The notes under the pieces are model-generated. The model saw only the letters and a list, made by a program, of their open reading frames with translations, did no database searches and had not been told where the DNA came from. A DNA stretch of 51,003 nt from assembly GCA_017465845.1 (NCBI GenBank), contig JAFTVH010000045.1:1-51003 (forward strand), in the 5' to 3' direction. This document shows positions 1 to 51,003 of this stretch, piece after piece. Numbering within the stretch: the first letter of the stretch is position 1; every line of letters starts with the position of its first letter. The position numbers and the translations under genes were made by a program. Source of the stretch: Lachnospiraceae bacterium. Its GTDB lineage: Bacteria > Bacillota > Clostridia > Lachnospirales > Lachnospiraceae.

Positions 1-4
1 CTTC

Positions 5-41
5 GCTACTTGCTCATAACCTCATAACCGCTTCGCGGTTT
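5..41. repeat. 37-bp dispersed repeat module, copy 1
   Basis: This stretch matches 14477-14513 at 36 of 37 positions (C versus T at one site). It contains the small hairpin ACCGC-TTC-GCGGT. In both places the module is followed at once by a long, unrelated hairpin. The window starts inside the element, so its left end is not visible. The repeat is seen directly; its origin (miniature mobile element or REP-like sequence) is inference. Confidence 0.75.
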
Positions 42-130
42 GTCAGGTGGAGTTTGTACTCCACCTGACACAAGTAAGTCCCCTACCCACCGCTTAGCGC
101 TCCACGCGCTTGAAGCGGGGGACTTACTTG
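41..130. repeat. Two abutting 13-bp-stem hairpins
   Basis: The first hairpin pairs 41-53 with 58-70 around a 4-nt TTGT loop. The second pairs 71-83 with 118-130 (CAAGTAAGTCCCC and its complement). Its 34-nt interior can itself fold through CCGCTT/AAGCGG and AGCGC/GCGCT. The two structures touch without a gap. No gene lies in 1-228. Such folded ends resemble those of IS200/IS605-type or other miniature elements, but no transposase or TnpB gene is present here. Neither structure is followed by a T-run, so simple termination is a poor explanation. Confidence 0.7.
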
Positions 131-228
131 ATTCGGTTAAATAATGCTTACACACAAAGGAACACAGACGATTACAACTAAAAGACTTACATTACGAAGA
201 TGTCTGACTTTCCTTGGGCAAGAATAAT

Positions 229-738
229 TCATTCGAAGAACATCTCTATGATTTTTTTTGCAACTTCCTCTGGAGATAGGGTTGTTGTGTCTATAGTAGG
301 ATAATCAAAACCATCGTAGAAATTGAACGTATTTCTCATTCCTCGCTCTACGCGTTCACTGTCTCTGTTATCTTTGATAGAACGCTTTTTATTTTCCTCA
401 TACTCGCATTTCAATACAACAATGTGTTCGTCAAAGCTTATTGCTTCATCTCTTAACCGGCATATCACTTCATCATAGATTGATTTTCTTTCTCCATGAA
501 AACCATAAGGAAAAATAACGGTTTCGATGTCATCACATAATAGATAGTTTCTGAACAAACAAAAAATATTATCTGTTACCGTTTTCTTAGTCTTTTCTGT
601 AAATTGGAACGGGTTGATGGCCCTACACCAATCCGCATCTACATATGCACTTTGAGAGCACATTTGCAATAATGCGTTTGATGTTGTAGTTTTCCCAACT
701 CCGTTTGCTCCGACAATAGTAATCAGTCTTTTGGTCAT
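229..738 (-). CDS. P-loop kinase-like NTP-binding protein
   Basis: A 169-residue protein with a Walker A motif near the N-terminus (GANGVGKT, residues 10-17), the pattern of small-molecule kinases or AAA-type ATPases. A YVDADW segment follows, with many basic residues in the second half as in adenylate/shikimate kinase-like folds. Its ATG overlaps the stop of the upstream AlkZ-like gene (ATGA at 735-738), so the two are probably translationally coupled. Substrate unknown. Hydrophobic segments are short, so it is probably cytosolic. Confidence 0.6.
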   Translation of the reverse strand: MTKRLITIVGANGVGKTTTSNALLQMCSQSAYVDADWCRAINPFQFTEKTKKTVTDNIFCLFRNYLLCDDIETVIFPYGFHGERKSIYDEVICRLRDEAISFDEHIVVLKCEYEENKKRSIKDNRDSERVERGMRNTFNFYDGFDYPTIDTTTLSPEEVAKKIIEMFFE

Positions 739-1787
739 TCTTGTAATTCCTTTCCCATAAACCGCAAAGGCATTTTACCATAGTTTACTGTCCGGATAGC
801 CTCAACGATTTCATCCTTGCGGCTCTCGGCATCCGGCAGATCGCATACAATGTCATTGAGATCATAGGGACCATTCCGGAAGTGTCCGACCGAAGCTCCG
901 TGGAACTCACCGTCTATCAAAAGGTATTGCAGAGGCTCGTGGTCATATTCGAGTCCTTCAGTCATTCTTTTTACCATTTCCTTCAAAACATGCTCATGAA
1001 CCTTATAGATAAAGTCATTACGGTGAATCGCGTAAACGAAGTTCATGGGCTTAGGCTCATAACTTTGCAGCAGTTCTGCATCGTTCTTCAGCATATATCC
1101 TGAATCTGACGCCACAAATATGCCTTCAGCAACCAGCTCGACGACTGCCACTTTGATTTCTTTTTCGGGTATCTTATAGAAAGACTTCGCCATCGCAGTA
1201 TCGAACCATACAATTCTATATGCAAATCGCTGCAGGACAATTCTTAGGGCTTCCAATCTGGTGTATTTGTCCGGATCTACTTCCGGGAACATCTCTACAA
1301 ATTTGTACCAGCCGCGATCCCATTCACCATCATACTGATCCTCATAAATCAGAAACGCTTCCTGCAGGCGATGAAGAATAGGTGTGATCTGCTTTACAAG
1401 CAAGCCTGTTTCTTCCTTGATCTGCTGAATGTTGAAAGGGCCCGCTGTTTCAATAAGCTGAAGAATCTGCAACTGCTCCATAGTGGGTTTTGTAAGGGGT
1501 TTCCGGTAAAGAGCCACGAATAATTCCATATCCTCCGGAACGATCCAACCAAGATTGCCGCCGGCAAATCGTCCTTTGATCAGTTTACGATCCAGCTGAC
1601 GGCCCCGGTTGAATTCTATGTCGTTGAAATCAGCGCGGAAAGTGAGTGTGGGAGGCTGTCCAAAGCCATTCCAGTACACGTTTTGTCCCGGCTGGGTATC
1701 ACGGTATAATTTTATGTACTCATTTTCATCTGTTTTGTTTATGAAGCACTGGCGCTCCATACGAAGAGAGATTATTTTCGCATCCAT
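735..1787 (-). CDS. Winged-helix DNA-binding protein, AlkZ/YcaQ-like
   Basis: About 350 residues. I start it at the ATG at 1787 because AAAGGAAAA lies just upstream; the reading frame stays open to 1844 without such a site. The central part (ETGLLVKQITPILHRLQEAFLIYED) reads as a winged helix. The sequence resembles the HTH_42 group that includes the DNA glycosylases AlkZ/YcaQ, which act on crosslinked or alkylated bases. Glycosylase activity is inference, since I cannot confirm the catalytic QxQ-type motif. It lies in a run of same-strand, overlapping genes with a second AlkZ-related gene. Confidence 0.55.
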   Translation of the reverse strand: MDAKIISLRMERQCFINKTDENEYIKLYRDTQPGQNVYWNGFGQPPTLTFRADFNDIEFNRGRQLDRKLIKGRFAGGNLGWIVPEDMELFVALYRKPLTKPTMEQLQILQLIETAGPFNIQQIKEETGLLVKQITPILHRLQEAFLIYEDQYDGEWDRGWYKFVEMFPEVDPDKYTRLEALRIVLQRFAYRIVWFDTAMAKSFYKIPEKEIKVAVVELVAEGIFVASDSGYMLKNDAELLQSYEPKPMNFVYAIHRNDFIYKVHEHVLKEMVKRMTEGLEYDHEPLQYLLIDGEFHGASVGHFRNGPYDLNDIVCDLPDAESRKDEIVEAIRTVNYGKMPLRFMGKELQE

Positions 1788-1861
1788 TTTACTTTTTTCC
1801 TTTCGACTTGGCATATTAACGCTTGCATTGCTCGACTCTGGCACCCTGAAGATGCGTTTTC

Positions 1862-2017
1862 CTATGCCCCTTCACTGAATCCTTCCAGTTCATCCACAGT
1901 GATCACTCCAAGATTTATCAATCGCACAAGATCATAAGGTACATCCTGCTTATGAAGCTCAATTAATACACCTGGATTACGCTTGTCATTTAACTTACCC
2001 TCTAATAAATTTCTCAA
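1862..2017 (-). CDS. Small ORF, possible gene remnant
   Basis: A 51-codon frame overlaps the end of the upstream AlkZ-related gene in the +1 frame and ends at TAG 1862-1864. The only start is a TTG at 2015-2017. The C-terminal part reads PYDLVRLINLGVITVDELEGF, a pattern like the tails of small clostridial hypothetical proteins. It may be a short coupled gene or the tail of a longer gene whose 5' part was lost. No function is assigned. Confidence 0.3.
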   Translation of the reverse strand: MRNLLEGKLNDKRNPGVLIELHKQDVPYDLVRLINLGVITVDELEGFSEGA

Positions 2018-2696
2018 TTTTCTTCTGCTCTGCTTCCGGATTCAACCTTATAATCTGTTCCCTGATCTTATCATAACTTACTTTGGGATCCAAATTCGGC
2101 AATATCATACCACGATTTTCCCAGAAATTTTCCACAGTAGTGAATACGGTACTGTTCCAACCATAGGCTTCCCCAAATTTATTTCGTTTTGGTGCTCTGC
2201 CGCACATAGTGATAAACATGCGCATTTGCAACTCTACAATGGCACGTTCGAATCTTGCATTATCTTCCCGACTAAAGCCGCACAGCCGCTTAATCTCATG
2301 AAATGCAACCTCTCCGCCGGAGATGATTTCATAAATCCGTTTTGCCATCTGGCTTATGGATCCATTTTCATAAGCTTCCCCAAAAGTCTCCCCGTTCCTT
2401 CTGACCGCATAAAAATATGGGTACCATTCCTTTGTAATAAATCCACTTTTCTTAAAGAAAACTTTTGCATACGCAATATCATTCCTTTCCTCCAGCACTC
2501 GCATACGCCACTCCCAGGGATCCGTCTCCGGGACACCGGTATGCCACTTTACAGGAGAATCGATATATTCCTGCTCCTTCCAATCATATGAAATAACAGC
2601 ATATATGCCCTTGGCATTTCCTCCGCCCATGGAAAATCCACATTCAGATAATTCCTTACAAAAATCCGCAAAATTACGTATCACCCTTTTACCCAC
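1995..2696 (-). CDS. AlkZ-related protein of unknown function
   Basis: A 233-residue protein read from a GTG start that lies inside the 3' end of the upstream DUF3795 gene (16-nt overlap), suggesting coupled translation. It has a Gly-rich N-terminus (GFSMGGGNAKGIYAV), aromatic-rich middle segments and a winged-helix-like region around residues 120-160. It resembles proteins named AlkZ-related in clostridial genomes. That name is from memory of the family; activity is not known. No signal peptide or membrane segment is seen. Confidence 0.5.
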   Translation of the reverse strand: MGKRVIRNFADFCKELSECGFSMGGGNAKGIYAVISYDWKEQEYIDSPVKWHTGVPETDPWEWRMRVLEERNDIAYAKVFFKKSGFITKEWYPYFYAVRRNGETFGEAYENGSISQMAKRIYEIISGGEVAFHEIKRLCGFSREDNARFERAIVELQMRMFITMCGRAPKRNKFGEAYGWNSTVFTTVENFWENRGMILPNLDPKVSYDKIREQIIRLNPEAEQKKIEKFIRG

Positions 2697-2950
2697 CTTT
2701 TACACTGTTCAACCCTTGCACCAGGTGGATTATCACCATGCTCCTTGTCCAGATAAGAGTACGCATATAGCTGCTCACAAGGAATATCAGGGCATTCACC
2801 ACAATGCATGAAACCTTTATTTTGACAACATACTGCTACCGGACATTCGCCGTGGAAGGGATGTCCGTTTGTTTCTATACAACCACCACAACCGCAAGGC
2901 TCCTTATACTCACATTCGGTGCAGTGAAGTCCACATCTTGAATCAACCAT
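2681..2950 (-). CDS. DUF3795-type cysteine-rich protein
   Basis: An 89-residue protein starting at the ATG at 2950, chosen because GGAGGAGCGAA lies directly before it; the upstream in-frame Met (3004) has no such site. It has 14 cysteines in pairs such as CGLHCTECEY, CGCGGC, CCQNKG and CGECPDIPC, the pattern of DUF3795 proteins, which are expected to bind metal. It follows the truncated flavin reductase and overlaps the AlkZ-related gene. Function unknown. Confidence 0.7.
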   Translation of the reverse strand: MVDSRCGLHCTECEYKEPCGCGGCIETNGHPFHGECPVAVCCQNKGFMHCGECPDIPCEQLYAYSYLDKEHGDNPPGARVEQCKRWVKG

Positions 2951-3051
2951 TTCGCTCCTCCAAATTAATTTTGTAATCCAAGGAACTGGATTACCTTGCT
3001 CCAATATTCCCGGCCCGAAAGGTGTTGTTTCCCCGGTCTCTCTTTCAGTGA

Positions 3052-3300
3052 TTAATACATATGTCCGCCTTTATCCACTTTCCCAAGTATACAAATAAAA
3101 TCATCCGATCCTCCACCCACAAAAGACGACCATGACTGCAGACAGGCATTTTCTTTTCCGTTGGATTTCCATCCCGTGACAACAAATACCAAAGATGGTA
3201 TACCTGCCACAAAATCATACCAGGACATATTGCCACAGCATCTTAAATTCTCGTCCGTAAATCTCTCCGGTCTTTCTGTAATACTGATATCCTTTTTCAC
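3052..3300 (-). pseudogene. Truncated flavin reductase-like gene
   Basis: An 82-residue frame from a GTG start with a strong GGAGGA site. It matches the N-terminal part of FMN-binding flavin reductase-like proteins: an ERPERFTDENLRCCGNMSWYDF start, then WKSNGKENA and FICILGKVDKGGHMY. It stops where family members continue for about another 100 residues, so most of the fold is missing. It lies between the WYL regulator and the DUF3795 gene. I read it as a gene cut by deletion; the family call is from motif memory. Confidence 0.65.
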
Positions 3301-3353
3301 GGCAAATCCTCCTTTTATTTCTAGCGTAACATATCAAACACGACAACAGTATG

Positions 3354-4256
3354 TCATGATTCATATAAACTTTTTATAGACTCCACTGTTGTCTTCATTA
3401 ATTCTACCATTTCCGGCGGTCCCAGAACTTTCACCTTATTTCCAAAACTCAAGAACCATTCCACAGCTGCTTCCGTTTTCGTAAATCCCCATTCCGTATA
3501 TAGTGTCCCGTCTTCTTGTTCTATAAAGGAATTATGACCATATTCTTCCACTAATCTGTACTTTACGGATGCGTCATATACGGCAGCAATCATACAGTCG
3601 TCTGTCATATGTGCACCAAATTGCTTTTTCTCTTCGGGAATATCTCTGACAACAAAAGACTCATCAGTGATCTGCAGATCCCGCAGGCGACGAAGCTTGT
3701 ACATACGAAAATCCTGTCGCTCCTTGCAGAATCCGAACACATACCAGTCTGACCATTTGAACACGATTAGGTACGGTTCAATCTGCTTGTCTGCTTCGCC
3801 TTTGTTATAGCAGTAATGGAATGCAATGCACTTTGATTCTTTCATTGCATGCTTTATAGCATCAATTTTTGCTGCCAAATCATCTTTATAGAATGAGGAC
3901 AAATCGATTACCATGTTATCTGCCAATCTGATTGCAGAGCTGCCACCAATCTTCTGAGCCAGCTTTTCTGCAGATGCAGAGTTCGAGACACTATCTAATG
4001 ATTTAAGGCCCGCAAATATAGCAGCAAGTTCTTGCTCGGTAAATACTGTAGTATCGAGGGAGAAGCCTTCCATGATTGAAATACCGCCATTTGCACCTTG
4101 GGTGGTAACGATAGGGATACCTGCCTTACAGATGTCCTCAATATCGCAATTGATGGTACGACGAGAAACCTCGTATTTTTCAGCGAGGTATGGGGCCGTA
4201 ACGGTCTTTTTCTGTTGTAAGGTTGTGATTATCCCAATCAGGCGGTCTATCTTCAT
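3354..4256 (-). CDS. YafY-type HTH and WYL-domain regulator
   Basis: 300 residues. An N-terminal winged helix (about 1-60, AEKYEVSRRTINCDIEDICKAG) is followed by a Gly-rich wing and a WYL-type domain with VFKWSDWYVFGFCKERQDFRMYKLRRL around residues 165-195. WYL domains sense small ligands or nucleic acid and control stress, metabolic or defence genes. AAAGGTGATACC precedes the ATG. It is first in the same-strand run that continues into the flavin reductase remnant and the AlkZ-like genes, which are its likely targets. Complete for the family. Confidence 0.85.
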   Translation of the reverse strand: MKIDRLIGIITTLQQKKTVTAPYLAEKYEVSRRTINCDIEDICKAGIPIVTTQGANGGISIMEGFSLDTTVFTEQELAAIFAGLKSLDSVSNSASAEKLAQKIGGSSAIRLADNMVIDLSSFYKDDLAAKIDAIKHAMKESKCIAFHYCYNKGEADKQIEPYLIVFKWSDWYVFGFCKERQDFRMYKLRRLRDLQITDESFVVRDIPEEKKQFGAHMTDDCMIAAVYDASVKYRLVEEYGHNSFIEQEDGTLYTEWGFTKTEAAVEWFLSFGNKVKVLGPPEMVELMKTTVESIKSLYES

Positions 4257-4284
4257 ATGGTATCACCTTTATATCTGATTGCAC

Positions 4285-4374
4285 TTATTTACATACTTTG
4301 CCTGGTAATCCAAATTTTCTTTTCGGCATTACACTCTCGCAAAATGGATTCATGAGTAATTTTTCAAGCGCCAT
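4285..4374 (-). CDS. 29-residue ORF, uncertain
   Basis: ATG to TAA frame encoding MALEKLLMNPFCE and a basic tail ending GKVCK. It overlaps the preceding small ORF by 11 nt and lies just upstream of the WYL regulator. It could be a leader peptide, the end of a decayed gene, or chance. Confidence 0.2.
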   Translation of the reverse strand: MALEKLLMNPFCESVMPKRKFGLPGKVCK

Positions 4375-4492
4375 TCTCTTTTTCCCACTTTTTCGTTATT
4401 TTCTGTTTATGAGCAAAAGCGTCAAGAAGTCTTGGGGATATATCAGCTATTTCTAACTGCTTAATAACATATTGTCTGGATTGTTCCATCAT
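4364..4492 (-). CDS. 42-residue ORF, uncertain
   Basis: Starts at the ATG at 4492, overlapping the stop of the frame at 4489-4659. It encodes a mostly helical peptide (EQSRQYVIKQLEIADISPRL) with a basic, Trp-containing tail. The overlaps on both sides hint at coupled translation. It could also be part of a gene broken by frameshifts. No family recognised. Confidence 0.25.
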   Translation of the reverse strand: MMEQSRQYVIKQLEIADISPRLLDAFAHKQKITKKWEKENGA

Positions 4493-4996
4493 ATCTTCAC
4501 CATCGTTTCTTTGCACCATGAAAACAGCAGGGCAAACACCTCATCAAAGTCGAAAGTTACTCCTTCGCGCAAGGAAATCGTAGTTTCTAAAATTAGTTTA
4601 TCCTTTCCTGACAACGCTTGCAAAAGCTCTATTTTTGTGTTAATGAATCTTCCGCGCAATATTCTTCCCTTTTGAAGCGTGAATATAGCGGTGGCATATC
4701 TCGTGATAGAGGTTGCAAAGACTCATATTCACAAAATTTTGCACATCATCCTCTGTATATTGAGGAATAAGCTTTTCCAGCTTTCCAAAATAATCCTTTG
4801 AATCGTATTCTGCTAACACTTCCAGTGCTGCTAAATAACAACTTGCCTCTCTTGATGCAAAGACATCCGAAACTTTATTAAGCGGTTTATCGTAGATATA
4901 ATACATCCCATCGGGTTTTGTTAGATAGTAATCCAGAAACAGACTTTCCGTCTTCTGCGTTAACACACCTTTGAGCAGGGCAGCATGATAGAACAT
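4489..4996 (-). pseudogene. Frameshifted remnant of an unrecognised gene
   Basis: Two frames appear to belong to one protein. The first (4640-4996, 118 residues from ATG) contains KPDGMYYIYDKPLNKVSDVF and LYHEICHRYIHASKGK and ends at a TAA. The second frame continues through the same place and reads RGRFINTKIELLQALSGKD, LETTISLREG and FALLFSWCKE to a TGA at 4489-4491. Coding-like composition continues across the switch, so a single-base frameshift near 4640-4660 is the simplest reading. A TTG start with AAGGGAAG at 4659 would let the second part be made alone. I do not recognise the family. Confidence 0.45.
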
Positions 4997-5025
4997 GCCA
5001 AACCCGGTTTCAAATAAATTGGCGC

Positions 5026-5200
5026 TCAGATATCATCTGTAATGGTATATGCACAGCCACCCCATTCCCTTGCATCCTTGTCTAAAACCCCTCTTAAACC
5101 TTCTTCTGACAATGGATAGGTAATCAGATTGGCACACCATAAAGCATGAATTTGTTTATTGCTTACCCACTTGCTGACACATTCATAGTATAAATAGTCT
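5026..5200 (-). pseudogene. GNAT acetyltransferase N-terminal remnant
   Basis: An open frame without a start codon encodes WVSNKQIHALWCANLI, then YPLSEEGLR and AREWGGCAYTITDD. This matches the first third of GNAT-family acetyltransferases that act on small molecules or proteins. It stops at TGA 5026-5028, before the acetyl-CoA-binding loop. The call rests on motif memory. It lies between the serine hydrolase and another broken gene, so the area has lost several genes. Confidence 0.5.
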
Positions 5201-5207
5201 CACAAAT

Positions 5208-6038
5208 TTATTTCGATTTCAATATAGTTTCTATTATCTTTTTATTCTCTGGATGCGGTCTGTCCATATCTGACAATATGCTAATCGTCATATTCTCTTG
5301 CGGAACCACGACTAAATACTGTCCACCAAAGCCACTTGCATAAAAGTATGGGACTTCCGCAAGAGAATCAATCCACCAACCCAATCCATATGGAACACAT
5401 TCTGGGAACCCACCATTGGAGTATTCACAGGTACTCTGTTCATAATATAATTCCGAAAACAATCGAGATTCGCCAAAAACTCCTTTGCTTAGCAATAATT
5501 GTCCAAACTCATCTAAGAGTTGAATTGATACCTGCATATCCTGAATGTCTTCTCTGTTCCACTGATAATCAGTATTTCTAAAATGATGCAATAGTTTTGT
5601 TTCAAACAATTGAGTTATTTCCGTTTTATATATTTCTTCCAGCAAGTAGACTATGATCTGTGGATCTGGCTTATATTGAAAAGAAGTTCCCGGTTCGTAT
5701 TCAAACTTTAATTGCATTACTTCATTCATGTTTGCCGGAAGAAGTTCATGCGTTCCCGGCCATACAAGTCCAGTGGTCTTTGATAGCGCATGTTTAATCT
5801 TTAATTTATACCAGTTTATATCAGATATCTCCTCATGGGAAATGTAATCTATGACACAATCTTCTATACTTCCAATTCGACCTTCATAGATGGCAATTCC
5901 TAAAAGAACAGACAAAAATGATTTGAAAATACATCCTATTGTAAACAACTGATCTTTATTTACATCTTCTCGGAATTGTTCAAAAATCAATTCATTTTCT
6001 TTCAGGATATGTATTGCTTTAATATTTGTATAGTTCAT
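5208..6038 (-). CDS. Serine hydrolase-like protein (class C beta-lactamase fold), altered active site
   Basis: 276 residues, complete, starting at ATG after GAAAGGTACC. The layout fits the beta-lactamase/DD-peptidase superfamily: an active-site helix around residues 36-48, a tyrosine segment (FQYKPDPQ) and a C-terminal glycine motif (ASGFGGQY). Family members carry SxxK at the helix start; here the aligned residues are C36-I-F-K39, so the nucleophile Ser is Cys. The tyrosine box reads YKP rather than YxN. Lys39 is kept. The enzyme may be inactive or use a thiol. No signal peptide is seen, so a cytosolic role is likely. Confidence 0.7.
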   Translation of the reverse strand: MNYTNIKAIHILKENELIFEQFREDVNKDQLFTIGCIFKSFLSVLLGIAIYEGRIGSIEDCVIDYISHEEISDINWYKLKIKHALSKTTGLVWPGTHELLPANMNEVMQLKFEYEPGTSFQYKPDPQIIVYLLEEIYKTEITQLFETKLLHHFRNTDYQWNREDIQDMQVSIQLLDEFGQLLLSKGVFGESRLFSELYYEQSTCEYSNGGFPECVPYGLGWWIDSLAEVPYFYASGFGGQYLVVVPQENMTISILSDMDRPHPENKKIIETILKSK

Positions 6039-6263
6039 AAAAACGGTACCTTTCTGTTTTTATCACTTTTGCGCCTCTTCAAACCTTCTTTACCAATGAC
6101 TAAAAAGCATCTTTTACGCACTTTCTTATCTCCACAACTATTCTCCTCGGATGCATTATTATTCCTTTGTTTATCTCCGCCAAACATAACACGTGAATCT
6201 AATCTCTTCTCTCTGCTGTACACGTCTCACGCGCTCATTGGTCGGAACCTCAAGAATCAAATT

Positions 6264-6977
6264 TTACTTTCCTTTGTACTTTCCTATAACTTCTACAACC
6301 ATCTTCGTTGCTTTGCTAACAAAATCACAATATTCATCTTCTGAAATCCCTACATATGGATATTTACTAACTTCTTTTTGTGGCATATATCCCATAACTT
6401 TCACTTTTCGTACAATTGCACCCTTGGGCAAGTAATCAATATAATCCGGAAATTCCTCTAAACCAATGATATCAGTTAAATATCCTGATTCCGGATGTGA
6501 ATCCAAATAATCTTTTTCCAAAGAATAAATGTCTTTCATTCGCTCCTTTTGCGTAATAAGAACTTTTATTGAATCCCATGTTTCTTCCATGCCCACAGCA
6601 GACTTATTCAATTCTGGATGTCTTTTTATTCTATCCCAAGATGCTTTTACTCTCTTTTGATCACGAATATATCTTTGAAACTCTGCATCTGTTATAAGAT
6701 GAGCCAAATACCCTAACAAAAAGGATTCTTCCTTAATATCTAAATCCACTTTTTTCTCTATGTATTCATGCAAAAATCTATCACAATCCGAAGCAACCTT
6801 CCTCTTATTCTCCATCCAATGCGTCACTTCACGAGATGGCGTAAAGCTTGTCCAATCTTCATTTTCTACATTACAATCTGGTGCAATGTTTCCAACATAG
6901 AACTCATGTTTACAAAGAAATGGTATATTCTTTATAACATCATCTGCAATCATCAAATGAGTAACCCATGTTGCCAT
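6264..6977 (-). CDS. Zinc-dependent phospholipase C-like protein
   Basis: 237 residues. The N-terminus (MATWVTHLMIADDVI) and spaced His/Asp residues (GNIAPDCN, THWM, LLGYLAHLITDAEF) match the metal-binding pattern of the zinc-dependent phospholipase C family fold. AGGTGAGCAAAT precedes the ATG. There is no signal peptide, unlike secreted toxins of the family, so this is the intracellular hypothetical branch, and phospholipase activity is unproven. It ends about 225 bp before the hydrolase start. Confidence 0.7.
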   Translation of the reverse strand: MATWVTHLMIADDVIKNIPFLCKHEFYVGNIAPDCNVENEDWTSFTPSREVTHWMENKRKVASDCDRFLHEYIEKKVDLDIKEESFLLGYLAHLITDAEFQRYIRDQKRVKASWDRIKRHPELNKSAVGMEETWDSIKVLITQKERMKDIYSLEKDYLDSHPESGYLTDIIGLEEFPDYIDYLPKGAIVRKVKVMGYMPQKEVSKYPYVGISEDEYCDFVSKATKMVVEVIGKYKGK

Positions 6978-7022
6978 ATTTGCTCACCTCTCAGTTTTCC
7001 TTCTTCAATCTTTACATAAAAA

Positions 7023-7673
7023 TTACTTGTTTTCCTTTATCCACTCATCATCTTCCAACCACCAATAATTTTCTGTCAAATTATCATTTTCAAACACTTC
7101 AAACATTCCTTCAAAACCATCCGCAAGAGCATAGTCTTTTAAATCATTCTTGTCAATCCAAAATACTTTTCCTTCATCTGATGATTTTAACTCACCTGAA
7201 TATGTATTAGTTTTATAGAAGAACACAATATAACGGTATTTTCCATCCCGGTGTGTAAATTGTTTTACTCCGCATAATTGCACATTTGCAATATCCAGTC
7301 CCGTTTCTTCTTTAACTTCCCTGACAACGGATTCGACAAATGATTCCCTTGGTTCAACATGTCCACCCGGAAATGTAATACCAGCCCAATGAACCTGTCT
7401 TTCTATTTCGTCTACAGAAAATGTCATATTTTCCGGGGCAACAACCCATTTCTCTTCAACATCATCATATCTGTGTATAATTGCAATTATGATCCCGGTA
7501 TATTCTTCAACGGGTTTATCCAGGCCTAACAGATATGCATCTTGTTCTTCTCCAGCCGGAGCCATAATTCCTTCAATATAACCATAATTTATTGGATAAT
7601 ACATATCTTTATGTTCCGGATGGTAAATTCCCATTGGTCTGTCTACTTTAACTGTTACTTTTTGGCCAAGCAT
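7023..7673 (-). CDS. Inorganic pyrophosphatase-Nudix chimeric protein
   Basis: 216 residues from the ATG at 7673, which has GGAGGTACAT directly before it; an in-frame TTG 18 nt upstream lacks a site. Residues 1-94 match a small pyrophosphatase-like protein (YYPINYGYIEGI, EEQDAYLLGLDKP, KWVVAPENM). From about residue 95 the sequence switches to a Nudix hydrolase at HWAGITFPGGHVE, with a complete Nudix box at residues 104-126 (GX5EX7REVKEETGL). The first strands of the Nudix fold are missing. An in-frame deletion that joined two genes explains this best. Activity towards 8-oxo-dGTP-like substrates is inference. Confidence 0.75.
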   Translation of the reverse strand: MLGQKVTVKVDRPMGIYHPEHKDMYYPINYGYIEGIMAPAGEEQDAYLLGLDKPVEEYTGIIIAIIHRYDDVEEKWVVAPENMTFSVDEIERQVHWAGITFPGGHVEPRESFVESVVREVKEETGLDIANVQLCGVKQFTHRDGKYRYIVFFYKTNTYSGELKSSDEGKVFWIDKNDLKDYALADGFEGMFEVFENDNLTENYWWLEDDEWIKENK

Positions 7674-7838
7674 ATGTACCTCCAATTTCAAATTCTACAT
7701 CCTATTATAATACATTTTACTTGATATTTCTATCTGTACAAAAAAATAAGACCTGCAGGTACCACCACAGCACCCACAGGTTAATCCATACATCTACAAT
7801 TTTCCCGGCTTCAGCAAAATCGCGAGCACTATCATGTC

Positions 7839-9404
7839 TTACCCATAAATACAACCACAGTCCGGAATCTCCTCCTCACGATATTCAAACGCCTTGCCCG
7901 CGCATATTTTCTCCACCTCTTGCGTTGCATCCACACCATTATCGCACTTGGAAAGGAGGCAAACCACTTCACAATTCGCCGTCCAAGGAAACTGATCAAC
8001 AGCCACAGCCTTCTCTACTCGATATCCCCCATCCAGGAACACCCCAAGATCCCTCACCAGACTATCCGGCTTACAGGAAATATACACGATCCTCTCCACG
8101 CCATACCCGATAATCTTCGGCAGTGCCTTCGGATGAATCCCGTCTCGCGGCGGATCCAGAATAATCATATCCGGCTTCTCTTCCACTTCATCCAGCACTT
8201 TTAACACATCACCTGCAATAAACTCGCAGTTACTCAAACCGTTCTGTGCTGCATTCTCGCGCGCAGCCTCCACAGCTTCCTCCACGATTTCCACCCCAAT
8301 GACTTTTCCGGCCACCGGAGCCATCAGCTGCGCGATCGTGCCTGTTCCGCTGTAAAGGTCGAATACCGTAGGTGCCTTTCCTCTATCTGTAAACCTGCTC
8401 AAGTCACCCACATATTCTCTCGCCGTCTGATACAATACTTCCGCACTGTAAGAATTGGTCTGGAAGAACGAGAATGTGGAAATCCTGAACTTCAGTCCCA
8501 ACAATTCCTCATAGAAATAATCACAGCCGTACAAGATATCCATATGGTCGCACTTTACCACATCAGCCAGCGAATCATTGGTGATGTGGAGAATGCCGCG
8601 GAAAGTACCGGCAAACTTCCCATCCTCCTCCAGACTGCGGAGAGTCTTGCAGAAACCGTCAATCAAAGCTGCTGCACTTTTCTGCAATGCACTACCTTCC
8701 CGCAATTCTGCCTCATCTCCTTCGCTGCCTCCCCAGGGATTCTGAGAAGTAGTCACCAGAGCCACCAGAATCTCCCCTGTCCCGGAAGCCTTCCTCACCA
8801 GCAGATGGCGCAGATATCCTTCATGCCTGAGTCTGTGGAAGAATGTCACTTCCTCCTTGGCAAAGTAATCGCACACAGTCTTTAAAATCAGCCGATAATC
8901 CTGATCTACGATTTTGCAGTCTGTCACTGTCACCACATCATAGAAACTGCCTCTTTTGTGCATACCAAGAGAAAGAGGACCGTCTTTCACCTCATCTCCA
9001 AAAGAAAACTCCATTTTATTACGGTATTCATAGCACTTCGGACTTCCTTTGATGCCCTCCCAGGTCCAGCTTTCCTCCTGCCTGTCAAGCACACCGTCCA
9101 GAAGCTTCTTCACCTGCTGTTCCTTGATTTTCAGCTGCTCCTCATAAGGCAGTGACAGATAAGTACAACCACCGCATACTCCGAAATGGGAGCAGGGCTC
9201 TCCTGTTTCCAATGGAGACTTTTCCAACACTTCTATCAGTCTGCCTTCTGCCTTGCCTTTGCGCACCTTATTTACGCCCAGAAGTACTTTCTGGCCGGGC
9301 AGGCTGTTCTTTACGATACAGGTCTCTTCTCCTACTCGTACCACGCCTTTATTGGGAAAATTCACTTTCTCAACAATACCTTCATATACCTGTCCTTTTT
9401 TCAT
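7839..9404 (-). CDS. rlmD: 23S rRNA (uracil-5-)-methyltransferase RlmD family
   Basis: 521 residues. An N-terminal TRAM domain (about 1-62) is followed by the iron-sulfur cysteines C71, C77 and C80 (CSHFGVCGGC). The SAM-binding motif FDLYSGTGT, the DPPRDGIHPKAL motif and the catalytic VYISCKP near the C-terminus complete the enzyme, which methylates U1939 or a neighbouring uridine of 23S rRNA. A roughly 40-residue tail with extra cysteines follows. Which uridine (RlmD, RlmC or both) cannot be told. The leader holds a hairpin that ends 10 nt before the start codon, so no normal Shine-Dalgarno site sits beside the ATG. Confidence 0.9.
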   Translation of the reverse strand: MKKGQVYEGIVEKVNFPNKGVVRVGEETCIVKNSLPGQKVLLGVNKVRKGKAEGRLIEVLEKSPLETGEPCSHFGVCGGCTYLSLPYEEQLKIKEQQVKKLLDGVLDRQEESWTWEGIKGSPKCYEYRNKMEFSFGDEVKDGPLSLGMHKRGSFYDVVTVTDCKIVDQDYRLILKTVCDYFAKEEVTFFHRLRHEGYLRHLLVRKASGTGEILVALVTTSQNPWGGSEGDEAELREGSALQKSAAALIDGFCKTLRSLEEDGKFAGTFRGILHITNDSLADVVKCDHMDILYGCDYFYEELLGLKFRISTFSFFQTNSYSAEVLYQTAREYVGDLSRFTDRGKAPTVFDLYSGTGTIAQLMAPVAGKVIGVEIVEEAVEAARENAAQNGLSNCEFIAGDVLKVLDEVEEKPDMIILDPPRDGIHPKALPKIIGYGVERIVYISCKPDSLVRDLGVFLDGGYRVEKAVAVDQFPWTANCEVVCLLSKCDNGVDATQEVEKICAGKAFEYREEEIPDCGCIYG

Positions 9405-9405
9405 A

Positions 9406-9453
9406 CAAAAAACAGACAGCCACCTCTTATCCAGAGGCAGCTGTCTCCTCCTC
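9406..9453 (-). promoter_or_regulatory. Hairpin with T-run between a GGAGGAG site and the rlmD start
   Basis: On the minus strand a GGAGGAG sequence (9447-9453) is followed by a hairpin (9415-9445, outer stem GACAGC/GCTGTC, inner GCCTC/GAGGT), then TTTTTT at 9407-9412, then ATG at 9404. It is shaped like a terminator. It also removes about 31 nt between the Shine-Dalgarno site and the start when folded. It may end the transcript of the upstream small membrane-protein gene, control rlmD, or both. Confidence 0.6.
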
Positions 9454-9534
9454 TCCGTTCATTACAATTGACCGTACATTATGACTGACCGTACTCTATG
9501 ACCGACCAAACCTGTCTTTATAATTCGTCTGTCT

Positions 9535-9777
9535 TTATAATTCGTCTTCGAAGACATCATCTTCGTCTTCAAATTCATCTTCGAACTCATCCTCGAAATC
9601 CTCAAGGTAATCAGGATTCAGATAGTGGTAGACTGCGTAAGCAATACCTGCTACTGCGGCGATGACACCGATGATAGCCAGTACCCACAGGACAACCTTC
9701 CATACTTTATCTTCTTTTTCTTTCTCGCCGATTATTTCTTTTAATTTTGCAATTTCACTAAGATTCAGCTTACTCAT
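9535..9777 (-). CDS. Small membrane protein with acidic tail
   Basis: 80 residues. A charged N-terminal helix (1-25) leads to one hydrophobic segment (about 27-49, VVLWVLAIIGVIAAVAGIAYAVY) and a highly acidic tail with three FEDE repeats. Single-pass topology is clear; which side the tail faces is not. It resembles small DUF4366-like or hypothetical Clostridia proteins, but I assign no function. It lies between pcrA and rlmD on the same strand. Confidence 0.65.
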   Translation of the reverse strand: MSKLNLSEIAKLKEIIGEKEKEDKVWKVVLWVLAIIGVIAAVAGIAYAVYHYLNPDYLEDFEDEFEDEFEDEDDVFEDEL

Positions 9778-9936
9778 ATCTCATCATCCTTTCATTATAA
9801 CAATCATATACTTTATAACATACGCAATTCTCACCCATGTGTGGTAACTTTCTGTTATGTTTTAACTTTACAGTATCGCGCAGTCAAAATAATTTTCTAA
9901 CAATAGAATACCACATCTTTGCAGAAATTACTACTG

Positions 9937-12303
9937 TCAATCTATTTTTTTCAATTTTGCAAAAGAGGCATACATAATCTTCTGACCTGCCTGGTCAAAT
10001 TGCACGGTTACCTTATAATCCCGGGGCTCCTTCTCGATTTTGACTACCGTGCCCTCACCATATTTAATATGCTTAACGCGGTCGCCTTCTTCATAATCTA
10101 TGGCATCCGGGGCCTGATAAGGAACTCCCTTGTTGATTCCTGCCAGACGGTTCAGGCTGCCTACACCCTGGGCAATGAAAGGCTTATCTGCTTTGGCAAC
10201 TGTTTTAGGCTTTAAGACAGCTTTGGGGCGCGGGTCGAAAACGGTATCATTCATCTTACCACCCACATTGCCGAAACCGCTTCCGACTGCCTTGTTATTA
10301 AAAGCAATAACCTTGTCATCTGCTGCTTGTCTACCAAATCCGGCTCCACCGGATGACCAACCTGACTGTCTTGCCGCCATATGGCTATCCAGCAAATCCT
10401 CCGGAATCTCTCTGACGAACCGGCTCACCGGATTATATTGCGTCTCACCGCGAAGCATACGGGCTCTGACTCCGGTCAGAACCAGCTCTTCCTTTGCTCT
10501 GGTAATCCCTACATAAGCAAGGCGTCTTTCTTCCTCCAGGTCTGCATTGTCATCTGAGTTAATGGACATATAACTTGGAAAAAGTCCATCCTCCATCCCG
10601 GCCATATACACATAAGGGAACTCCAGTCCCTTGGCGCTGTGCAGTGTCATCAACATCACTCTGTTGCTGCCGCTTTCCACATTGTCGATATCGGCTACCA
10701 GTGCAAGCTCCTCCAGGAATTCGCTCAAGGACGGCTCATTATGGGTTTCCTCGTAATTTACCGCCTTACTGATCAATTCTTCCACGTTGGCAATACGGTC
10801 ATCCACATCCTCTTCATCCTGACTTTTCAGGTATTCCTTATATTCTGTTTTTTCCAGAATATCTCTGATCAAATCCTCAATTCCGTAAACTGCAGCCTTG
10901 CTGCGGAAGGTCTGAATCATCGTCACAAAACCGTCTATCTTTTGTCCGGCTCTTCCAATGCTCATAATATTATCTGCATCCCGCAGCGCATCATAGAAGC
11001 TGATACCGCGCATCTCTGCGTAATCATCTACCTTTTCAATAGTAGAAGCACCGATACCACGCTTTGGAATGTTGATGATTCTCTTTACAGCCACATCATC
11101 CCTGCCATTGTCTATAGTCTTCAAATAAGCCAGGATATCTTTAATTTCTTTGCGGGCATAGAAGTTCACACCACCTACTACATTGTAGGGAATGCCTTCT
11201 GTAATCATTTTTTCTTCCAGCATACGGGCCTGGGCATTGGTTCTGTAAAGGACTGCACACTCTCCGTATTTTCTGCCTTTTTTTACTTTGGCACAGATAT
11301 CCCTTGCAATATAATCAGCCTCATCGTATCCGGTGTCAAACTGTCTGTACTGAACAAGATTGCCTTCTCCCTTGTCGGTCCAGAGCGCCTTGTCCTTTCG
11401 GCCTCTATTGTTGCGGATGACTGTGTTGGCTGCATTCAGGATGTTCTGAGTAGATCGATAATTCTGCTCCAGCTTGATGACCTTAGCTTCCGGATACACT
11501 TTTTCATAATCCAGAATGTTCCTGATGTTAGCTCCACGGAACTTGTAAATAGACTGGTCATCATCTCCCACTACGCAAAGATTGCGGCAGCGGTCCGCCA
11601 ACAGCCTGATCAACTCAAACTGCGCCGTATTGGTATCCTGGTACTCGTCCACCATAATATAGCGGAATCTTTCCTGATAATACTGCAGCACCTCAGGGCA
11701 AGCTTTGAAAAGCTCCACCGTTTTGCAGATCAGATCATCGAAGTCCAGCGCATTGTTTTTCTTCAGAACCTCCTGATATTCCTTGTAGACCATGGCGATT
11801 CTCTTCTTTTCAAAATCCCCCATGACCTTCAACTGATACTCCATAGGACCGATCAGGTCATCCTTAAGGGAAGAAATGGCATTCATAAAGGTCCGCTCAC
11901 GCACTCTCTTCGTGTCGATATCGAATCGCTTACAGATGTCCTTGATGACTGTCTTCTGGTCGTCTGTATCATATATGGTAAAATTGTTGTCATAGCCCAG
12001 CTTGTCTATGTACCGGCGCAGTATTCTGACGCAGGTGGAATGAAAGGTAGATACCCAGACCTGGTCAGCCCCAAAGCCTACGATCTGGTCTACACGTTCT
12101 CTCATTTCCTGGGCTGCTTTATTGGTAAAAGTAATCGCCAGAATGTTCCAGGGATTCACACACATCTCATCAATCAGATAAGCAATCCTGTGGACCAGCA
12201 CTCTGGTCTTACCGCTTCCGGCTCCCGCCAGAAGAAGGAGCGGCCCTTCCGTTGTAAGGACCGCCTCTTTCTGTTCTTTATTCAGTGTATCGTAAATGCT
12301 CAT
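9937..12303 (-). CDS. pcrA: ATP-dependent DNA helicase PcrA/UvrD
   Basis: 788 residues, the normal length for PcrA. It has the superfamily 1 motifs in order: Walker A GAGSGKTRVL near residue 27, VDEYQDTN (motif II), GDDDQSIYKFRGA (motif III), QNYRSTQ (IV), TLHSAKGLEF (V) and EERRLAYVGITRAKEEL (VI). A C-terminal tudor-like end (EGDRVKHIKYGEGTVV) binds RNA polymerase in PcrA. It unwinds DNA in nucleotide excision repair and plasmid replication. AAAGAGG precedes the ATG. It is 11 bp downstream of the SPFH gene and probably cotranscribed. Confidence 0.95.
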   Translation of the reverse strand: MSIYDTLNKEQKEAVLTTEGPLLLLAGAGSGKTRVLVHRIAYLIDEMCVNPWNILAITFTNKAAQEMRERVDQIVGFGADQVWVSTFHSTCVRILRRYIDKLGYDNNFTIYDTDDQKTVIKDICKRFDIDTKRVRERTFMNAISSLKDDLIGPMEYQLKVMGDFEKKRIAMVYKEYQEVLKKNNALDFDDLICKTVELFKACPEVLQYYQERFRYIMVDEYQDTNTAQFELIRLLADRCRNLCVVGDDDQSIYKFRGANIRNILDYEKVYPEAKVIKLEQNYRSTQNILNAANTVIRNNRGRKDKALWTDKGEGNLVQYRQFDTGYDEADYIARDICAKVKKGRKYGECAVLYRTNAQARMLEEKMITEGIPYNVVGGVNFYARKEIKDILAYLKTIDNGRDDVAVKRIINIPKRGIGASTIEKVDDYAEMRGISFYDALRDADNIMSIGRAGQKIDGFVTMIQTFRSKAAVYGIEDLIRDILEKTEYKEYLKSQDEEDVDDRIANVEELISKAVNYEETHNEPSLSEFLEELALVADIDNVESGSNRVMLMTLHSAKGLEFPYVYMAGMEDGLFPSYMSINSDDNADLEEERRLAYVGITRAKEELVLTGVRARMLRGETQYNPVSRFVREIPEDLLDSHMAARQSGWSSGGAGFGRQAADDKVIAFNNKAVGSGFGNVGGKMNDTVFDPRPKAVLKPKTVAKADKPFIAQGVGSLNRLAGINKGVPYQAPDAIDYEEGDRVKHIKYGEGTVVKIEKEPRDYKVTVQFDQAGQKIMYASFAKLKKID

Positions 12304-12314
12304 AAAACCTCTTT

Positions 12315-13679
12315 CTATTTGACATCATCATCATTAAAGATATCACCGCACTCCGGACAGAACTTAGGAGGCTTGGTGGGGTCTTCCGGCTCCCAGCCGC
12401 ACTTGTCACAGCGATAAGCCACTGCACCGGCAGGCTTTCTTGCACCGCATTCCATGCAGAATTTTCCCTGATTTACCGTACCACAGCTGCAAGTCCACCC
12501 CGCATCTGCCGGCTTTTTGGCGCCGCACTCTCCGCAGAATTTGCCCTTATTGTCCTTTTTGCCGCAGCTACAAGTCCATCCTGCCGCAGCTGCACCTGCC
12601 TGAGATGCAGGCTGCATGGGTGTAAAGCCCATCTGTGCGGCTGTAGACTGGTTGTGGCCTGCCTGACTCTGTCCGCCCATCTGGAACAGCTGCCCTGCCT
12701 GAATACCGCCAGCCTGAGCCGCCATGTTCATATTGGCAAAAGCCATCATAGGACCGGTAGCCTGATTACTTGCGGCTGCTCTCATGGCATCTGCCTGGGC
12801 GGAAGCAAGCTCTGCGGCTGCCATACCAGGATTGCGGTATACTGCTTTCTTCTGCAGCTCTTTGATCATCTTCTCATCTTCTTCAGACGCATTCATGCCG
12901 CGGATATTCAGTGATACGATTTCGATACCGCGAAGCTCCTTCCACTTGCTGCTGAGCTCCTGATTCAAAATTTCAGCAAGCTCCATGCTGTGGGCAGGAA
13001 CGGCGCTGTATCGCACGCCCATTGCAGAAATTTTGGCAAAAGCAGGCTGCATGGCATTCATCAGTTCCGATTTTAACTGACTTGCAATCTGAGACTTTTC
13101 AAAGCCGGAAGCTACATTCCCGCATACATTCTTATAAAATAGCAGCGGATCACAGATGCGGAAAGAATATTCTCCGTTACATCTGATGGAGATATCCACG
13201 TCAAGGCCGATATTGGCATCTACTACGCGGAAAGGAATCGGTGTGGCTGTTCCGAACAGATTGCTCATATTTTCCTTAATATTAAAATAGTACACTCTCT
13301 GGTCCTTGGCTGTGGCTCCGCCGAATGTAAAACGTTTGCCCACGGCCTTGAAGGTATCCATGATGCTTTCTTCCAGATTGCCGGAAAAAAGGCTTGGCTC
13401 TGTGGAATTATCATATACAAATTCACCTGCGTCCGCACAGAACTCCACTACCTGTCCCTGATCTACAATAATCATACACTGTCCTTCATTGACCGCAATG
13501 ATGGAACCATCTGTAATAATATTGTCATTTCCTTTATTGGCGTTACGTCCGTTGCTTACTTTCTTCCTGCCCTTTACTACCAATACGTCTGAAGAAAGAG
13601 AATCACAATAGAAATACTCTCTCCACTGATCTTCCAACATAGTTGTGATAGCATCTTTCGCTGCTTTTATAAGTCCCAT
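12315..13679 (-). CDS. SPFH-domain protein with C-terminal zinc ribbons
   Basis: 454 residues. The first 320 or so form an SPFH/YdjI-like (virion core protein) domain: beta-rich start, then NIGLDVDISIRCNGEYSFRI and ELQKKAVYRNP near 280-290. An Ala/Met/Gln-rich linker follows, then three CxC or CxxC...CxxC zinc ribbons (WTCSCGKKDNKGKFCGECG, WTCSCGTVNQGKFCMECG and YRCDKCGWEP...CPECG). GGGAGG precedes the ATG. Such proteins form membrane-associated oligomers in Firmicutes; the exact role is unknown. Confidence 0.8.
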   Translation of the reverse strand: MGLIKAAKDAITTMLEDQWREYFYCDSLSSDVLVVKGRKKVSNGRNANKGNDNIITDGSIIAVNEGQCMIIVDQGQVVEFCADAGEFVYDNSTEPSLFSGNLEESIMDTFKAVGKRFTFGGATAKDQRVYYFNIKENMSNLFGTATPIPFRVVDANIGLDVDISIRCNGEYSFRICDPLLFYKNVCGNVASGFEKSQIASQLKSELMNAMQPAFAKISAMGVRYSAVPAHSMELAEILNQELSSKWKELRGIEIVSLNIRGMNASEEDEKMIKELQKKAVYRNPGMAAAELASAQADAMRAAASNQATGPMMAFANMNMAAQAGGIQAGQLFQMGGQSQAGHNQSTAAQMGFTPMQPASQAGAAAAGWTCSCGKKDNKGKFCGECGAKKPADAGWTCSCGTVNQGKFCMECGARKPAGAVAYRCDKCGWEPEDPTKPPKFCPECGDIFNDDDVK

Positions 13680-13927
13680 ATACCCTTACCTCCCATTTTC
13701 AAGTTGTGATATCCTGCCACATTCCGCAGGTCATTTTTCTCTATTCTATCAAATTTTATGAATTCTCTCAACAGCTTTCTGAAATAATCTTTACAAATCT
13801 TTCATTTTCATCTAAACTATATCTTAACGATGTGCTGTCGCATCCTGACTTTCACAAAGAAAACAGACCCTGCGGAGCATACAAAAAAATAACTGTCATA
13901 TCAGGCACAACAAGAGGGAAGTATAAA

Positions 13928-14416
13928 ATGGGAAAAAAAGCAACAAAAGCAGCTGACAACATGTATTATCTGGCGCGCTCCGAAGCCGCCGAAACCAATC
14001 CCGATCTGACCAGCCGTGAAAAGGCTGCTGAGATCATAGGCATCGACCGCACCCGTCTGGCACGTATCGAACTGGACACCATCGCACCATATCCTGAGGA
14101 AGTCAAGGCCATGGCCGCCGCTTATAACACACCGGAACTCTGCAATTCCTACTGCGCGCAGGAATGTCCCCTGGGACGGGGCAGCGTCAAAGAAGTCACC
14201 ATCGATGATTTTGACCGTCTGGCACTGAAGGTTTTAGGTTCTCTGAAAGATATCGATTCTCTCAGAGCATCTCTTATTGCCATCTCGGAAGACGGTGTCA
14301 TTGAAGAAACGGAACAGGCCGCCTTTCAGGCTATCCTGGATTCTCTTGAGAAAATCAGTACCAATGCAAAAGCCCTCAGACTTTGGGCACTGAAAAATAT
14401 CCGTCTCAAAAATTAA
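13928..14416 (+). CDS. HTH (XRE-like) regulatory protein
   Basis: 162 residues from the ATG at 13928, chosen for GAGGGAAG upstream; the longer frame begins in non-coding-like sequence. Residues about 20-75 form an XRE-like helix-turn-helix (LTSREKAAEIIGIDRTRLARIELDTIAPYPEEVKAMAAAY). A short Cys pair (CNSYCAQECPLG) follows, then a long helical C-terminal part. It stands alone on the plus strand, divergent from the SPFH-pcrA pair. It may bind DNA; its target is unknown. Confidence 0.65.
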   Translation: MGKKATKAADNMYYLARSEAAETNPDLTSREKAAEIIGIDRTRLARIELDTIAPYPEEVKAMAAAYNTPELCNSYCAQECPLGRGSVKEVTIDDFDRLALKVLGSLKDIDSLRASLIAISEDGVIEETEQAAFQAILDSLEKISTNAKALRLWALKNIRLKN

Positions 14417-14476
14417 TGTCACCGTACATAATCAATCGGATAATCGCAATCCGCGAATTCAACTCCGTTGAATTTT

Positions 14477-14513
14477 GCTACTTGTTCATAACCTCATAAC
14501 CGCTTCGCGGTTT
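14477..14513. repeat. 37-bp dispersed repeat module, copy 2
   Basis: Matches positions 5-41 at 36 of 37 bases. Upstream is a short hairpin, AATTCAAC-TCC-GTTGAATT, that may belong to the element; the window start is too close to tell for copy 1. The module runs straight into the long hairpin at 14514-14562. Confidence 0.75.
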
Positions 14514-14566
14514 CAGAAAACTGCAGCAGCTGCTGAATCAATCAAACAACTGCTGCAGTTTTCTAT
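14514..14566. terminator. Bidirectional terminator hairpin
   Basis: AGAAAACTGCAGCAG and CTGCTGCAGTTTTCT pair as a 15-bp stem around a 20-nt loop. The plus-strand copy is followed by ATTTTTATT. It lies between the convergent HTH gene and the substrate-binding lipoprotein gene, and can serve both. Confidence 0.75.
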
Positions 14567-14597
14567 TTTTATTAATTGTTCCTTATTTATCTTTATA

Positions 14598-15608
14598 TTA
14601 CTGTGCTGCCTTTTCAGCAAAATCTGTATTCACCAGATCCTCATAAGGAACCCGCTTTTCCAGTACTTTAGATTCTTCCAGAATATTCTGAAGCAGTGTG
14701 AAAGCTTCTTCTTCAAAAATCAGGTTCTCTTTCCAGGTATCCTGTTCATAATATCTGTTTACGATTGTGGTCAAAGTCCCAAGTTCAGTACCTTCAAACT
14801 GAGGTGCGATTACTTTGGCGATTTCTTCCGGGGTATGACTCTGTACATAGTCCATTCCTTTCTGCAAAGCATTAGTGAAGGATTGAATGATTTCCGGATT
14901 CTCCTCGATATAGCTCTTCTTTGCAGAGAAGGCTGTATAAGGAACATATCCGGAATCTTCGCCCAGGGATGCTACAACATAGCCATCTCCCTTAAGCTCC
15001 AGAGAGGTTGCATGAGGTTCAAATTCGACAGTAAACTCTGCCTGCCCACCTGAGAAAGCTGCTGCGGTAGAACCGAAATCAATGCTCTGGTCAATGTTCA
15101 CATCCGTTGCAGGATCGATATTGTTTTTCTTGAGGATATATTCAAATACCATTTGAGGCATACCTCCAGCTCTTCCGCCCAGAACATCCTTTCCTTTCAG
15201 CATATCCCAGCTGAAATCCTCAATAGGTTCTCTGGCTACCAGAAAATTACCTGCACGCTGCGTCAGCTGCGCAAAGTTCACAACATAATCCTGTGTTCCG
15301 CCTGCGTAAGTGTAGATCGTACTTTCACTTCCCATGAAACCAATATCGGCTTCTCCGGTGAGTACTGCAGTCATAGTTTTATCTGCCCCAAAACCACACA
15401 CCAGAGTCAGATCGATTCCTTCCTCAGCAAAGTATCCTTCTTCAATCGCCACATACATAGGTGCGTAAAATATGGAATGGGCCACTTCATTCAATGTCAC
15501 CCCGGTAAGCCCCTTCCCGTCAGCAGACTTCTGCCTTTTGCCGCAGCCTGCCAGTGAAAGCGCCAGCAGACACACTGCCAGCAAAGATACTATCATTCGC
15601 TTCTTCAT
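14598..15608 (-). CDS. ABC transporter substrate-binding lipoprotein (NMT1/ThiY-SsuA type)
   Basis: 336 residues from the ATG at 15608, which has GGAGGTTATT before it. A lipoprotein signal (LLALSLAGC) puts Cys22 at the modification site. The fold is an NMT1-like binding protein: VTLNEVAHSIFYAPMYVAIEEGYFAEEGIDLTLV near the start, then GADKTMTAVLTGEADIGFMG. Ligands in the family are thiamine precursors, sulfonates or nitrate; which applies is not visible. No permease or ATPase gene is next to it, so its partners are elsewhere. Confidence 0.85.
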   Translation of the reverse strand: MKKRMIVSLLAVCLLALSLAGCGKRQKSADGKGLTGVTLNEVAHSIFYAPMYVAIEEGYFAEEGIDLTLVCGFGADKTMTAVLTGEADIGFMGSESTIYTYAGGTQDYVVNFAQLTQRAGNFLVAREPIEDFSWDMLKGKDVLGGRAGGMPQMVFEYILKKNNIDPATDVNIDQSIDFGSTAAAFSGGQAEFTVEFEPHATSLELKGDGYVVASLGEDSGYVPYTAFSAKKSYIEENPEIIQSFTNALQKGMDYVQSHTPEEIAKVIAPQFEGTELGTLTTIVNRYYEQDTWKENLIFEEEAFTLLQNILEESKVLEKRVPYEDLVNTDFAEKAAQ

Positions 15609-15656
15609 AATAACCTCCAATTTTTCAGGATAGTTTATTATATTGCGAATAAGAGA

Positions 15657-15690
15657 AAATGTGCCTGACAATCCTGTTCAGACACATTTT
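15657..15690 (-). terminator. Terminator of the DUF1836 gene
   Basis: AAAATGTG and CACATTTT form the outer stem, with CCTGA/TCAGG-type pairing inside. On the minus strand it follows the stop at 15696 and ends in a T-rich run. Confidence 0.7.
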
Positions 15691-15695
15691 GAAAA

Positions 15696-16328
15696 TTACT
15701 TTTTCGGTTCCTTATTTTTACCGTCTCCTGATTTCCTGCGTTCCGAAATATCATCTACCATTTTCTCTATGATCATCTTCTTAATGTAGACGTCATAGCT
15801 CAGCAGACAAATGAAAGCAAAAATCTGTAAAAATTCCTGATCTTCCTCTTCAGCCTGGTCGAAAGTGGACTGTGCTTTAGCAAATTTATCTTCCACATCC
15901 CTCTTCAGTGCTTCAATCTCATCTTTCTCCATACTGAACACTTCCTGATATATCTTTTCCAGACTGAACTCTTTATCATTCTGAAAATACTTCTCCGTAA
16001 TCGGGTTAAGCAGCGTCTGTATATCACTGATAGACAGAACATTTTTATAATAGTAGATAAAAAATAGTAAAAGCACGTGCTCCTTGGAATATTTCTTTTT
16101 CACTGGGGGAGGAAGCAAGTCATTTTTTGCATAATTATTGATCATGGTCTTGGTCATGACCTTATCCACTCCGGGATTGCGCGCAAGATTACGCAGTCTG
16201 TTATCCATAAACGTAGTCACCTGATCCATATATAAATCAATATTCGGAATATCAGCTGACTTGACATATTCCAGCTTGTCCAGTCCCTCCAGAATACTAT
16301 GCAGCAGATTCTCTGTATCAATCGTCAT
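15696..16328 (-). CDS. DUF1836 domain protein
   Basis: 210 residues from the ATG at 16328, preceded by AAGGGGGC; the frame upstream to 16427 has no site. Middle residues (VMTKTMINNYAKNDLLPPPVKKKYSKEHVLLLFFIYYYKNVLSISDIQTLLNP) match DUF1836, a MerR-like winged-helix family common in Firmicutes. A Glu/Asp-rich stretch and a hydrophobic helix follow, then a basic tail. It lies back to back with yerC across a 233-bp gap. Probably regulatory; target unknown. Confidence 0.75.
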   Translation of the reverse strand: MTIDTENLLHSILEGLDKLEYVKSADIPNIDLYMDQVTTFMDNRLRNLARNPGVDKVMTKTMINNYAKNDLLPPPVKKKYSKEHVLLLFFIYYYKNVLSISDIQTLLNPITEKYFQNDKEFSLEKIYQEVFSMEKDEIEALKRDVEDKFAKAQSTFDQAEEEDQEFLQIFAFICLLSYDVYIKKMIIEKMVDDISERRKSGDGKNKEPKK

Positions 16329-16471
16329 TATTTTAGCCCCCTTCTTTGGCACAGAACTTTCTCCAGCCCATTCGTACCTCTTTATTATATAGTATTCAAA
16401 ACTACATGACAACACTTTTCTCCACAAAGTTTTATTATGTTTTATTAAGTTTTATTAAAATTAAGTAATTG

Positions 16472-16507
16472 TCTGTTTACTTTATTACTTCTATATGCTA
16501 AAATGTG
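16472..16507 (+). promoter_or_regulatory. Probable promoter of yerC
   Basis: TTTACT and TAAAAT separated by 17 nt are placed about 60 nt before the yerC start. The -35 box is a weak match, so this is a suggestion. Confidence 0.35.
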
Positions 16508-16561
16508 TTTAGGTAGCACTGTAACATTTTACAGTGCAAAAGTAAGCAGAGAGGTATTTAA

Positions 16562-16849
16562 ATGAACAAGAAAATAAAAACAGAAGCAGTAGACAGTCTT
16601 TTTGATGCCATCTTAAGTCTGGAAAATAAGGAAGAGTGCTATAGCTTTTTTGAAGACTTATGTACAGTCAATGAACTCTTGTCCCTGTCGCAGCGTTTTG
16701 AAGTAGCTTCCATGTTAAAGGACCGCAAAACTTATTTGGAAATCGCAGAGAAAACCGGCGCTTCCACAGCTACTATCAGTCGTGTAAATCGTTCTCTGAA
16801 TTATGGCAACGACGGATATGACTTGGTTTTCGGTCGTATTGGCAAATAA
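16562..16849 (+). CDS. yerC: YerC/YecD family TrpR-related regulator
   Basis: 95 residues. AGAGAGGTATTTA precedes the ATG. Residues 35-80 (ELLSLSQRFEVASMLKDRKTYLEIAEKTGASTATISRVNRSLNYG) form the TrpR-like helix-turn-helix, normal length for YerC/YecD. This family is widespread in Firmicutes with no settled regulon. It reads away from the DUF1836 gene and is followed by its own terminator. Confidence 0.9.
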   Translation: MNKKIKTEAVDSLFDAILSLENKEECYSFFEDLCTVNELLSLSQRFEVASMLKDRKTYLEIAEKTGASTATISRVNRSLNYGNDGYDLVFGRIGK

Positions 16850-16860
16850 TTTATTAGCAC

Positions 16861-16904
16861 AAAGCCCCTTTCCGATTGCATTTAGCATTGGTAAGGGGCC
16901 TTTT
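16861..16904 (+). terminator. yerC terminator
   Basis: GCCCCTT and AAGGGGC close a stem around a 20-nt loop, followed by CTTTT. It starts about 12 nt after the stop. Confidence 0.75.
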
Positions 16905-16946
16905 ATGTACATAATAGTCACTCCGGATCAACGGCTGCAACAGCTG

Positions 16947-17483
16947 TCAGGAAACCTCCTGAACCGCTTCTGCCGCCCGGACACTTTCCTCTTCACTTTC
17001 CTCTTCACTTTCACGAAGCGCCTCTTCTTTTACTTCTCGCAGCGCCTCCTGCAATGCCTCTTTCGCAGTCCGCTTGTTAGGTCTGTCAGAAGGCTTGACA
17101 CCTTTTGGTATCTCCGGTATTTCCTCTTTCTCCTTAACCTCCTGATACATGAAACAGTTTCCCTGGAATACGGCGTTTTCGTCAATAATGATTACTTTAG
17201 TAGTAACATCCCCCAGAACTCTGGCTGTGGCTGTCAAATCTGCTTTCTTCGGTGCTACCACATTTCCCAGCACCTCTCCCCCGATGATTGCAGCTTCTGC
17301 GGTTACGCTTCCATTAATTTTGCCGCCTGATCCCAGAATCAGGGTACCGGTAATCTTTACATCGCCGTTAACAATGCCGTCCACTCTCGCCGAACCTTCC
17401 GCAGTAAAACCACCTGCTAATTCGCACCCTGCACCCAGCATGGTGTTGATTCTGATGTTGGCATTCTCTTTTTTCCCAAACAT
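16947..17483 (-). CDS. Bactofilin (polymer-forming cytoskeletal protein)
   Basis: 178 residues. Residues about 10-115 are the bactofilin beta-helix with repeating Gly/Val/Ile turns (GCELAGGFTAEGSARVDGIV, GSGGKINGSVTAEAAIIGGEVLGNVVA). The C-terminal third is Glu/Arg-rich and helical (EESEEESEEES). Bactofilins polymerise without nucleotides and place cell-wall enzymes. GGAGGAAG precedes the ATG. It follows the LytM-like gene by 22 bp; this pairing is typical of bactofilins. Confidence 0.9.
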   Translation of the reverse strand: MFGKKENANIRINTMLGAGCELAGGFTAEGSARVDGIVNGDVKITGTLILGSGGKINGSVTAEAAIIGGEVLGNVVAPKKADLTATARVLGDVTTKVIIIDENAVFQGNCFMYQEVKEKEEIPEIPKGVKPSDRPNKRTAKEALQEALREVKEEALRESEEESEEESVRAAEAVQEVS

Positions 17484-17505
17484 GCGTCTTCCTCCTCGAT
17501 GTCAG

Positions 17506-18261
17506 TTAACCATTAATCGGCAACATCTCTGCCGGATCGATATAGATTTCATCCTTCATGATCTGATAACCAAACTTGGCGTTATCAGTGCCTATGATGT
17601 ATATTGTGGTACCTTTTGCTACAGTATCACCCAGCTTCACATTTACATTTCCCTTATTTCGATAAATAGTAATATATCCGTTACTATGATCTACCCATAC
17701 ACTATGACCATATTCGGGATCTTCGTTGATGGCTGTGACTGTTCCGTTTGCCGTTGCTATTACAGTCACTCCGGCAGATGCCGTAAAGATATACATTGGA
17801 TCCCCATCTGTTTTTTCTTCCATATGAGCGGAACCGGTAAGAGGATACTCTGTAGGTAAAGCCTGTTCTTCCAGTGTTCCTGTAAGTTCCTCGATTGTAG
17901 CCGTCTTCTGATTCACCGTTTCACTCAAAAGCGCTATTTTCTCATTCAGTCCTTCAATCTCTGCAGTCAGTCCTTCAATCTCGGTATTCAATCCTCCGAT
18001 CTGTTCCTGTAATCCTGCAATCTCTTCCTCTTTCCGGGTTACAATCGCTTTCTGTTCATCGATCCGGCGATTTGCAACCTCCCATACCTTCTGTTCATAG
18101 ATAAAATATCCCAGGATAATACCAAGAATCACACATCCTGCGATAATCAGCACCTGCAAAAGCCAGGGCTTTATCCGAAATTGTTTCACATTTGCATCCA
18201 CCGCATCAGACGTCACAATGATCACATGATTGTTCTGGTGCTTATGTTTTTTTCGTTCCAT
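17506..18261 (-). CDS. LytM/M23-like membrane protein, catalytic residues missing
   Basis: 251 residues. A cytosolic basic N-terminus and one membrane helix (about 33-52) lead to a coiled coil (about 65-130, repeated GLxxEIEGLxxEI). The C-terminal domain (about 155-251) looks like M23: GTVTAINEDPEYGHSVWVDHSNGYITIYRN and AKGTTIYIIGT. The zinc ligands are not present: the HxH part reads YITIY, where family members have a His. So it is probably an inactive LytM regulator. It lies next to bactofilin, which suggests a shape or division role. Confidence 0.8.
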   Translation of the reverse strand: MERKKHKHQNNHVIIVTSDAVDANVKQFRIKPWLLQVLIIAGCVILGIILGYFIYEQKVWEVANRRIDEQKAIVTRKEEEIAGLQEQIGGLNTEIEGLTAEIEGLNEKIALLSETVNQKTATIEELTGTLEEQALPTEYPLTGSAHMEEKTDGDPMYIFTASAGVTVIATANGTVTAINEDPEYGHSVWVDHSNGYITIYRNKGNVNVKLGDTVAKGTTIYIIGTDNAKFGYQIMKDEIYIDPAEMLPING

Positions 18262-18410
18262 AAAAAATCACCTCCGGTAAACGTATCTATTTTACCACAG
18301 GTGACTCTTCCATTCAACGCTATCTTAACATTTTTGTAACATTTTCCCAGCCTATTTCTTAATTTTCTCTTAATGTACAGAATTTTCCCTTCGATTTTTG
18401 TGCAGATTTC

Positions 18411-19460
18411 CTATACATCAAGAGCCATATCTCCCTTTTGAATCCAGCCCTTCTTTCTCATGAACTCCGAAACTACCAAAGTAACGACAGCGGGAAGGAT
18501 AAAATGCATTATCAGAATCAAAATGAGTGCTTCTAAGCTGCTTTTTCCGTCTGCCACCATAGCTCCATAAGCTGAAAACTGTCCTACAAAACCGGCTGAA
18601 CCCATACCGGAACCTACCGGTGTACTGGTCATATGTAACACTGCAGAAGCTACCGGTCCTAAAATCGCACTGGAAACAATGGCAGGTATCCAAATGACAG
18701 GCTTCTTTACAATATTGGGAACCTGAAGCATGGAGGTTCCTACGCCCTGTGCAATCAGTCCACCCATTTTATTCTCGCGATAGCTTGCTACTGCAAAACC
18801 AACCATGTTACAGCAACAGCCGATTGTAGCTGCACCTGCTGCCAACCCACTGATATTCATGGCTACGCCGATCGCTGCAGAACTGATGGGAAGTGTGAGA
18901 ATCATGCCCATGAGAACAGATACAATGATACCACCGATCACGGGGTGCTGCTCAACATTGACATTGACCAGGGCTCCCAGCCAGCCCATGAATGTGGTAA
19001 TCGGCGGTCCAACAACCAGCCCAACCACTGCTCCGGACAGGATACATGCAAGCGGTGTCACGATAATATCCACCTTCGTCCTACCGGCCACCAGCTGCCC
19101 AATCTTGATAGCTACCAGGGCTGCGATAAAGGCCCCGAGAGGTTCTCCCGGTTTTCCCAATGCAAATGCTTCCATTGCGGTTACAGACGGCCATGCTCCA
19201 ATCATACCGGCTACGGCGGCAGATACTGTCACAAGGGGACCCTGCTTGAATTTACAGGAAACTCCTACACCTATGCCGGCACCGGTCAGTGTCTTGGCTA
19301 CATTACTGATAGCAGTTATGTAAGTTCCTGCCGTTCCCCCGATCAGACTGCCAATCTGCGCTATAATGGTACCTATGATCAACGTGGAGAAAAGTCCCAG
19401 TGCCATTCCGCTTAAACCATCTATAAAGATTTCATTCAGCCATTTTTTAAACTTATTCAT
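18411..19460 (-). CDS. PTS EIIC-like permease (PTS_EIIC_2 type)
   Basis: 349 residues, nearly all hydrophobic, with about 9-10 membrane segments and Gly/Ala/Pro motifs such as GIGVGVSCKFKQGPLVTVSAAVAGMIGAWPSVTA and HPVIGGIIVSVLMGM. This matches the stand-alone EIIC_2 membrane proteins of Firmicutes. No EIIA or EIIB partner is nearby and the substrate is not known. AAGAGGAAGC precedes the ATG. It is between the LytM-like gene and the divergent cold-shock gene. Confidence 0.8.
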   Translation of the reverse strand: MNKFKKWLNEIFIDGLSGMALGLFSTLIIGTIIAQIGSLIGGTAGTYITAISNVAKTLTGAGIGVGVSCKFKQGPLVTVSAAVAGMIGAWPSVTAMEAFALGKPGEPLGAFIAALVAIKIGQLVAGRTKVDIIVTPLACILSGAVVGLVVGPPITTFMGWLGALVNVNVEQHPVIGGIIVSVLMGMILTLPISSAAIGVAMNISGLAAGAATIGCCCNMVGFAVASYRENKMGGLIAQGVGTSMLQVPNIVKKPVIWIPAIVSSAILGPVASAVLHMTSTPVGSGMGSAGFVGQFSAYGAMVADGKSSLEALILILIMHFILPAVVTLVVSEFMRKKGWIQKGDMALDV

Positions 19461-19490
19461 ATGCTTCCTCTTTTCTTGTTTGTTCTTTCT

Positions 19491-19516
19491 ATCTTGTCAG
19501 CTGTCTTGTCAGCTGT
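19491..19516. repeat. Tandem 12-bp repeat before the EIIC-like gene
   Basis: TCTTGTCAGCTG occurs twice in tandem, directly upstream of the permease start on the minus strand. Each unit holds a CAGCTG palindrome. It could be an operator or a chance duplication. Confidence 0.45.
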
Positions 19517-19560
19517 ATGTACTCTATCACAACTCTATTAGAAAATCAAGAACTTTTTTC

Positions 19561-19589
19561 TTTACTTTTCAAATACATTGTGCTATTCT
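19561..19589 (+). promoter_or_regulatory. Promoter of the cold-shock gene
   Basis: TTTACT, 17 nt, TATTCT. This leaves an about 45-nt leader with GGAGGTATCACA before the ATG. Confidence 0.55.
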
Positions 19590-19638
19590 ATGCTTGTTGC
19601 AGGAGTTGCAGCGCGATTGATTATTTGGAGGTATCACA

Positions 19639-19839
19639 ATGAACAAAGGTACAGTAAAGTGGTTCAACAACCAAAAAGGTTATGGTTTCATCTCTGACGA
19701 AGCTGGTCATGATGTATTCGTACATTACTCCGGTCTGAACATGGAAGGTTTCAAGACTCTGGAGGAAGGCGCAGCCGTTGAATACGAAGTAGTTAACGGT
19801 GAAAAGGGACCTCAGGCTGTTAATGTAACCAAGTTATAA
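19639..19839 (+). CDS. Cold-shock protein (CspA family)
   Basis: 66 residues, one OB-fold cold-shock domain. The RNP1 motif KGYGFI and RNP2 motif DVFVHYS are present. It binds single-stranded RNA or DNA and melts mRNA structure in the cytosol. TTGGAGGTATCACA precedes the ATG. It is a single-gene transcript with a strong terminator. Confidence 0.95.
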
Positions 19840-19860
19840 GCCACATTTATAAGAGACTGA

Positions 19861-19896
19861 AAAGGGCTGTATACCGAGTGGTATACAGCCTTTCAT
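19861..19896 (+). terminator. Cold-shock gene terminator
   Basis: AAAGGGCTGTATACC and GGTATACAGCCTTT form a stem of about 14 bp with a short GAGT loop. The symmetric form can also end the convergent hisA transcript. Confidence 0.85.
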
Positions 19897-19912
19897 GATT
19901 AATCGCAGCGTT

Positions 19913-20683
19913 TCAGCAAAAATTCAGAACATCTTCGAACTTCATGCTTCCCCCAAACAGGTCCAGGGCACTGCCTATGGTCACATTTACTCTATCTTTC
20001 CCCAATGCTTTTAACAGACGTAAATCTTCAAAATCATGCACTCCACCCGCATAAGTTACCGGCTTCCGTCCCCAGTCACCCAGCATATTTACCAGCGTCT
20101 GCTCAATTCCCTGTGCTTTCCCCTCCACATCTACTGCATGGATCAGAAATTCATCACAGTAGTCTGCCAGCCTGTCAAGCAGACTCATATTCATGATTTC
20201 CTGTGTCACCTTCTGCCATCTGTCCGTAACTACCCGGTATTCCTCTCCCACTTTTCGGCAGCTGACATCCAAAACCAGATGCTCTTTTCCGACAGCTTTT
20301 TTCATAGCTTCCAGCCTGTCAAAATGAATCATGCCATCCTTAAATACATAAGAAGTCACAATTACATGGCTGGCACCGGCTTCTAAAAATTCCGATGCGT
20401 TATCGGGATTGATGCCGCCGCCCACCTGAAGCCCTCCCGGATAGGCTGACAATGCGGATATCGCCTGACTCTTCGTAGCTTCATAATGCTCACTGGCAGA
20501 TGGATTAAGTAAGATCACATGACCGCCTTTGATATCATATTTCTGATAGAGTCTCGCATAAAAAGCTGCATCCTGCCCCGACACAAAATTCTCAACAGCC
20601 TGATCATTCTTATCCCTTAAACTGCCGCCTACAATCTGTTTTACCTGTCCGTTATGAATATCAATACATGGACGAAATTCCAT
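19913..20683 (-). CDS. hisA: HisA, eukaryotic HIS6-type isomerase
   Basis: 256 residues. It catalyses isomerisation of ProFAR to PRFAR in histidine synthesis. Start RPCIDIHNGQVKQIVGGSL, GGGINPDNASEFLEAGASHVIVTSYVF and LDVSCR match the eukaryotic (HIS6) form, distinct from the usual bacterial HisA in motif wording. GGAGGAACAG precedes the ATG. No other his genes are next to it, though rsmH is upstream on the same strand. Full length for the type. Confidence 0.85.
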   Translation of the reverse strand: MEFRPCIDIHNGQVKQIVGGSLRDKNDQAVENFVSGQDAAFYARLYQKYDIKGGHVILLNPSASEHYEATKSQAISALSAYPGGLQVGGGINPDNASEFLEAGASHVIVTSYVFKDGMIHFDRLEAMKKAVGKEHLVLDVSCRKVGEEYRVVTDRWQKVTQEIMNMSLLDRLADYCDEFLIHAVDVEGKAQGIEQTLVNMLGDWGRKPVTYAGGVHDFEDLRLLKALGKDRVNVTIGSALDLFGGSMKFEDVLNFC

Positions 20684-20730
20684 TGTCTGTTCCTCCTTGT
20701 TGCTCCGTTTTCCTCAGCAAAGCGATGCCT

Positions 20731-21786
20731 TTATTCCCCACGGATAGCCCACCGCATCTTAGTAGATTTAGCACGGCTGTTACGGATACACTCCTCTGCT
20801 GAAGGACGGATGACATCCTTACAGATATCACTGTAAATACCTTCCTTGTAAAGCCTCTGGAATGACTTCTTCACAAGCCTGTCCTCTCCCGAATGGAAAG
20901 TCAGAATTGCCACTCTACCGCCCGGTGCCAGTACATTCGGAAGCTTCTCCAGAAATGCATATAGAACCTCATATTCATTATTCACATCTATTCGAAGCGC
21001 CTGAAATGTCCGCTGACAGGATTTCTTCACTGCTTCCTTCCTCTCAGCTGCCGGAATAAACGCAAGCGTCTCCTCAATCACATTGCGAAGCTGCGTCGTC
21101 GTCTCGATTACCCCTCCTCTTTTCAGAGTCGTTACCACCGCCTTAGCGATCTCTGCCGCATAAGGCTCGTCCGCATTTTCGATCAACATTCCGGTCAATT
21201 CTTCCTGATCCACTTTTTTAAGCCTCTCAGCCGCCGAAATCCCTTTTTCCGGATTCAGTCTCAAATCAAGCGGTCCTTCTGTTTTATAGGAAAATCCTCT
21301 GTCCGGATTATCTATCTGCATAGAAGACACACCCAGGTCAGCCAATATGAAATCAAACTTTCCTGCCTGTGCAGCCACCTGATCGATATCTGCAAAATTC
21401 ATTTTTAAGATGGTCAGCACATCCGCGCCATAACCTTTTGCACGCAGCCGTTCAGTTGTCTTAACAATTTCAATAGGATCAATATCCAGCGCATACAGAT
21501 GACTTCCTTCCACCTTTTCAGCTGTCAGACACTCCAGCATCTTGCTGCTGTGCCCGCCATACCCAAGCGTCGCATCCAACCCTTTCTGCCCCGGCTTGAT
21601 TTCCAGAAAATCCAAAATCTCCTTCACGCAGATCGAAATATGCATTCCCGCCGGTGTTCCGCCCTTCTGCATCACTTTCTGCACTGTCTCCCCGTACTTC
21701 TCCGGCTGCAATTCTTTATACTTCTCCTTATAATTCCTGGGATGCGTCCCCTTATACCGAACTCGTCTCTGATGCTTCTCTTCCAT
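20731..21786 (-). CDS. RsmH-like 16S rRNA methyltransferase with N-terminal extension
   Basis: 351 residues from the ATG at 21786 with GGAGGGTAAG; an in-frame start 36 nt upstream lacks a site. The RsmH core has GLDATLGYGGHS (SAM loop), LYALDIDP, DFILADLGVSSMQID and ILTFHSGEDRLVKKSF. RsmH makes N4-methylcytidine at C1402. The core is preceded by about 45 basic residues not found in typical RsmH (about 310 residues). No mraZ, ftsL or murein genes are near, so it may be a paralogue outside the division cluster. Confidence 0.75.
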   Translation of the reverse strand: MEEKHQRRVRYKGTHPRNYKEKYKELQPEKYGETVQKVMQKGGTPAGMHISICVKEILDFLEIKPGQKGLDATLGYGGHSSKMLECLTAEKVEGSHLYALDIDPIEIVKTTERLRAKGYGADVLTILKMNFADIDQVAAQAGKFDFILADLGVSSMQIDNPDRGFSYKTEGPLDLRLNPEKGISAAERLKKVDQEELTGMLIENADEPYAAEIAKAVVTTLKRGGVIETTTQLRNVIEETLAFIPAAERKEAVKKSCQRTFQALRIDVNNEYEVLYAFLEKLPNVLAPGGRVAILTFHSGEDRLVKKSFQRLYKEGIYSDICKDVIRPSAEECIRNSRAKSTKMRWAIRGE

Positions 21787-22021
21787 CTTACCCTCCAAAT
21801 CTGATTTTTTACTATTATACACTCTCTTTCACATATCTGCAATCAACTTTAATCTCTCAAATTAGCTGATACCCGTTTCTTTAATTTTTCTGATTGAATG
21901 CAAACATGAATAAAACGATTTTTTTTGAAGAGACTAAGTAACGAGCTAAGTAAACTCACACAAGTATAAGCTCTGCAACAATGTTTTCATAAATAGGGCA
22001 TCTGCCCAAAAGGAGGACTCT

Positions 22022-22480
22022 ATGAAGAAAAGTAAAAAACTTCTTGTGTTAGGAATCATCCTGACCTATGTGTGCCTGGCAGCAGCCTGCACCAGGAAAA
22101 GCACAGACAATGGCAACAATTCCGGTACTATGGCCGGAACTGATGCCACCCAAAACGGCACTACTACAAATGGGACTTCAAACGGCACTACCACAAATGG
22201 AACTACAAACGGCACTACAGGTACTGATCACATCAATAATAATGCCACAACCGGTACCGACCATATCAATAACGGTACCGATGGCGTAATTACAGAAACA
22301 ACCGGTACCCACGATGGAGTCATAAATGATGCTGGCAACGCTGTCGGAAATGCTGTGGAAGATGCAGGTCATGCAGTCGGCAATGTAGTAGAAGATGCTG
22401 CAAACGGCGTATCTGATATTACAAATGACGTTCTTGGCAACGATCATAACAACACAACTGCTACAGATCATAACCGATAA
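22022..22480 (+). CDS. Low-complexity Asn/Thr/Gly-rich lipoprotein
   Basis: 152 residues. A lipobox (LAAAC) at about residue 23 follows a hydrophobic signal. The mature chain is low-complexity: repeated TNGT units, two TGTDHINN units and a C-terminal half of GNAVGNAVEDA/GHAVGNVVEDA repeats. AAAGGAGGACTCT precedes the ATG. It is likely anchored on the outer face of the membrane as a flexible stalk. No enzyme motif is visible. Confidence 0.75.
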   Translation: MKKSKKLLVLGIILTYVCLAAACTRKSTDNGNNSGTMAGTDATQNGTTTNGTSNGTTTNGTTNGTTGTDHINNNATTGTDHINNGTDGVITETTGTHDGVINDAGNAVGNAVEDAGHAVGNVVEDAANGVSDITNDVLGNDHNNTTATDHNR

Positions 22481-22484
22481 AATA

Positions 22485-22531
22485 GAAAACGGCTGCACAT
22501 GCCCTTCTCGGTTTGTGCAGCCATTTTATTT
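22485..22531. terminator. Shared terminator of the lipoprotein and fbp genes
   Basis: GGCTGCACA and TGTGCAGCC form a 9-bp stem with ATTTTATTT after it on the plus strand, between convergent genes. Confidence 0.8.
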
Positions 22532-24491
22532 ATACCGGCCATACACCTTCTATCAGCGTACCATCGCGATACGCCTCAAGAAGTTCTTCCAGATAATAAA
22601 TATTTTCTTTGATTTCACGTCCATTATCCGTATCAGCCACCATTTTTCTGTAGTAAAAATTCTCCACCACAATAGAATCAGAGAAAATATCGGATTCATT
22701 GATGATTGCCGTTTCCATGGATTTGAAAGGCTCATGGGCTACAAGACGCATTCCCCTGGAATTACATACCAGTGTATATCCTGCAATACCGGTCTTTTCA
22801 TGGTATGCTTCTGAAAATCCTCCATCGATGATCAGCAGCTTGCCGCCGCACTTGATGGGCGATTCCCCGTGAATTTGCTCCACCGGCACATGACCGTTAA
22901 CAATGTGGGCATCCTTCTCGTTTAGCCCGAATTCCTTCAGGATATGATTTACAATTTCTTCCTTTTCCAGAAGCTGATAATAGCAGTTCTTCTTTTCATG
23001 GTGGGTCACAGGGTCTGAAACAAAGTAACGCTCGAATGTCGCCATCTTTTCTTTACCAAATACCGGGGAACCGGGACCTGTCCAGATATACCAAAGAATA
23101 TCCTGACCATCTCTGCGGGCAGCAGGATCCTTGGAATAATAACCTCTCCTGGCGTGATATTCCAGAATATCATACAGAGCCTTGCCACTATATTCTTTTC
23201 CAAAAATTTCCACCCCACTGAAGCTTCCGTCTTCTTTCAATGGCACACAGCCGTGGTACAACAGATTATCGTTGTAAATCTTATACAGACCACCCTTGGA
23301 AAACAGAAATCTGACATGACGCTGCAGCTTCTCACACTTCATAAAGACCTGCTGCAGGCGCATCATGGTGCGCAGTTCCTCTTCTGTGAGTTCGTAAGGC
23401 TTTTCCGGATTCACAGTAGGGAAATCCACATCTTTCATGGGATATTCCCTGCCATCAATCAGCACTGTCTTTTTCTCATAATCAATCTTGTCTAAAAGAA
23501 GTCTATCGTCCATATGGAATTCCGGATGACGCATGATGACCTGGCCTTCCAACTTGAACAAGATCATGGTAATGGCCTTGTGCATTTTAGTATCAAGGCT
23601 TAAATCTTTTGTATTGTAATCTGTATTATATTTAATTTTGAAAACATCACAGTTGTTGTCCGCATATGTCTCAAGGGCAAAGGTTGCCAAGGGCAGCAGA
23701 TTGATGCCGTAACCTTCTTCCAGTGTAGCCAGATTACCGTATCTTGCAGCCACCCTTATGACACTGGCAATACAGACCAGGCTGCCGCTTGCTGCCCCCA
23801 TCCATGCCACATCATGGTTTCCCCACTGGACATCTACGGAATGGTAGTCGCATAACGTATCCATAATCAAATGAGGATCGGGTCCTCTGTCATAAATGTC
23901 TCCCACAATATGGAGATGGTCAATAACCAGACGCTGTATCAGATGACTTAAGGCAGCAATGAACTGGGGAGCACGCCCAATTCTGATAATAGTATGAAGA
24001 ATTTCATTATAGTAAGCTTCCTTATCCTGAAGCTCTTCCTTTTCCGTGATAAGTTCTTCGATTACATATGCAAAATCTTTGGGGAGCGCTTTGCGCACCT
24101 TAGATCTCGTATATTTGGACGCAACTCTTTTAGTGATCTGCACCAGACGATGGAGAGATATCTTGTACCAGTCTTCAACATTATCTTCTTCTCTTTGAAC
24201 GATTTCCAGCTTTTCTTCCGGATAATAAATCAATGTGGCCAGACTCTTCTTATCTTTATTGCTGATTGAATTGCCAAATTCCTCGTCAATCTTTCGGCGA
24301 ACCGTTCCGGAACCGTTCCGCAGTACATGATTAAACTGTTCATATTCCCCATGGATATCTGTCAGGAAATGCTCTGTTCCTTTTGGCAGACACAAAATAG
24401 ACTGCAGATTAATAATCTCTGTAGAGGCTGCCGCTATAGTTGGATACCGTTGTGCCATACTTTTCAGCACCTTTAACTCCATCTCGTTCAT
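22530..24491 (-). CDS. fbp: Fructose-1,6-bisphosphatase class III
   Basis: 653 residues, the normal size of class III enzymes. Metallophosphatase motifs appear: FLTDIHGEYEQF near residue 42, GDIYDRGPDPHLIMD, QWGNHDVAWMG and later IVNGHVP. It hydrolyses fructose-1,6-bisphosphate to fructose-6-phosphate in gluconeogenesis. CAGGAGGTAATAC precedes the ATG. It sits downstream of dapB with a short gap. Confidence 0.95.
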   Translation of the reverse strand: MNEMELKVLKSMAQRYPTIAAASTEIINLQSILCLPKGTEHFLTDIHGEYEQFNHVLRNGSGTVRRKIDEEFGNSISNKDKKSLATLIYYPEEKLEIVQREEDNVEDWYKISLHRLVQITKRVASKYTRSKVRKALPKDFAYVIEELITEKEELQDKEAYYNEILHTIIRIGRAPQFIAALSHLIQRLVIDHLHIVGDIYDRGPDPHLIMDTLCDYHSVDVQWGNHDVAWMGAASGSLVCIASVIRVAARYGNLATLEEGYGINLLPLATFALETYADNNCDVFKIKYNTDYNTKDLSLDTKMHKAITMILFKLEGQVIMRHPEFHMDDRLLLDKIDYEKKTVLIDGREYPMKDVDFPTVNPEKPYELTEEELRTMMRLQQVFMKCEKLQRHVRFLFSKGGLYKIYNDNLLYHGCVPLKEDGSFSGVEIFGKEYSGKALYDILEYHARRGYYSKDPAARRDGQDILWYIWTGPGSPVFGKEKMATFERYFVSDPVTHHEKKNCYYQLLEKEEIVNHILKEFGLNEKDAHIVNGHVPVEQIHGESPIKCGGKLLIIDGGFSEAYHEKTGIAGYTLVCNSRGMRLVAHEPFKSMETAIINESDIFSDSIVVENFYYRKMVADTDNGREIKENIYYLEELLEAYRDGTLIEGVWPV

Positions 24492-24535
24492 GTATTACCT
24501 CCTGAAAAAACACTTCCTTATTACATCTATAACAA

Positions 24536-25300
24536 TTACATCTGTTCATCAATAACATGGCTCATATTGTAAAGTCCTGCCGACTTTCCTGCCAGGAATT
24601 TGGCAGCCTGTACCGCGCCCTTGCCAAATACAGCCTTGGAATATGCAGTATGTGAAAAAGTAATGACTTCGTCTGCACCTGCAAAAATAACATCGTGATC
24701 ACCGACTATTGTTCCGCCACGCACTGCACTGATACCGATTTCCTTCTGCGGTCTCTTTTCTCTTCTGGCGCTTCTGTCATATACATATTCGTATTCGTTG
24801 TTAAATTCCTCATTGATGGAATCCGCAAGAGCAATAGCAGTTCCGCTGGGTGCATCCACCTTCAGATTGTGATGTTTTTCCACGATTTCCATATCAAAGC
24901 CTGCAGGTGCCAGAACTCCGGCTGCTTCCTTTAACAGCTTTAACAGCAGATTGATACCCAGAGACATATTGGCAGATTTCAAGACAGCTATCTTTTCAGA
25001 GGTCTCCTGCACTTTCTTAAGCTGCTCTTCACTTAAACCGGTAGTACATACTACACAGGGAAGCTGCTTCTCCACACAAACCTCCAGCATGTGGTCAACT
25101 GCTGCCGCAGTGGAAAAGTCGATGAGACAGTCAGCTTCTACGCTGCAGTCCTCCAATTTTGCAAAGACCGGATATGTATTATGCCCGTCATCTCTTGCAT
25201 CTATTCCTGCTACGATTTCAACCTCCGGGTCTGCAGCCACCAGAGAAGAAATAACCTGTCCCATTTTTCCGTTACATCCATGCATGATTAATCTTACCAT
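24536..25300 (-). CDS. dapB: 4-hydroxy-tetrahydrodipicolinate reductase DapB
   Basis: 254 residues from the ATG at 25300, picked because TGGAGGAATAT precedes it and because MVRLIMHGCNGKMGQ is the standard N-terminus; an in-frame frame runs on to 25420 without support. The nucleotide-binding HGCNGKMG, the catalytic EKHHNLKVDAPSGTA and GDHDVIF motifs are present. It reduces dihydrodipicolinate with NAD(P)H in lysine and cell-wall diaminopimelate synthesis. It follows dapA on the same strand with a 128-bp gap holding a hairpin. Confidence 0.95.
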   Translation of the reverse strand: MVRLIMHGCNGKMGQVISSLVAADPEVEIVAGIDARDDGHNTYPVFAKLEDCSVEADCLIDFSTAAAVDHMLEVCVEKQLPCVVCTTGLSEEQLKKVQETSEKIAVLKSANMSLGINLLLKLLKEAAGVLAPAGFDMEIVEKHHNLKVDAPSGTAIALADSINEEFNNEYEYVYDRSARREKRPQKEIGISAVRGGTIVGDHDVIFAGADEVITFSHTAYSKAVFGKGAVQAAKFLAGKSAGLYNMSHVIDEQM

Positions 25301-25375
25301 ATATTCCTCCATTCCGTTGCAATGCACGTTACTGTTCACAGCAACATGATGCACCTCTACATTATTATAAAGAAC

Positions 25376-25409
25376 AATCCCGCCCTTGACAAGTATCAAA
25401 GACGGGATT
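25376..25409 (-). terminator. Hairpin between dapA and dapB
   Basis: AATCCCG/CGGGATT plus an inner TCTTTGA/TCAAGGG pairing gives about 14 base pairs with a 6-nt loop, followed by TTGTTCTTT on the minus strand. It could lower readthrough from dapA into dapB or protect mRNA. Confidence 0.6.
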
Positions 25410-25428
25410 GGAATCATCAAAATATGAC

Positions 25429-26313
25429 TTACAGGATTCCGTAATCCTCCATGGCCTTCTTCAGTCTTGCAGCATTGGCTTCTTCCATCTCGGTCAAAGG
25501 CATGCGCAGAGGACCTGCCTCCATTCCCATCAGGTTCAGTGCTTTCTTAACAGGAATCGGATTTACTTCACAGAACAGAGCATTGCACAGGTTCAGTGCC
25601 TCCAGCTGCATCTTACGGCTGCCTGCCACATCTCCATCCAGGAACTTCCGGCAGATTTCGTGAGTCTGTCTGGGAGCCACATTGGAAAGCACGGAAATAA
25701 CACCGATACCGCCCAGTGCCATAATAGGTACGATCTGGTCATCGTTACCGGAATAAATATCCACACATCCGTCAGCGATTGCAGCAAGGTGAGCAATCTG
25801 GCTGATATTGCCGCTGGCTTCTTTCACACCTACGATGTTCTCAACATCTTTACACAGTCTTACAACAGTCTCCGGCAGGATATTGCATCCTGTACGGCTG
25901 GGTACATTATATAAAAGCACAGGGATCTTCACAGAATCTGCAACTGTCTTAAAGTGCTGATATAAACCGTTCTGAGTTGCCTTATTGTAATAAGGGCTTA
26001 CCAAAAGCAAACCGTCTGCGCCGTACTTTTCAGCTTCGGTAGAAAGATAAACTGCTGTGTCTGTAGCATTGGAACCTGTTCCGGCTACTACAGGTACTCT
26101 TCCTGCTACGACTTCCACAGTATATTTGATGACATCCAGATGCTCCTCATGGGTCAGTGTAGATGCCTCACCGGTCGTACCACATGCAACAATGGCATCT
26201 GTTCCGTTTGCAATCTGGAACTCGATTAAATCTTTCAGTTTCTCATAATTCACTTCCCCGTTCTCTTTCATAGGGGTTACAATTGCTACTGCTGCACCTT
26301 TAAAAATAGACAT
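25429..26313 (-). CDS. dapA: 4-hydroxy-tetrahydrodipicolinate synthase DapA
   Basis: 294 residues from the ATG at 26313 with GGAGGAAATGT; the frame opens 36 nt earlier without a site. Motifs: GTTGEASTLTHEEH, YYNKATQNGLYQHF, LYNVPSRTG (Tyr of the catalytic triad) and the Schiff-base lysine in VGVKEASG. It condenses pyruvate with aspartate semialdehyde, the first step of the diaminopimelate/lysine branch. The leader has a lysine riboswitch. Confidence 0.97.
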   Translation of the reverse strand: MSIFKGAAVAIVTPMKENGEVNYEKLKDLIEFQIANGTDAIVACGTTGEASTLTHEEHLDVIKYTVEVVAGRVPVVAGTGSNATDTAVYLSTEAEKYGADGLLLVSPYYNKATQNGLYQHFKTVADSVKIPVLLYNVPSRTGCNILPETVVRLCKDVENIVGVKEASGNISQIAHLAAIADGCVDIYSGNDDQIVPIMALGGIGVISVLSNVAPRQTHEICRKFLDGDVAGSRKMQLEALNLCNALFCEVNPIPVKKALNLMGMEAGPLRMPLTEMEEANAARLKKAMEDYGIL

Positions 26314-26380
26314 ACATTTCCTCCATTCCGGTCCTTTGGACCACTCCATATCCTTAGTATCTCTGCCGGAGTTTTCAATC

Positions 26381-26433
26381 CGAATGAGCAGTCTGTAAAG
26401 CCTGCGGCTTCACAGGCTCGCGTTGCTCATTCA
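26381..26433 (-). repeat. Long leader hairpin between riboswitch and dapA
   Basis: GAATGAGCA and TGCTCATTC form an outer 9-bp stem. An inner GCCTGTGAAGC/GCCTGCGGC-type stem-loop follows. It lies after the riboswitch terminator and before dapA. No T-run follows, so its role may be RNA stability. It may also be a dispersed repeat. Confidence 0.5.
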
Positions 26434-26436
26434 CGC

Positions 26437-26472
26437 AAAACGAAACGCCGACGTACGAAGCGCCGGCGTAAA
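26437..26472 (-). terminator. Expression-platform terminator of the lysine riboswitch
   Basis: ACGCCGGCG and CGTCGGCGT pair around a CTTCGTA loop and are followed by TTCGTTTT on the minus strand. It is just downstream of the aptamer. Confidence 0.75.
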
Positions 26473-26479
26473 ATTACCA

Positions 26480-26655
26480 TTCCGCGATAGCACTCCATCT
26501 AGCCACTAGATGACAGTCATACGGCTCTTAACCGTATGCCCAAGACTTGAACTACAGGACTTCTCCTCTTTCGGCGCGTTCCCCTTTCTCGTTCCCTCTC
26601 CTGTGCCTGCCACATCCGGAAGATACTCTTGAAACACGCAACCTCTATCTCTAAT
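26480..26655 (-). promoter_or_regulatory. Lysine riboswitch (L-box)
   Basis: On the minus strand the L-box signature segments occur in order: AGATAGAGGTTGCG, TTTCAAGAGTA, GAAAGGGGAACGCGCCGAA, TTGGGCATA, TGACTGTCAT and GGAGTGCTATC. These form the five-helix lysine aptamer. Lysine binding should favour the terminator at 26437-26472 and switch off dapA. The call is by motif, not covariance. Confidence 0.9.
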
Positions 26656-26662
26656 TTCACTT

Positions 26663-26692
26663 ATCATATCACCTTAGTACTTTGCTGTCAAT
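26663..26692 (-). promoter_or_regulatory. dapA promoter
   Basis: A full -35 TTGACA (26687-26692), 17-nt spacer and TATGAT (26663-26668) on the minus strand. Transcription would begin a few bases before the aptamer. Confidence 0.85.
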
Positions 26693-26751
26693 GATTAATT
26701 CCGAAAACTCTTAACATAAATTTCTCTATTTCACCATAGTCCGGTCATCAG

Positions 26752-27249
26752 TTACTCCCAGACCTTGAATTTTACAGTTTCAATCTTGGACACCTCATCT
26801 GCCAACATGCAGATTTCATCTTTCAGGCTGATACCTGTCAAAATAACATTCGTCTCACCGTGGCACTCAATGAGCGCCTTCAGATCGTCCACGGTAATGA
26901 TATCTTTCTCAATCAGTCCCAGAACTTCGTCCAGAATCAACAAGTCACATTCTCCTGTCATAAGGACCTTTCTTGCAAAATTGATTCCGTTGCGAATATT
27001 ACGAATCTCTTCTTTCTTCTTCTCATCAGGAAGTTCGGCGTAGTTTTCATCCGATTTTTCAAAATGGAACAGCTTAATCTCCGGTTCCATTCTCCGTATG
27101 AATTCTGAATCACTTAAGCCTTTCCCTTTCAGAAATTGTATAATTACTACCGCTTGCCCTTCTGCTGCAGCCTGCACGGCTCTGCCAAGAGCAGCCGGTG
27201 ATTTTCCCCTTCCATCCCCAGTGTAGATATAAATCATACCTTTTCCCAT
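26752..27249 (-). CDS. cobO: Cob(I)yrinic acid a,c-diamide adenosyltransferase CobO-like
   Basis: 165 residues, near the CobO/BtuR length. Start MGKGMIYIYTGDGRGKSPAALGRAVQAA is the P-loop, with Ser for the usual Thr. Later LLILDEVLGLIEKDII and NVILTGIS match the family. It adds the adenosyl group to corrinoids. No other cobalamin genes are nearby, so it may serve corrinoid salvage or be a paralogue. GCGAGGTGCGCAC precedes the ATG. Confidence 0.85.
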   Translation of the reverse strand: MGKGMIYIYTGDGRGKSPAALGRAVQAAAEGQAVVIIQFLKGKGLSDSEFIRRMEPEIKLFHFEKSDENYAELPDEKKKEEIRNIRNGINFARKVLMTGECDLLILDEVLGLIEKDIITVDDLKALIECHGETNVILTGISLKDEICMLADEVSKIETVKFKVWE

Positions 27250-27322
27250 GTGCGCACCTCGCTATCTGTCGTAGAAAATGGATTTTAAGGTATTGTACCA
27301 TATTTAACGAAATTTTGCAACT

Positions 27323-27958
27323 TTATAACTCTTCGCTAAAAAGTTCCAGCTTGCTGACAGATACTTCGAATGCGACTCTGCGCTCCACATTCTCTTCATC
27401 CAGCTTCTTCATATATTCCCTGCTCTGAATACGTCCCCAGATGGCGCAGCGCTCTCCTACTCTGAAATTGCTGGCATATCTGGCATTTCTACCCCAACAG
27501 ATACAGGGTATGTAATCAGATTTGCCATAGGGTCTGTTCACGGCTAAGAGCAGGTCTGCAATCTCTCTTCCGAGAGGTGTCTTACGGTAAATCGGTTCCT
27601 TACAAATATATCCATCCAGAAATATCTGATTGGTTCTGGCACTTTCTTCAATCTCATCCACAAATTCAATCTCTCTTGCAAATACGGATAATACCAGTCT
27701 GTTCTTGCGCTCCTCGTGACGATTGTAGGAACGGAACTGTCCGCTTACACTGATCAGCATCCCTTTATAGTCCGCATTCACATCCAGAAGCCGCTCCGAT
27801 ACCATTACAGGAATGATATCATAGCTTTCACTAAGCCTCTGTACCTTCACATCCACCATGTAGAATCCTTCTCCGAAGATTTCATGGCTAAAGGCAAAAT
27901 CTCCTACGATTTCTCCCATAACCGTCACCTGGTTGTTTTCAATTACCTTATCTGTCAT
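27323..27958 (-). CDS. Single-stranded DNA-binding protein-like
   Basis: 211 residues from the ATG at 27958 with GGGAGAAC; the frame runs 57 nt further without a site. Two OB-fold-like halves are visible: MGEIVGDFAFSHEIFGEGFYMVDVKVQRLS (near 14-43) and NQIFLDGYICKEPIYRKTPLGREIADLLLAVNRPYGKSDYIPCICWGRNARYA (near 110-162). The second half has the classic SSB strand pattern. It probably binds single-stranded DNA. It is longer than typical SSB and lacks the acidic C-terminal tip of SSB; a primosome-type role is possible. Confidence 0.7.
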   Translation of the reverse strand: MTDKVIENNQVTVMGEIVGDFAFSHEIFGEGFYMVDVKVQRLSESYDIIPVMVSERLLDVNADYKGMLISVSGQFRSYNRHEERKNRLVLSVFAREIEFVDEIEESARTNQIFLDGYICKEPIYRKTPLGREIADLLLAVNRPYGKSDYIPCICWGRNARYASNFRVGERCAIWGRIQSREYMKKLDEENVERRVAFEVSVSKLELFSEEL

Positions 27959-28171
27959 TTCGAGTTCTCCCTTCTTACTATTAAGACTTATTCCGGCAAC
28001 TGTCCTTTCACACATTGTCGCCTGTAATTCACTTTATTTATACTCCATTTTTGGCTTCTTGAGTACTCTAAAATATCGCGCAATCCACCAAACATCGCAC
28101 AAACCTACTTTTTTTTCCATAATTTTTTATGTGAGAAATCTCCAAAAACCACCGCAAACTCCCATTTTTTC

Positions 28172-28200
28172 TTGCATACCGCGCAAAATAGTGTTATACT
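28172..28200 (+). promoter_or_regulatory. Promoter of typA
   Basis: TTGCAT, 17 nt, TATACT. The rest of the 375-bp gap 27959-28333 shows an AT-rich stretch and a GACAAAACTCG/GGGGATTCCCGG leader, and no gene. Confidence 0.65.
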
Positions 28201-28333
28201 GATACAGTTTGAAAAATCGACACAAAAATCGGTCGACGATAATCTTCTTTTTTCGCCGCATACCGACAGTTATCGACAAAACTCGTCAAATATCGGGGAT
28301 TCCCGGTAAGTCTGATATGGAGATGAAAATATC

Positions 28334-30169
28334 ATGAAACAAAAAAGAGAAGACGTAAGAAATATTGCTATTATTGCCCATGTAGACCATGGCAAAACCA
28401 CTCTGGTAGATGAATTGCTCAAACAGAGCGGCGTATTCCGCGAGAATCAGGAGGTAGCTGAGCGCGTTATGGACTCTAATGATATCGAAAGGGAACGAGG
28501 CATTACCATCCTTTCCAAGAATACTGCTGTTATGTATAAAGGCACCAAGATCAACATCATTGACACCCCCGGTCACGCTGATTTCGGCGGCGAGGTAGAA
28601 CGTGTCCTGAAAATGGTAAACGGTGTTATCCTGGTGGTTGACGCTTTTGAAGGAGCTATGCCCCAGACCAAATTCGTGCTGCGCAAGGCCCTGGAGTTAA
28701 AGCTTCCTGTTATTGTATGTATCAACAAGATCGACCGTCCGGAAGCAAGACCTGACGAAGTCATTGATGAAGTTCTGGAACTTTTCCTGGAACTGGATGC
28801 AGACGATTCCCAACTGGATTGTCCTTTCGTATTCGCTTCCGCCAAAGCAGGCATCGCTTCTTTGGATTCCCACGAACATGGAACCAGCATGGAGCCTTTG
28901 TTTGAGACAATTCTGGACTATATTCCGGCTCCCGAGGGAGACCCTGAAGCAGGAACTCAGGTACTGATCAGTACCATTGATTATAATGAATATGTAGGCC
29001 GTATCGGTGTAGGTAAAGTAGATAACGGTACCATCAGTGTGAACCAGGAAGTAGTTATCTGCAACCACCATGAGCCTGATAAGCAGGTTAAAGTAAAAGT
29101 CAGCAAGCTATACGAATTTGACGGCCTGAACAAAGTCGAGGTACGCAGTGCTTCTATCGGCTCTATCGTAGCTATCTCCGGTATCAGTGATATCCACATC
29201 GGTGATACCCTGTGCTCGACTGACTGCGTGGAGCCTATTCCTTTCCAGAAGATCAGTGAGCCTACCATTGCCATGCATTTTATGGTAAACGACTCTCCTC
29301 TTGCAGGTCAGGAAGGAAAATATATCACCAGCCGTCACCTGCGCGACCGTCTCTTCCGTGAGCTGAATACCGATGTATCCCTGCGCGTGGAAGAAACCGA
29401 TGCTGCTGACTGTTTCAAGGTATCCGGACGTGGTGAGCTTCATCTGTCTGTCCTGATTGAAAATATGAGACGTGAAGGCTTTGAATTTGCGGTAAGTAAA
29501 GCAGAAGTGCTTTACCATCATGATGAAAACGGCAAGCTGACCGAGCCTATGGAGCTGGCTTATATCGATGTTCCTAACGAGTTCGCCGGTGCCGTTATCG
29601 AAAAGCTGGGCCAGAGAAAAGGGGAACTGCGCAATATGGGCTCCATCAGCGGCGGAACCTATACCCGCCTGGAGTTCTCCATTCCTGCCAGAGGTTTGAT
29701 CGGTTATCGTGGAGAATTCATGACTGATACCAAGGGTAACGGTATCTTAAACACTGTATTTAATGGTTACGATCATTATAAGGGAGATATCCAATACCGC
29801 AAGCTGGGCTCCCTGATTGCTTTCGAGGCAGGTGAATCCATTACCTACGGCCTGTACAATGCCCAGGAGCGTGGTACCCTATTCATCGGACCCGGCGAAA
29901 AGGTATATGCCGGAATGGTAGTAGGACAGACCGGACGTAGTGAAGATATTGAACTGAATGTTTGCAAGAAGAAACAGCTGACCAATACCCGTTCTTCCAG
30001 TGCAGATGAAGCACTGCGCCTGACACCGCCTAAGATTTTAAGTCTGGAGCAGGCACTTGATTTCATCGATACAGATGAATTGTTAGAGGTAACTCCTACA
30101 CATTTGAGAATCCGTAAGAAGATTCTGGATCCTACGCTTCGTAAGAGAGCGGCTATGAGCAAGAAATAA
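28334..30169 (+). CDS. typA: Translational GTPase TypA/BipA
   Basis: 611 residues, full length. G-domain motifs: G1 [11 protein letters not shown]2 RERGITI, G3 DTPGHADF, G4 NKID and G5 SAKAG. Domains II and III and the C-terminal TypA-specific part ([36 protein letters not shown]) follow. It associates with the ribosome and helps assembly and stress adaptation. GGAGATGAAAATATC precedes the ATG. Confidence 0.97.
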
Positions 30170-30189
30170 CAGACTATATCAAAACAGTA

Positions 30190-30236
30190 AGAGGCGTCTA
30201 TTCACATAACTGTGAGTTGACGCCTCTGCTTGTTTT
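30190..30236 (+). terminator. typA terminator
   Basis: AGAGGCGTC and GACGCCTCT form the outer stem with TTCACA/TGTGAG inside; CTTGTTTT follows. Confidence 0.8.
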
Positions 30237-30292
30237 GGTTAAATCATGCATGCAATTGTGGATTATTATCACTCCGCAAAATCTCCAGGCCT

Positions 30293-31093
30293 TTAAAACG
30301 CAAAATCTCCTACCAACGGGCAATGATCAGAGGAACTAAGAGCCCTTGTGTCCGTAAGTACCTGAAAACATTCTGCCTGAAGAGAGTTCTCTCCATAAGT
30401 CAGAATATAATCGATTGTAACAGCGGGAAGAGAAGTTCCCACATAATCTCCCTGTTCATTTCTTACTGGGTATTTATGGCAGGTATGGCAATCGGTTGTC
30501 TTCGGCGCCTTTGCACGGATATCCTGAAATCCTTGGGTCAGCATTGTCTTGTAGGGAAGTTCTCCCTGAACGGCATTGGCTCCGTTATTCAGATCTCCGG
30601 CTACGATAACCGGTACATTATATTTCTCAATAATCTCATCGCAAAGCTTCTTAAGAGCTGCCACATTTTCCAGTCGCTGCCTCGTATCCTTCTCTGATTG
30701 ATATTGCCACCAGAAATGAGTAGAAATGATGCAGACAGGCTTTCCGGTTGCTTTTTCTTTCAATATTGCCCAGGTTATAGATTTAGAGTTGATATCATTT
30801 AAACCCTCGTATGGCATAAATCCGCTGTCTAAAAGTTCCCATCTGTCTCTGCGATAGAAAACAGGAGTAAAATTACGGTTCCACTCTTCAGGAGCAGCTT
30901 CTGCGTAAGTATCCTTTAAAATCTCCTGCATCGCATCTTCTCCCTGACGGCTGGTATCAGGATTACACTCCTGGAAAGTACAAAAATCCGGCCGGCACTC
31001 CTGAATTAAAGTGTAAATCAGGCGATTGCGGTTCGCCACGCTCTCGGTCTTTGGCATATTTCCCCATATGTTCTGATCATATAAACGAATCAT
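30293..31093 (-). CDS. Endonuclease/exonuclease/phosphatase (EEP) family protein
   Basis: 266 residues. Catalytic motifs: TFQECNPD near 40, STHFWWQYQ, VIVAGDLNNGANA near 165 and SSSDHCPLVGDF at the end, matching metal-dependent EEP enzymes. Substrates in the family range from DNA to phosphoinositides; none can be assigned here. No signal peptide. AAAGGAAAG precedes the ATG. Confidence 0.8.
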   Translation of the reverse strand: MIRLYDQNIWGNMPKTESVANRNRLIYTLIQECRPDFCTFQECNPDTSRQGEDAMQEILKDTYAEAAPEEWNRNFTPVFYRRDRWELLDSGFMPYEGLNDINSKSITWAILKEKATGKPVCIISTHFWWQYQSEKDTRQRLENVAALKKLCDEIIEKYNVPVIVAGDLNNGANAVQGELPYKTMLTQGFQDIRAKAPKTTDCHTCHKYPVRNEQGDYVGTSLPAVTIDYILTYGENSLQAECFQVLTDTRALSSSDHCPLVGDFAF

Positions 31094-31237
31094 CTTTCCT
31101 TTTTCTCCATTCCGGACCGGTCTTCTCTATCCTCTCCCGGATTCATTCCGGCCGCTTTTTTAAAGCTATTCGAAAGCTTCGTTTAGAAGTATAATCCACT
31201 CAGTTTGCAAAGTCAATAATCGCTGTTACGGTTTCGA

Positions 31238-32629
31238 TTAAAATTCATACATGGTAAGATATTTCTTCGTATTTTCGCACATCTCATCAAATAATTTCCG
31301 TGCATCCTCTATTCCACAGGTAACAAGCGGATCATTTGCAAATGCAGAGAATATCTTTTCCGGATCACGTTCTGCAATTCCCTCGGATACCAGCTCCTGC
31401 TCTGCACTAATTCTGGAAACAAGAGCATAGATTTCTTTCGGGATCGGTCCGGCAAATACAGGTGTCAGGCTGTTTGATCTGAACACTGCATTTGTCTCGA
31501 CCACTGCACCCATAGGCAGGTTGGGAATCTGACCCATATTAGGGATATTTACATTGGTAACCAGCTCTGTGAGACCCAGCAATGCTCTGATCTGATTGAC
31601 ACCTTCTTCTCCGGTACCGTTGATCTTCACTTCCTCTTCACCGCTTACCAGTCTGGCGCTTCTTTCCAGACGTTTCTTCAGGTCTTCTTTTCTCCATGCA
31701 ACCGTTGTCAGACCAAAGTGCATTTCTTTTACGCGCTCAGGACTTTCCAGATACCATTTTCCTTCACAAAACTCTGCAAGATGTCTGTCTCCGGCAGCTG
31801 CAATGTATCCGAAACGGTTGAATAAATCTATCTTTACTTTTTCATTGCATGCAAAGCTGTTATTCATCCAGTTGCTGTCAACTGTTCCCTTCTGATAACC
31901 ATCTTTGTGATTCTTGCAATATTCACGGTAGTAAGGGAACAGATCGATATTCTTGTAGGTAGCTTTGGTCAGCCAGGTAAAATGATTGACTGCTACAGGA
32001 TTTACCTTGATTTCATGTCTCTCAACATTTTGGACACCCAGCATCTCTTCTACCACACGTGCAAGGAATTTCTGGGTTCCGAATACCTCATGGCAGCAGC
32101 CGAAGGCTTTGATTTCCGGGTAGACTCTATAAAGTGTCTTTACACACAAGGTCATAGGATTGGTATAGTTGATGACCCATGCCTGGGGTGCATATTTCTT
32201 GATATTCTCTGCGATTTCCTCAAACATAGGAATAGTACGCATTGCACGAACAATTCCGCCGGGGCCTGAGGTATCACCAACAGACTGATAAATGCCGTAT
32301 TTTTCCGGTGCATGTACATCTGATTCCATCTCATCAAAGGTTCCGGGAAGAATGGAAATAATGATAAAATCAGCACCAGTCAAAGCTTCTCCAATGGTTT
32401 CTACTGCATGATAATTCCAGATGGACTTTGCACCTTCTGCTGACTGGAATTTATTTCCGATGATTTCGTTGTTCTTTGCAGCCTGCATATCGATATCATA
32501 CAGATATACGTCTCCGCTGATATCATCACAGGATGCCAGGTCACTCATAAGTCCCCACGCCCAACCACGGGAACCGCCGCCTATGTAGGCAATTTTGATT
32601 TCACTTACTTTGCTTGCTTCATATTTCAT
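31238..32629 (-). CDS. GH4 glycosidase, probable alpha-galacturonidase (LplD-type)
   Basis: 463 residues. N-terminal NAD-binding motif IAYIGGGSRGW (about 13-23), NYTNP (154-158) and C179-H-E-V182. GH4 enzymes use NAD+ and a divalent metal with a redox-based mechanism. The CHEV motif is the published mark of the alpha-galacturonidase subgroup; other GH4 classes carry CHSV, CDMP or CNVP. This suggests hydrolysis of pectin-derived alpha-galacturonides. CGGAGGTATTTCTC precedes the ATG. It is divergent from an AraC regulator. Confidence 0.85.
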   Translation of the reverse strand: MKYEASKVSEIKIAYIGGGSRGWAWGLMSDLASCDDISGDVYLYDIDMQAAKNNEIIGNKFQSAEGAKSIWNYHAVETIGEALTGADFIIISILPGTFDEMESDVHAPEKYGIYQSVGDTSGPGGIVRAMRTIPMFEEIAENIKKYAPQAWVINYTNPMTLCVKTLYRVYPEIKAFGCCHEVFGTQKFLARVVEEMLGVQNVERHEIKVNPVAVNHFTWLTKATYKNIDLFPYYREYCKNHKDGYQKGTVDSNWMNNSFACNEKVKIDLFNRFGYIAAAGDRHLAEFCEGKWYLESPERVKEMHFGLTTVAWRKEDLKKRLERSARLVSGEEEVKINGTGEEGVNQIRALLGLTELVTNVNIPNMGQIPNLPMGAVVETNAVFRSNSLTPVFAGPIPKEIYALVSRISAEQELVSEGIAERDPEKIFSAFANDPLVTCGIEDARKLFDEMCENTKKYLTMYEF

Positions 32630-32725
32630 GAGAAATACCTCCGTGTTTTTTCTTCAGTATATATCATAAAATTTATGTTTTCCTTGAAATAATTGCCTGT
32701 TTTCTTTAAATTCTTGATTAATTTG

Positions 32726-32754
32726 TTTTCTTTCCATCATTTTTTTGCTATAAT
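32726..32754 (+). promoter_or_regulatory. Promoter of the AraC gene beside the GH4 gene
   Basis: TTTTCT, 17 nt, TATAAT; the -10 box is perfect and the -35 box is weak, consistent with regulation. Confidence 0.5.
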
Positions 32755-32809
32755 AATTTTGCAGATTAGGACTTTATTTTGCAATTATGATCGTCTGTTG
32801 GAGGCTTCT

Positions 32810-33610
32810 ATGATACTTGTAAGTGACAGAACCATTTCCCGAAATGCCATATCAAATAAAAGAGTAATATGCCGGGTGCATTATCACGAAGAGCACGAAC
32901 TGTACTATATGCTGAAAGGGAAAACAACCTACTACATCGGAGATGAAATTTACCACATTGAAGAGGGAAATTTTGCTTTTATACCCAAAGGTATTCTGCA
33001 CAAGACGGATAATGAGAACTGTTTGACGAATGAGCGTATCCTGGTAAGCTTCGGTGACGATATTTTTACAGATGAACTGCAAAGCGTGAAAGAAGAACTC
33101 TGCAAATGTCGCCTGATATCCATTACAGAGTCTCAGCTTCCCCGTCTGGAAGCCTTGCTTCTGCAAATCGAAGCCGAGAGCAATCGGGATGACAGCTATA
33201 AGGATATTATGACGGATTTGTATATCAAGGAACTATTGACTCAGATATGTCGCTATAAATACGAGCATAAACAGGTCCTGTCAGGTTCTGACAAGACCAT
33301 ACATATGATTTCTAAATTTATCAGCGCTAACTTTCGTCAGGAGCTTTCTCTCAAGACATTGAGCAAGATCTTTGCCATGAGTGAAAGCCACCTGTCCAGA
33401 AAGTTCAAAGCCTCCACAGGAATCGGATTGAACGAATACATTAATTACGTGCGTATTACCAATGCGGAAAAGCTTTTACAGGAAAATGAACTGTCCATTA
33501 CAGAGATTGCGGAACAATGCGGCTATAATGACAGTAATTACTTTTCTACTGTCTTTAAGCGGGTTAAGGGGATGACACCGCAGAAATATGGGAAGCATTT
33601 TCGTATCTGA
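32810..33610 (+). CDS. AraC-family regulator, likely controlling the GH4 gene
   Basis: 266 residues from the ATG at 32810 with GGAGGCTTCT; the upstream frame to 32693 has no such site. An N-terminal cupin-like sensor (HYHEEHELYYMLKGKTTYYIGDEIYHIEEGNFAFIPKGILHK) leads to a C-terminal AraC domain (LKTLSKIFAMSESHLSRKFKASTGIGLNEYINYVRITNAEKLL and GYNDSNYFSTVFKRVKGMTPQKY). Ligand binding in the cupin probably reports a sugar. Divergent placement makes it the likely regulator of the alpha-galacturonidase. Confidence 0.85.
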   Translation: MILVSDRTISRNAISNKRVICRVHYHEEHELYYMLKGKTTYYIGDEIYHIEEGNFAFIPKGILHKTDNENCLTNERILVSFGDDIFTDELQSVKEELCKCRLISITESQLPRLEALLLQIEAESNRDDSYKDIMTDLYIKELLTQICRYKYEHKQVLSGSDKTIHMISKFISANFRQELSLKTLSKIFAMSESHLSRKFKASTGIGLNEYINYVRITNAEKLLQENELSITEIAEQCGYNDSNYFSTVFKRVKGMTPQKYGKHFRI

Positions 33611-33642
33611 ATAAACAGCCCTGCCAATCCCCTTCCGGCAAT

Positions 33643-34563
33643 TTATTTCTCATTCGAAAATTGCTTCTTGAAACAGTTGAAATTGTATTTATTATGGGAG
33701 GAATCAAGCACGGCAAACTCCACATATTTGAAACAGCTGCCTGCCTTTGCTTTGTATTGCTTACCATCTTCATCTAAAACATTGACACAAAAATCTTCAA
33801 ATGCCCTCGCAAACTGTTTCGCTACCTGTGCTGCATCATTTCCAAATGCACCACACCCCCAGGCACCAAGTACCAGATATTCATATCCCTGCTCTGCTGC
33901 AACATGGAGCATAGCCAGAATGCGCTGATATAATACCTCCTCCAGCTGCTTTGCCCTTAGCTTACTGCCCACATGTCCCAGTGCTGGCGCTGCGCAAGTC
34001 AGGACAGCTACAGAAAACGGCTCATCCATATATTGTCTGTCCCGCTGCCGAAATACCTCCACATGGGGCGAAATAATCATGGAGTCTGATGACATCAGCC
34101 GACGCGATTTCTTTCTGTTATAATCATAATATTCCCGTGCCTGATCACCTTCCAGTGAAACCAATAATGTGCTTCTTCTGCATAAATCTTCTTCCTGCGC
34201 CACATCCCCATACCTGACGCCTCCGCCCGGATGCGTTGCATTGGCAAAATTCAATACCAACACTTTACCCGTAGGAGTCTGGCTGTTCCAGATTTCAGAC
34301 TTCATAATTTCCCTTGCTGCTTCAAAAGAATCTCTGTTCGTCACAGTAAAAATCGGCTTCTTGTGATCACTATATAGCGACCGCTGTAACAAATGGTTTT
34401 CTTTCAGCTGACTGACAGCTTCCACTGTCCAGACAATGGCCTCCTTGCAGGAAGCGGTATCCTTATTCAGATGGATATTCTGCCCATTCTTTGAATATCT
34501 CCCTGCAGCAATGACTTTCAAGGTATCATGCAACGTCTTAACTCTCCCTAATCTTGTGCTCAT
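33643..34563 (-). CDS. Bacterial-type poly(ADP-ribose) glycohydrolase (TIGR02452 family)
   Basis: 306 residues from the ATG at 34563 with GGAGG 7 nt upstream. The signature GGGVRYGDVAQEE (113-125) places it in the PARG macrodomain family: the Gly-rich loop and the Glu pair hold ADP-ribose and catalyse cleavage. Also present: NFANATHPGG before it and LGAWGCGAFGNDAAQVA near 238-255. It probably removes ADP-ribose from proteins or nucleic acids. No ADP-ribosyltransferase is adjacent. Confidence 0.9.
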   Translation of the reverse strand: MSTRLGRVKTLHDTLKVIAAGRYSKNGQNIHLNKDTASCKEAIVWTVEAVSQLKENHLLQRSLYSDHKKPIFTVTNRDSFEAAREIMKSEIWNSQTPTGKVLVLNFANATHPGGGVRYGDVAQEEDLCRRSTLLVSLEGDQAREYYDYNRKKSRRLMSSDSMIISPHVEVFRQRDRQYMDEPFSVAVLTCAAPALGHVGSKLRAKQLEEVLYQRILAMLHVAAEQGYEYLVLGAWGCGAFGNDAAQVAKQFARAFEDFCVNVLDEDGKQYKAKAGSCFKYVEFAVLDSSHNKYNFNCFKKQFSNEK

Positions 34564-34694
34564 CGACAATCCTCCGCCCTTCAGATTTTACTTTTATTTT
34601 AGTATTACTCCTTATTAATGTCAATGAACCCAAGAAAGATTTTCGCTCCACCCAAAGGAAGTCTGAAACCTACTTTGCCATAAAAGCCAAAACC

Positions 34695-35039
34695 TCAGCT
34701 TGTTCGGCGCTGACCGATTCCCATTCTTTTATGAAACAGATAAATGTGTATCGCCAGCATAAATACAATGATAATGGATATCGCTTTGTGAAGCGCAAGA
34801 ATCAGTGGTATTTCATCAAAAATCATTCCAAAGATTCCGCTGATAAACGCAAGGAATACGCTTCCCAGAACAAGGTACTTTTTGGCATTCATACGTTTTC
34901 CGTAAAGTACTGTATGGATAATGCATAAAATCAGGAAGAGTGTGGATGCCATCTTATGAATGACGATACCGGTCAGCGGGACCATGATAGTGATGATAAA
35001 TGTGATAAGTAGTAACCTGTTAATTAGTTTGTGCTTCAT
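34695..35039 (-). CDS. Small membrane protein, DUF4405-like (heme-binding candidate)
   Basis: 114 residues with four hydrophobic segments (about 8-26, 30-46, 54-75 and 82-101). Histidines H28, H42, H84 and H97 sit in or near membrane helices, as in small b-type cytochromes. TGGAGGAAAA precedes the ATG. The leader contains a strong palindromic operator. It resembles DUF4405 proteins; heme binding is inference. Confidence 0.6.
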   Translation of the reverse strand: MKHKLINRLLLITFIITIMVPLTGIVIHKMASTLFLILCIIHTVLYGKRMNAKKYLVLGSVFLAFISGIFGMIFDEIPLILALHKAISIIIVFMLAIHIYLFHKRMGIGQRRTS

Positions 35040-35052
35040 TTTTCCTCCATAG

Positions 35053-35093
35053 GTGATATATCGTTAGTTTAAACTAACTTTTGTAATATATCA
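35053..35093. promoter_or_regulatory. Nested palindromic operator before the small membrane-protein gene
   Basis: A perfect 16-bp palindrome GTTAGTTT-AAACTAAC at 35063-35078 lies inside a looser outer inverted repeat (GTGATATAT near 35054, ATATATCAC near 35085). This is the shape of a MarR- or TetR-type operator. No such regulator gene is nearby. Confidence 0.65.
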
Positions 35094-35117
35094 CATACTT
35101 AGGAGAAATGCAAGATA

Positions 35118-36050
35118 TTATTTCATGCAATTCATTACCACGCTAATCATCATTTCCTTTTCTTCTGCTCTGGATTCAGCAATCATAATGGTCAGTGCCA
35201 CCAGTGTAGAATCCTCTATTTTTTTCGCGCCATCCATAAACAGCGCATTATTCTTATCAAGAAAATACAGGAACATTGTAGCCGCTATGCGCTTATTTCC
35301 ATCAAAAAAGCTGTGATTCTTGGTCACAAAATACAGCAGATTTGCAGCTTTTTCCTCCAGCGATTCGTATACCTCCTGTCCGGCAAAGGTTTGGTAGATA
35401 TTACCGATGCTGCCCTTAAATGAATCATCTTTCTCTTTCCCGAATAAATCAGACTCATCTCCGAACCGCATGCTTTCAATGACCGTTCTGCATTCCTCAT
35501 ATGTAAGGACATAAGTCGCTTCGTTACCTTTTGGACGCTTCATGGTCTGGTGATCATATGCATCTAACAAATCGAGCGCGGCATTATACCGTTCTATAAC
35601 AGATAATACTTGTTTCGTATCCAGACTGTTCTCTACACGCTTCATAATACTGATTACCTCATTCAGTTGATTCATGCGATTATGATTTACCACATAGCCT
35701 CTGATTATGTAATCTTTTATGATAGAATTAGCCCAGCGCCGAAACTCAATGCCGCGTTTTGATTTTACGCGATAGCCGACGGATATAATCATATCCAGAT
35801 TATAATATTCTATTTGTCTTTCTACTTCTCTTTCCCCCTCTTTTTGAACTGTCGCAAATTTTGCGACAGTTGCGCTATCCAATTCTTCGTTCAGCGCATT
35901 ATTTATATGTTTTCCTATTGTCTTGATATCTCTTCCAAATAATTCTGCCATTTGACTTCGGTTCAACCAAACAGTGTCCTCTTTAATATTAACGGCTAAA
36001 GAGATACTTTCATCTTCCGTTTCAAAAATCACGATTTCATTCTTGTTCAT
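35118..36050 (-). CDS. RhuM-Fic fusion protein
   Basis: 310 residues from the ATG at 36050 with GAGGAGGATTTTA; the first in-frame start (36065) lacks a site. N-terminal RhuM domain (about 1-130): VWLNRSQMAELFGRDIKTIGKHINNAL, then YNLDMIISVGYRVKSKRGIEFRRWA. The C-terminal Fic/Doc domain carries HSFFDGNKR (246-254), so the catalytic His is present. Fic enzymes transfer AMP or other phosphate groups to proteins. RhuM-type proteins occur in accessory and pathogenicity regions. An HTH gene is just upstream on the same strand. Confidence 0.85.
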   Translation of the reverse strand: MNKNEIVIFETEDESISLAVNIKEDTVWLNRSQMAELFGRDIKTIGKHINNALNEELDSATVAKFATVQKEGEREVERQIEYYNLDMIISVGYRVKSKRGIEFRRWANSIIKDYIIRGYVVNHNRMNQLNEVISIMKRVENSLDTKQVLSVIERYNAALDLLDAYDHQTMKRPKGNEATYVLTYEECRTVIESMRFGDESDLFGKEKDDSFKGSIGNIYQTFAGQEVYESLEEKAANLLYFVTKNHSFFDGNKRIAATMFLYFLDKNNALFMDGAKKIEDSTLVALTIMIAESRAEEKEMMISVVMNCMK

Positions 36051-36158
36051 TAAAATCCTCCTCACAAGTTATAATACAATTTTATCTTGACAAAATATCG
36101 ACCATTTGATATGATTAGACTTATAAAGGAAGCAGGTTTGTTACCGTACGACAATTGT

Positions 36159-36818
36159 CTAGGCGGGGTACTCTGTTTTCTTTTTTAATTTTACCATATC
36201 GTTTAAATACAGTCTATTATCTGACGCATGTTCTATAAACAGTTCGATAAAAAAAACATTGTATCTCTCCAATTCTCCCTCACTAGAATATACCGGCAAT
36301 GCGAAACGAGATGTGCATTTATACCATCCATATTTTTCATCAACGTTAGCATCTTTCAGCCTTTTCATATCTTCAGAGCCTTTTAATTCCCCGGGGAAAT
36401 CACTTCCAATATATATTATATCTGAAGTTTCAATAATTTCATAACAGCTTCCAACATATTCTCTTACATATGATTCAACCTCATTCCAGTCAATATGCTG
36501 CTTTCCTTTAAACCGAATATCATTAATAATAACAATGCCTTTTCCATTTTCATCACTTATGATATTAATCTTTGCACTTGTATTATTTGAATCCGTATGT
36601 GCAGTCATAGTACTTTTTAAAGTATCCAGCTTCACTTTATACGCTATCAATCTCAATAAATACTCCGGCATTTTTCTCTTACCGGCTTCCCAGTCTTCAA
36701 CCGTGCGAAGAGGAATTCCAAAGTATTCTGCAAACTTCTTGCGATTCATTCCTGCCTCTGCCCTAAGCTCTCTTAATCTCTTTTCCTGCATTTCTAATTC
36801 CGGTCTTTGCTTTTCCAT
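36159..36818 (-). CDS. HTH protein with uncharacterised C-terminal domain
   Basis: 219 residues with GAGGAGGACGTAAA before the ATG. An XRE-type HTH occupies about 13-62 (LRELRAEAGMNRKKFAEYFGIPLRTVEDWEAGKRKMPEYLLRLI). The C-terminal part (about 88-215) has DIRFKGKQHIDWNEVESYVREYVG, IETSDIIYIGSDFPGELKG, YGWYKCTSRFALPVYSSEGELERYNVFF and DNRLYLNDMVKLKKKT. I recall similar wording in large phage- or ICE-borne proteins, but the domain is not named here. It sits 108 bp upstream of RhuM-Fic and may regulate it. Confidence 0.65.
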   Translation of the reverse strand: MEKQRPELEMQEKRLRELRAEAGMNRKKFAEYFGIPLRTVEDWEAGKRKMPEYLLRLIAYKVKLDTLKSTMTAHTDSNNTSAKINIISDENGKGIVIINDIRFKGKQHIDWNEVESYVREYVGSCYEIIETSDIIYIGSDFPGELKGSEDMKRLKDANVDEKYGWYKCTSRFALPVYSSEGELERYNVFFIELFIEHASDNRLYLNDMVKLKKKTEYPA

Positions 36819-37049
36819 TTTACGTCCTCCTCATTGCATAACACGCTTTGCGTGGTTTTATTTTATCACCTTATCATACACATGTCAATTATTTTATCAT
36901 TATTTTGATATTTTCCAACCTTTTAACAGGCACACTTTTTCATAAGATTTATATCAACACACTCTTGCATTCCACAGTAAAACATGGTAAACTAAACTCA
37001 ATTACTTTGATTTTCAAACATTTTGATTTCAAAAGAAAGTAGGTTTATT

Positions 37050-37931
37050 ATGAGAGACTTTTGTATTACCACGGATTCTAATTCAGATTTGCCAAAGGAA
37101 TACATAGACAAGCTGGGCACAGTTATTATTCCTCAGTACTATTCTTTCGGTGATACTGTTTACGGTGATGAGTTGAACATGCCGCCGGCTGAATTCTATG
37201 AACGTATGAAAAATGGGGAGCTTCCACAGTCACAGGCTAACAATCCCGCTGTCATCGAGGAGAAATTCCGCGCCATTCTGGACAAGGGATGCGATATTAT
37301 CCATATTGCATTTTCTTCTGCATTGAGCGGAAGCTATAACAATGTATGCATGGTAGCCAGGGAACTGAAGGAAGAATATACAGATGCCAAAATTACTGTG
37401 ATTGATACTCTGAATGTTTCTTTAGGGGAATCTATTATGGTCATTCATGCCAATGATCTGAAAGCAAAAGGTGCTTCCTATGAAGAAGTTGTTGCAGAAA
37501 TCGAAGAATTTAAAAATCATATAAATGTGCAATTTACGGTGGATGACCTGTTCCATTTACAGCGTGGCGGCCGTGTCGGTAAAACGACTGCCGTTGTGGG
37601 AAGCGCTTTAAATTTAAAGCCTTTCCTCTATGTTACCAGTGCAGGTACACTTTCTTCTGACGGCACGACTCGCGGCAGGAAGAAATCTCTCCGTACACTT
37701 GTAGAACGTATGAAAGCCACTCTTGCCGAAAGCACAGATTATTCCTTACCGGTAGGTATCGTACATGGTAATTGTTTTGAAGATGCACAGGCTGTAGCCA
37801 ATATGGTAAAGGAAGAAACTGCTTTTACTGATATTATTATTAACGATATCAGCCCCAGTATCGGAACGCATGCCGGTCCGGGCGCTTTGGGATTGATTTA
37901 TTATGGACAGCCCAAGGCTGCAGCAAAATAA
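37050..37931 (+). CDS. DegV family fatty acid-binding protein
   Basis: 293 residues from the ATG at 37050; AAAGTAGG precedes it. Motifs: ITTDSNSDLP at the start, SQANNPAVIEEKF, HIAFSSALSGSYNN, VTVIDTLNVSLGE-like region and TVDDLFHLQRGGRVGKTTAVVGSALNLKPFL. DegV/FakB proteins hold a fatty acid for the FakA kinase. No fakA gene is nearby. Full family length. Confidence 0.9.
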   Translation: MRDFCITTDSNSDLPKEYIDKLGTVIIPQYYSFGDTVYGDELNMPPAEFYERMKNGELPQSQANNPAVIEEKFRAILDKGCDIIHIAFSSALSGSYNNVCMVARELKEEYTDAKITVIDTLNVSLGESIMVIHANDLKAKGASYEEVVAEIEEFKNHINVQFTVDDLFHLQRGGRVGKTTAVVGSALNLKPFLYVTSAGTLSSDGTTRGRKKSLRTLVERMKATLAESTDYSLPVGIVHGNCFEDAQAVANMVKEETAFTDIIINDISPSIGTHAGPGALGLIYYGQPKAAAK

Positions 37932-37942
37932 GTAGTGAAAAA

Positions 37943-37987
37943 TATAGCTGCCGGGAGAGTCAACCTCCTGACAGCTATAATATTTTC
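37943..37987 (+). terminator. degV terminator
   Basis: TATAGCTG and CAGCTATA with CGGGAG/CTCCTG inside; followed by ATATTTTCT. Confidence 0.75.
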
Positions 37988-38095
37988 TCGGAGCTCTCAC
38001 ATTTTCTTCCAATATAGGATTATATAGGGAATTTGCGTTTGACTCAAAAATGAAAACGACAAAATTTATGGAGTTTTGACATTTTTCCAGACAGA

Positions 38096-38899
38096 TTATG
38101 GCAAAAAGCAAAGGTCAGAAATATAATTGGCCTCATGGCTAATCTGAAACATACCCACCAACTCATGCTTTTCGTCCAACTCAATCATAGGATAGCCCAT
38201 TTTTTCGCAACCATGACCGAGCCAATTCGCTATCAAAATATGACCGTTCGGTGCAATCTTAAAATTCAGTGCCCAACAAAGACCTGCCTGCGGAATATCA
38301 GATGCACTCACACGCCAAAGTTCTTTTCCTTTACGGTCAATTTCACAAATGGCAGTGTGCTGCGTGTAGATAATGTTACCATTTTCCAGTTCTTCCATGC
38401 CGAAGGTATCAGGTCCGGTTGGAATCTCCTCCAAAAGCTCTCCTTCAAAAGAAAACTTGCGAATCATACAATCTCCCGGCTGAACCACCCAGATATTTCC
38501 ATCCCGGGCGATCTGTACGCCCCGCATAACTTCATGGAGATTCTTCCCGTTGTAAAGGATAGGAAACCGTTTTACAACATTACAGTCCGCATCAAGGACA
38601 GTAATCAGTTTGCCGGTCAGTTCACCCACCAGAAATCCTTTCTCTCCATTTTGAATCGGCCAGACACCGAATACTTCATTTTTCGTTTTATATCGTTTCA
38701 AAACCTCACCGTTTTCATTGCAGACCACAAGACCGCTATATGAATTATCCCCAATACTGGAATAACAGTAGGTATCTTTTCCCAGTGCGTAAATATCAAA
38801 AGCGCACCCAAAAGTACTTATTTTTTTTACATTGCCGTCACGAACAATAAAAATGGCATGACCGGAATCTGCAATAACAGCATCATATGGAAAGTTCAT
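38096..38899 (-). CDS. Intracellular beta-propeller-like protein of the GRE operon
   Basis: 267 residues with a GGAGGAAAAG site. Repeated beta-blade wording (NGEVLKRYKTKNEVFGVWPIQNGEKGFLVGE, ARDGNIWVVQPGDCMIRKFSFEGELLEEIPTG, NGNIIYTQHTAICEIDRKGKELW) suggests five or six blades like SMP-30/NHL or PQQ-like propellers. There is no signal peptide. As the last gene of the GRE operon it may be a lactonase-like enzyme or sensor for the pathway; neither is proven. Confidence 0.55.
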   Translation of the reverse strand: MNFPYDAVIADSGHAIFIVRDGNVKKISTFGCAFDIYALGKDTYCYSSIGDNSYSGLVVCNENGEVLKRYKTKNEVFGVWPIQNGEKGFLVGELTGKLITVLDADCNVVKRFPILYNGKNLHEVMRGVQIARDGNIWVVQPGDCMIRKFSFEGELLEEIPTGPDTFGMEELENGNIIYTQHTAICEIDRKGKELWRVSASDIPQAGLCWALNFKIAPNGHILIANWLGHGCEKMGYPMIELDEKHELVGMFQISHEANYISDLCFLP

Positions 38900-38925
38900 T
38901 CTTTTCCTCCATTCTATTTCATTTG

Positions 38926-38955
38926 AAGGAGCGCCGCTTTAGTGCAGCGCTCCTT
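38926..38955 (-). terminator. Hairpin between the alcohol dehydrogenase and propeller genes
   Basis: AAGGAGCGC and GCGCTCCTT pair around a 12-nt loop. It lacks a clear T-run on the minus strand, so it is more likely to stabilise upstream mRNA or lower readthrough than to end it. Confidence 0.55.
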
Positions 38956-38979
38956 GATTTAGAGAAATTATTCTATTTT

Positions 38980-40179
38980 TTAAAGAGCAAGCTTAAGCAC
39001 TGCAAGGATACCTTCTTTTCCTACCGGTGGATTGCTTGGCAGATTGCCATTAGCATCACAGCTGATGCGCACAACATCATTTGCAATGTCCTCAAATGCA
39101 GACTCCGGAATATTGACCTGAGAAAGCTTTGTCTGTACACCTACAGAAGCAATATATTCTTCAAATGCATCTATAGCACGATAAGCACCTTCCAGTTCTG
39201 TCATGTTACTTAAGTCCAGACCAAGCATTTTTTCACCCAACCGAACAAAACGGTCTGCACGCTGCGGCGCAACATAACGGAAGAATGCAGGCATGATGAT
39301 ACCTAAAGTTGCACCATGGGTAACACCAAATCTGGCAGACAGAACATGTCCGATCTGATGCATTGGGGAACCTGGTGCAATACCACACTGCAGCCAGCCG
39401 TTCCATGCCAGGGTAGATGCCCACATAATGCTGGAGCGCAGCGCTACATTTTTCGGATCGGCAAGCACCTTTTTCGATAAGTCCATGATTGTGACAACGT
39501 CAGCTTCCTGTAGTCTGTCCTGTAAAGGAGTGTCAGGTGCACAGTTAAAGTATGCTTCCATAATGTGTGAAATTGCGTCTACTGCACCGCAAGCAGTCTG
39601 ATAAGCCGGCAGGGAGCAGGTAATTTCCGGATCCATAATGGAAATCCTGGAGTAGATGAGATCGGATTGCAAATAAGATTTTTCTGTGGTCTTGTCATTT
39701 GTAACAACGGCGATATTGTTCATTTCACTGCTTGTAGCAGGAAGTGTCGGAATCATGACAGCAGGCAACGCAGCCTTTGGTGTCACGATTCGAACAGAAC
39801 TGTCATGACGAGACATGAACATATCCCACACGTCGCCTTCATAGCATGCTCCCACTGCGATGGTCTTCGCAGAATCCATTACACTGCCGCCGCCGACTCC
39901 GACAACGAAATCTACCTTTTCTGCACGGCAGATTTCAATGCCTGCATGAATGGGGGAAAGCAGAGGATTCGCAGTTACCGTATAATGGGTAAGCACACGA
40001 ATTCCTTCTCTCTCCAGGCTGCTGCATATGCTGTTCAGCAGAGAATCAAGAAAATCATGCTGTTCATAGCATACCACCAGACAGGTTTTACCCAGATCCT
40101 TCACAATTTTTCCGGTACGTGCAGATTCTCCTGCACCAAAAACAACCTTTACCGGGTTATAACACGTAAAATTTACCAT
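38980..40179 (-). CDS. Iron-containing alcohol dehydrogenase
   Basis: 399 residues, the usual size of type III alcohol dehydrogenases. GVGGGSVMDSAKTIA (about 95-108) is the nucleotide loop; the metal-binding His series appears in HIMEAYF, HQIGHVLSARFGVTHGATLG. It reduces aldehydes or oxidises alcohols with NAD(P). AAGGAGGATAAAAA precedes the ATG. Placed with a GRE it probably reduces the aldehyde that the dehydratase forms. Confidence 0.9.
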   Translation of the reverse strand: MVNFTCYNPVKVVFGAGESARTGKIVKDLGKTCLVVCYEQHDFLDSLLNSICSSLEREGIRVLTHYTVTANPLLSPIHAGIEICRAEKVDFVVGVGGGSVMDSAKTIAVGACYEGDVWDMFMSRHDSSVRIVTPKAALPAVMIPTLPATSSEMNNIAVVTNDKTTEKSYLQSDLIYSRISIMDPEITCSLPAYQTACGAVDAISHIMEAYFNCAPDTPLQDRLQEADVVTIMDLSKKVLADPKNVALRSSIMWASTLAWNGWLQCGIAPGSPMHQIGHVLSARFGVTHGATLGIIMPAFFRYVAPQRADRFVRLGEKMLGLDLSNMTELEGAYRAIDAFEEYIASVGVQTKLSQVNIPESAFEDIANDVVRISCDANGNLPSNPPVGKEGILAVLKLAL

Positions 40180-40191
40180 TTTTTATCCTCC

Positions 40192-41079
40192 TTATTTCAC
40201 ATTAACATTGCATCTTTGCAGATAACTGCGAGCCCGCATCATTTGCTCCTCGTTAGGAATCCAATTATCGGTTCCGCAATCCGTTTTTCCAATTGCCAGA
40301 GTTTTAGAACCACCGTATACATGATACGGCAACAGTTCTACTTCTCTACAGCCTGAAATGCTGTGATACACCTCTGCGACAGCCCGATAGTGGTTCTCGT
40401 CCATATTCAAACCACTCACCATAATGCACCGCAGAATAATTTTTGCACCGTGTCTGTCTGCCTTCTGCAGAATTTCAAGTATTTTTTTATTGGAGACGCC
40501 GGTGTATTTCTTATGTCGGTCATCATCCGTATCCTTTAAATCCCACAGGAAAACATCCGTGTTTTCGACGAGCTTCGGGAGATAATCCGCATTAAAATAT
40601 CCGCAGGTCTCAATCGCCGTTCCAATTCCTTTTTCCCTGCAGGCTGAAAGCAGCGCCAGTGTCTCTTTCGGATGAAACATAGGCTCTCCGCCGGAAATAG
40701 TAATTCCTCCACTCCTGCCATAAAATGCACGATCCTTTTCCACGATAGCCATTACTTCCTCCAAGGGCATTTCATTTAATGCAAAGGAAAGCGCTTCTCT
40801 GCAGCAAACCTGTACACACTTCCCACACAAGCCGCATTTTTCTCTGTCATAACAACGTATTGGCTGCATTTTTTGCGCTCCATTGGGACAGACAGCCTCA
40901 CATGCTCCACAGTGAATACACTTTTTTTCATAAAACATAATCTGTTGGGCAGCACTTTGGGTCTCCGGGTTATGGCACCACTGACAACGAAGCGGGCATC
41001 CCTTTAAAAATACAGTAGTGCGCACACCCGGGCCGTCATGCATACAAAAACGTTGAATATTTGTTACTGGAATCAACAT
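40192..41079 (-). CDS. Glycyl radical enzyme activase (radical SAM)
   Basis: 295 residues from the ATG at 41079 with GTGAGGAATG. The radical SAM motif CPLRCQWCHNPE (C-x3-C-x2-C) is followed by a ferredoxin-like insert with two CxxCxxCxxxC sets (CIHCGACEAVCPNG and CGLCGKCVQVC), then GGITISGGEPMFHP. It uses SAM to place a glycyl radical on its partner. It lies directly downstream of the GRE gene, its obvious substrate. Confidence 0.95.
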   Translation of the reverse strand: MLIPVTNIQRFCMHDGPGVRTTVFLKGCPLRCQWCHNPETQSAAQQIMFYEKKCIHCGACEAVCPNGAQKMQPIRCYDREKCGLCGKCVQVCCREALSFALNEMPLEEVMAIVEKDRAFYGRSGGITISGGEPMFHPKETLALLSACREKGIGTAIETCGYFNADYLPKLVENTDVFLWDLKDTDDDRHKKYTGVSNKKILEILQKADRHGAKIILRCIMVSGLNMDENHYRAVAEVYHSISGCREVELLPYHVYGGSKTLAIGKTDCGTDNWIPNEEQMMRARSYLQRCNVNVK

Positions 41080-41156
41080 AACATTCCTCACTTTAACTGC
41101 ACTTTTGAATCATTCTATTACGACCAGCACATTTGCCTGCCCCTGAATCGTTATCT

Positions 41157-43289
41157 TCACTTCTCCGTTTGCTGTATAATCATATTCTGCCACTCTTCGT
41201 TCAATGTTACGAAGCGGGCATTCCAGCCTGAAACACGCACAGACAATGTCTGATAATCTTCCGGATGCTTTTGAGCTTCTTTTAAAGTTTCTGCCTCGAC
41301 CACATCAAGCTGCATAAAGAAACCTCCAAGTGCCGCAAAACCGCATATCAAAGCCATCAGTGCTTCCAGTCCATCCTCACCCTTTACACTGGATGGCAGT
41401 AACTTGACATCCAGCGCCGCTCCGGTTACCATTCTTTTCATATCTGCCTTGCAGTAAGAACGGATAATTGCGGTAGCTCCTTCTTTGTCCGTTCCCGGCG
41501 TCGGCGACATATTTCCCGCCAGTACTTCTCCTTTTTTTCGTCCATGGGGAGCTGCTATTCTTCCCGACAAGAAAGTTGACAGTTGCCTGCCAAAAGTACT
41601 GATTCCGGCAGGGAAGTTATATCCACAGCGGCCGTCCAGCTCACGACAAATTTCAGCAAAATCATCTATCAGGCGGACAGCTATCATATCTACTTCGTCA
41701 TTGTCATTTCCGTAGTACTGGTAATTGTTCAGCACATTCTGACGCAGAACTTCCTCGTTCTCCCAGTTGTTTCGAAGCACCTCCATAAACGCCTTCAGAG
41801 AAATCTTATGTTCATCAAACACCATTTTTTTAATGACATATAAACTGTTTACTGTATCCGGCAAGCCACCAATATGAGGAGATATGACATTGTAAATCGG
41901 ACCACCTTCCAGATAGGACAAGCCTTTCTCAATACATCCCTGTTCAAACAGAGAAACGATCGTACAAGGTATCTTTGCTTTCCATACCCAGTCTTTGCTC
42001 GGCAAACCGGTGCGTATGAATGCATTCTCCTTATCGCGAAAAATGATATCCACCCGCGCTTTTAAATCGGCAACATAATTTTTATAAAGGGACTCAAAAT
42101 CTGCGAAATCAATATCCGGACTATAATCCTTTAATGTATTGTGCTGTAAAATCTGCAGCGAATCAAAAGGGGAATAATTAAAGAAGGTCTTTCCCGGTAT
42201 CTGAACCTCCCAGCATCCGTCGTTGGCAAATTGACGAGCCTCCGTCAGCGGATAGCCATATTCCGTCAGTGCTTCCAGAATCAGATCCTCGTTGTACACC
42301 GCCAGAATACCTCCACCGTAGCGTATTACCTCTGCAACACGGCGTATAAGTTTTTCGTCTGTATTCGCATTTACACGAACCGTTGTCGGGAAATCGCTAA
42401 TCCCCAGTTCTTCCAGAATGTCTAAAACAAGATAAGTCACCTCATTTGTAATCTCCTGTCCATTCTCATCCACTCCTGCAAGAATAATATTCTGATAATG
42501 CTGTGCATCTCCACTTTCGCAATTTCCACCCCAGATCCATTCACAGCCCTTGATAAACAGGTGAGCAAGAATCTCCCGTGCTTCATCCAGTGTAATATTG
42601 CCTTCCTCAAGATCCCTCTTCAGATATGGCCCCAGCATAGCATCAATTCTGCCGATTCCGGGCCAGTTACCGCAGAGCCGTACAAAGGCAAAGGTAAACC
42701 ACAAACTTTGAACAGCCTCGTAAAAGTTGTTTGCCGGCTCCATAGGCATCCGCAGCAAATTTCTATAATTTGCCTCATATTCCGGAAGTCCTTTTAAGGC
42801 TTCCAGATAACGGCCATGCCAAATATCAAAGCAATCCAGACAATGTAAGCAGCTTTTCGCAAAAGCTTCCTTTTCCGTTCCCTGATATCTTTCCAGAGAA
42901 ATAAGCGCCTTTTCCCGGATGTGCTTGATTCCATATTTCAATACGGTAGGAAAATCGATGGTCAAATGGCTGACACTACTGCAAAGCGGCATATCCCGGT
43001 AGGTTGCCGGTATCACATGCTCTATTGCCTTCCCGAGTGTCGCTGCTCCGCTGATTTTTTCACTCTCGCATATACGGACAGGTGCTTTCGTCACGATTTC
43101 TTTTATCGCAACGTCATGTTGTTCAAGCTCTGTCATCTGCTCAAAATTTTCAACATGATCCAGGGTCACACAGGGTGTTTGTTTAGCATCAAGCCCATAT
43201 TTGTGATTTAAGGATTCGTAAGCAAATTTTCGTGTGCTCTCGCAAAGCCTTACGGGCCTTGGCGTTTTCGATGATGAATAAAATTCCAT
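41157..43289 (-). CDS. Glycyl radical enzyme, dehydratase-like, substrate unknown
   Basis: 710 residues from the ATG at 43289, chosen for GGAGGTGCC upstream. The active-site loop is NDGCWEVQIPG with Cys359 and Glu361, the Cys-x-Glu pattern of diol dehydratase-type GREs. The glycyl radical motif RVSGWNARF has Gly688 near the C-terminus. Both are intact, so the enzyme should be active. It is about 70-140 residues shorter than most GREs (about 780-850). Trp follows the Cys where glycerol and propanediol dehydratases have Val. Operon neighbours are an activase and an alcohol dehydrogenase. The precise substrate is open. Confidence 0.85.
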   Translation of the reverse strand: MEFYSSSKTPRPVRLCESTRKFAYESLNHKYGLDAKQTPCVTLDHVENFEQMTELEQHDVAIKEIVTKAPVRICESEKISGAATLGKAIEHVIPATYRDMPLCSSVSHLTIDFPTVLKYGIKHIREKALISLERYQGTEKEAFAKSCLHCLDCFDIWHGRYLEALKGLPEYEANYRNLLRMPMEPANNFYEAVQSLWFTFAFVRLCGNWPGIGRIDAMLGPYLKRDLEEGNITLDEAREILAHLFIKGCEWIWGGNCESGDAQHYQNIILAGVDENGQEITNEVTYLVLDILEELGISDFPTTVRVNANTDEKLIRRVAEVIRYGGGILAVYNEDLILEALTEYGYPLTEARQFANDGCWEVQIPGKTFFNYSPFDSLQILQHNTLKDYSPDIDFADFESLYKNYVADLKARVDIIFRDKENAFIRTGLPSKDWVWKAKIPCTIVSLFEQGCIEKGLSYLEGGPIYNVISPHIGGLPDTVNSLYVIKKMVFDEHKISLKAFMEVLRNNWENEEVLRQNVLNNYQYYGNDNDEVDMIAVRLIDDFAEICRELDGRCGYNFPAGISTFGRQLSTFLSGRIAAPHGRKKGEVLAGNMSPTPGTDKEGATAIIRSYCKADMKRMVTGAALDVKLLPSSVKGEDGLEALMALICGFAALGGFFMQLDVVEAETLKEAQKHPEDYQTLSVRVSGWNARFVTLNEEWQNMIIQQTEK

Positions 43290-43352
43290 ATTTAGGCACC
43301 TCCTATTTAAAATTCTCATCCGGAAACGATACGTCCATGACTACACATAAAC

Positions 43353-43371
43353 TCTGTTCCCAAGGAACAGA
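43353..43371. promoter_or_regulatory. Palindromic operator before the GRE gene
   Basis: A perfect inverted repeat, TCTGTTCC-CAA-GGAACAGA, lies about 7-25 nt downstream of the predicted GRE transcription start and 64 nt before the start codon. A near-identical element lies at the same place before the AraC gene. A repressor or attenuating hairpin role is inference. Confidence 0.7.
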
Positions 43372-43384
43372 TAAGCTTGTATTT

Positions 43385-43457
43385 AATATATCACAAGCAT
43401 TGCACGTGAGTGAGTGATAATACTATATAAATTTTGTACAATACTATGTTCAATAGA
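43385..43457 (-). promoter_or_regulatory. GRE promoter with repeats in AraC-activator position
   Basis: A -10 box TATATT (43385-43390) has no good -35 box 17 nt upstream, which is the mark of an activator-dependent promoter. Copies of CAATACT (written on the plus strand) start at 43439, with relatives at 43418 (TAATACT) and 43451 (CAATAGA). They lie about 40, 61 and 73 nt upstream of the predicted start, on or near one face of the helix. Confidence 0.6.
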
Positions 43458-43462
43458 AATTT

Positions 43463-43509
43463 GAAAAAGCCTCGCAACCTGCATAAATGCAGGAGTGTGA
43501 GGCTTTTTC
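43463..43509 (-). terminator. Terminator of the AraC gene
   Basis: GAAAAAGCCTC and GAGGCTTTTTC pair, with CCTGCA/TGCAGG inside. The minus strand gives a T-run after the stem. It lies between the AraC stop and the GRE promoter. The same hairpin recurs at 44500-44546. Confidence 0.85.
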
Positions 43510-43534
43510 AAAATGATAAGATATGTAATGTCGG

Positions 43535-44323
43535 CTATAACTTTTTTCGATATTCACGTGGAGAAACCCGAAAGGTTCTTCGAAACACTCTGCTAAAATA
43601 AGCCGGATCACGAAAACCGACAATCTCCGATATTTTCCCAACTGACTCATCCGTCTGCTTTAACATTTCGGAAGCAACCGAAATTCGATAGTGATTCAAA
43701 TAAGCAATTGGAGATGTCCCAAGGTTCTTCTTAAATATTTCATATAAATAAGCTTCTGATGCACATGCGACCTTTGAGAGCTGTGCAACCGATATATCCT
43801 CAGCATAATGATGCTGAATGTAATCAAGGGCACTCAAAAGAGTTTTATTTGCAACTATGTTTTTGGGTACAGCGATTTGCAACAGGAGTTTGACAATCTG
43901 ATAATATACACTCATCTCATCACACAAATTGTCACTCGAAAAAAGCCTGTCGAACAGATTGTTCATTGCATTTTTCATCTCGTTCGGAACAATGGTCGGA
44001 AAATCATACAGATAATCCAACCGATACATATTGTTAATGACAATATCCACAAAAATCCAGCGAAATCTCATCAAATTCGATTCAGGGTTAGTGAAATGAG
44101 TGATCTTTTGTACGACCTGAGATGGCGCAATAAAAAAGCCTCCATCGCCCGTCTTGTATCGTGGACAATCATCTAATTGTATATCATAGCTGCCTTCCTG
44201 CGACTGTACCACAGAAAGCCACGGAAGAGATTTAATATGTTGAACTCTATTGCATGTATTTGATTCACTCATATTCTTTTGGATATATCTGAAATCAATT
44301 CTTTTAATTTCCAAATCAATCAC
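43535..44323 (-). CDS. AraC-family regulator of the GRE operon
   Basis: 262 residues from a GTG at 44323 with AAGGAG six bases before; the longest frame starts at a TTG without a site. A sensor half (HIKSLPWLSVVQSQEGSYDIQLD, KTGDGGFFIAPSQVVQKITH) is followed by an AraC DNA-binding domain (ISVAQLSKVACASEAYLYEIFKKNLGTSPIAYLNHYRISVASEMLKQTDESVGKISEIVGFRDPAYFSRVFRRTFRVSPREYR). It is upstream of the GRE gene on the same strand with its own terminator. The same control region stands before both genes, so it likely activates both. Confidence 0.85.
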   Translation of the reverse strand: MIDLEIKRIDFRYIQKNMSESNTCNRVQHIKSLPWLSVVQSQEGSYDIQLDDCPRYKTGDGGFFIAPSQVVQKITHFTNPESNLMRFRWIFVDIVINNMYRLDYLYDFPTIVPNEMKNAMNNLFDRLFSSDNLCDEMSVYYQIVKLLLQIAVPKNIVANKTLLSALDYIQHHYAEDISVAQLSKVACASEAYLYEIFKKNLGTSPIAYLNHYRISVASEMLKQTDESVGKISEIVGFRDPAYFSRVFRRTFRVSPREYRKKL

Positions 44324-44386
44324 CTCAATCTCCTTATTATAACAGTACAACAGAGCAGACAACGAAGTATTCTCTGACGGAATAAT

Positions 44387-44405
44387 TCTGTTCCTGAGGG
44401 ACAGA
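44387..44405. promoter_or_regulatory. Palindromic operator before the AraC gene
   Basis: TCTGTTCC-TGA-GGGACAGA, 7 of 8 pairs, the near-identical counterpart of the operator at 43353-43371, again just downstream of the -10 box. Confidence 0.65.
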
Positions 44406-44418
44406 AACTCTCTTATTT

Positions 44419-44490
44419 ATTATATCACGAGAATCAACATATGTGATAGACAATACTATTCAATACTTGTACAATACTATGTTCAATACC
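44419..44490 (-). promoter_or_regulatory. AraC promoter with four phased CAATACT repeats
   Basis: A perfect -10 box TATAAT (44419-44424) lacks a good -35 box. Four CAATAC(T/C) copies begin at 44451, 44461, 44472 and 44484, spaced 10, 11 and 12 nt, one helical turn each. They sit about 39 to 78 nt upstream of the predicted start, the usual location of AraC-type activator half-sites. Confidence 0.7.
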
Positions 44491-44499
44491 ATAGGAATT

Positions 44500-44546
44500 C
44501 AAAAAGTCTCGCAACCTGCATAAATGCGGGATTGTGAGGCTTTGTT
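44500..44546 (-). terminator. Duplicated terminator of the lost second araC gene
   Basis: Matches 43463-43509 closely (CTCGCAACCTGCATAAATGC is shared); the outer stem has mismatches, so its strength is lower. Confidence 0.65.
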
Positions 44547-44572
44547 CAAAATAATAAGTTATGTAAAGTCGG

Positions 44573-44630
44573 CTAAAACGTTTTCCGATATTCACGTGGA
44601 GCAATCTGAAAAGTTCATCCAACCGATGCA
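44573..44630 (-). pseudogene. C-terminal remnant of a second AraC gene
   Basis: In the minus-strand frame ending at TAG 44573-44575 the sequence reads FQIAPREYRKTF, against FRVSPREYRKKL at the end of the intact AraC. Similarity fades upstream of about 44625. The remnant, terminator and promoter are the same modules as those around the intact gene, 1,033 bp apart. This is the tail of a tandem-duplicated araC that was lost. The rest of 44631-44815 shows no gene. Confidence 0.7.
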
Positions 44631-44815
44631 ATTCAGTCGGTAGGCTCAGGACTCCGAGAACCTATTATTAGGATAAAATATTTTATTAATAGTTACCTCC
44701 GTTTTCTATTTCATCTATACTCTGAGTATAATCTTGGCCTTTAAAGTCACAAGAAACAATTCATGAGGTTGGTACATACAAACGATAAGCTTATTTCTAA
44801 CGTGGCATAAAAATA

Positions 44816-44840
44816 ACAGCCAGACTTAAAATCTGGCTGT
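44816..44840 (-). terminator. Terminator of the DUF4143 ATPase gene
   Basis: ACAGCCAGA and TCTGGCTGT pair around CTTAAAA. It lies downstream of the ATPase gene. Confidence 0.7.
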
Positions 44841-44870
44841 CTTGCCAATTTAATTCATAATAATTGATGC

Positions 44871-46160
44871 TTAAATATTACTTACTGCATAAAGCGGAAT
44901 ATTGGTCAGCCAATCATCCTGTCGGTAGTCTGCCATAGAAATACGAACAGCATATGCCGGTTGGTATTTTTGGTGATATGCCTGCAAACTCTTAGCGCGT
45001 AAATTTGTTTCTGCCTTTACCTCTACAGGAACAACATTTTTTCCCTTCTGAATCATAAAATCCATCTCATACTTTCCAGTTTCAGAAATATGATAATATG
45101 GTGTATACTCCGTGCCGGCGATCAGCTCCTGCAAAGCATACTGCTCAGTAAGTGCTCCCTTAAATTCAGTAAATATTTCATTTCCTTCCAGAATTGTAGC
45201 TGCATCCAATTCACTCATTGCTCCCAATAATCCCACATCTAAAAGATACAGTTTGAAAGCGCTGAAATCCACATATGCTTTAAGCGGAACTGCAGGTTTA
45301 TTTACTCTATGAACCTTTGTAATCAATCCACAATCCTTTAACCACTCAATCGCAACCTCAAAGTCCTTCATTCTTGCCCCAGTCTTAATCTGACCGAAAA
45401 AAAACTTTTTATTTTCCTTTGCCAACTGAATCGGAATCGAATTCCAGATCATTCGGATGCGCGGCAGTTCACTACTACCAACATGCTTACCAAAGTCATC
45501 TTCATACTGAGACAACAGACTGTTTTGTAAATTTCGAACCTCTACATAGTCCTTATGCCTGCTGAAGTAACTTACAACTTCCGGCATGCCGCCGACATAG
45601 TAGTAGTTCTTCAGCCAATGGATATACTTATCTCGAAAATCTGAAATTAATCGGTAATCTCCATGTACCAAAAGATCAGCAAGTTGCTTTTCTCCCATAG
45701 CCTCCAAAAATTCCCGAAAGTTCATTGGGTGGAGGTCAATTTGGTCAACTTTTCCTACGGGATATGATACGCCATTATGAATTGCCACCCCCAACAGGGA
45801 ACCTGCAGCAATTACCGCATATTCCGGGGCATTTTCACAAAAATATTTTAACGACTCCAAAGCCCGGGGCGCATCCTGAATTTCGTCAAAAATAATCAGT
45901 GTATCTTCCGGTGTTACTTCTATCTTGGTTTCGATATTGATATTCATGATGATTCGATCTATGTCATAATCATCATCAAACACTTTCTTCATTCGCTGAT
46001 TATTATAAAACGTAACATAAGCAACTTTCTTGAAGTGAGTTTTTCCAAATTCTTTCATAAGCCATGTCTTGCCAACCTGTCTGGCTCCCTTCAGTATCAA
46101 TGGCTTTCTGTTTTCCTTGTTCATCCAATCGATCAATTGTTGCATAGCATACCTTCTCAA
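44871..46160 (-). CDS. ATP-binding protein, AAA_14 plus DUF4143
   Basis: 429 residues from a TTG at 46160 preceded by GGAGGTGATTC. Walker A LKGARQVGKTWL (about 23-34), Walker B TLIIFDEIQDAPRALESLKYF (about 87-107) and sensor motif VIAAGSLLGVA. The C-terminal DUF4143 domain ends with a nuclease-like core: YEMDFMIQKGKNVVPVEVKAE, the D-x-ExK pattern of restriction-type nucleases. These proteins are common in anaerobes, with no settled role; defence or DNA repair has been suggested. Confidence 0.85.
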   Translation of the reverse strand: MRRYAMQQLIDWMNKENRKPLILKGARQVGKTWLMKEFGKTHFKKVAYVTFYNNQRMKKVFDDDYDIDRIIMNINIETKIEVTPEDTLIIFDEIQDAPRALESLKYFCENAPEYAVIAAGSLLGVAIHNGVSYPVGKVDQIDLHPMNFREFLEAMGEKQLADLLVHGDYRLISDFRDKYIHWLKNYYYVGGMPEVVSYFSRHKDYVEVRNLQNSLLSQYEDDFGKHVGSSELPRIRMIWNSIPIQLAKENKKFFFGQIKTGARMKDFEVAIEWLKDCGLITKVHRVNKPAVPLKAYVDFSAFKLYLLDVGLLGAMSELDAATILEGNEIFTEFKGALTEQYALQELIAGTEYTPYYHISETGKYEMDFMIQKGKNVVPVEVKAETNLRAKSLQAYHQKYQPAYAVRISMADYRQDDWLTNIPLYAVSNI

Positions 46161-46199
46161 AGAATCACCTCCACTATTTTTACTATATTATATACCTGT

Positions 46200-46290
46200 T
46201 CAGATTATACTTCAACATTTTTTTACCGCTATCCTATTATGTACAACACATTTTTTTACCGATAATCCTATTATATAATTACACTTTTTC
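46200..46290. repeat. Tandem repeats upstream of the DUF4143 ATPase
   Basis: CATTTTTTTACCG followed by AATCCTATTAT/CTATCCTATTAT occurs twice, about 32 bp apart, with a third weaker unit (CACTTTTTCACC). Written on the minus strand each unit ends in a run of A followed by a TATAAT-like -10. They lie in the probable promoter region. Confidence 0.55.
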
Positions 46291-46332
46291 ACCCATAGAA
46301 CTCTCAATATATATGTACCATGAGGCGTATTT

Positions 46333-46380
46333 AAAAAAAGGTCCAAAGCTGTAATCTCTATCAGCTGAGGACCTTTATCT
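46333..46380 (-). terminator. Terminator of the aldo/keto reductase gene
   Basis: AAAGGTCCTCAGCTG and CAGCTTTGGACCTTT form a long stem with TTTTTTT after it on the minus strand, a few nt past the stop. Confidence 0.85.
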
Positions 46381-46385
46381 TTTAA

Positions 46386-47357
46386 TCAAATGCTATGTTT
46401 TTTTAACCGCTTAATGTCATTTATCAATCCTTCGGGTACATTAAGTTCACTGCTTTTGATACCAATTTCCAGCTGTTCTACCGTATGAAAAGATGCGATG
46501 GGAACAGCTGGAAAAAGCTGAAAAAAGAAATATGCAAACGCAAATTCACTTATGGGAAGCTCTGCTTCCCGAACCAGTTCCAGGATCCGGTCATTGACAG
46601 GATTCTCATACTGCGCCGCCAGACTTGGGGTTATTTCCCTGCCCTCAGCCTTTTTCGTGAGATACCCCTTAGCAATGGAAGTAAAGGCCATTACACTTTT
46701 CTTCGTTTGGGTATGATAAGAATATGTTCCCTGATCCATCATGACCAGAGAGGTATCGCTGATGCCGCCACGATTAATATCTGCCAGACTCCACATCAGC
46801 TGATTACATACAAAACCGGACATTCCTTCTCTTTCTGCAATCCGATCTGCTTCTTTCAAGCGTTCCAGTGTCCAGTTAGAACAGCCATACCATCTGATTT
46901 TCCCTGCCTTCCTTGCTTCTTCCAATGTACCCAGAAGCTCTTCTGCCGGTACCTTGATATCATCTCTATGCAAAAAATACTGATCAATATAATCTGTCTG
47001 TAAAGCTTCCAAACTTTTCTCCAGATCCTCACAAATACACTCAGGATTCACCCTGGCCTTTCCGGTAACCAGATCACTGTGAACACCTTTTGTACTGATG
47101 ATCACTTCCTGCCTCTTACCACTTGCTTTCAGAAATTTCCCGATAGTATGTTCACTTCTGCCCCGTTCTCCCGGTATCCAGTCTGCATAGATACGGGCAG
47201 TATCTATAAAATTACCTCCGGCTTCCAGGAAGCAATCCATCTGTTTCCAGGAATCCGCCTCTGATATCTTCGTGCCGTATTCTGCAGTTCCCAGACAAAT
47301 ATCAGATACCTTCAAATCTGTTCCTGTTAATACTTTTCGATTCATTGATATTCCCAT
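46386..47357 (-). CDS. Aldo/keto reductase
   Basis: 323 residues (or 319 from the next Met at 47345; both starts lack a strong site). Motifs: the TIM-barrel start KVSDICLGTAEYG, GGNFIDTARIYADW (catalytic Asp and Tyr), YIDQYFLHRDD (catalytic His) and WYGCSNW. It uses NADPH to reduce carbonyls or oxidise alcohols or sugars. It lies downstream of the membrane AraC regulator on the same strand and so may belong to its regulon. Confidence 0.85.
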   Translation of the reverse strand: MGISMNRKVLTGTDLKVSDICLGTAEYGTKISEADSWKQMDCFLEAGGNFIDTARIYADWIPGERGRSEHTIGKFLKASGKRQEVIISTKGVHSDLVTGKARVNPECICEDLEKSLEALQTDYIDQYFLHRDDIKVPAEELLGTLEEARKAGKIRWYGCSNWTLERLKEADRIAEREGMSGFVCNQLMWSLADINRGGISDTSLVMMDQGTYSYHTQTKKSVMAFTSIAKGYLTKKAEGREITPSLAAQYENPVNDRILELVREAELPISEFAFAYFFFQLFPAVPIASFHTVEQLEIGIKSSELNVPEGLINDIKRLKKHSI

Positions 47358-47419
47358 TTACCTGGCCCTTAAGGCTGATGTAATTTCCTTTCATCCGCTT
47401 CATTTATTTCCTTTAATCT

Positions 47420-49690
47420 CTATCTCCGATATTCCCCCGGGGACATTCCCACAATTCTTTTAAATGCCCTTCGAAAGCTCACATCCGAGGAATACCCCAC
47501 TGCTTCTGCAATATCACTGATTTTCATATCAGTATTCCTGATCAGTTTGCAGGCTTTTTCTATGCGGCGGCTTTCGATCACCACAGAAACCGGCTCCCCG
47601 TACTCATTTCGAAACAAATTGGAAATATAGCTTTCATGCAGACCGAGTGCCTGAGAAATCTGTTTCAGAGACAACATGTTATCACAATAATTTTCATTAA
47701 TATACTGCATGATTTTTAATGCCGTATACTGCTGCACATCCTTCTTCTTATTCACAATATTCTCTGCAATCAAGTCAATGGTTTCGTAAACCTGCTTAAA
47801 GAAACTTATTACACTCTGATTATTGCTCAATACAGACAACTTATCTTCCATAGAAATATTATATTTTCCTGCAAGCAATATCAGGCAATCCCTGAGCCGG
47901 CCCTCAATCGCTTCTACTGCGCTGGCAGTCAGTATCCTGTCATTTTCCTCAAAGTTTTCTCTGTATATCTTCTGAATGATTTCCTTGGCTTCTTCCTTCT
48001 TGCCGATTACCACATAGTTATATATTTTCTCGTCATATTCTTTCGGATAATAATACACATCATCCAGTTTTACCAACTCCGAGTACAGATGTACGTTCTT
48101 CCCGGAAGTCTCCCGGTATCGCAGGACAGCCTTCGCCTGCTGATAGGATTCTCCAATCTGATATATAGAATCTACCACATTTCCGACACCTATTTCAACT
48201 TCAATTTTGTAATTATAGGTGATTTCTACATTTAATCTGGAAATAATATCCTCGGCGATAACCTCATAATCTTTATCATCCATGGATAACACGCAGATAG
48301 TCTCCCTGGAAGAAGTATCAAATATCTCAAATTTTCTCTCAATAATCTCCCCAAGCAATCCCTTAATGAAATCTTTGACTGTGATATCCTCATATACGAA
48401 TGTTCTGTAAGAGGAGCCTTTGTAGCGGATACATAAAACCACGCATTTCCCGGCAAAAAATTCACCTTCTTCACTATGGAAAGTTCTAGCAATTTCTTCC
48501 TGATTTTCATAAGTGTTGCGAAGAAGCTTGTCAAGTATCTCATATTTTTGAGCATTTTCCAGCCTTGGGATGCTTTCTTTCATTCTATGATTCTCTTTAA
48601 TCAGCTTATCGGCATATTGTTTTATGATTTGATAACCAATGCCATTCTGAATGTCTGCTTCCTCATCCGAGGTTTCATCCTGCCCTCTGAACATCCCTAG
48701 TATTTCCTGTATTTCTCTGTGATTCCGAAAAGTGAAATATACACACAGTACGATACCGGCAATCAACGATACTCCCATCAGCAGCCATGCATACCTTGTA
48801 GTAGCATCGGAATCTGTGCCCTGCATCAAGTGCGGTATGTAGACCTTCATTTTCCACGATTGGTCGGATGAATGGCACACCATTCCATATACTTTTTCCC
48901 CTTCTTTCTGTACCATCTTTAAATCAGAGACATATTCAGCATCTAACAGATTTTCGTACCTGTCTCCATTGCTATAAATCAGTTTCCCTTTACCATCATA
49001 GAGATAAAGCTCATTCCCCTCTTCCAGTATGTCAAACAGGTCTCCCAGAATCTCCTCCACTTCCATGACCAGAACCAACTGGGGCTGTTCCTTGGTAACT
49101 CTAATCAAGGGAATGGACAGACGATACTCAATGACTTCTGTAATCTTATTATTCAGTTCAGCTTCCACTCCGGAACTGAACTCATATCCCCAGGATGAAG
49201 CTTTCAGCCGCTCCACACACTGAGCTGGTGTATACCCCTCCAAACGGTAATAAAACCGGAAATAATCTGCAGCATTTCTATAACTGGAATCGGGAGTAAT
49301 GATCCTGTCATCTCCCGGATCATACAAATATATCGTTTCCACATCACTATTGGTCAGAAAATCACCCAAGAGGTTCCCCATCTCCATGCTGTCTACCACG
49401 GAATGCTCCACATCCCTTAAACTTTCATAAGCATACTGTTTTATGGCACTGTTTTCGGCAAGCATATAGGACAATGTCTCCACATTTTTTATTCTCTGGT
49501 AAAATCTTTCAAATGCAGATTCCATGTTTTTTTGCTTATCTGTAATAATTTTTTCATGATAATTTGCCGTCACCATACTGCCCAGGCAGAACAGGGAAAT
49601 GATCGGCAGAAGAACTGTAAAAGCATACGGTAAAGCTAACACCAGCATTAACTTAAATCTATTCCTCATCTGCTTTCTCCTCATACTCAT
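47420..49690 (-). CDS. Membrane-anchored AraC-family sensor-regulator
   Basis: 756 residues. GGAGAAAAGG precedes the ATG. An N-terminal membrane helix (about 13-36), an extracytoplasmic sensor (about 40-290) and a second helix (about 300-320) lead to a cytosolic linker and a C-terminal AraC domain (DNMLSLKQISQALGLHESYISNLFRNEYGEPVSVVIESRRIEKACKLIRNTDMKISDIAEAVGYSSDVSFRRAFKRIVGMSPGEYRR). This layout occurs in Paenibacillus-type and clostridial sugar regulators. It likely senses an extracellular ligand and controls the nearby phosphatase, glycosidase and reductase genes. Confidence 0.85.
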   Translation of the reverse strand: MSMRRKQMRNRFKLMLVLALPYAFTVLLPIISLFCLGSMVTANYHEKIITDKQKNMESAFERFYQRIKNVETLSYMLAENSAIKQYAYESLRDVEHSVVDSMEMGNLLGDFLTNSDVETIYLYDPGDDRIITPDSSYRNAADYFRFYYRLEGYTPAQCVERLKASSWGYEFSSGVEAELNNKITEVIEYRLSIPLIRVTKEQPQLVLVMEVEEILGDLFDILEEGNELYLYDGKGKLIYSNGDRYENLLDAEYVSDLKMVQKEGEKVYGMVCHSSDQSWKMKVYIPHLMQGTDSDATTRYAWLLMGVSLIAGIVLCVYFTFRNHREIQEILGMFRGQDETSDEEADIQNGIGYQIIKQYADKLIKENHRMKESIPRLENAQKYEILDKLLRNTYENQEEIARTFHSEEGEFFAGKCVVLCIRYKGSSYRTFVYEDITVKDFIKGLLGEIIERKFEIFDTSSRETICVLSMDDKDYEVIAEDIISRLNVEITYNYKIEVEIGVGNVVDSIYQIGESYQQAKAVLRYRETSGKNVHLYSELVKLDDVYYYPKEYDEKIYNYVVIGKKEEAKEIIQKIYRENFEENDRILTASAVEAIEGRLRDCLILLAGKYNISMEDKLSVLSNNQSVISFFKQVYETIDLIAENIVNKKKDVQQYTALKIMQYINENYCDNMLSLKQISQALGLHESYISNLFRNEYGEPVSVVIESRRIEKACKLIRNTDMKISDIAEAVGYSSDVSFRRAFKRIVGMSPGEYRR

Positions 49691-49731
49691 TTTTACCTTT
49701 TCTCCATCTTACCATAAAATTTAATTTTATA

Positions 49732-50757
49732 CTAAGACTTCCCATAACTAAAATCGGCTTCGAACCAGTACTCTTCTTTCCCCAGGAAAATATGCCTTAG
49801 TTTCTGCATTTGCTCCAACGTCACACCACAGGAAAGTAAAAAATTACAGGCTTGTTCACAAATATTCTTTCCGGCATAAAGCTGCAATTCTCTAATAAAA
49901 CTTTGGAATAAGTCACTTTTACAGCTGCGGTCACCCCAAATAGCAAGGGACGTCAATTCATAATCAAGAAAAAGATCAGTCTCACTCATACCCAAAACTA
50001 CCCCCAGCAAGAACGCCAACGTGCCGGTACGATCAGCCCCACCCCAGCAATGGTAATAAATGGGATAATTGCTCTCATCACATAAAAGTTCAAACAGCTC
50101 CTTACATTCTTTTCTGTAATTTTGCATGAAAAGATGATATGGACCTATCGGGATAACTAACAGATTAACATTTTCCCCCATAGGACTGGCAGTCAATTCA
50201 AGACCTTCCCCACGAAGGTCCAGATCCGTTTTAATCTCCAGATCTTCACATAATACCTTTTTGCCCTCTTCGGTGATCGTATGATGAATGTTCATCTCAC
50301 TCCCCCTATAAAGCAGCCCCTGTTTGATGGGGCAACCATACTTGGTTTTCCAGTTGCCCGCATCACGAACATTTGTCAATCCGCCAACTTCAATCCAGCG
50401 TGGTAATATATCCTCCGTAGTAAAACAATAAACTTCACTATCATTTACACGCCAGTAATAAGTGCAGGCAGCCTTAAAATTGTTTACTTCCATCTGTAAA
50501 CATTTTGTTTTTATCCTGCGTGATGAAGTAAAATCTTCATTCTCGGAAATCTCCAATATCGATTCTCCCCAATCTGTTTCCCAAGAGAATACCAGCTTTG
50601 GGGGCTGAGTATGATCATCCCGATTCATACGTTCAAGATGCTTCCAGTCACTTTTATGATCATTGTATGCATGTTCCGCTTCCTGTAAAAACCGGCGCTG
50701 TTGAGCAGTCAGCATCTCTACCGGGGCACCATTTACAGGGGTTTTCAATATAGTCAT
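49732..50757 (-). CDS. Tyrosine-protein phosphatase-like protein
   Basis: 341 residues. The phosphatase signature HCWGGADRTG (Cys-x5-Arg) appears around residues 236-245, with YRGSEM and DLDLRGEG before it, as in bacterial Tyr/PTEN-type phosphatases. About 130 N-terminal residues (LVFSWETDWGESILEISENEDF, FKAACTYYWRVND) look like a small beta-sandwich domain, possibly sugar-binding or fibronectin-like. The start overlaps the upstream stop as ATGA. No signal peptide is visible. Target may be phosphotyrosine or a phosphorylated sugar. Confidence 0.75.
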   Translation of the reverse strand: MTILKTPVNGAPVEMLTAQQRRFLQEAEHAYNDHKSDWKHLERMNRDDHTQPPKLVFSWETDWGESILEISENEDFTSSRRIKTKCLQMEVNNFKAACTYYWRVNDSEVYCFTTEDILPRWIEVGGLTNVRDAGNWKTKYGCPIKQGLLYRGSEMNIHHTITEEGKKVLCEDLEIKTDLDLRGEGLELTASPMGENVNLLVIPIGPYHLFMQNYRKECKELFELLCDESNYPIYYHCWGGADRTGTLAFLLGVVLGMSETDLFLDYELTSLAIWGDRSCKSDLFQSFIRELQLYAGKNICEQACNFLLSCGVTLEQMQKLRHIFLGKEEYWFEADFSYGKS

Positions 50758-51003
50758 AATCCCTCATTCCTCCCCTGAATTTCGCTATCCACTATCGCCC
50801 AGATATATGAAATCGGTTTCAAAACAATGCATTTCCCTTTCATATCAACATTTAAAGCTGCAAGCACTTCCCCAATCTCAATCTCCACCGTGTACTCTCT
50901 TTCCGATGGATTTACCGCGCAAATAAAAATCTCTTTTCTCGTTGTTCTTTTAAAGACTAACGGATACGTATCAGATACAAACTCAAACTCATTTCCGCAG
51001 GAA
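50754..51003 (-). CDS. C-terminus of a probable glycoside hydrolase (partial)
   Basis: A frame open to the window edge encodes about 82 residues: YPLVFKRTTRKEIFICAVNPSEREYTVEI, then VLKPISYIWAIVD. This is like the C-terminal beta domain of alpha-amylase-type glycosidases, whose last strand reads PxSxxxxxxD/E. The catalytic domain is outside the window. It is coupled to the phosphatase by an ATGA overlap. Family call is tentative. Confidence 0.45.
   Translation of the reverse strand, partial: SCGNEFEFVSDTYPLVFKRTTRKEIFICAVNPSEREYTVEIEIGEVLAALNVDMKGKCIVLKPISYIWAIVDSEIQGRNEGL

Follow-up and report, generated by a model that had tools for sequence, protein, structure and literature searches.

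The closest described counterparts of the locus analysed here are the AraC/XylS-type sites of XylS at Pm, MekR at PmekA and MtlR at PmtlE. In excerpts of PMC4514859, these catabolic-operon activators have two direct half-sites with a period of 21-22 bp, located immediately upstream of the -35 position and each made of two sub-boxes. The XylS and MekR motifs have a 21-bp period when counted from the motifs printed in that source, the two 15-bp blocks of MtlR extend from -72 to -58 and from -50 to -36, and a promoter turned constitutive once both of its half-sites had been made strong (PMC4514859, excerpts). For E. coli araC-araBAD, where the AraC-family regulator gene adjoins the operon that it controls, excerpts of PMC3163201 report that constitutive araC expression in place of negative autoregulation cut the input range tenfold.

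In the window (the whole stretch of 51,003 nt of Lachnospiraceae DNA that was analysed), the gene of an AraC-family regulator (hereafter AraC) likewise adjoined an operon that it probably governs, here one encoding a glycyl radical enzyme (GRE). The candidate AraC sites shared with those of XylS, MekR and MtlR the direct half-sites 21 bp apart, their position just upstream of the -35 position and the presence of sub-boxes, but differed from them in box sequence (TAGTATTG), in their GRE target and in the occurrence of the promoter in two tandem copies, one of them placed to drive the regulator itself. Unlike in E. coli araC-araBAD, AraC and GRE were co-directional and had separate copies of the control module. 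We consider it likely that a tandem duplication produced two bipartite AraC-type modules through which ligand-bound AraC would activate its own gene as well as the GRE operon.

On the minus strand, the order was a relic AraC end (44622-44573), terminator copy T2 (44550-44498), module R2 (44489-44387), the AraC gene (to 43535), terminator T1 (43512-43460), module R1 (43456-43353) and GRE (from 43289), followed by the genes for its activase and an iron alcohol dehydrogenase. The GRE gene (41157..43289) encoded PFL-like and Gly_radical Pfam domains, the glycyl radical domain (PF01228) scoring 82 bits, and was accompanied by a gene for a dedicated radical SAM activase (40192..41091; NCBIfam TIGR02494, 310 bits for a cut-off of 174). 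The ATG at 43289-43287 is the more likely GRE start than the first ATG of the ORF at 43319, because the ortholog in Roseburia (see below) begins at the same MEFYSSSK and an AGGAGG lies upstream. As 12 of the 12 listed NCBIfam models of named subfamilies (HypD, CutC, sulfopropanediol dehydratases, PFL and others) scored below their cut-offs, no substrate was assigned to the enzyme. The GRE was short (about 710 amino acids) and retained a Cys-Ile-Glu motif like that of eliminase-type GREs. The final gene of the cluster (38096-38899) matched Pfam Mala_s_1 (E 4e-9), and its product is presumably a beta-propeller protein.

The AraC gene (43535..44362) probably starts at the GTG at 44323 or the TTG at 44314, instead of at 44362. 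Its product matched Pfam HTH_18 and HTH_AraC above the gathering score, with the C-terminal double helix-turn-helix (~100 residues) that characterizes AraC/XylS regulators covered by PF12833 (81 bits, cut-off 33.6) and by two stretches of PF00165, and its matches in the PDB were AraC (2k9s), MarA and SoxS. For the ~160 residues ahead of the helix-turn-helix, no Pfam family was listed at E values up to 1. Compared with the Roseburia ortholog, the gene had a dN of 0.13 and a dS of 1.07, and is therefore under purifying selection.

The preliminary description had aligned the GRE and AraC promoter regions with an offset of about 1,033 bp, and this alignment was confirmed and extended. Positions 43353-43584 aligned to 44387-44622 over 243 columns, with small gaps and an offset of 1033-1038, and the score (232) was far above those of 1000 dinucleotide shuffles (mean 21, maximum 33), which establishes the two copies directly. 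As the final 50 nt of the AraC coding sequence fell within the alignment (43535-43584 against 44573-44622), the copied unit comprised the AraC 3' end, the terminator and the promoter. The upstream counterpart (44573..44622) was the relic of a second AraC gene, reduced to its final 50 nt, stop codon included, so that a dead AraC tail sits upstream of the promoter of the live AraC gene. No further AraC homology was found upstream of this relic (score 20, shuffle mean 20.9), and the homology between the copies ended within 3 nt of the palindrome edge on the downstream side and 50 nt into AraC on the other. Block by block (240 of the 243 columns), the R1 and R2 sides were identical at 41/50 positions in the AraC tail, 25/28 between tail and terminator (1 gap column), 40/43 in the terminator, 5/7 between the terminator and the first box (6 gap columns), 36/39 in the boxes (2 gap columns), 13/20 in the spacer (3 gap columns), 13/14 in the -10 region, 3/8 in the start region and 16/19 in the palindrome. 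The relic DNA as a whole (terminator and AraC tail) was identical at 106 of 121 positions (88%).

A third full copy of the module was not found in the window genome (4.19 Mb, 85% complete), and a mobile or repeated intergenic element was rejected on that ground. Beyond self-matches, the genome search gave three short matches (21-29 nt, E 0.41-0.77); the region 44590-44880 also had only short matches elsewhere in this genome, and two weak Rfam matches were both far below the gathering score. In the simplest account, a block of ~1 kb that held the AraC gene, its terminator and the GRE promoter was duplicated in tandem in an ancestor. The distal AraC copy would later have been lost save for its last 50 nt, and the palindrome edge would be where the copied promoter was newly joined to the AraC leader; we infer this order of events from the layout.

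The repeats reported in the preliminary description (CAATACT, or AGTATTG on the gene strand) were recovered in both regions, at the positions given there. With the transcription start taken as 7 nt after the -10 box, the two conserved boxes of R1 and R2 lay at about -40 to -68 and the outermost box at -78, in line with the proposed range of about -40 to -78. The strongest spacing was 21 bp (two helical turns), and the AraC copy also had sub-repeats of 10-12 bp. In the GRE promoter, the promoter-proximal box TAGTATTA (43418..43425), kept in R2 and in Roseburia, was 21 bp from the distal box TAGTATTG (43439..43446). In the AraC promoter, TAGTATTG formed both the proximal (44451..44458) and the distal box (44472..44479), again 21 bp apart, and extra GTATTG boxes were present at 44461-44466 and 44484-44489. 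The GRE copy therefore had two good boxes and a weak outer one (CTATTG), and the AraC copy four GTATTG boxes. The extended -10 boxes were TGATATATT in the GRE promoter (43385..43393) and TGATATAAT in the AraC promoter (44419..44427).

In all three modules, i.e. R1, R2 and the single Roseburia module (L007), the TAGTATTR boxes were exactly 21 bp apart and the proximal box started 31-32 bp before the TGATATAWT extended -10, so that each has the form of a dimeric AraC/XylS site, with a pair of directly repeated half-sites spaced by about 21 bp ahead of the core promoter. From box end to -10 hexamer there were 26-27 nt in all three GRE-type promoters, leaving the hexamer uncovered. As stated in the preliminary description, neither window promoter had a good -35 box, the best candidate being the ATCACA of the AraC copy, which matched at 4 of 6 positions. 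Boxes that end at about -40, the missing -35 and the extended -10 together fit activation.

Of the 24 spacings covered (9-32), 21 gave the longest exact self-match in each module (8, 10 and 9 nt in R1, R2 and L007, respectively); at spacings 20-22, a match of that length occurred in 6, 1 and 2 of 1000 shuffles. With up to two mismatches, TAGTATTG-N13-TAGTATTG occurred at six places in the window and L007 genomes together, and with 0 or 1 mismatch solely in the three modules; at up to two mismatches, the reversed control pattern was commoner than the box pattern (G000, 6 + 9; G556, 4 + 1; two strands). The extended -10 alone was not above chance in the GRE module (7 of 8; 310/1000 shuffles) or in the L007 module (323/1000), and in R2 (17/1000) the best score was tied, by reading, between TGATATAAT and TGTTATAAT near the AraC start. 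It is the fixed distance of the extended -10 to the boxes, rather than the -10 match alone, that counts. Consensus promoter-like sites were likewise at chance, with 7 in the window stretch (shuffle mean 6.3) and 2 in L007 (1.6).

A single orthologous locus was found, L007, on a 4531-bp contig of the MAG of Roseburia sp. isolate RGIG8723 from deer colon. Its identity to the window was 87-88% for GRE (88% over 618 compared codons) and 77% for AraC. The L007 GRE was split by a frameshift (629-2539, 409-684), which may be a sequencing error or a real lesion. In E. coli, araC and araBAD are arranged divergently. L007 had the same kind of layout, GRE and the first part of the activase gene lying on one strand, AraC on the opposite one, and one common control region serving both, and this one intergenic region held one promoter copy, in which the boxes were 21 bp apart and the proximal box started 32 bp before TGCTAGAAT. 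The repeat, the 21-bp spacing and the distance to the -10 were thus kept in L007, which supports an AraC-dimer activator site and bears out the earlier proposal of AraC-type sites placed for activation. Compared without gaps, the box region was identical at 36/39 positions between R2 and L007, 32/39 between R1 and L007 and 31/39 between R1 and R2, and 30/39 were invariant in all three; the probability of the R2-L007 value was 2e-5 at the GRE 4-fold identity of 0.62, but only 0.017 at the overall AraC coding identity of 0.78. The L007 boxes also overlapped a TTGACA-17-TACAAT promoter facing AraC (11 of 12 was reached by 23/2000 shuffles), of which the window copies kept TACAAT, with TAGACA (R2) or GTGATA (R1) as the other hexamer. 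The extended -10 boxes, the AraC relic and this divergent layout are additions to the preliminary description.

At 4-fold sites, the identity between the window and L007 was 62% in GRE (n = 226) and 43% in AraC (n = 72). Compared with the 88% of the relic DNA, these values suggest that the duplication came after the split from L007, provided that gene conversion has not refreshed the copies; the comparison is approximate because the live AraC end and T1 are probably under selection.

The two regions had been described as sharing the same terminator, which held for the sequence but not for the fold. T1, the terminator of the AraC gene (43460..43512), folded on both strands (gene strand, -31.3 kcal/mol, z -8.1; opposite strand, -34.0) and was absent from the consensus terminator scan, which was limited to loops of 3-8. 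Judging from this fold, T1 would separate the two transcription units. T2, upstream of the AraC promoter (44498..44550), had lost most of this fold on the gene strand (-12.6 kcal/mol) but less on the other (-26.0); it is probably a relic, whose stronger remaining fold on the other strand may reflect only the kind of base change.

A palindrome was present in each region, as described earlier: P1 (TCTGTTCC-N3-GGAACAGA, 43353..43371) was perfect and would lie at ~+8 to +26 of the GRE transcript, while P2 (44387..44405) had one mismatch in its arms. An unlikely alternative to AraC-dependent activation sees in this palindrome either the main operator, at which a distinct repressor would bind, or a hairpin in the 5' part of the mRNA, with the upstream repeats secondary. 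The 8-bp arms of P1 were matched by only 11/1000 shuffles of the GRE leader (67/1000 with one mismatch allowed, compared with 33/1000 for P2), and both palindromes were called terminator-like in the consensus scan, P1 on the gene strand, P2 on the opposite one. In the AraC leader, however, the best arm without mismatches was 5 bp, at chance (544/1000), and the RNA hairpin was interrupted and weaker (-8.6 kcal/mol, 19/200 shuffles as good). The arms of P1 and P2 agreed at 15/16 positions and the palindrome was better kept than the neighbouring spacer and start region (16/28; Fisher P = 0.015), but its conservation was not above that of the adjoining dead DNA (106/121; P = 0.39). The GRE leader of L007 also contained a palindrome (3/1000 shuffles), but one that differed in sequence and position (about +47 to +66), and the L007 genome had no match to the window palindrome with fewer than 2 mismatches. 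Because the palindrome was not in L007 and no better kept than dead DNA, its proposed role as a second control layer was not supported and is unproven. With up to 2 mismatches, six matches to it were found in the window genome, the two discussed here with 0 and the other four with 2. A regulon-wide palindrome was rejected, three of these other matches (C119, C53 and C197) lying in ORFs of at least 180 amino acids that by eye were unrelated to the operon, and they were taken as chance; one was in a transport permease, one close to the end of an ORF of 180 amino acids and one in an exonuclease-like ORF. C119 also had a weak box-like match within its permease ORF. The L007 palindrome spanned 20 bp (2570-2589; TGAACTGTT-N2-AACAGTTCA) and had additional ACTGTTAC direct repeats next to it.

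Two further explanations concern the boxes themselves. AraC or another regulator could use them mainly to repress its own gene and GRE until a ligand releases it. In L007, the boxes overlap the -35 and the -10 of the AraC-facing promoter, which fits repression of that promoter; at the GRE-type promoters, by contrast, they stop short of the -10 hexamer and lie beside the missing -35, the place of an activator, and a mainly repressive role appears improbable. We also regard as improbable that the copies are alike only through recent duplication, the AraC-side module being passive and AraC driven otherwise, e.g. from TGTTATAAT, a perfect extended -10 at 44336-44344 directly ahead of the AraC ribosome site and start. 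The adjoining relics are themselves 88% identical, so that the likeness of the two modules says little by itself. Yet of the two modules it is the AraC-side one that has the better -10 (TATAAT), more boxes and the closer match to L007 (36 vs 32 of 39), whereas the fold of the adjacent T2 is gone; transcripts begun from 44336-44344 would moreover have hardly any leader ahead of the ribosome site.

Joint activation of GRE and AraC, as first proposed, remains the most likely reading, supported by site placement and by conservation in L007. The boxes are most likely sites of this AraC, although another regulator could own them. An AraC dimer with its ligand would occupy the two half-sites, which have a 21-bp spacing and reach to about -40, and recruit RNA polymerase to an extended -10 promoter without a good -35, and the GRE operon and the AraC gene would switch on together in a positive feedback loop. 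As strong half-sites made a promoter constitutive in the published case, it may be speculated that the four-box R2 might respond more readily than R1, whose proximal box is weaker. Because the genes are co-directional with separate modules, positive and not negative autoregulation is predicted in the window. In L007, the overlap of the boxes with the AraC-facing promoter suggests that the site autorepresses AraC, so the rearrangement in the window may have flipped the sign of the feedback. It is a tentative possibility, drawn from one relative in a comparison without an outgroup, that the L007 site activates GRE and represses AraC while the same protein and site activate AraC in the window.

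GRE was rare among the genomes searched. At E 1e-100, it was found in 1/397 family genomes and 1/138 genus genomes (the window's own in both), and in 1/62 genomes of the L007 genus (L007's own). At E 1e-90, it was present in 2/394 relatives of the L007 genome (its own and G887, 53%), and at E 1e-60 in 4/61 relatives (own and three of 30-31%); AraC at E 1e-40 was found in 1/395 (own). The GRE and AraC genome sets overlap, and the larger searches scored only some first-look candidates per genome. A scan of the genome collection for AraC with short peptide patterns, which detect close relatives only, gave six loci: the L007 ortholog and five others with 31-34% identity over 93-131 C-terminal residues. 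No relatives were found on plasmids (searched for AraC only) or on viral contigs (GRE and AraC). The G887 gene (L028 6299-8503) encoded a GRE 53% identical to that of the window, with an activase, in a different neighbourhood that by eye included a methyltransferase-like ORF upstream and sugar-transport-like ORFs nearby. No AraC-like ORF was seen by eye near it (14.5 kb, ORFs of at least 130 amino acids), and the exact 21-bp TAGTATT repeat was absent from this locus. Among the literature matches listed (titles and abstract openings), none dealt with this promoter or with such an AraC promoter duplication.

Overall, a regulator gene and a GRE operon stand behind near-identical promoters in the window, and a relative has one such switch, placed back to back. 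The module provides a defined candidate binding site for the uncharacterised AraC regulator of GRE, and thereby a handle for finding the inducer and the GRE substrate. The window and L007 form a compact natural case of a promoter duplication able to rewire autoregulation. If the sign change is true, it would convert a graded response into a self-reinforcing switch, and the two loci would represent a natural before-and-after pair.
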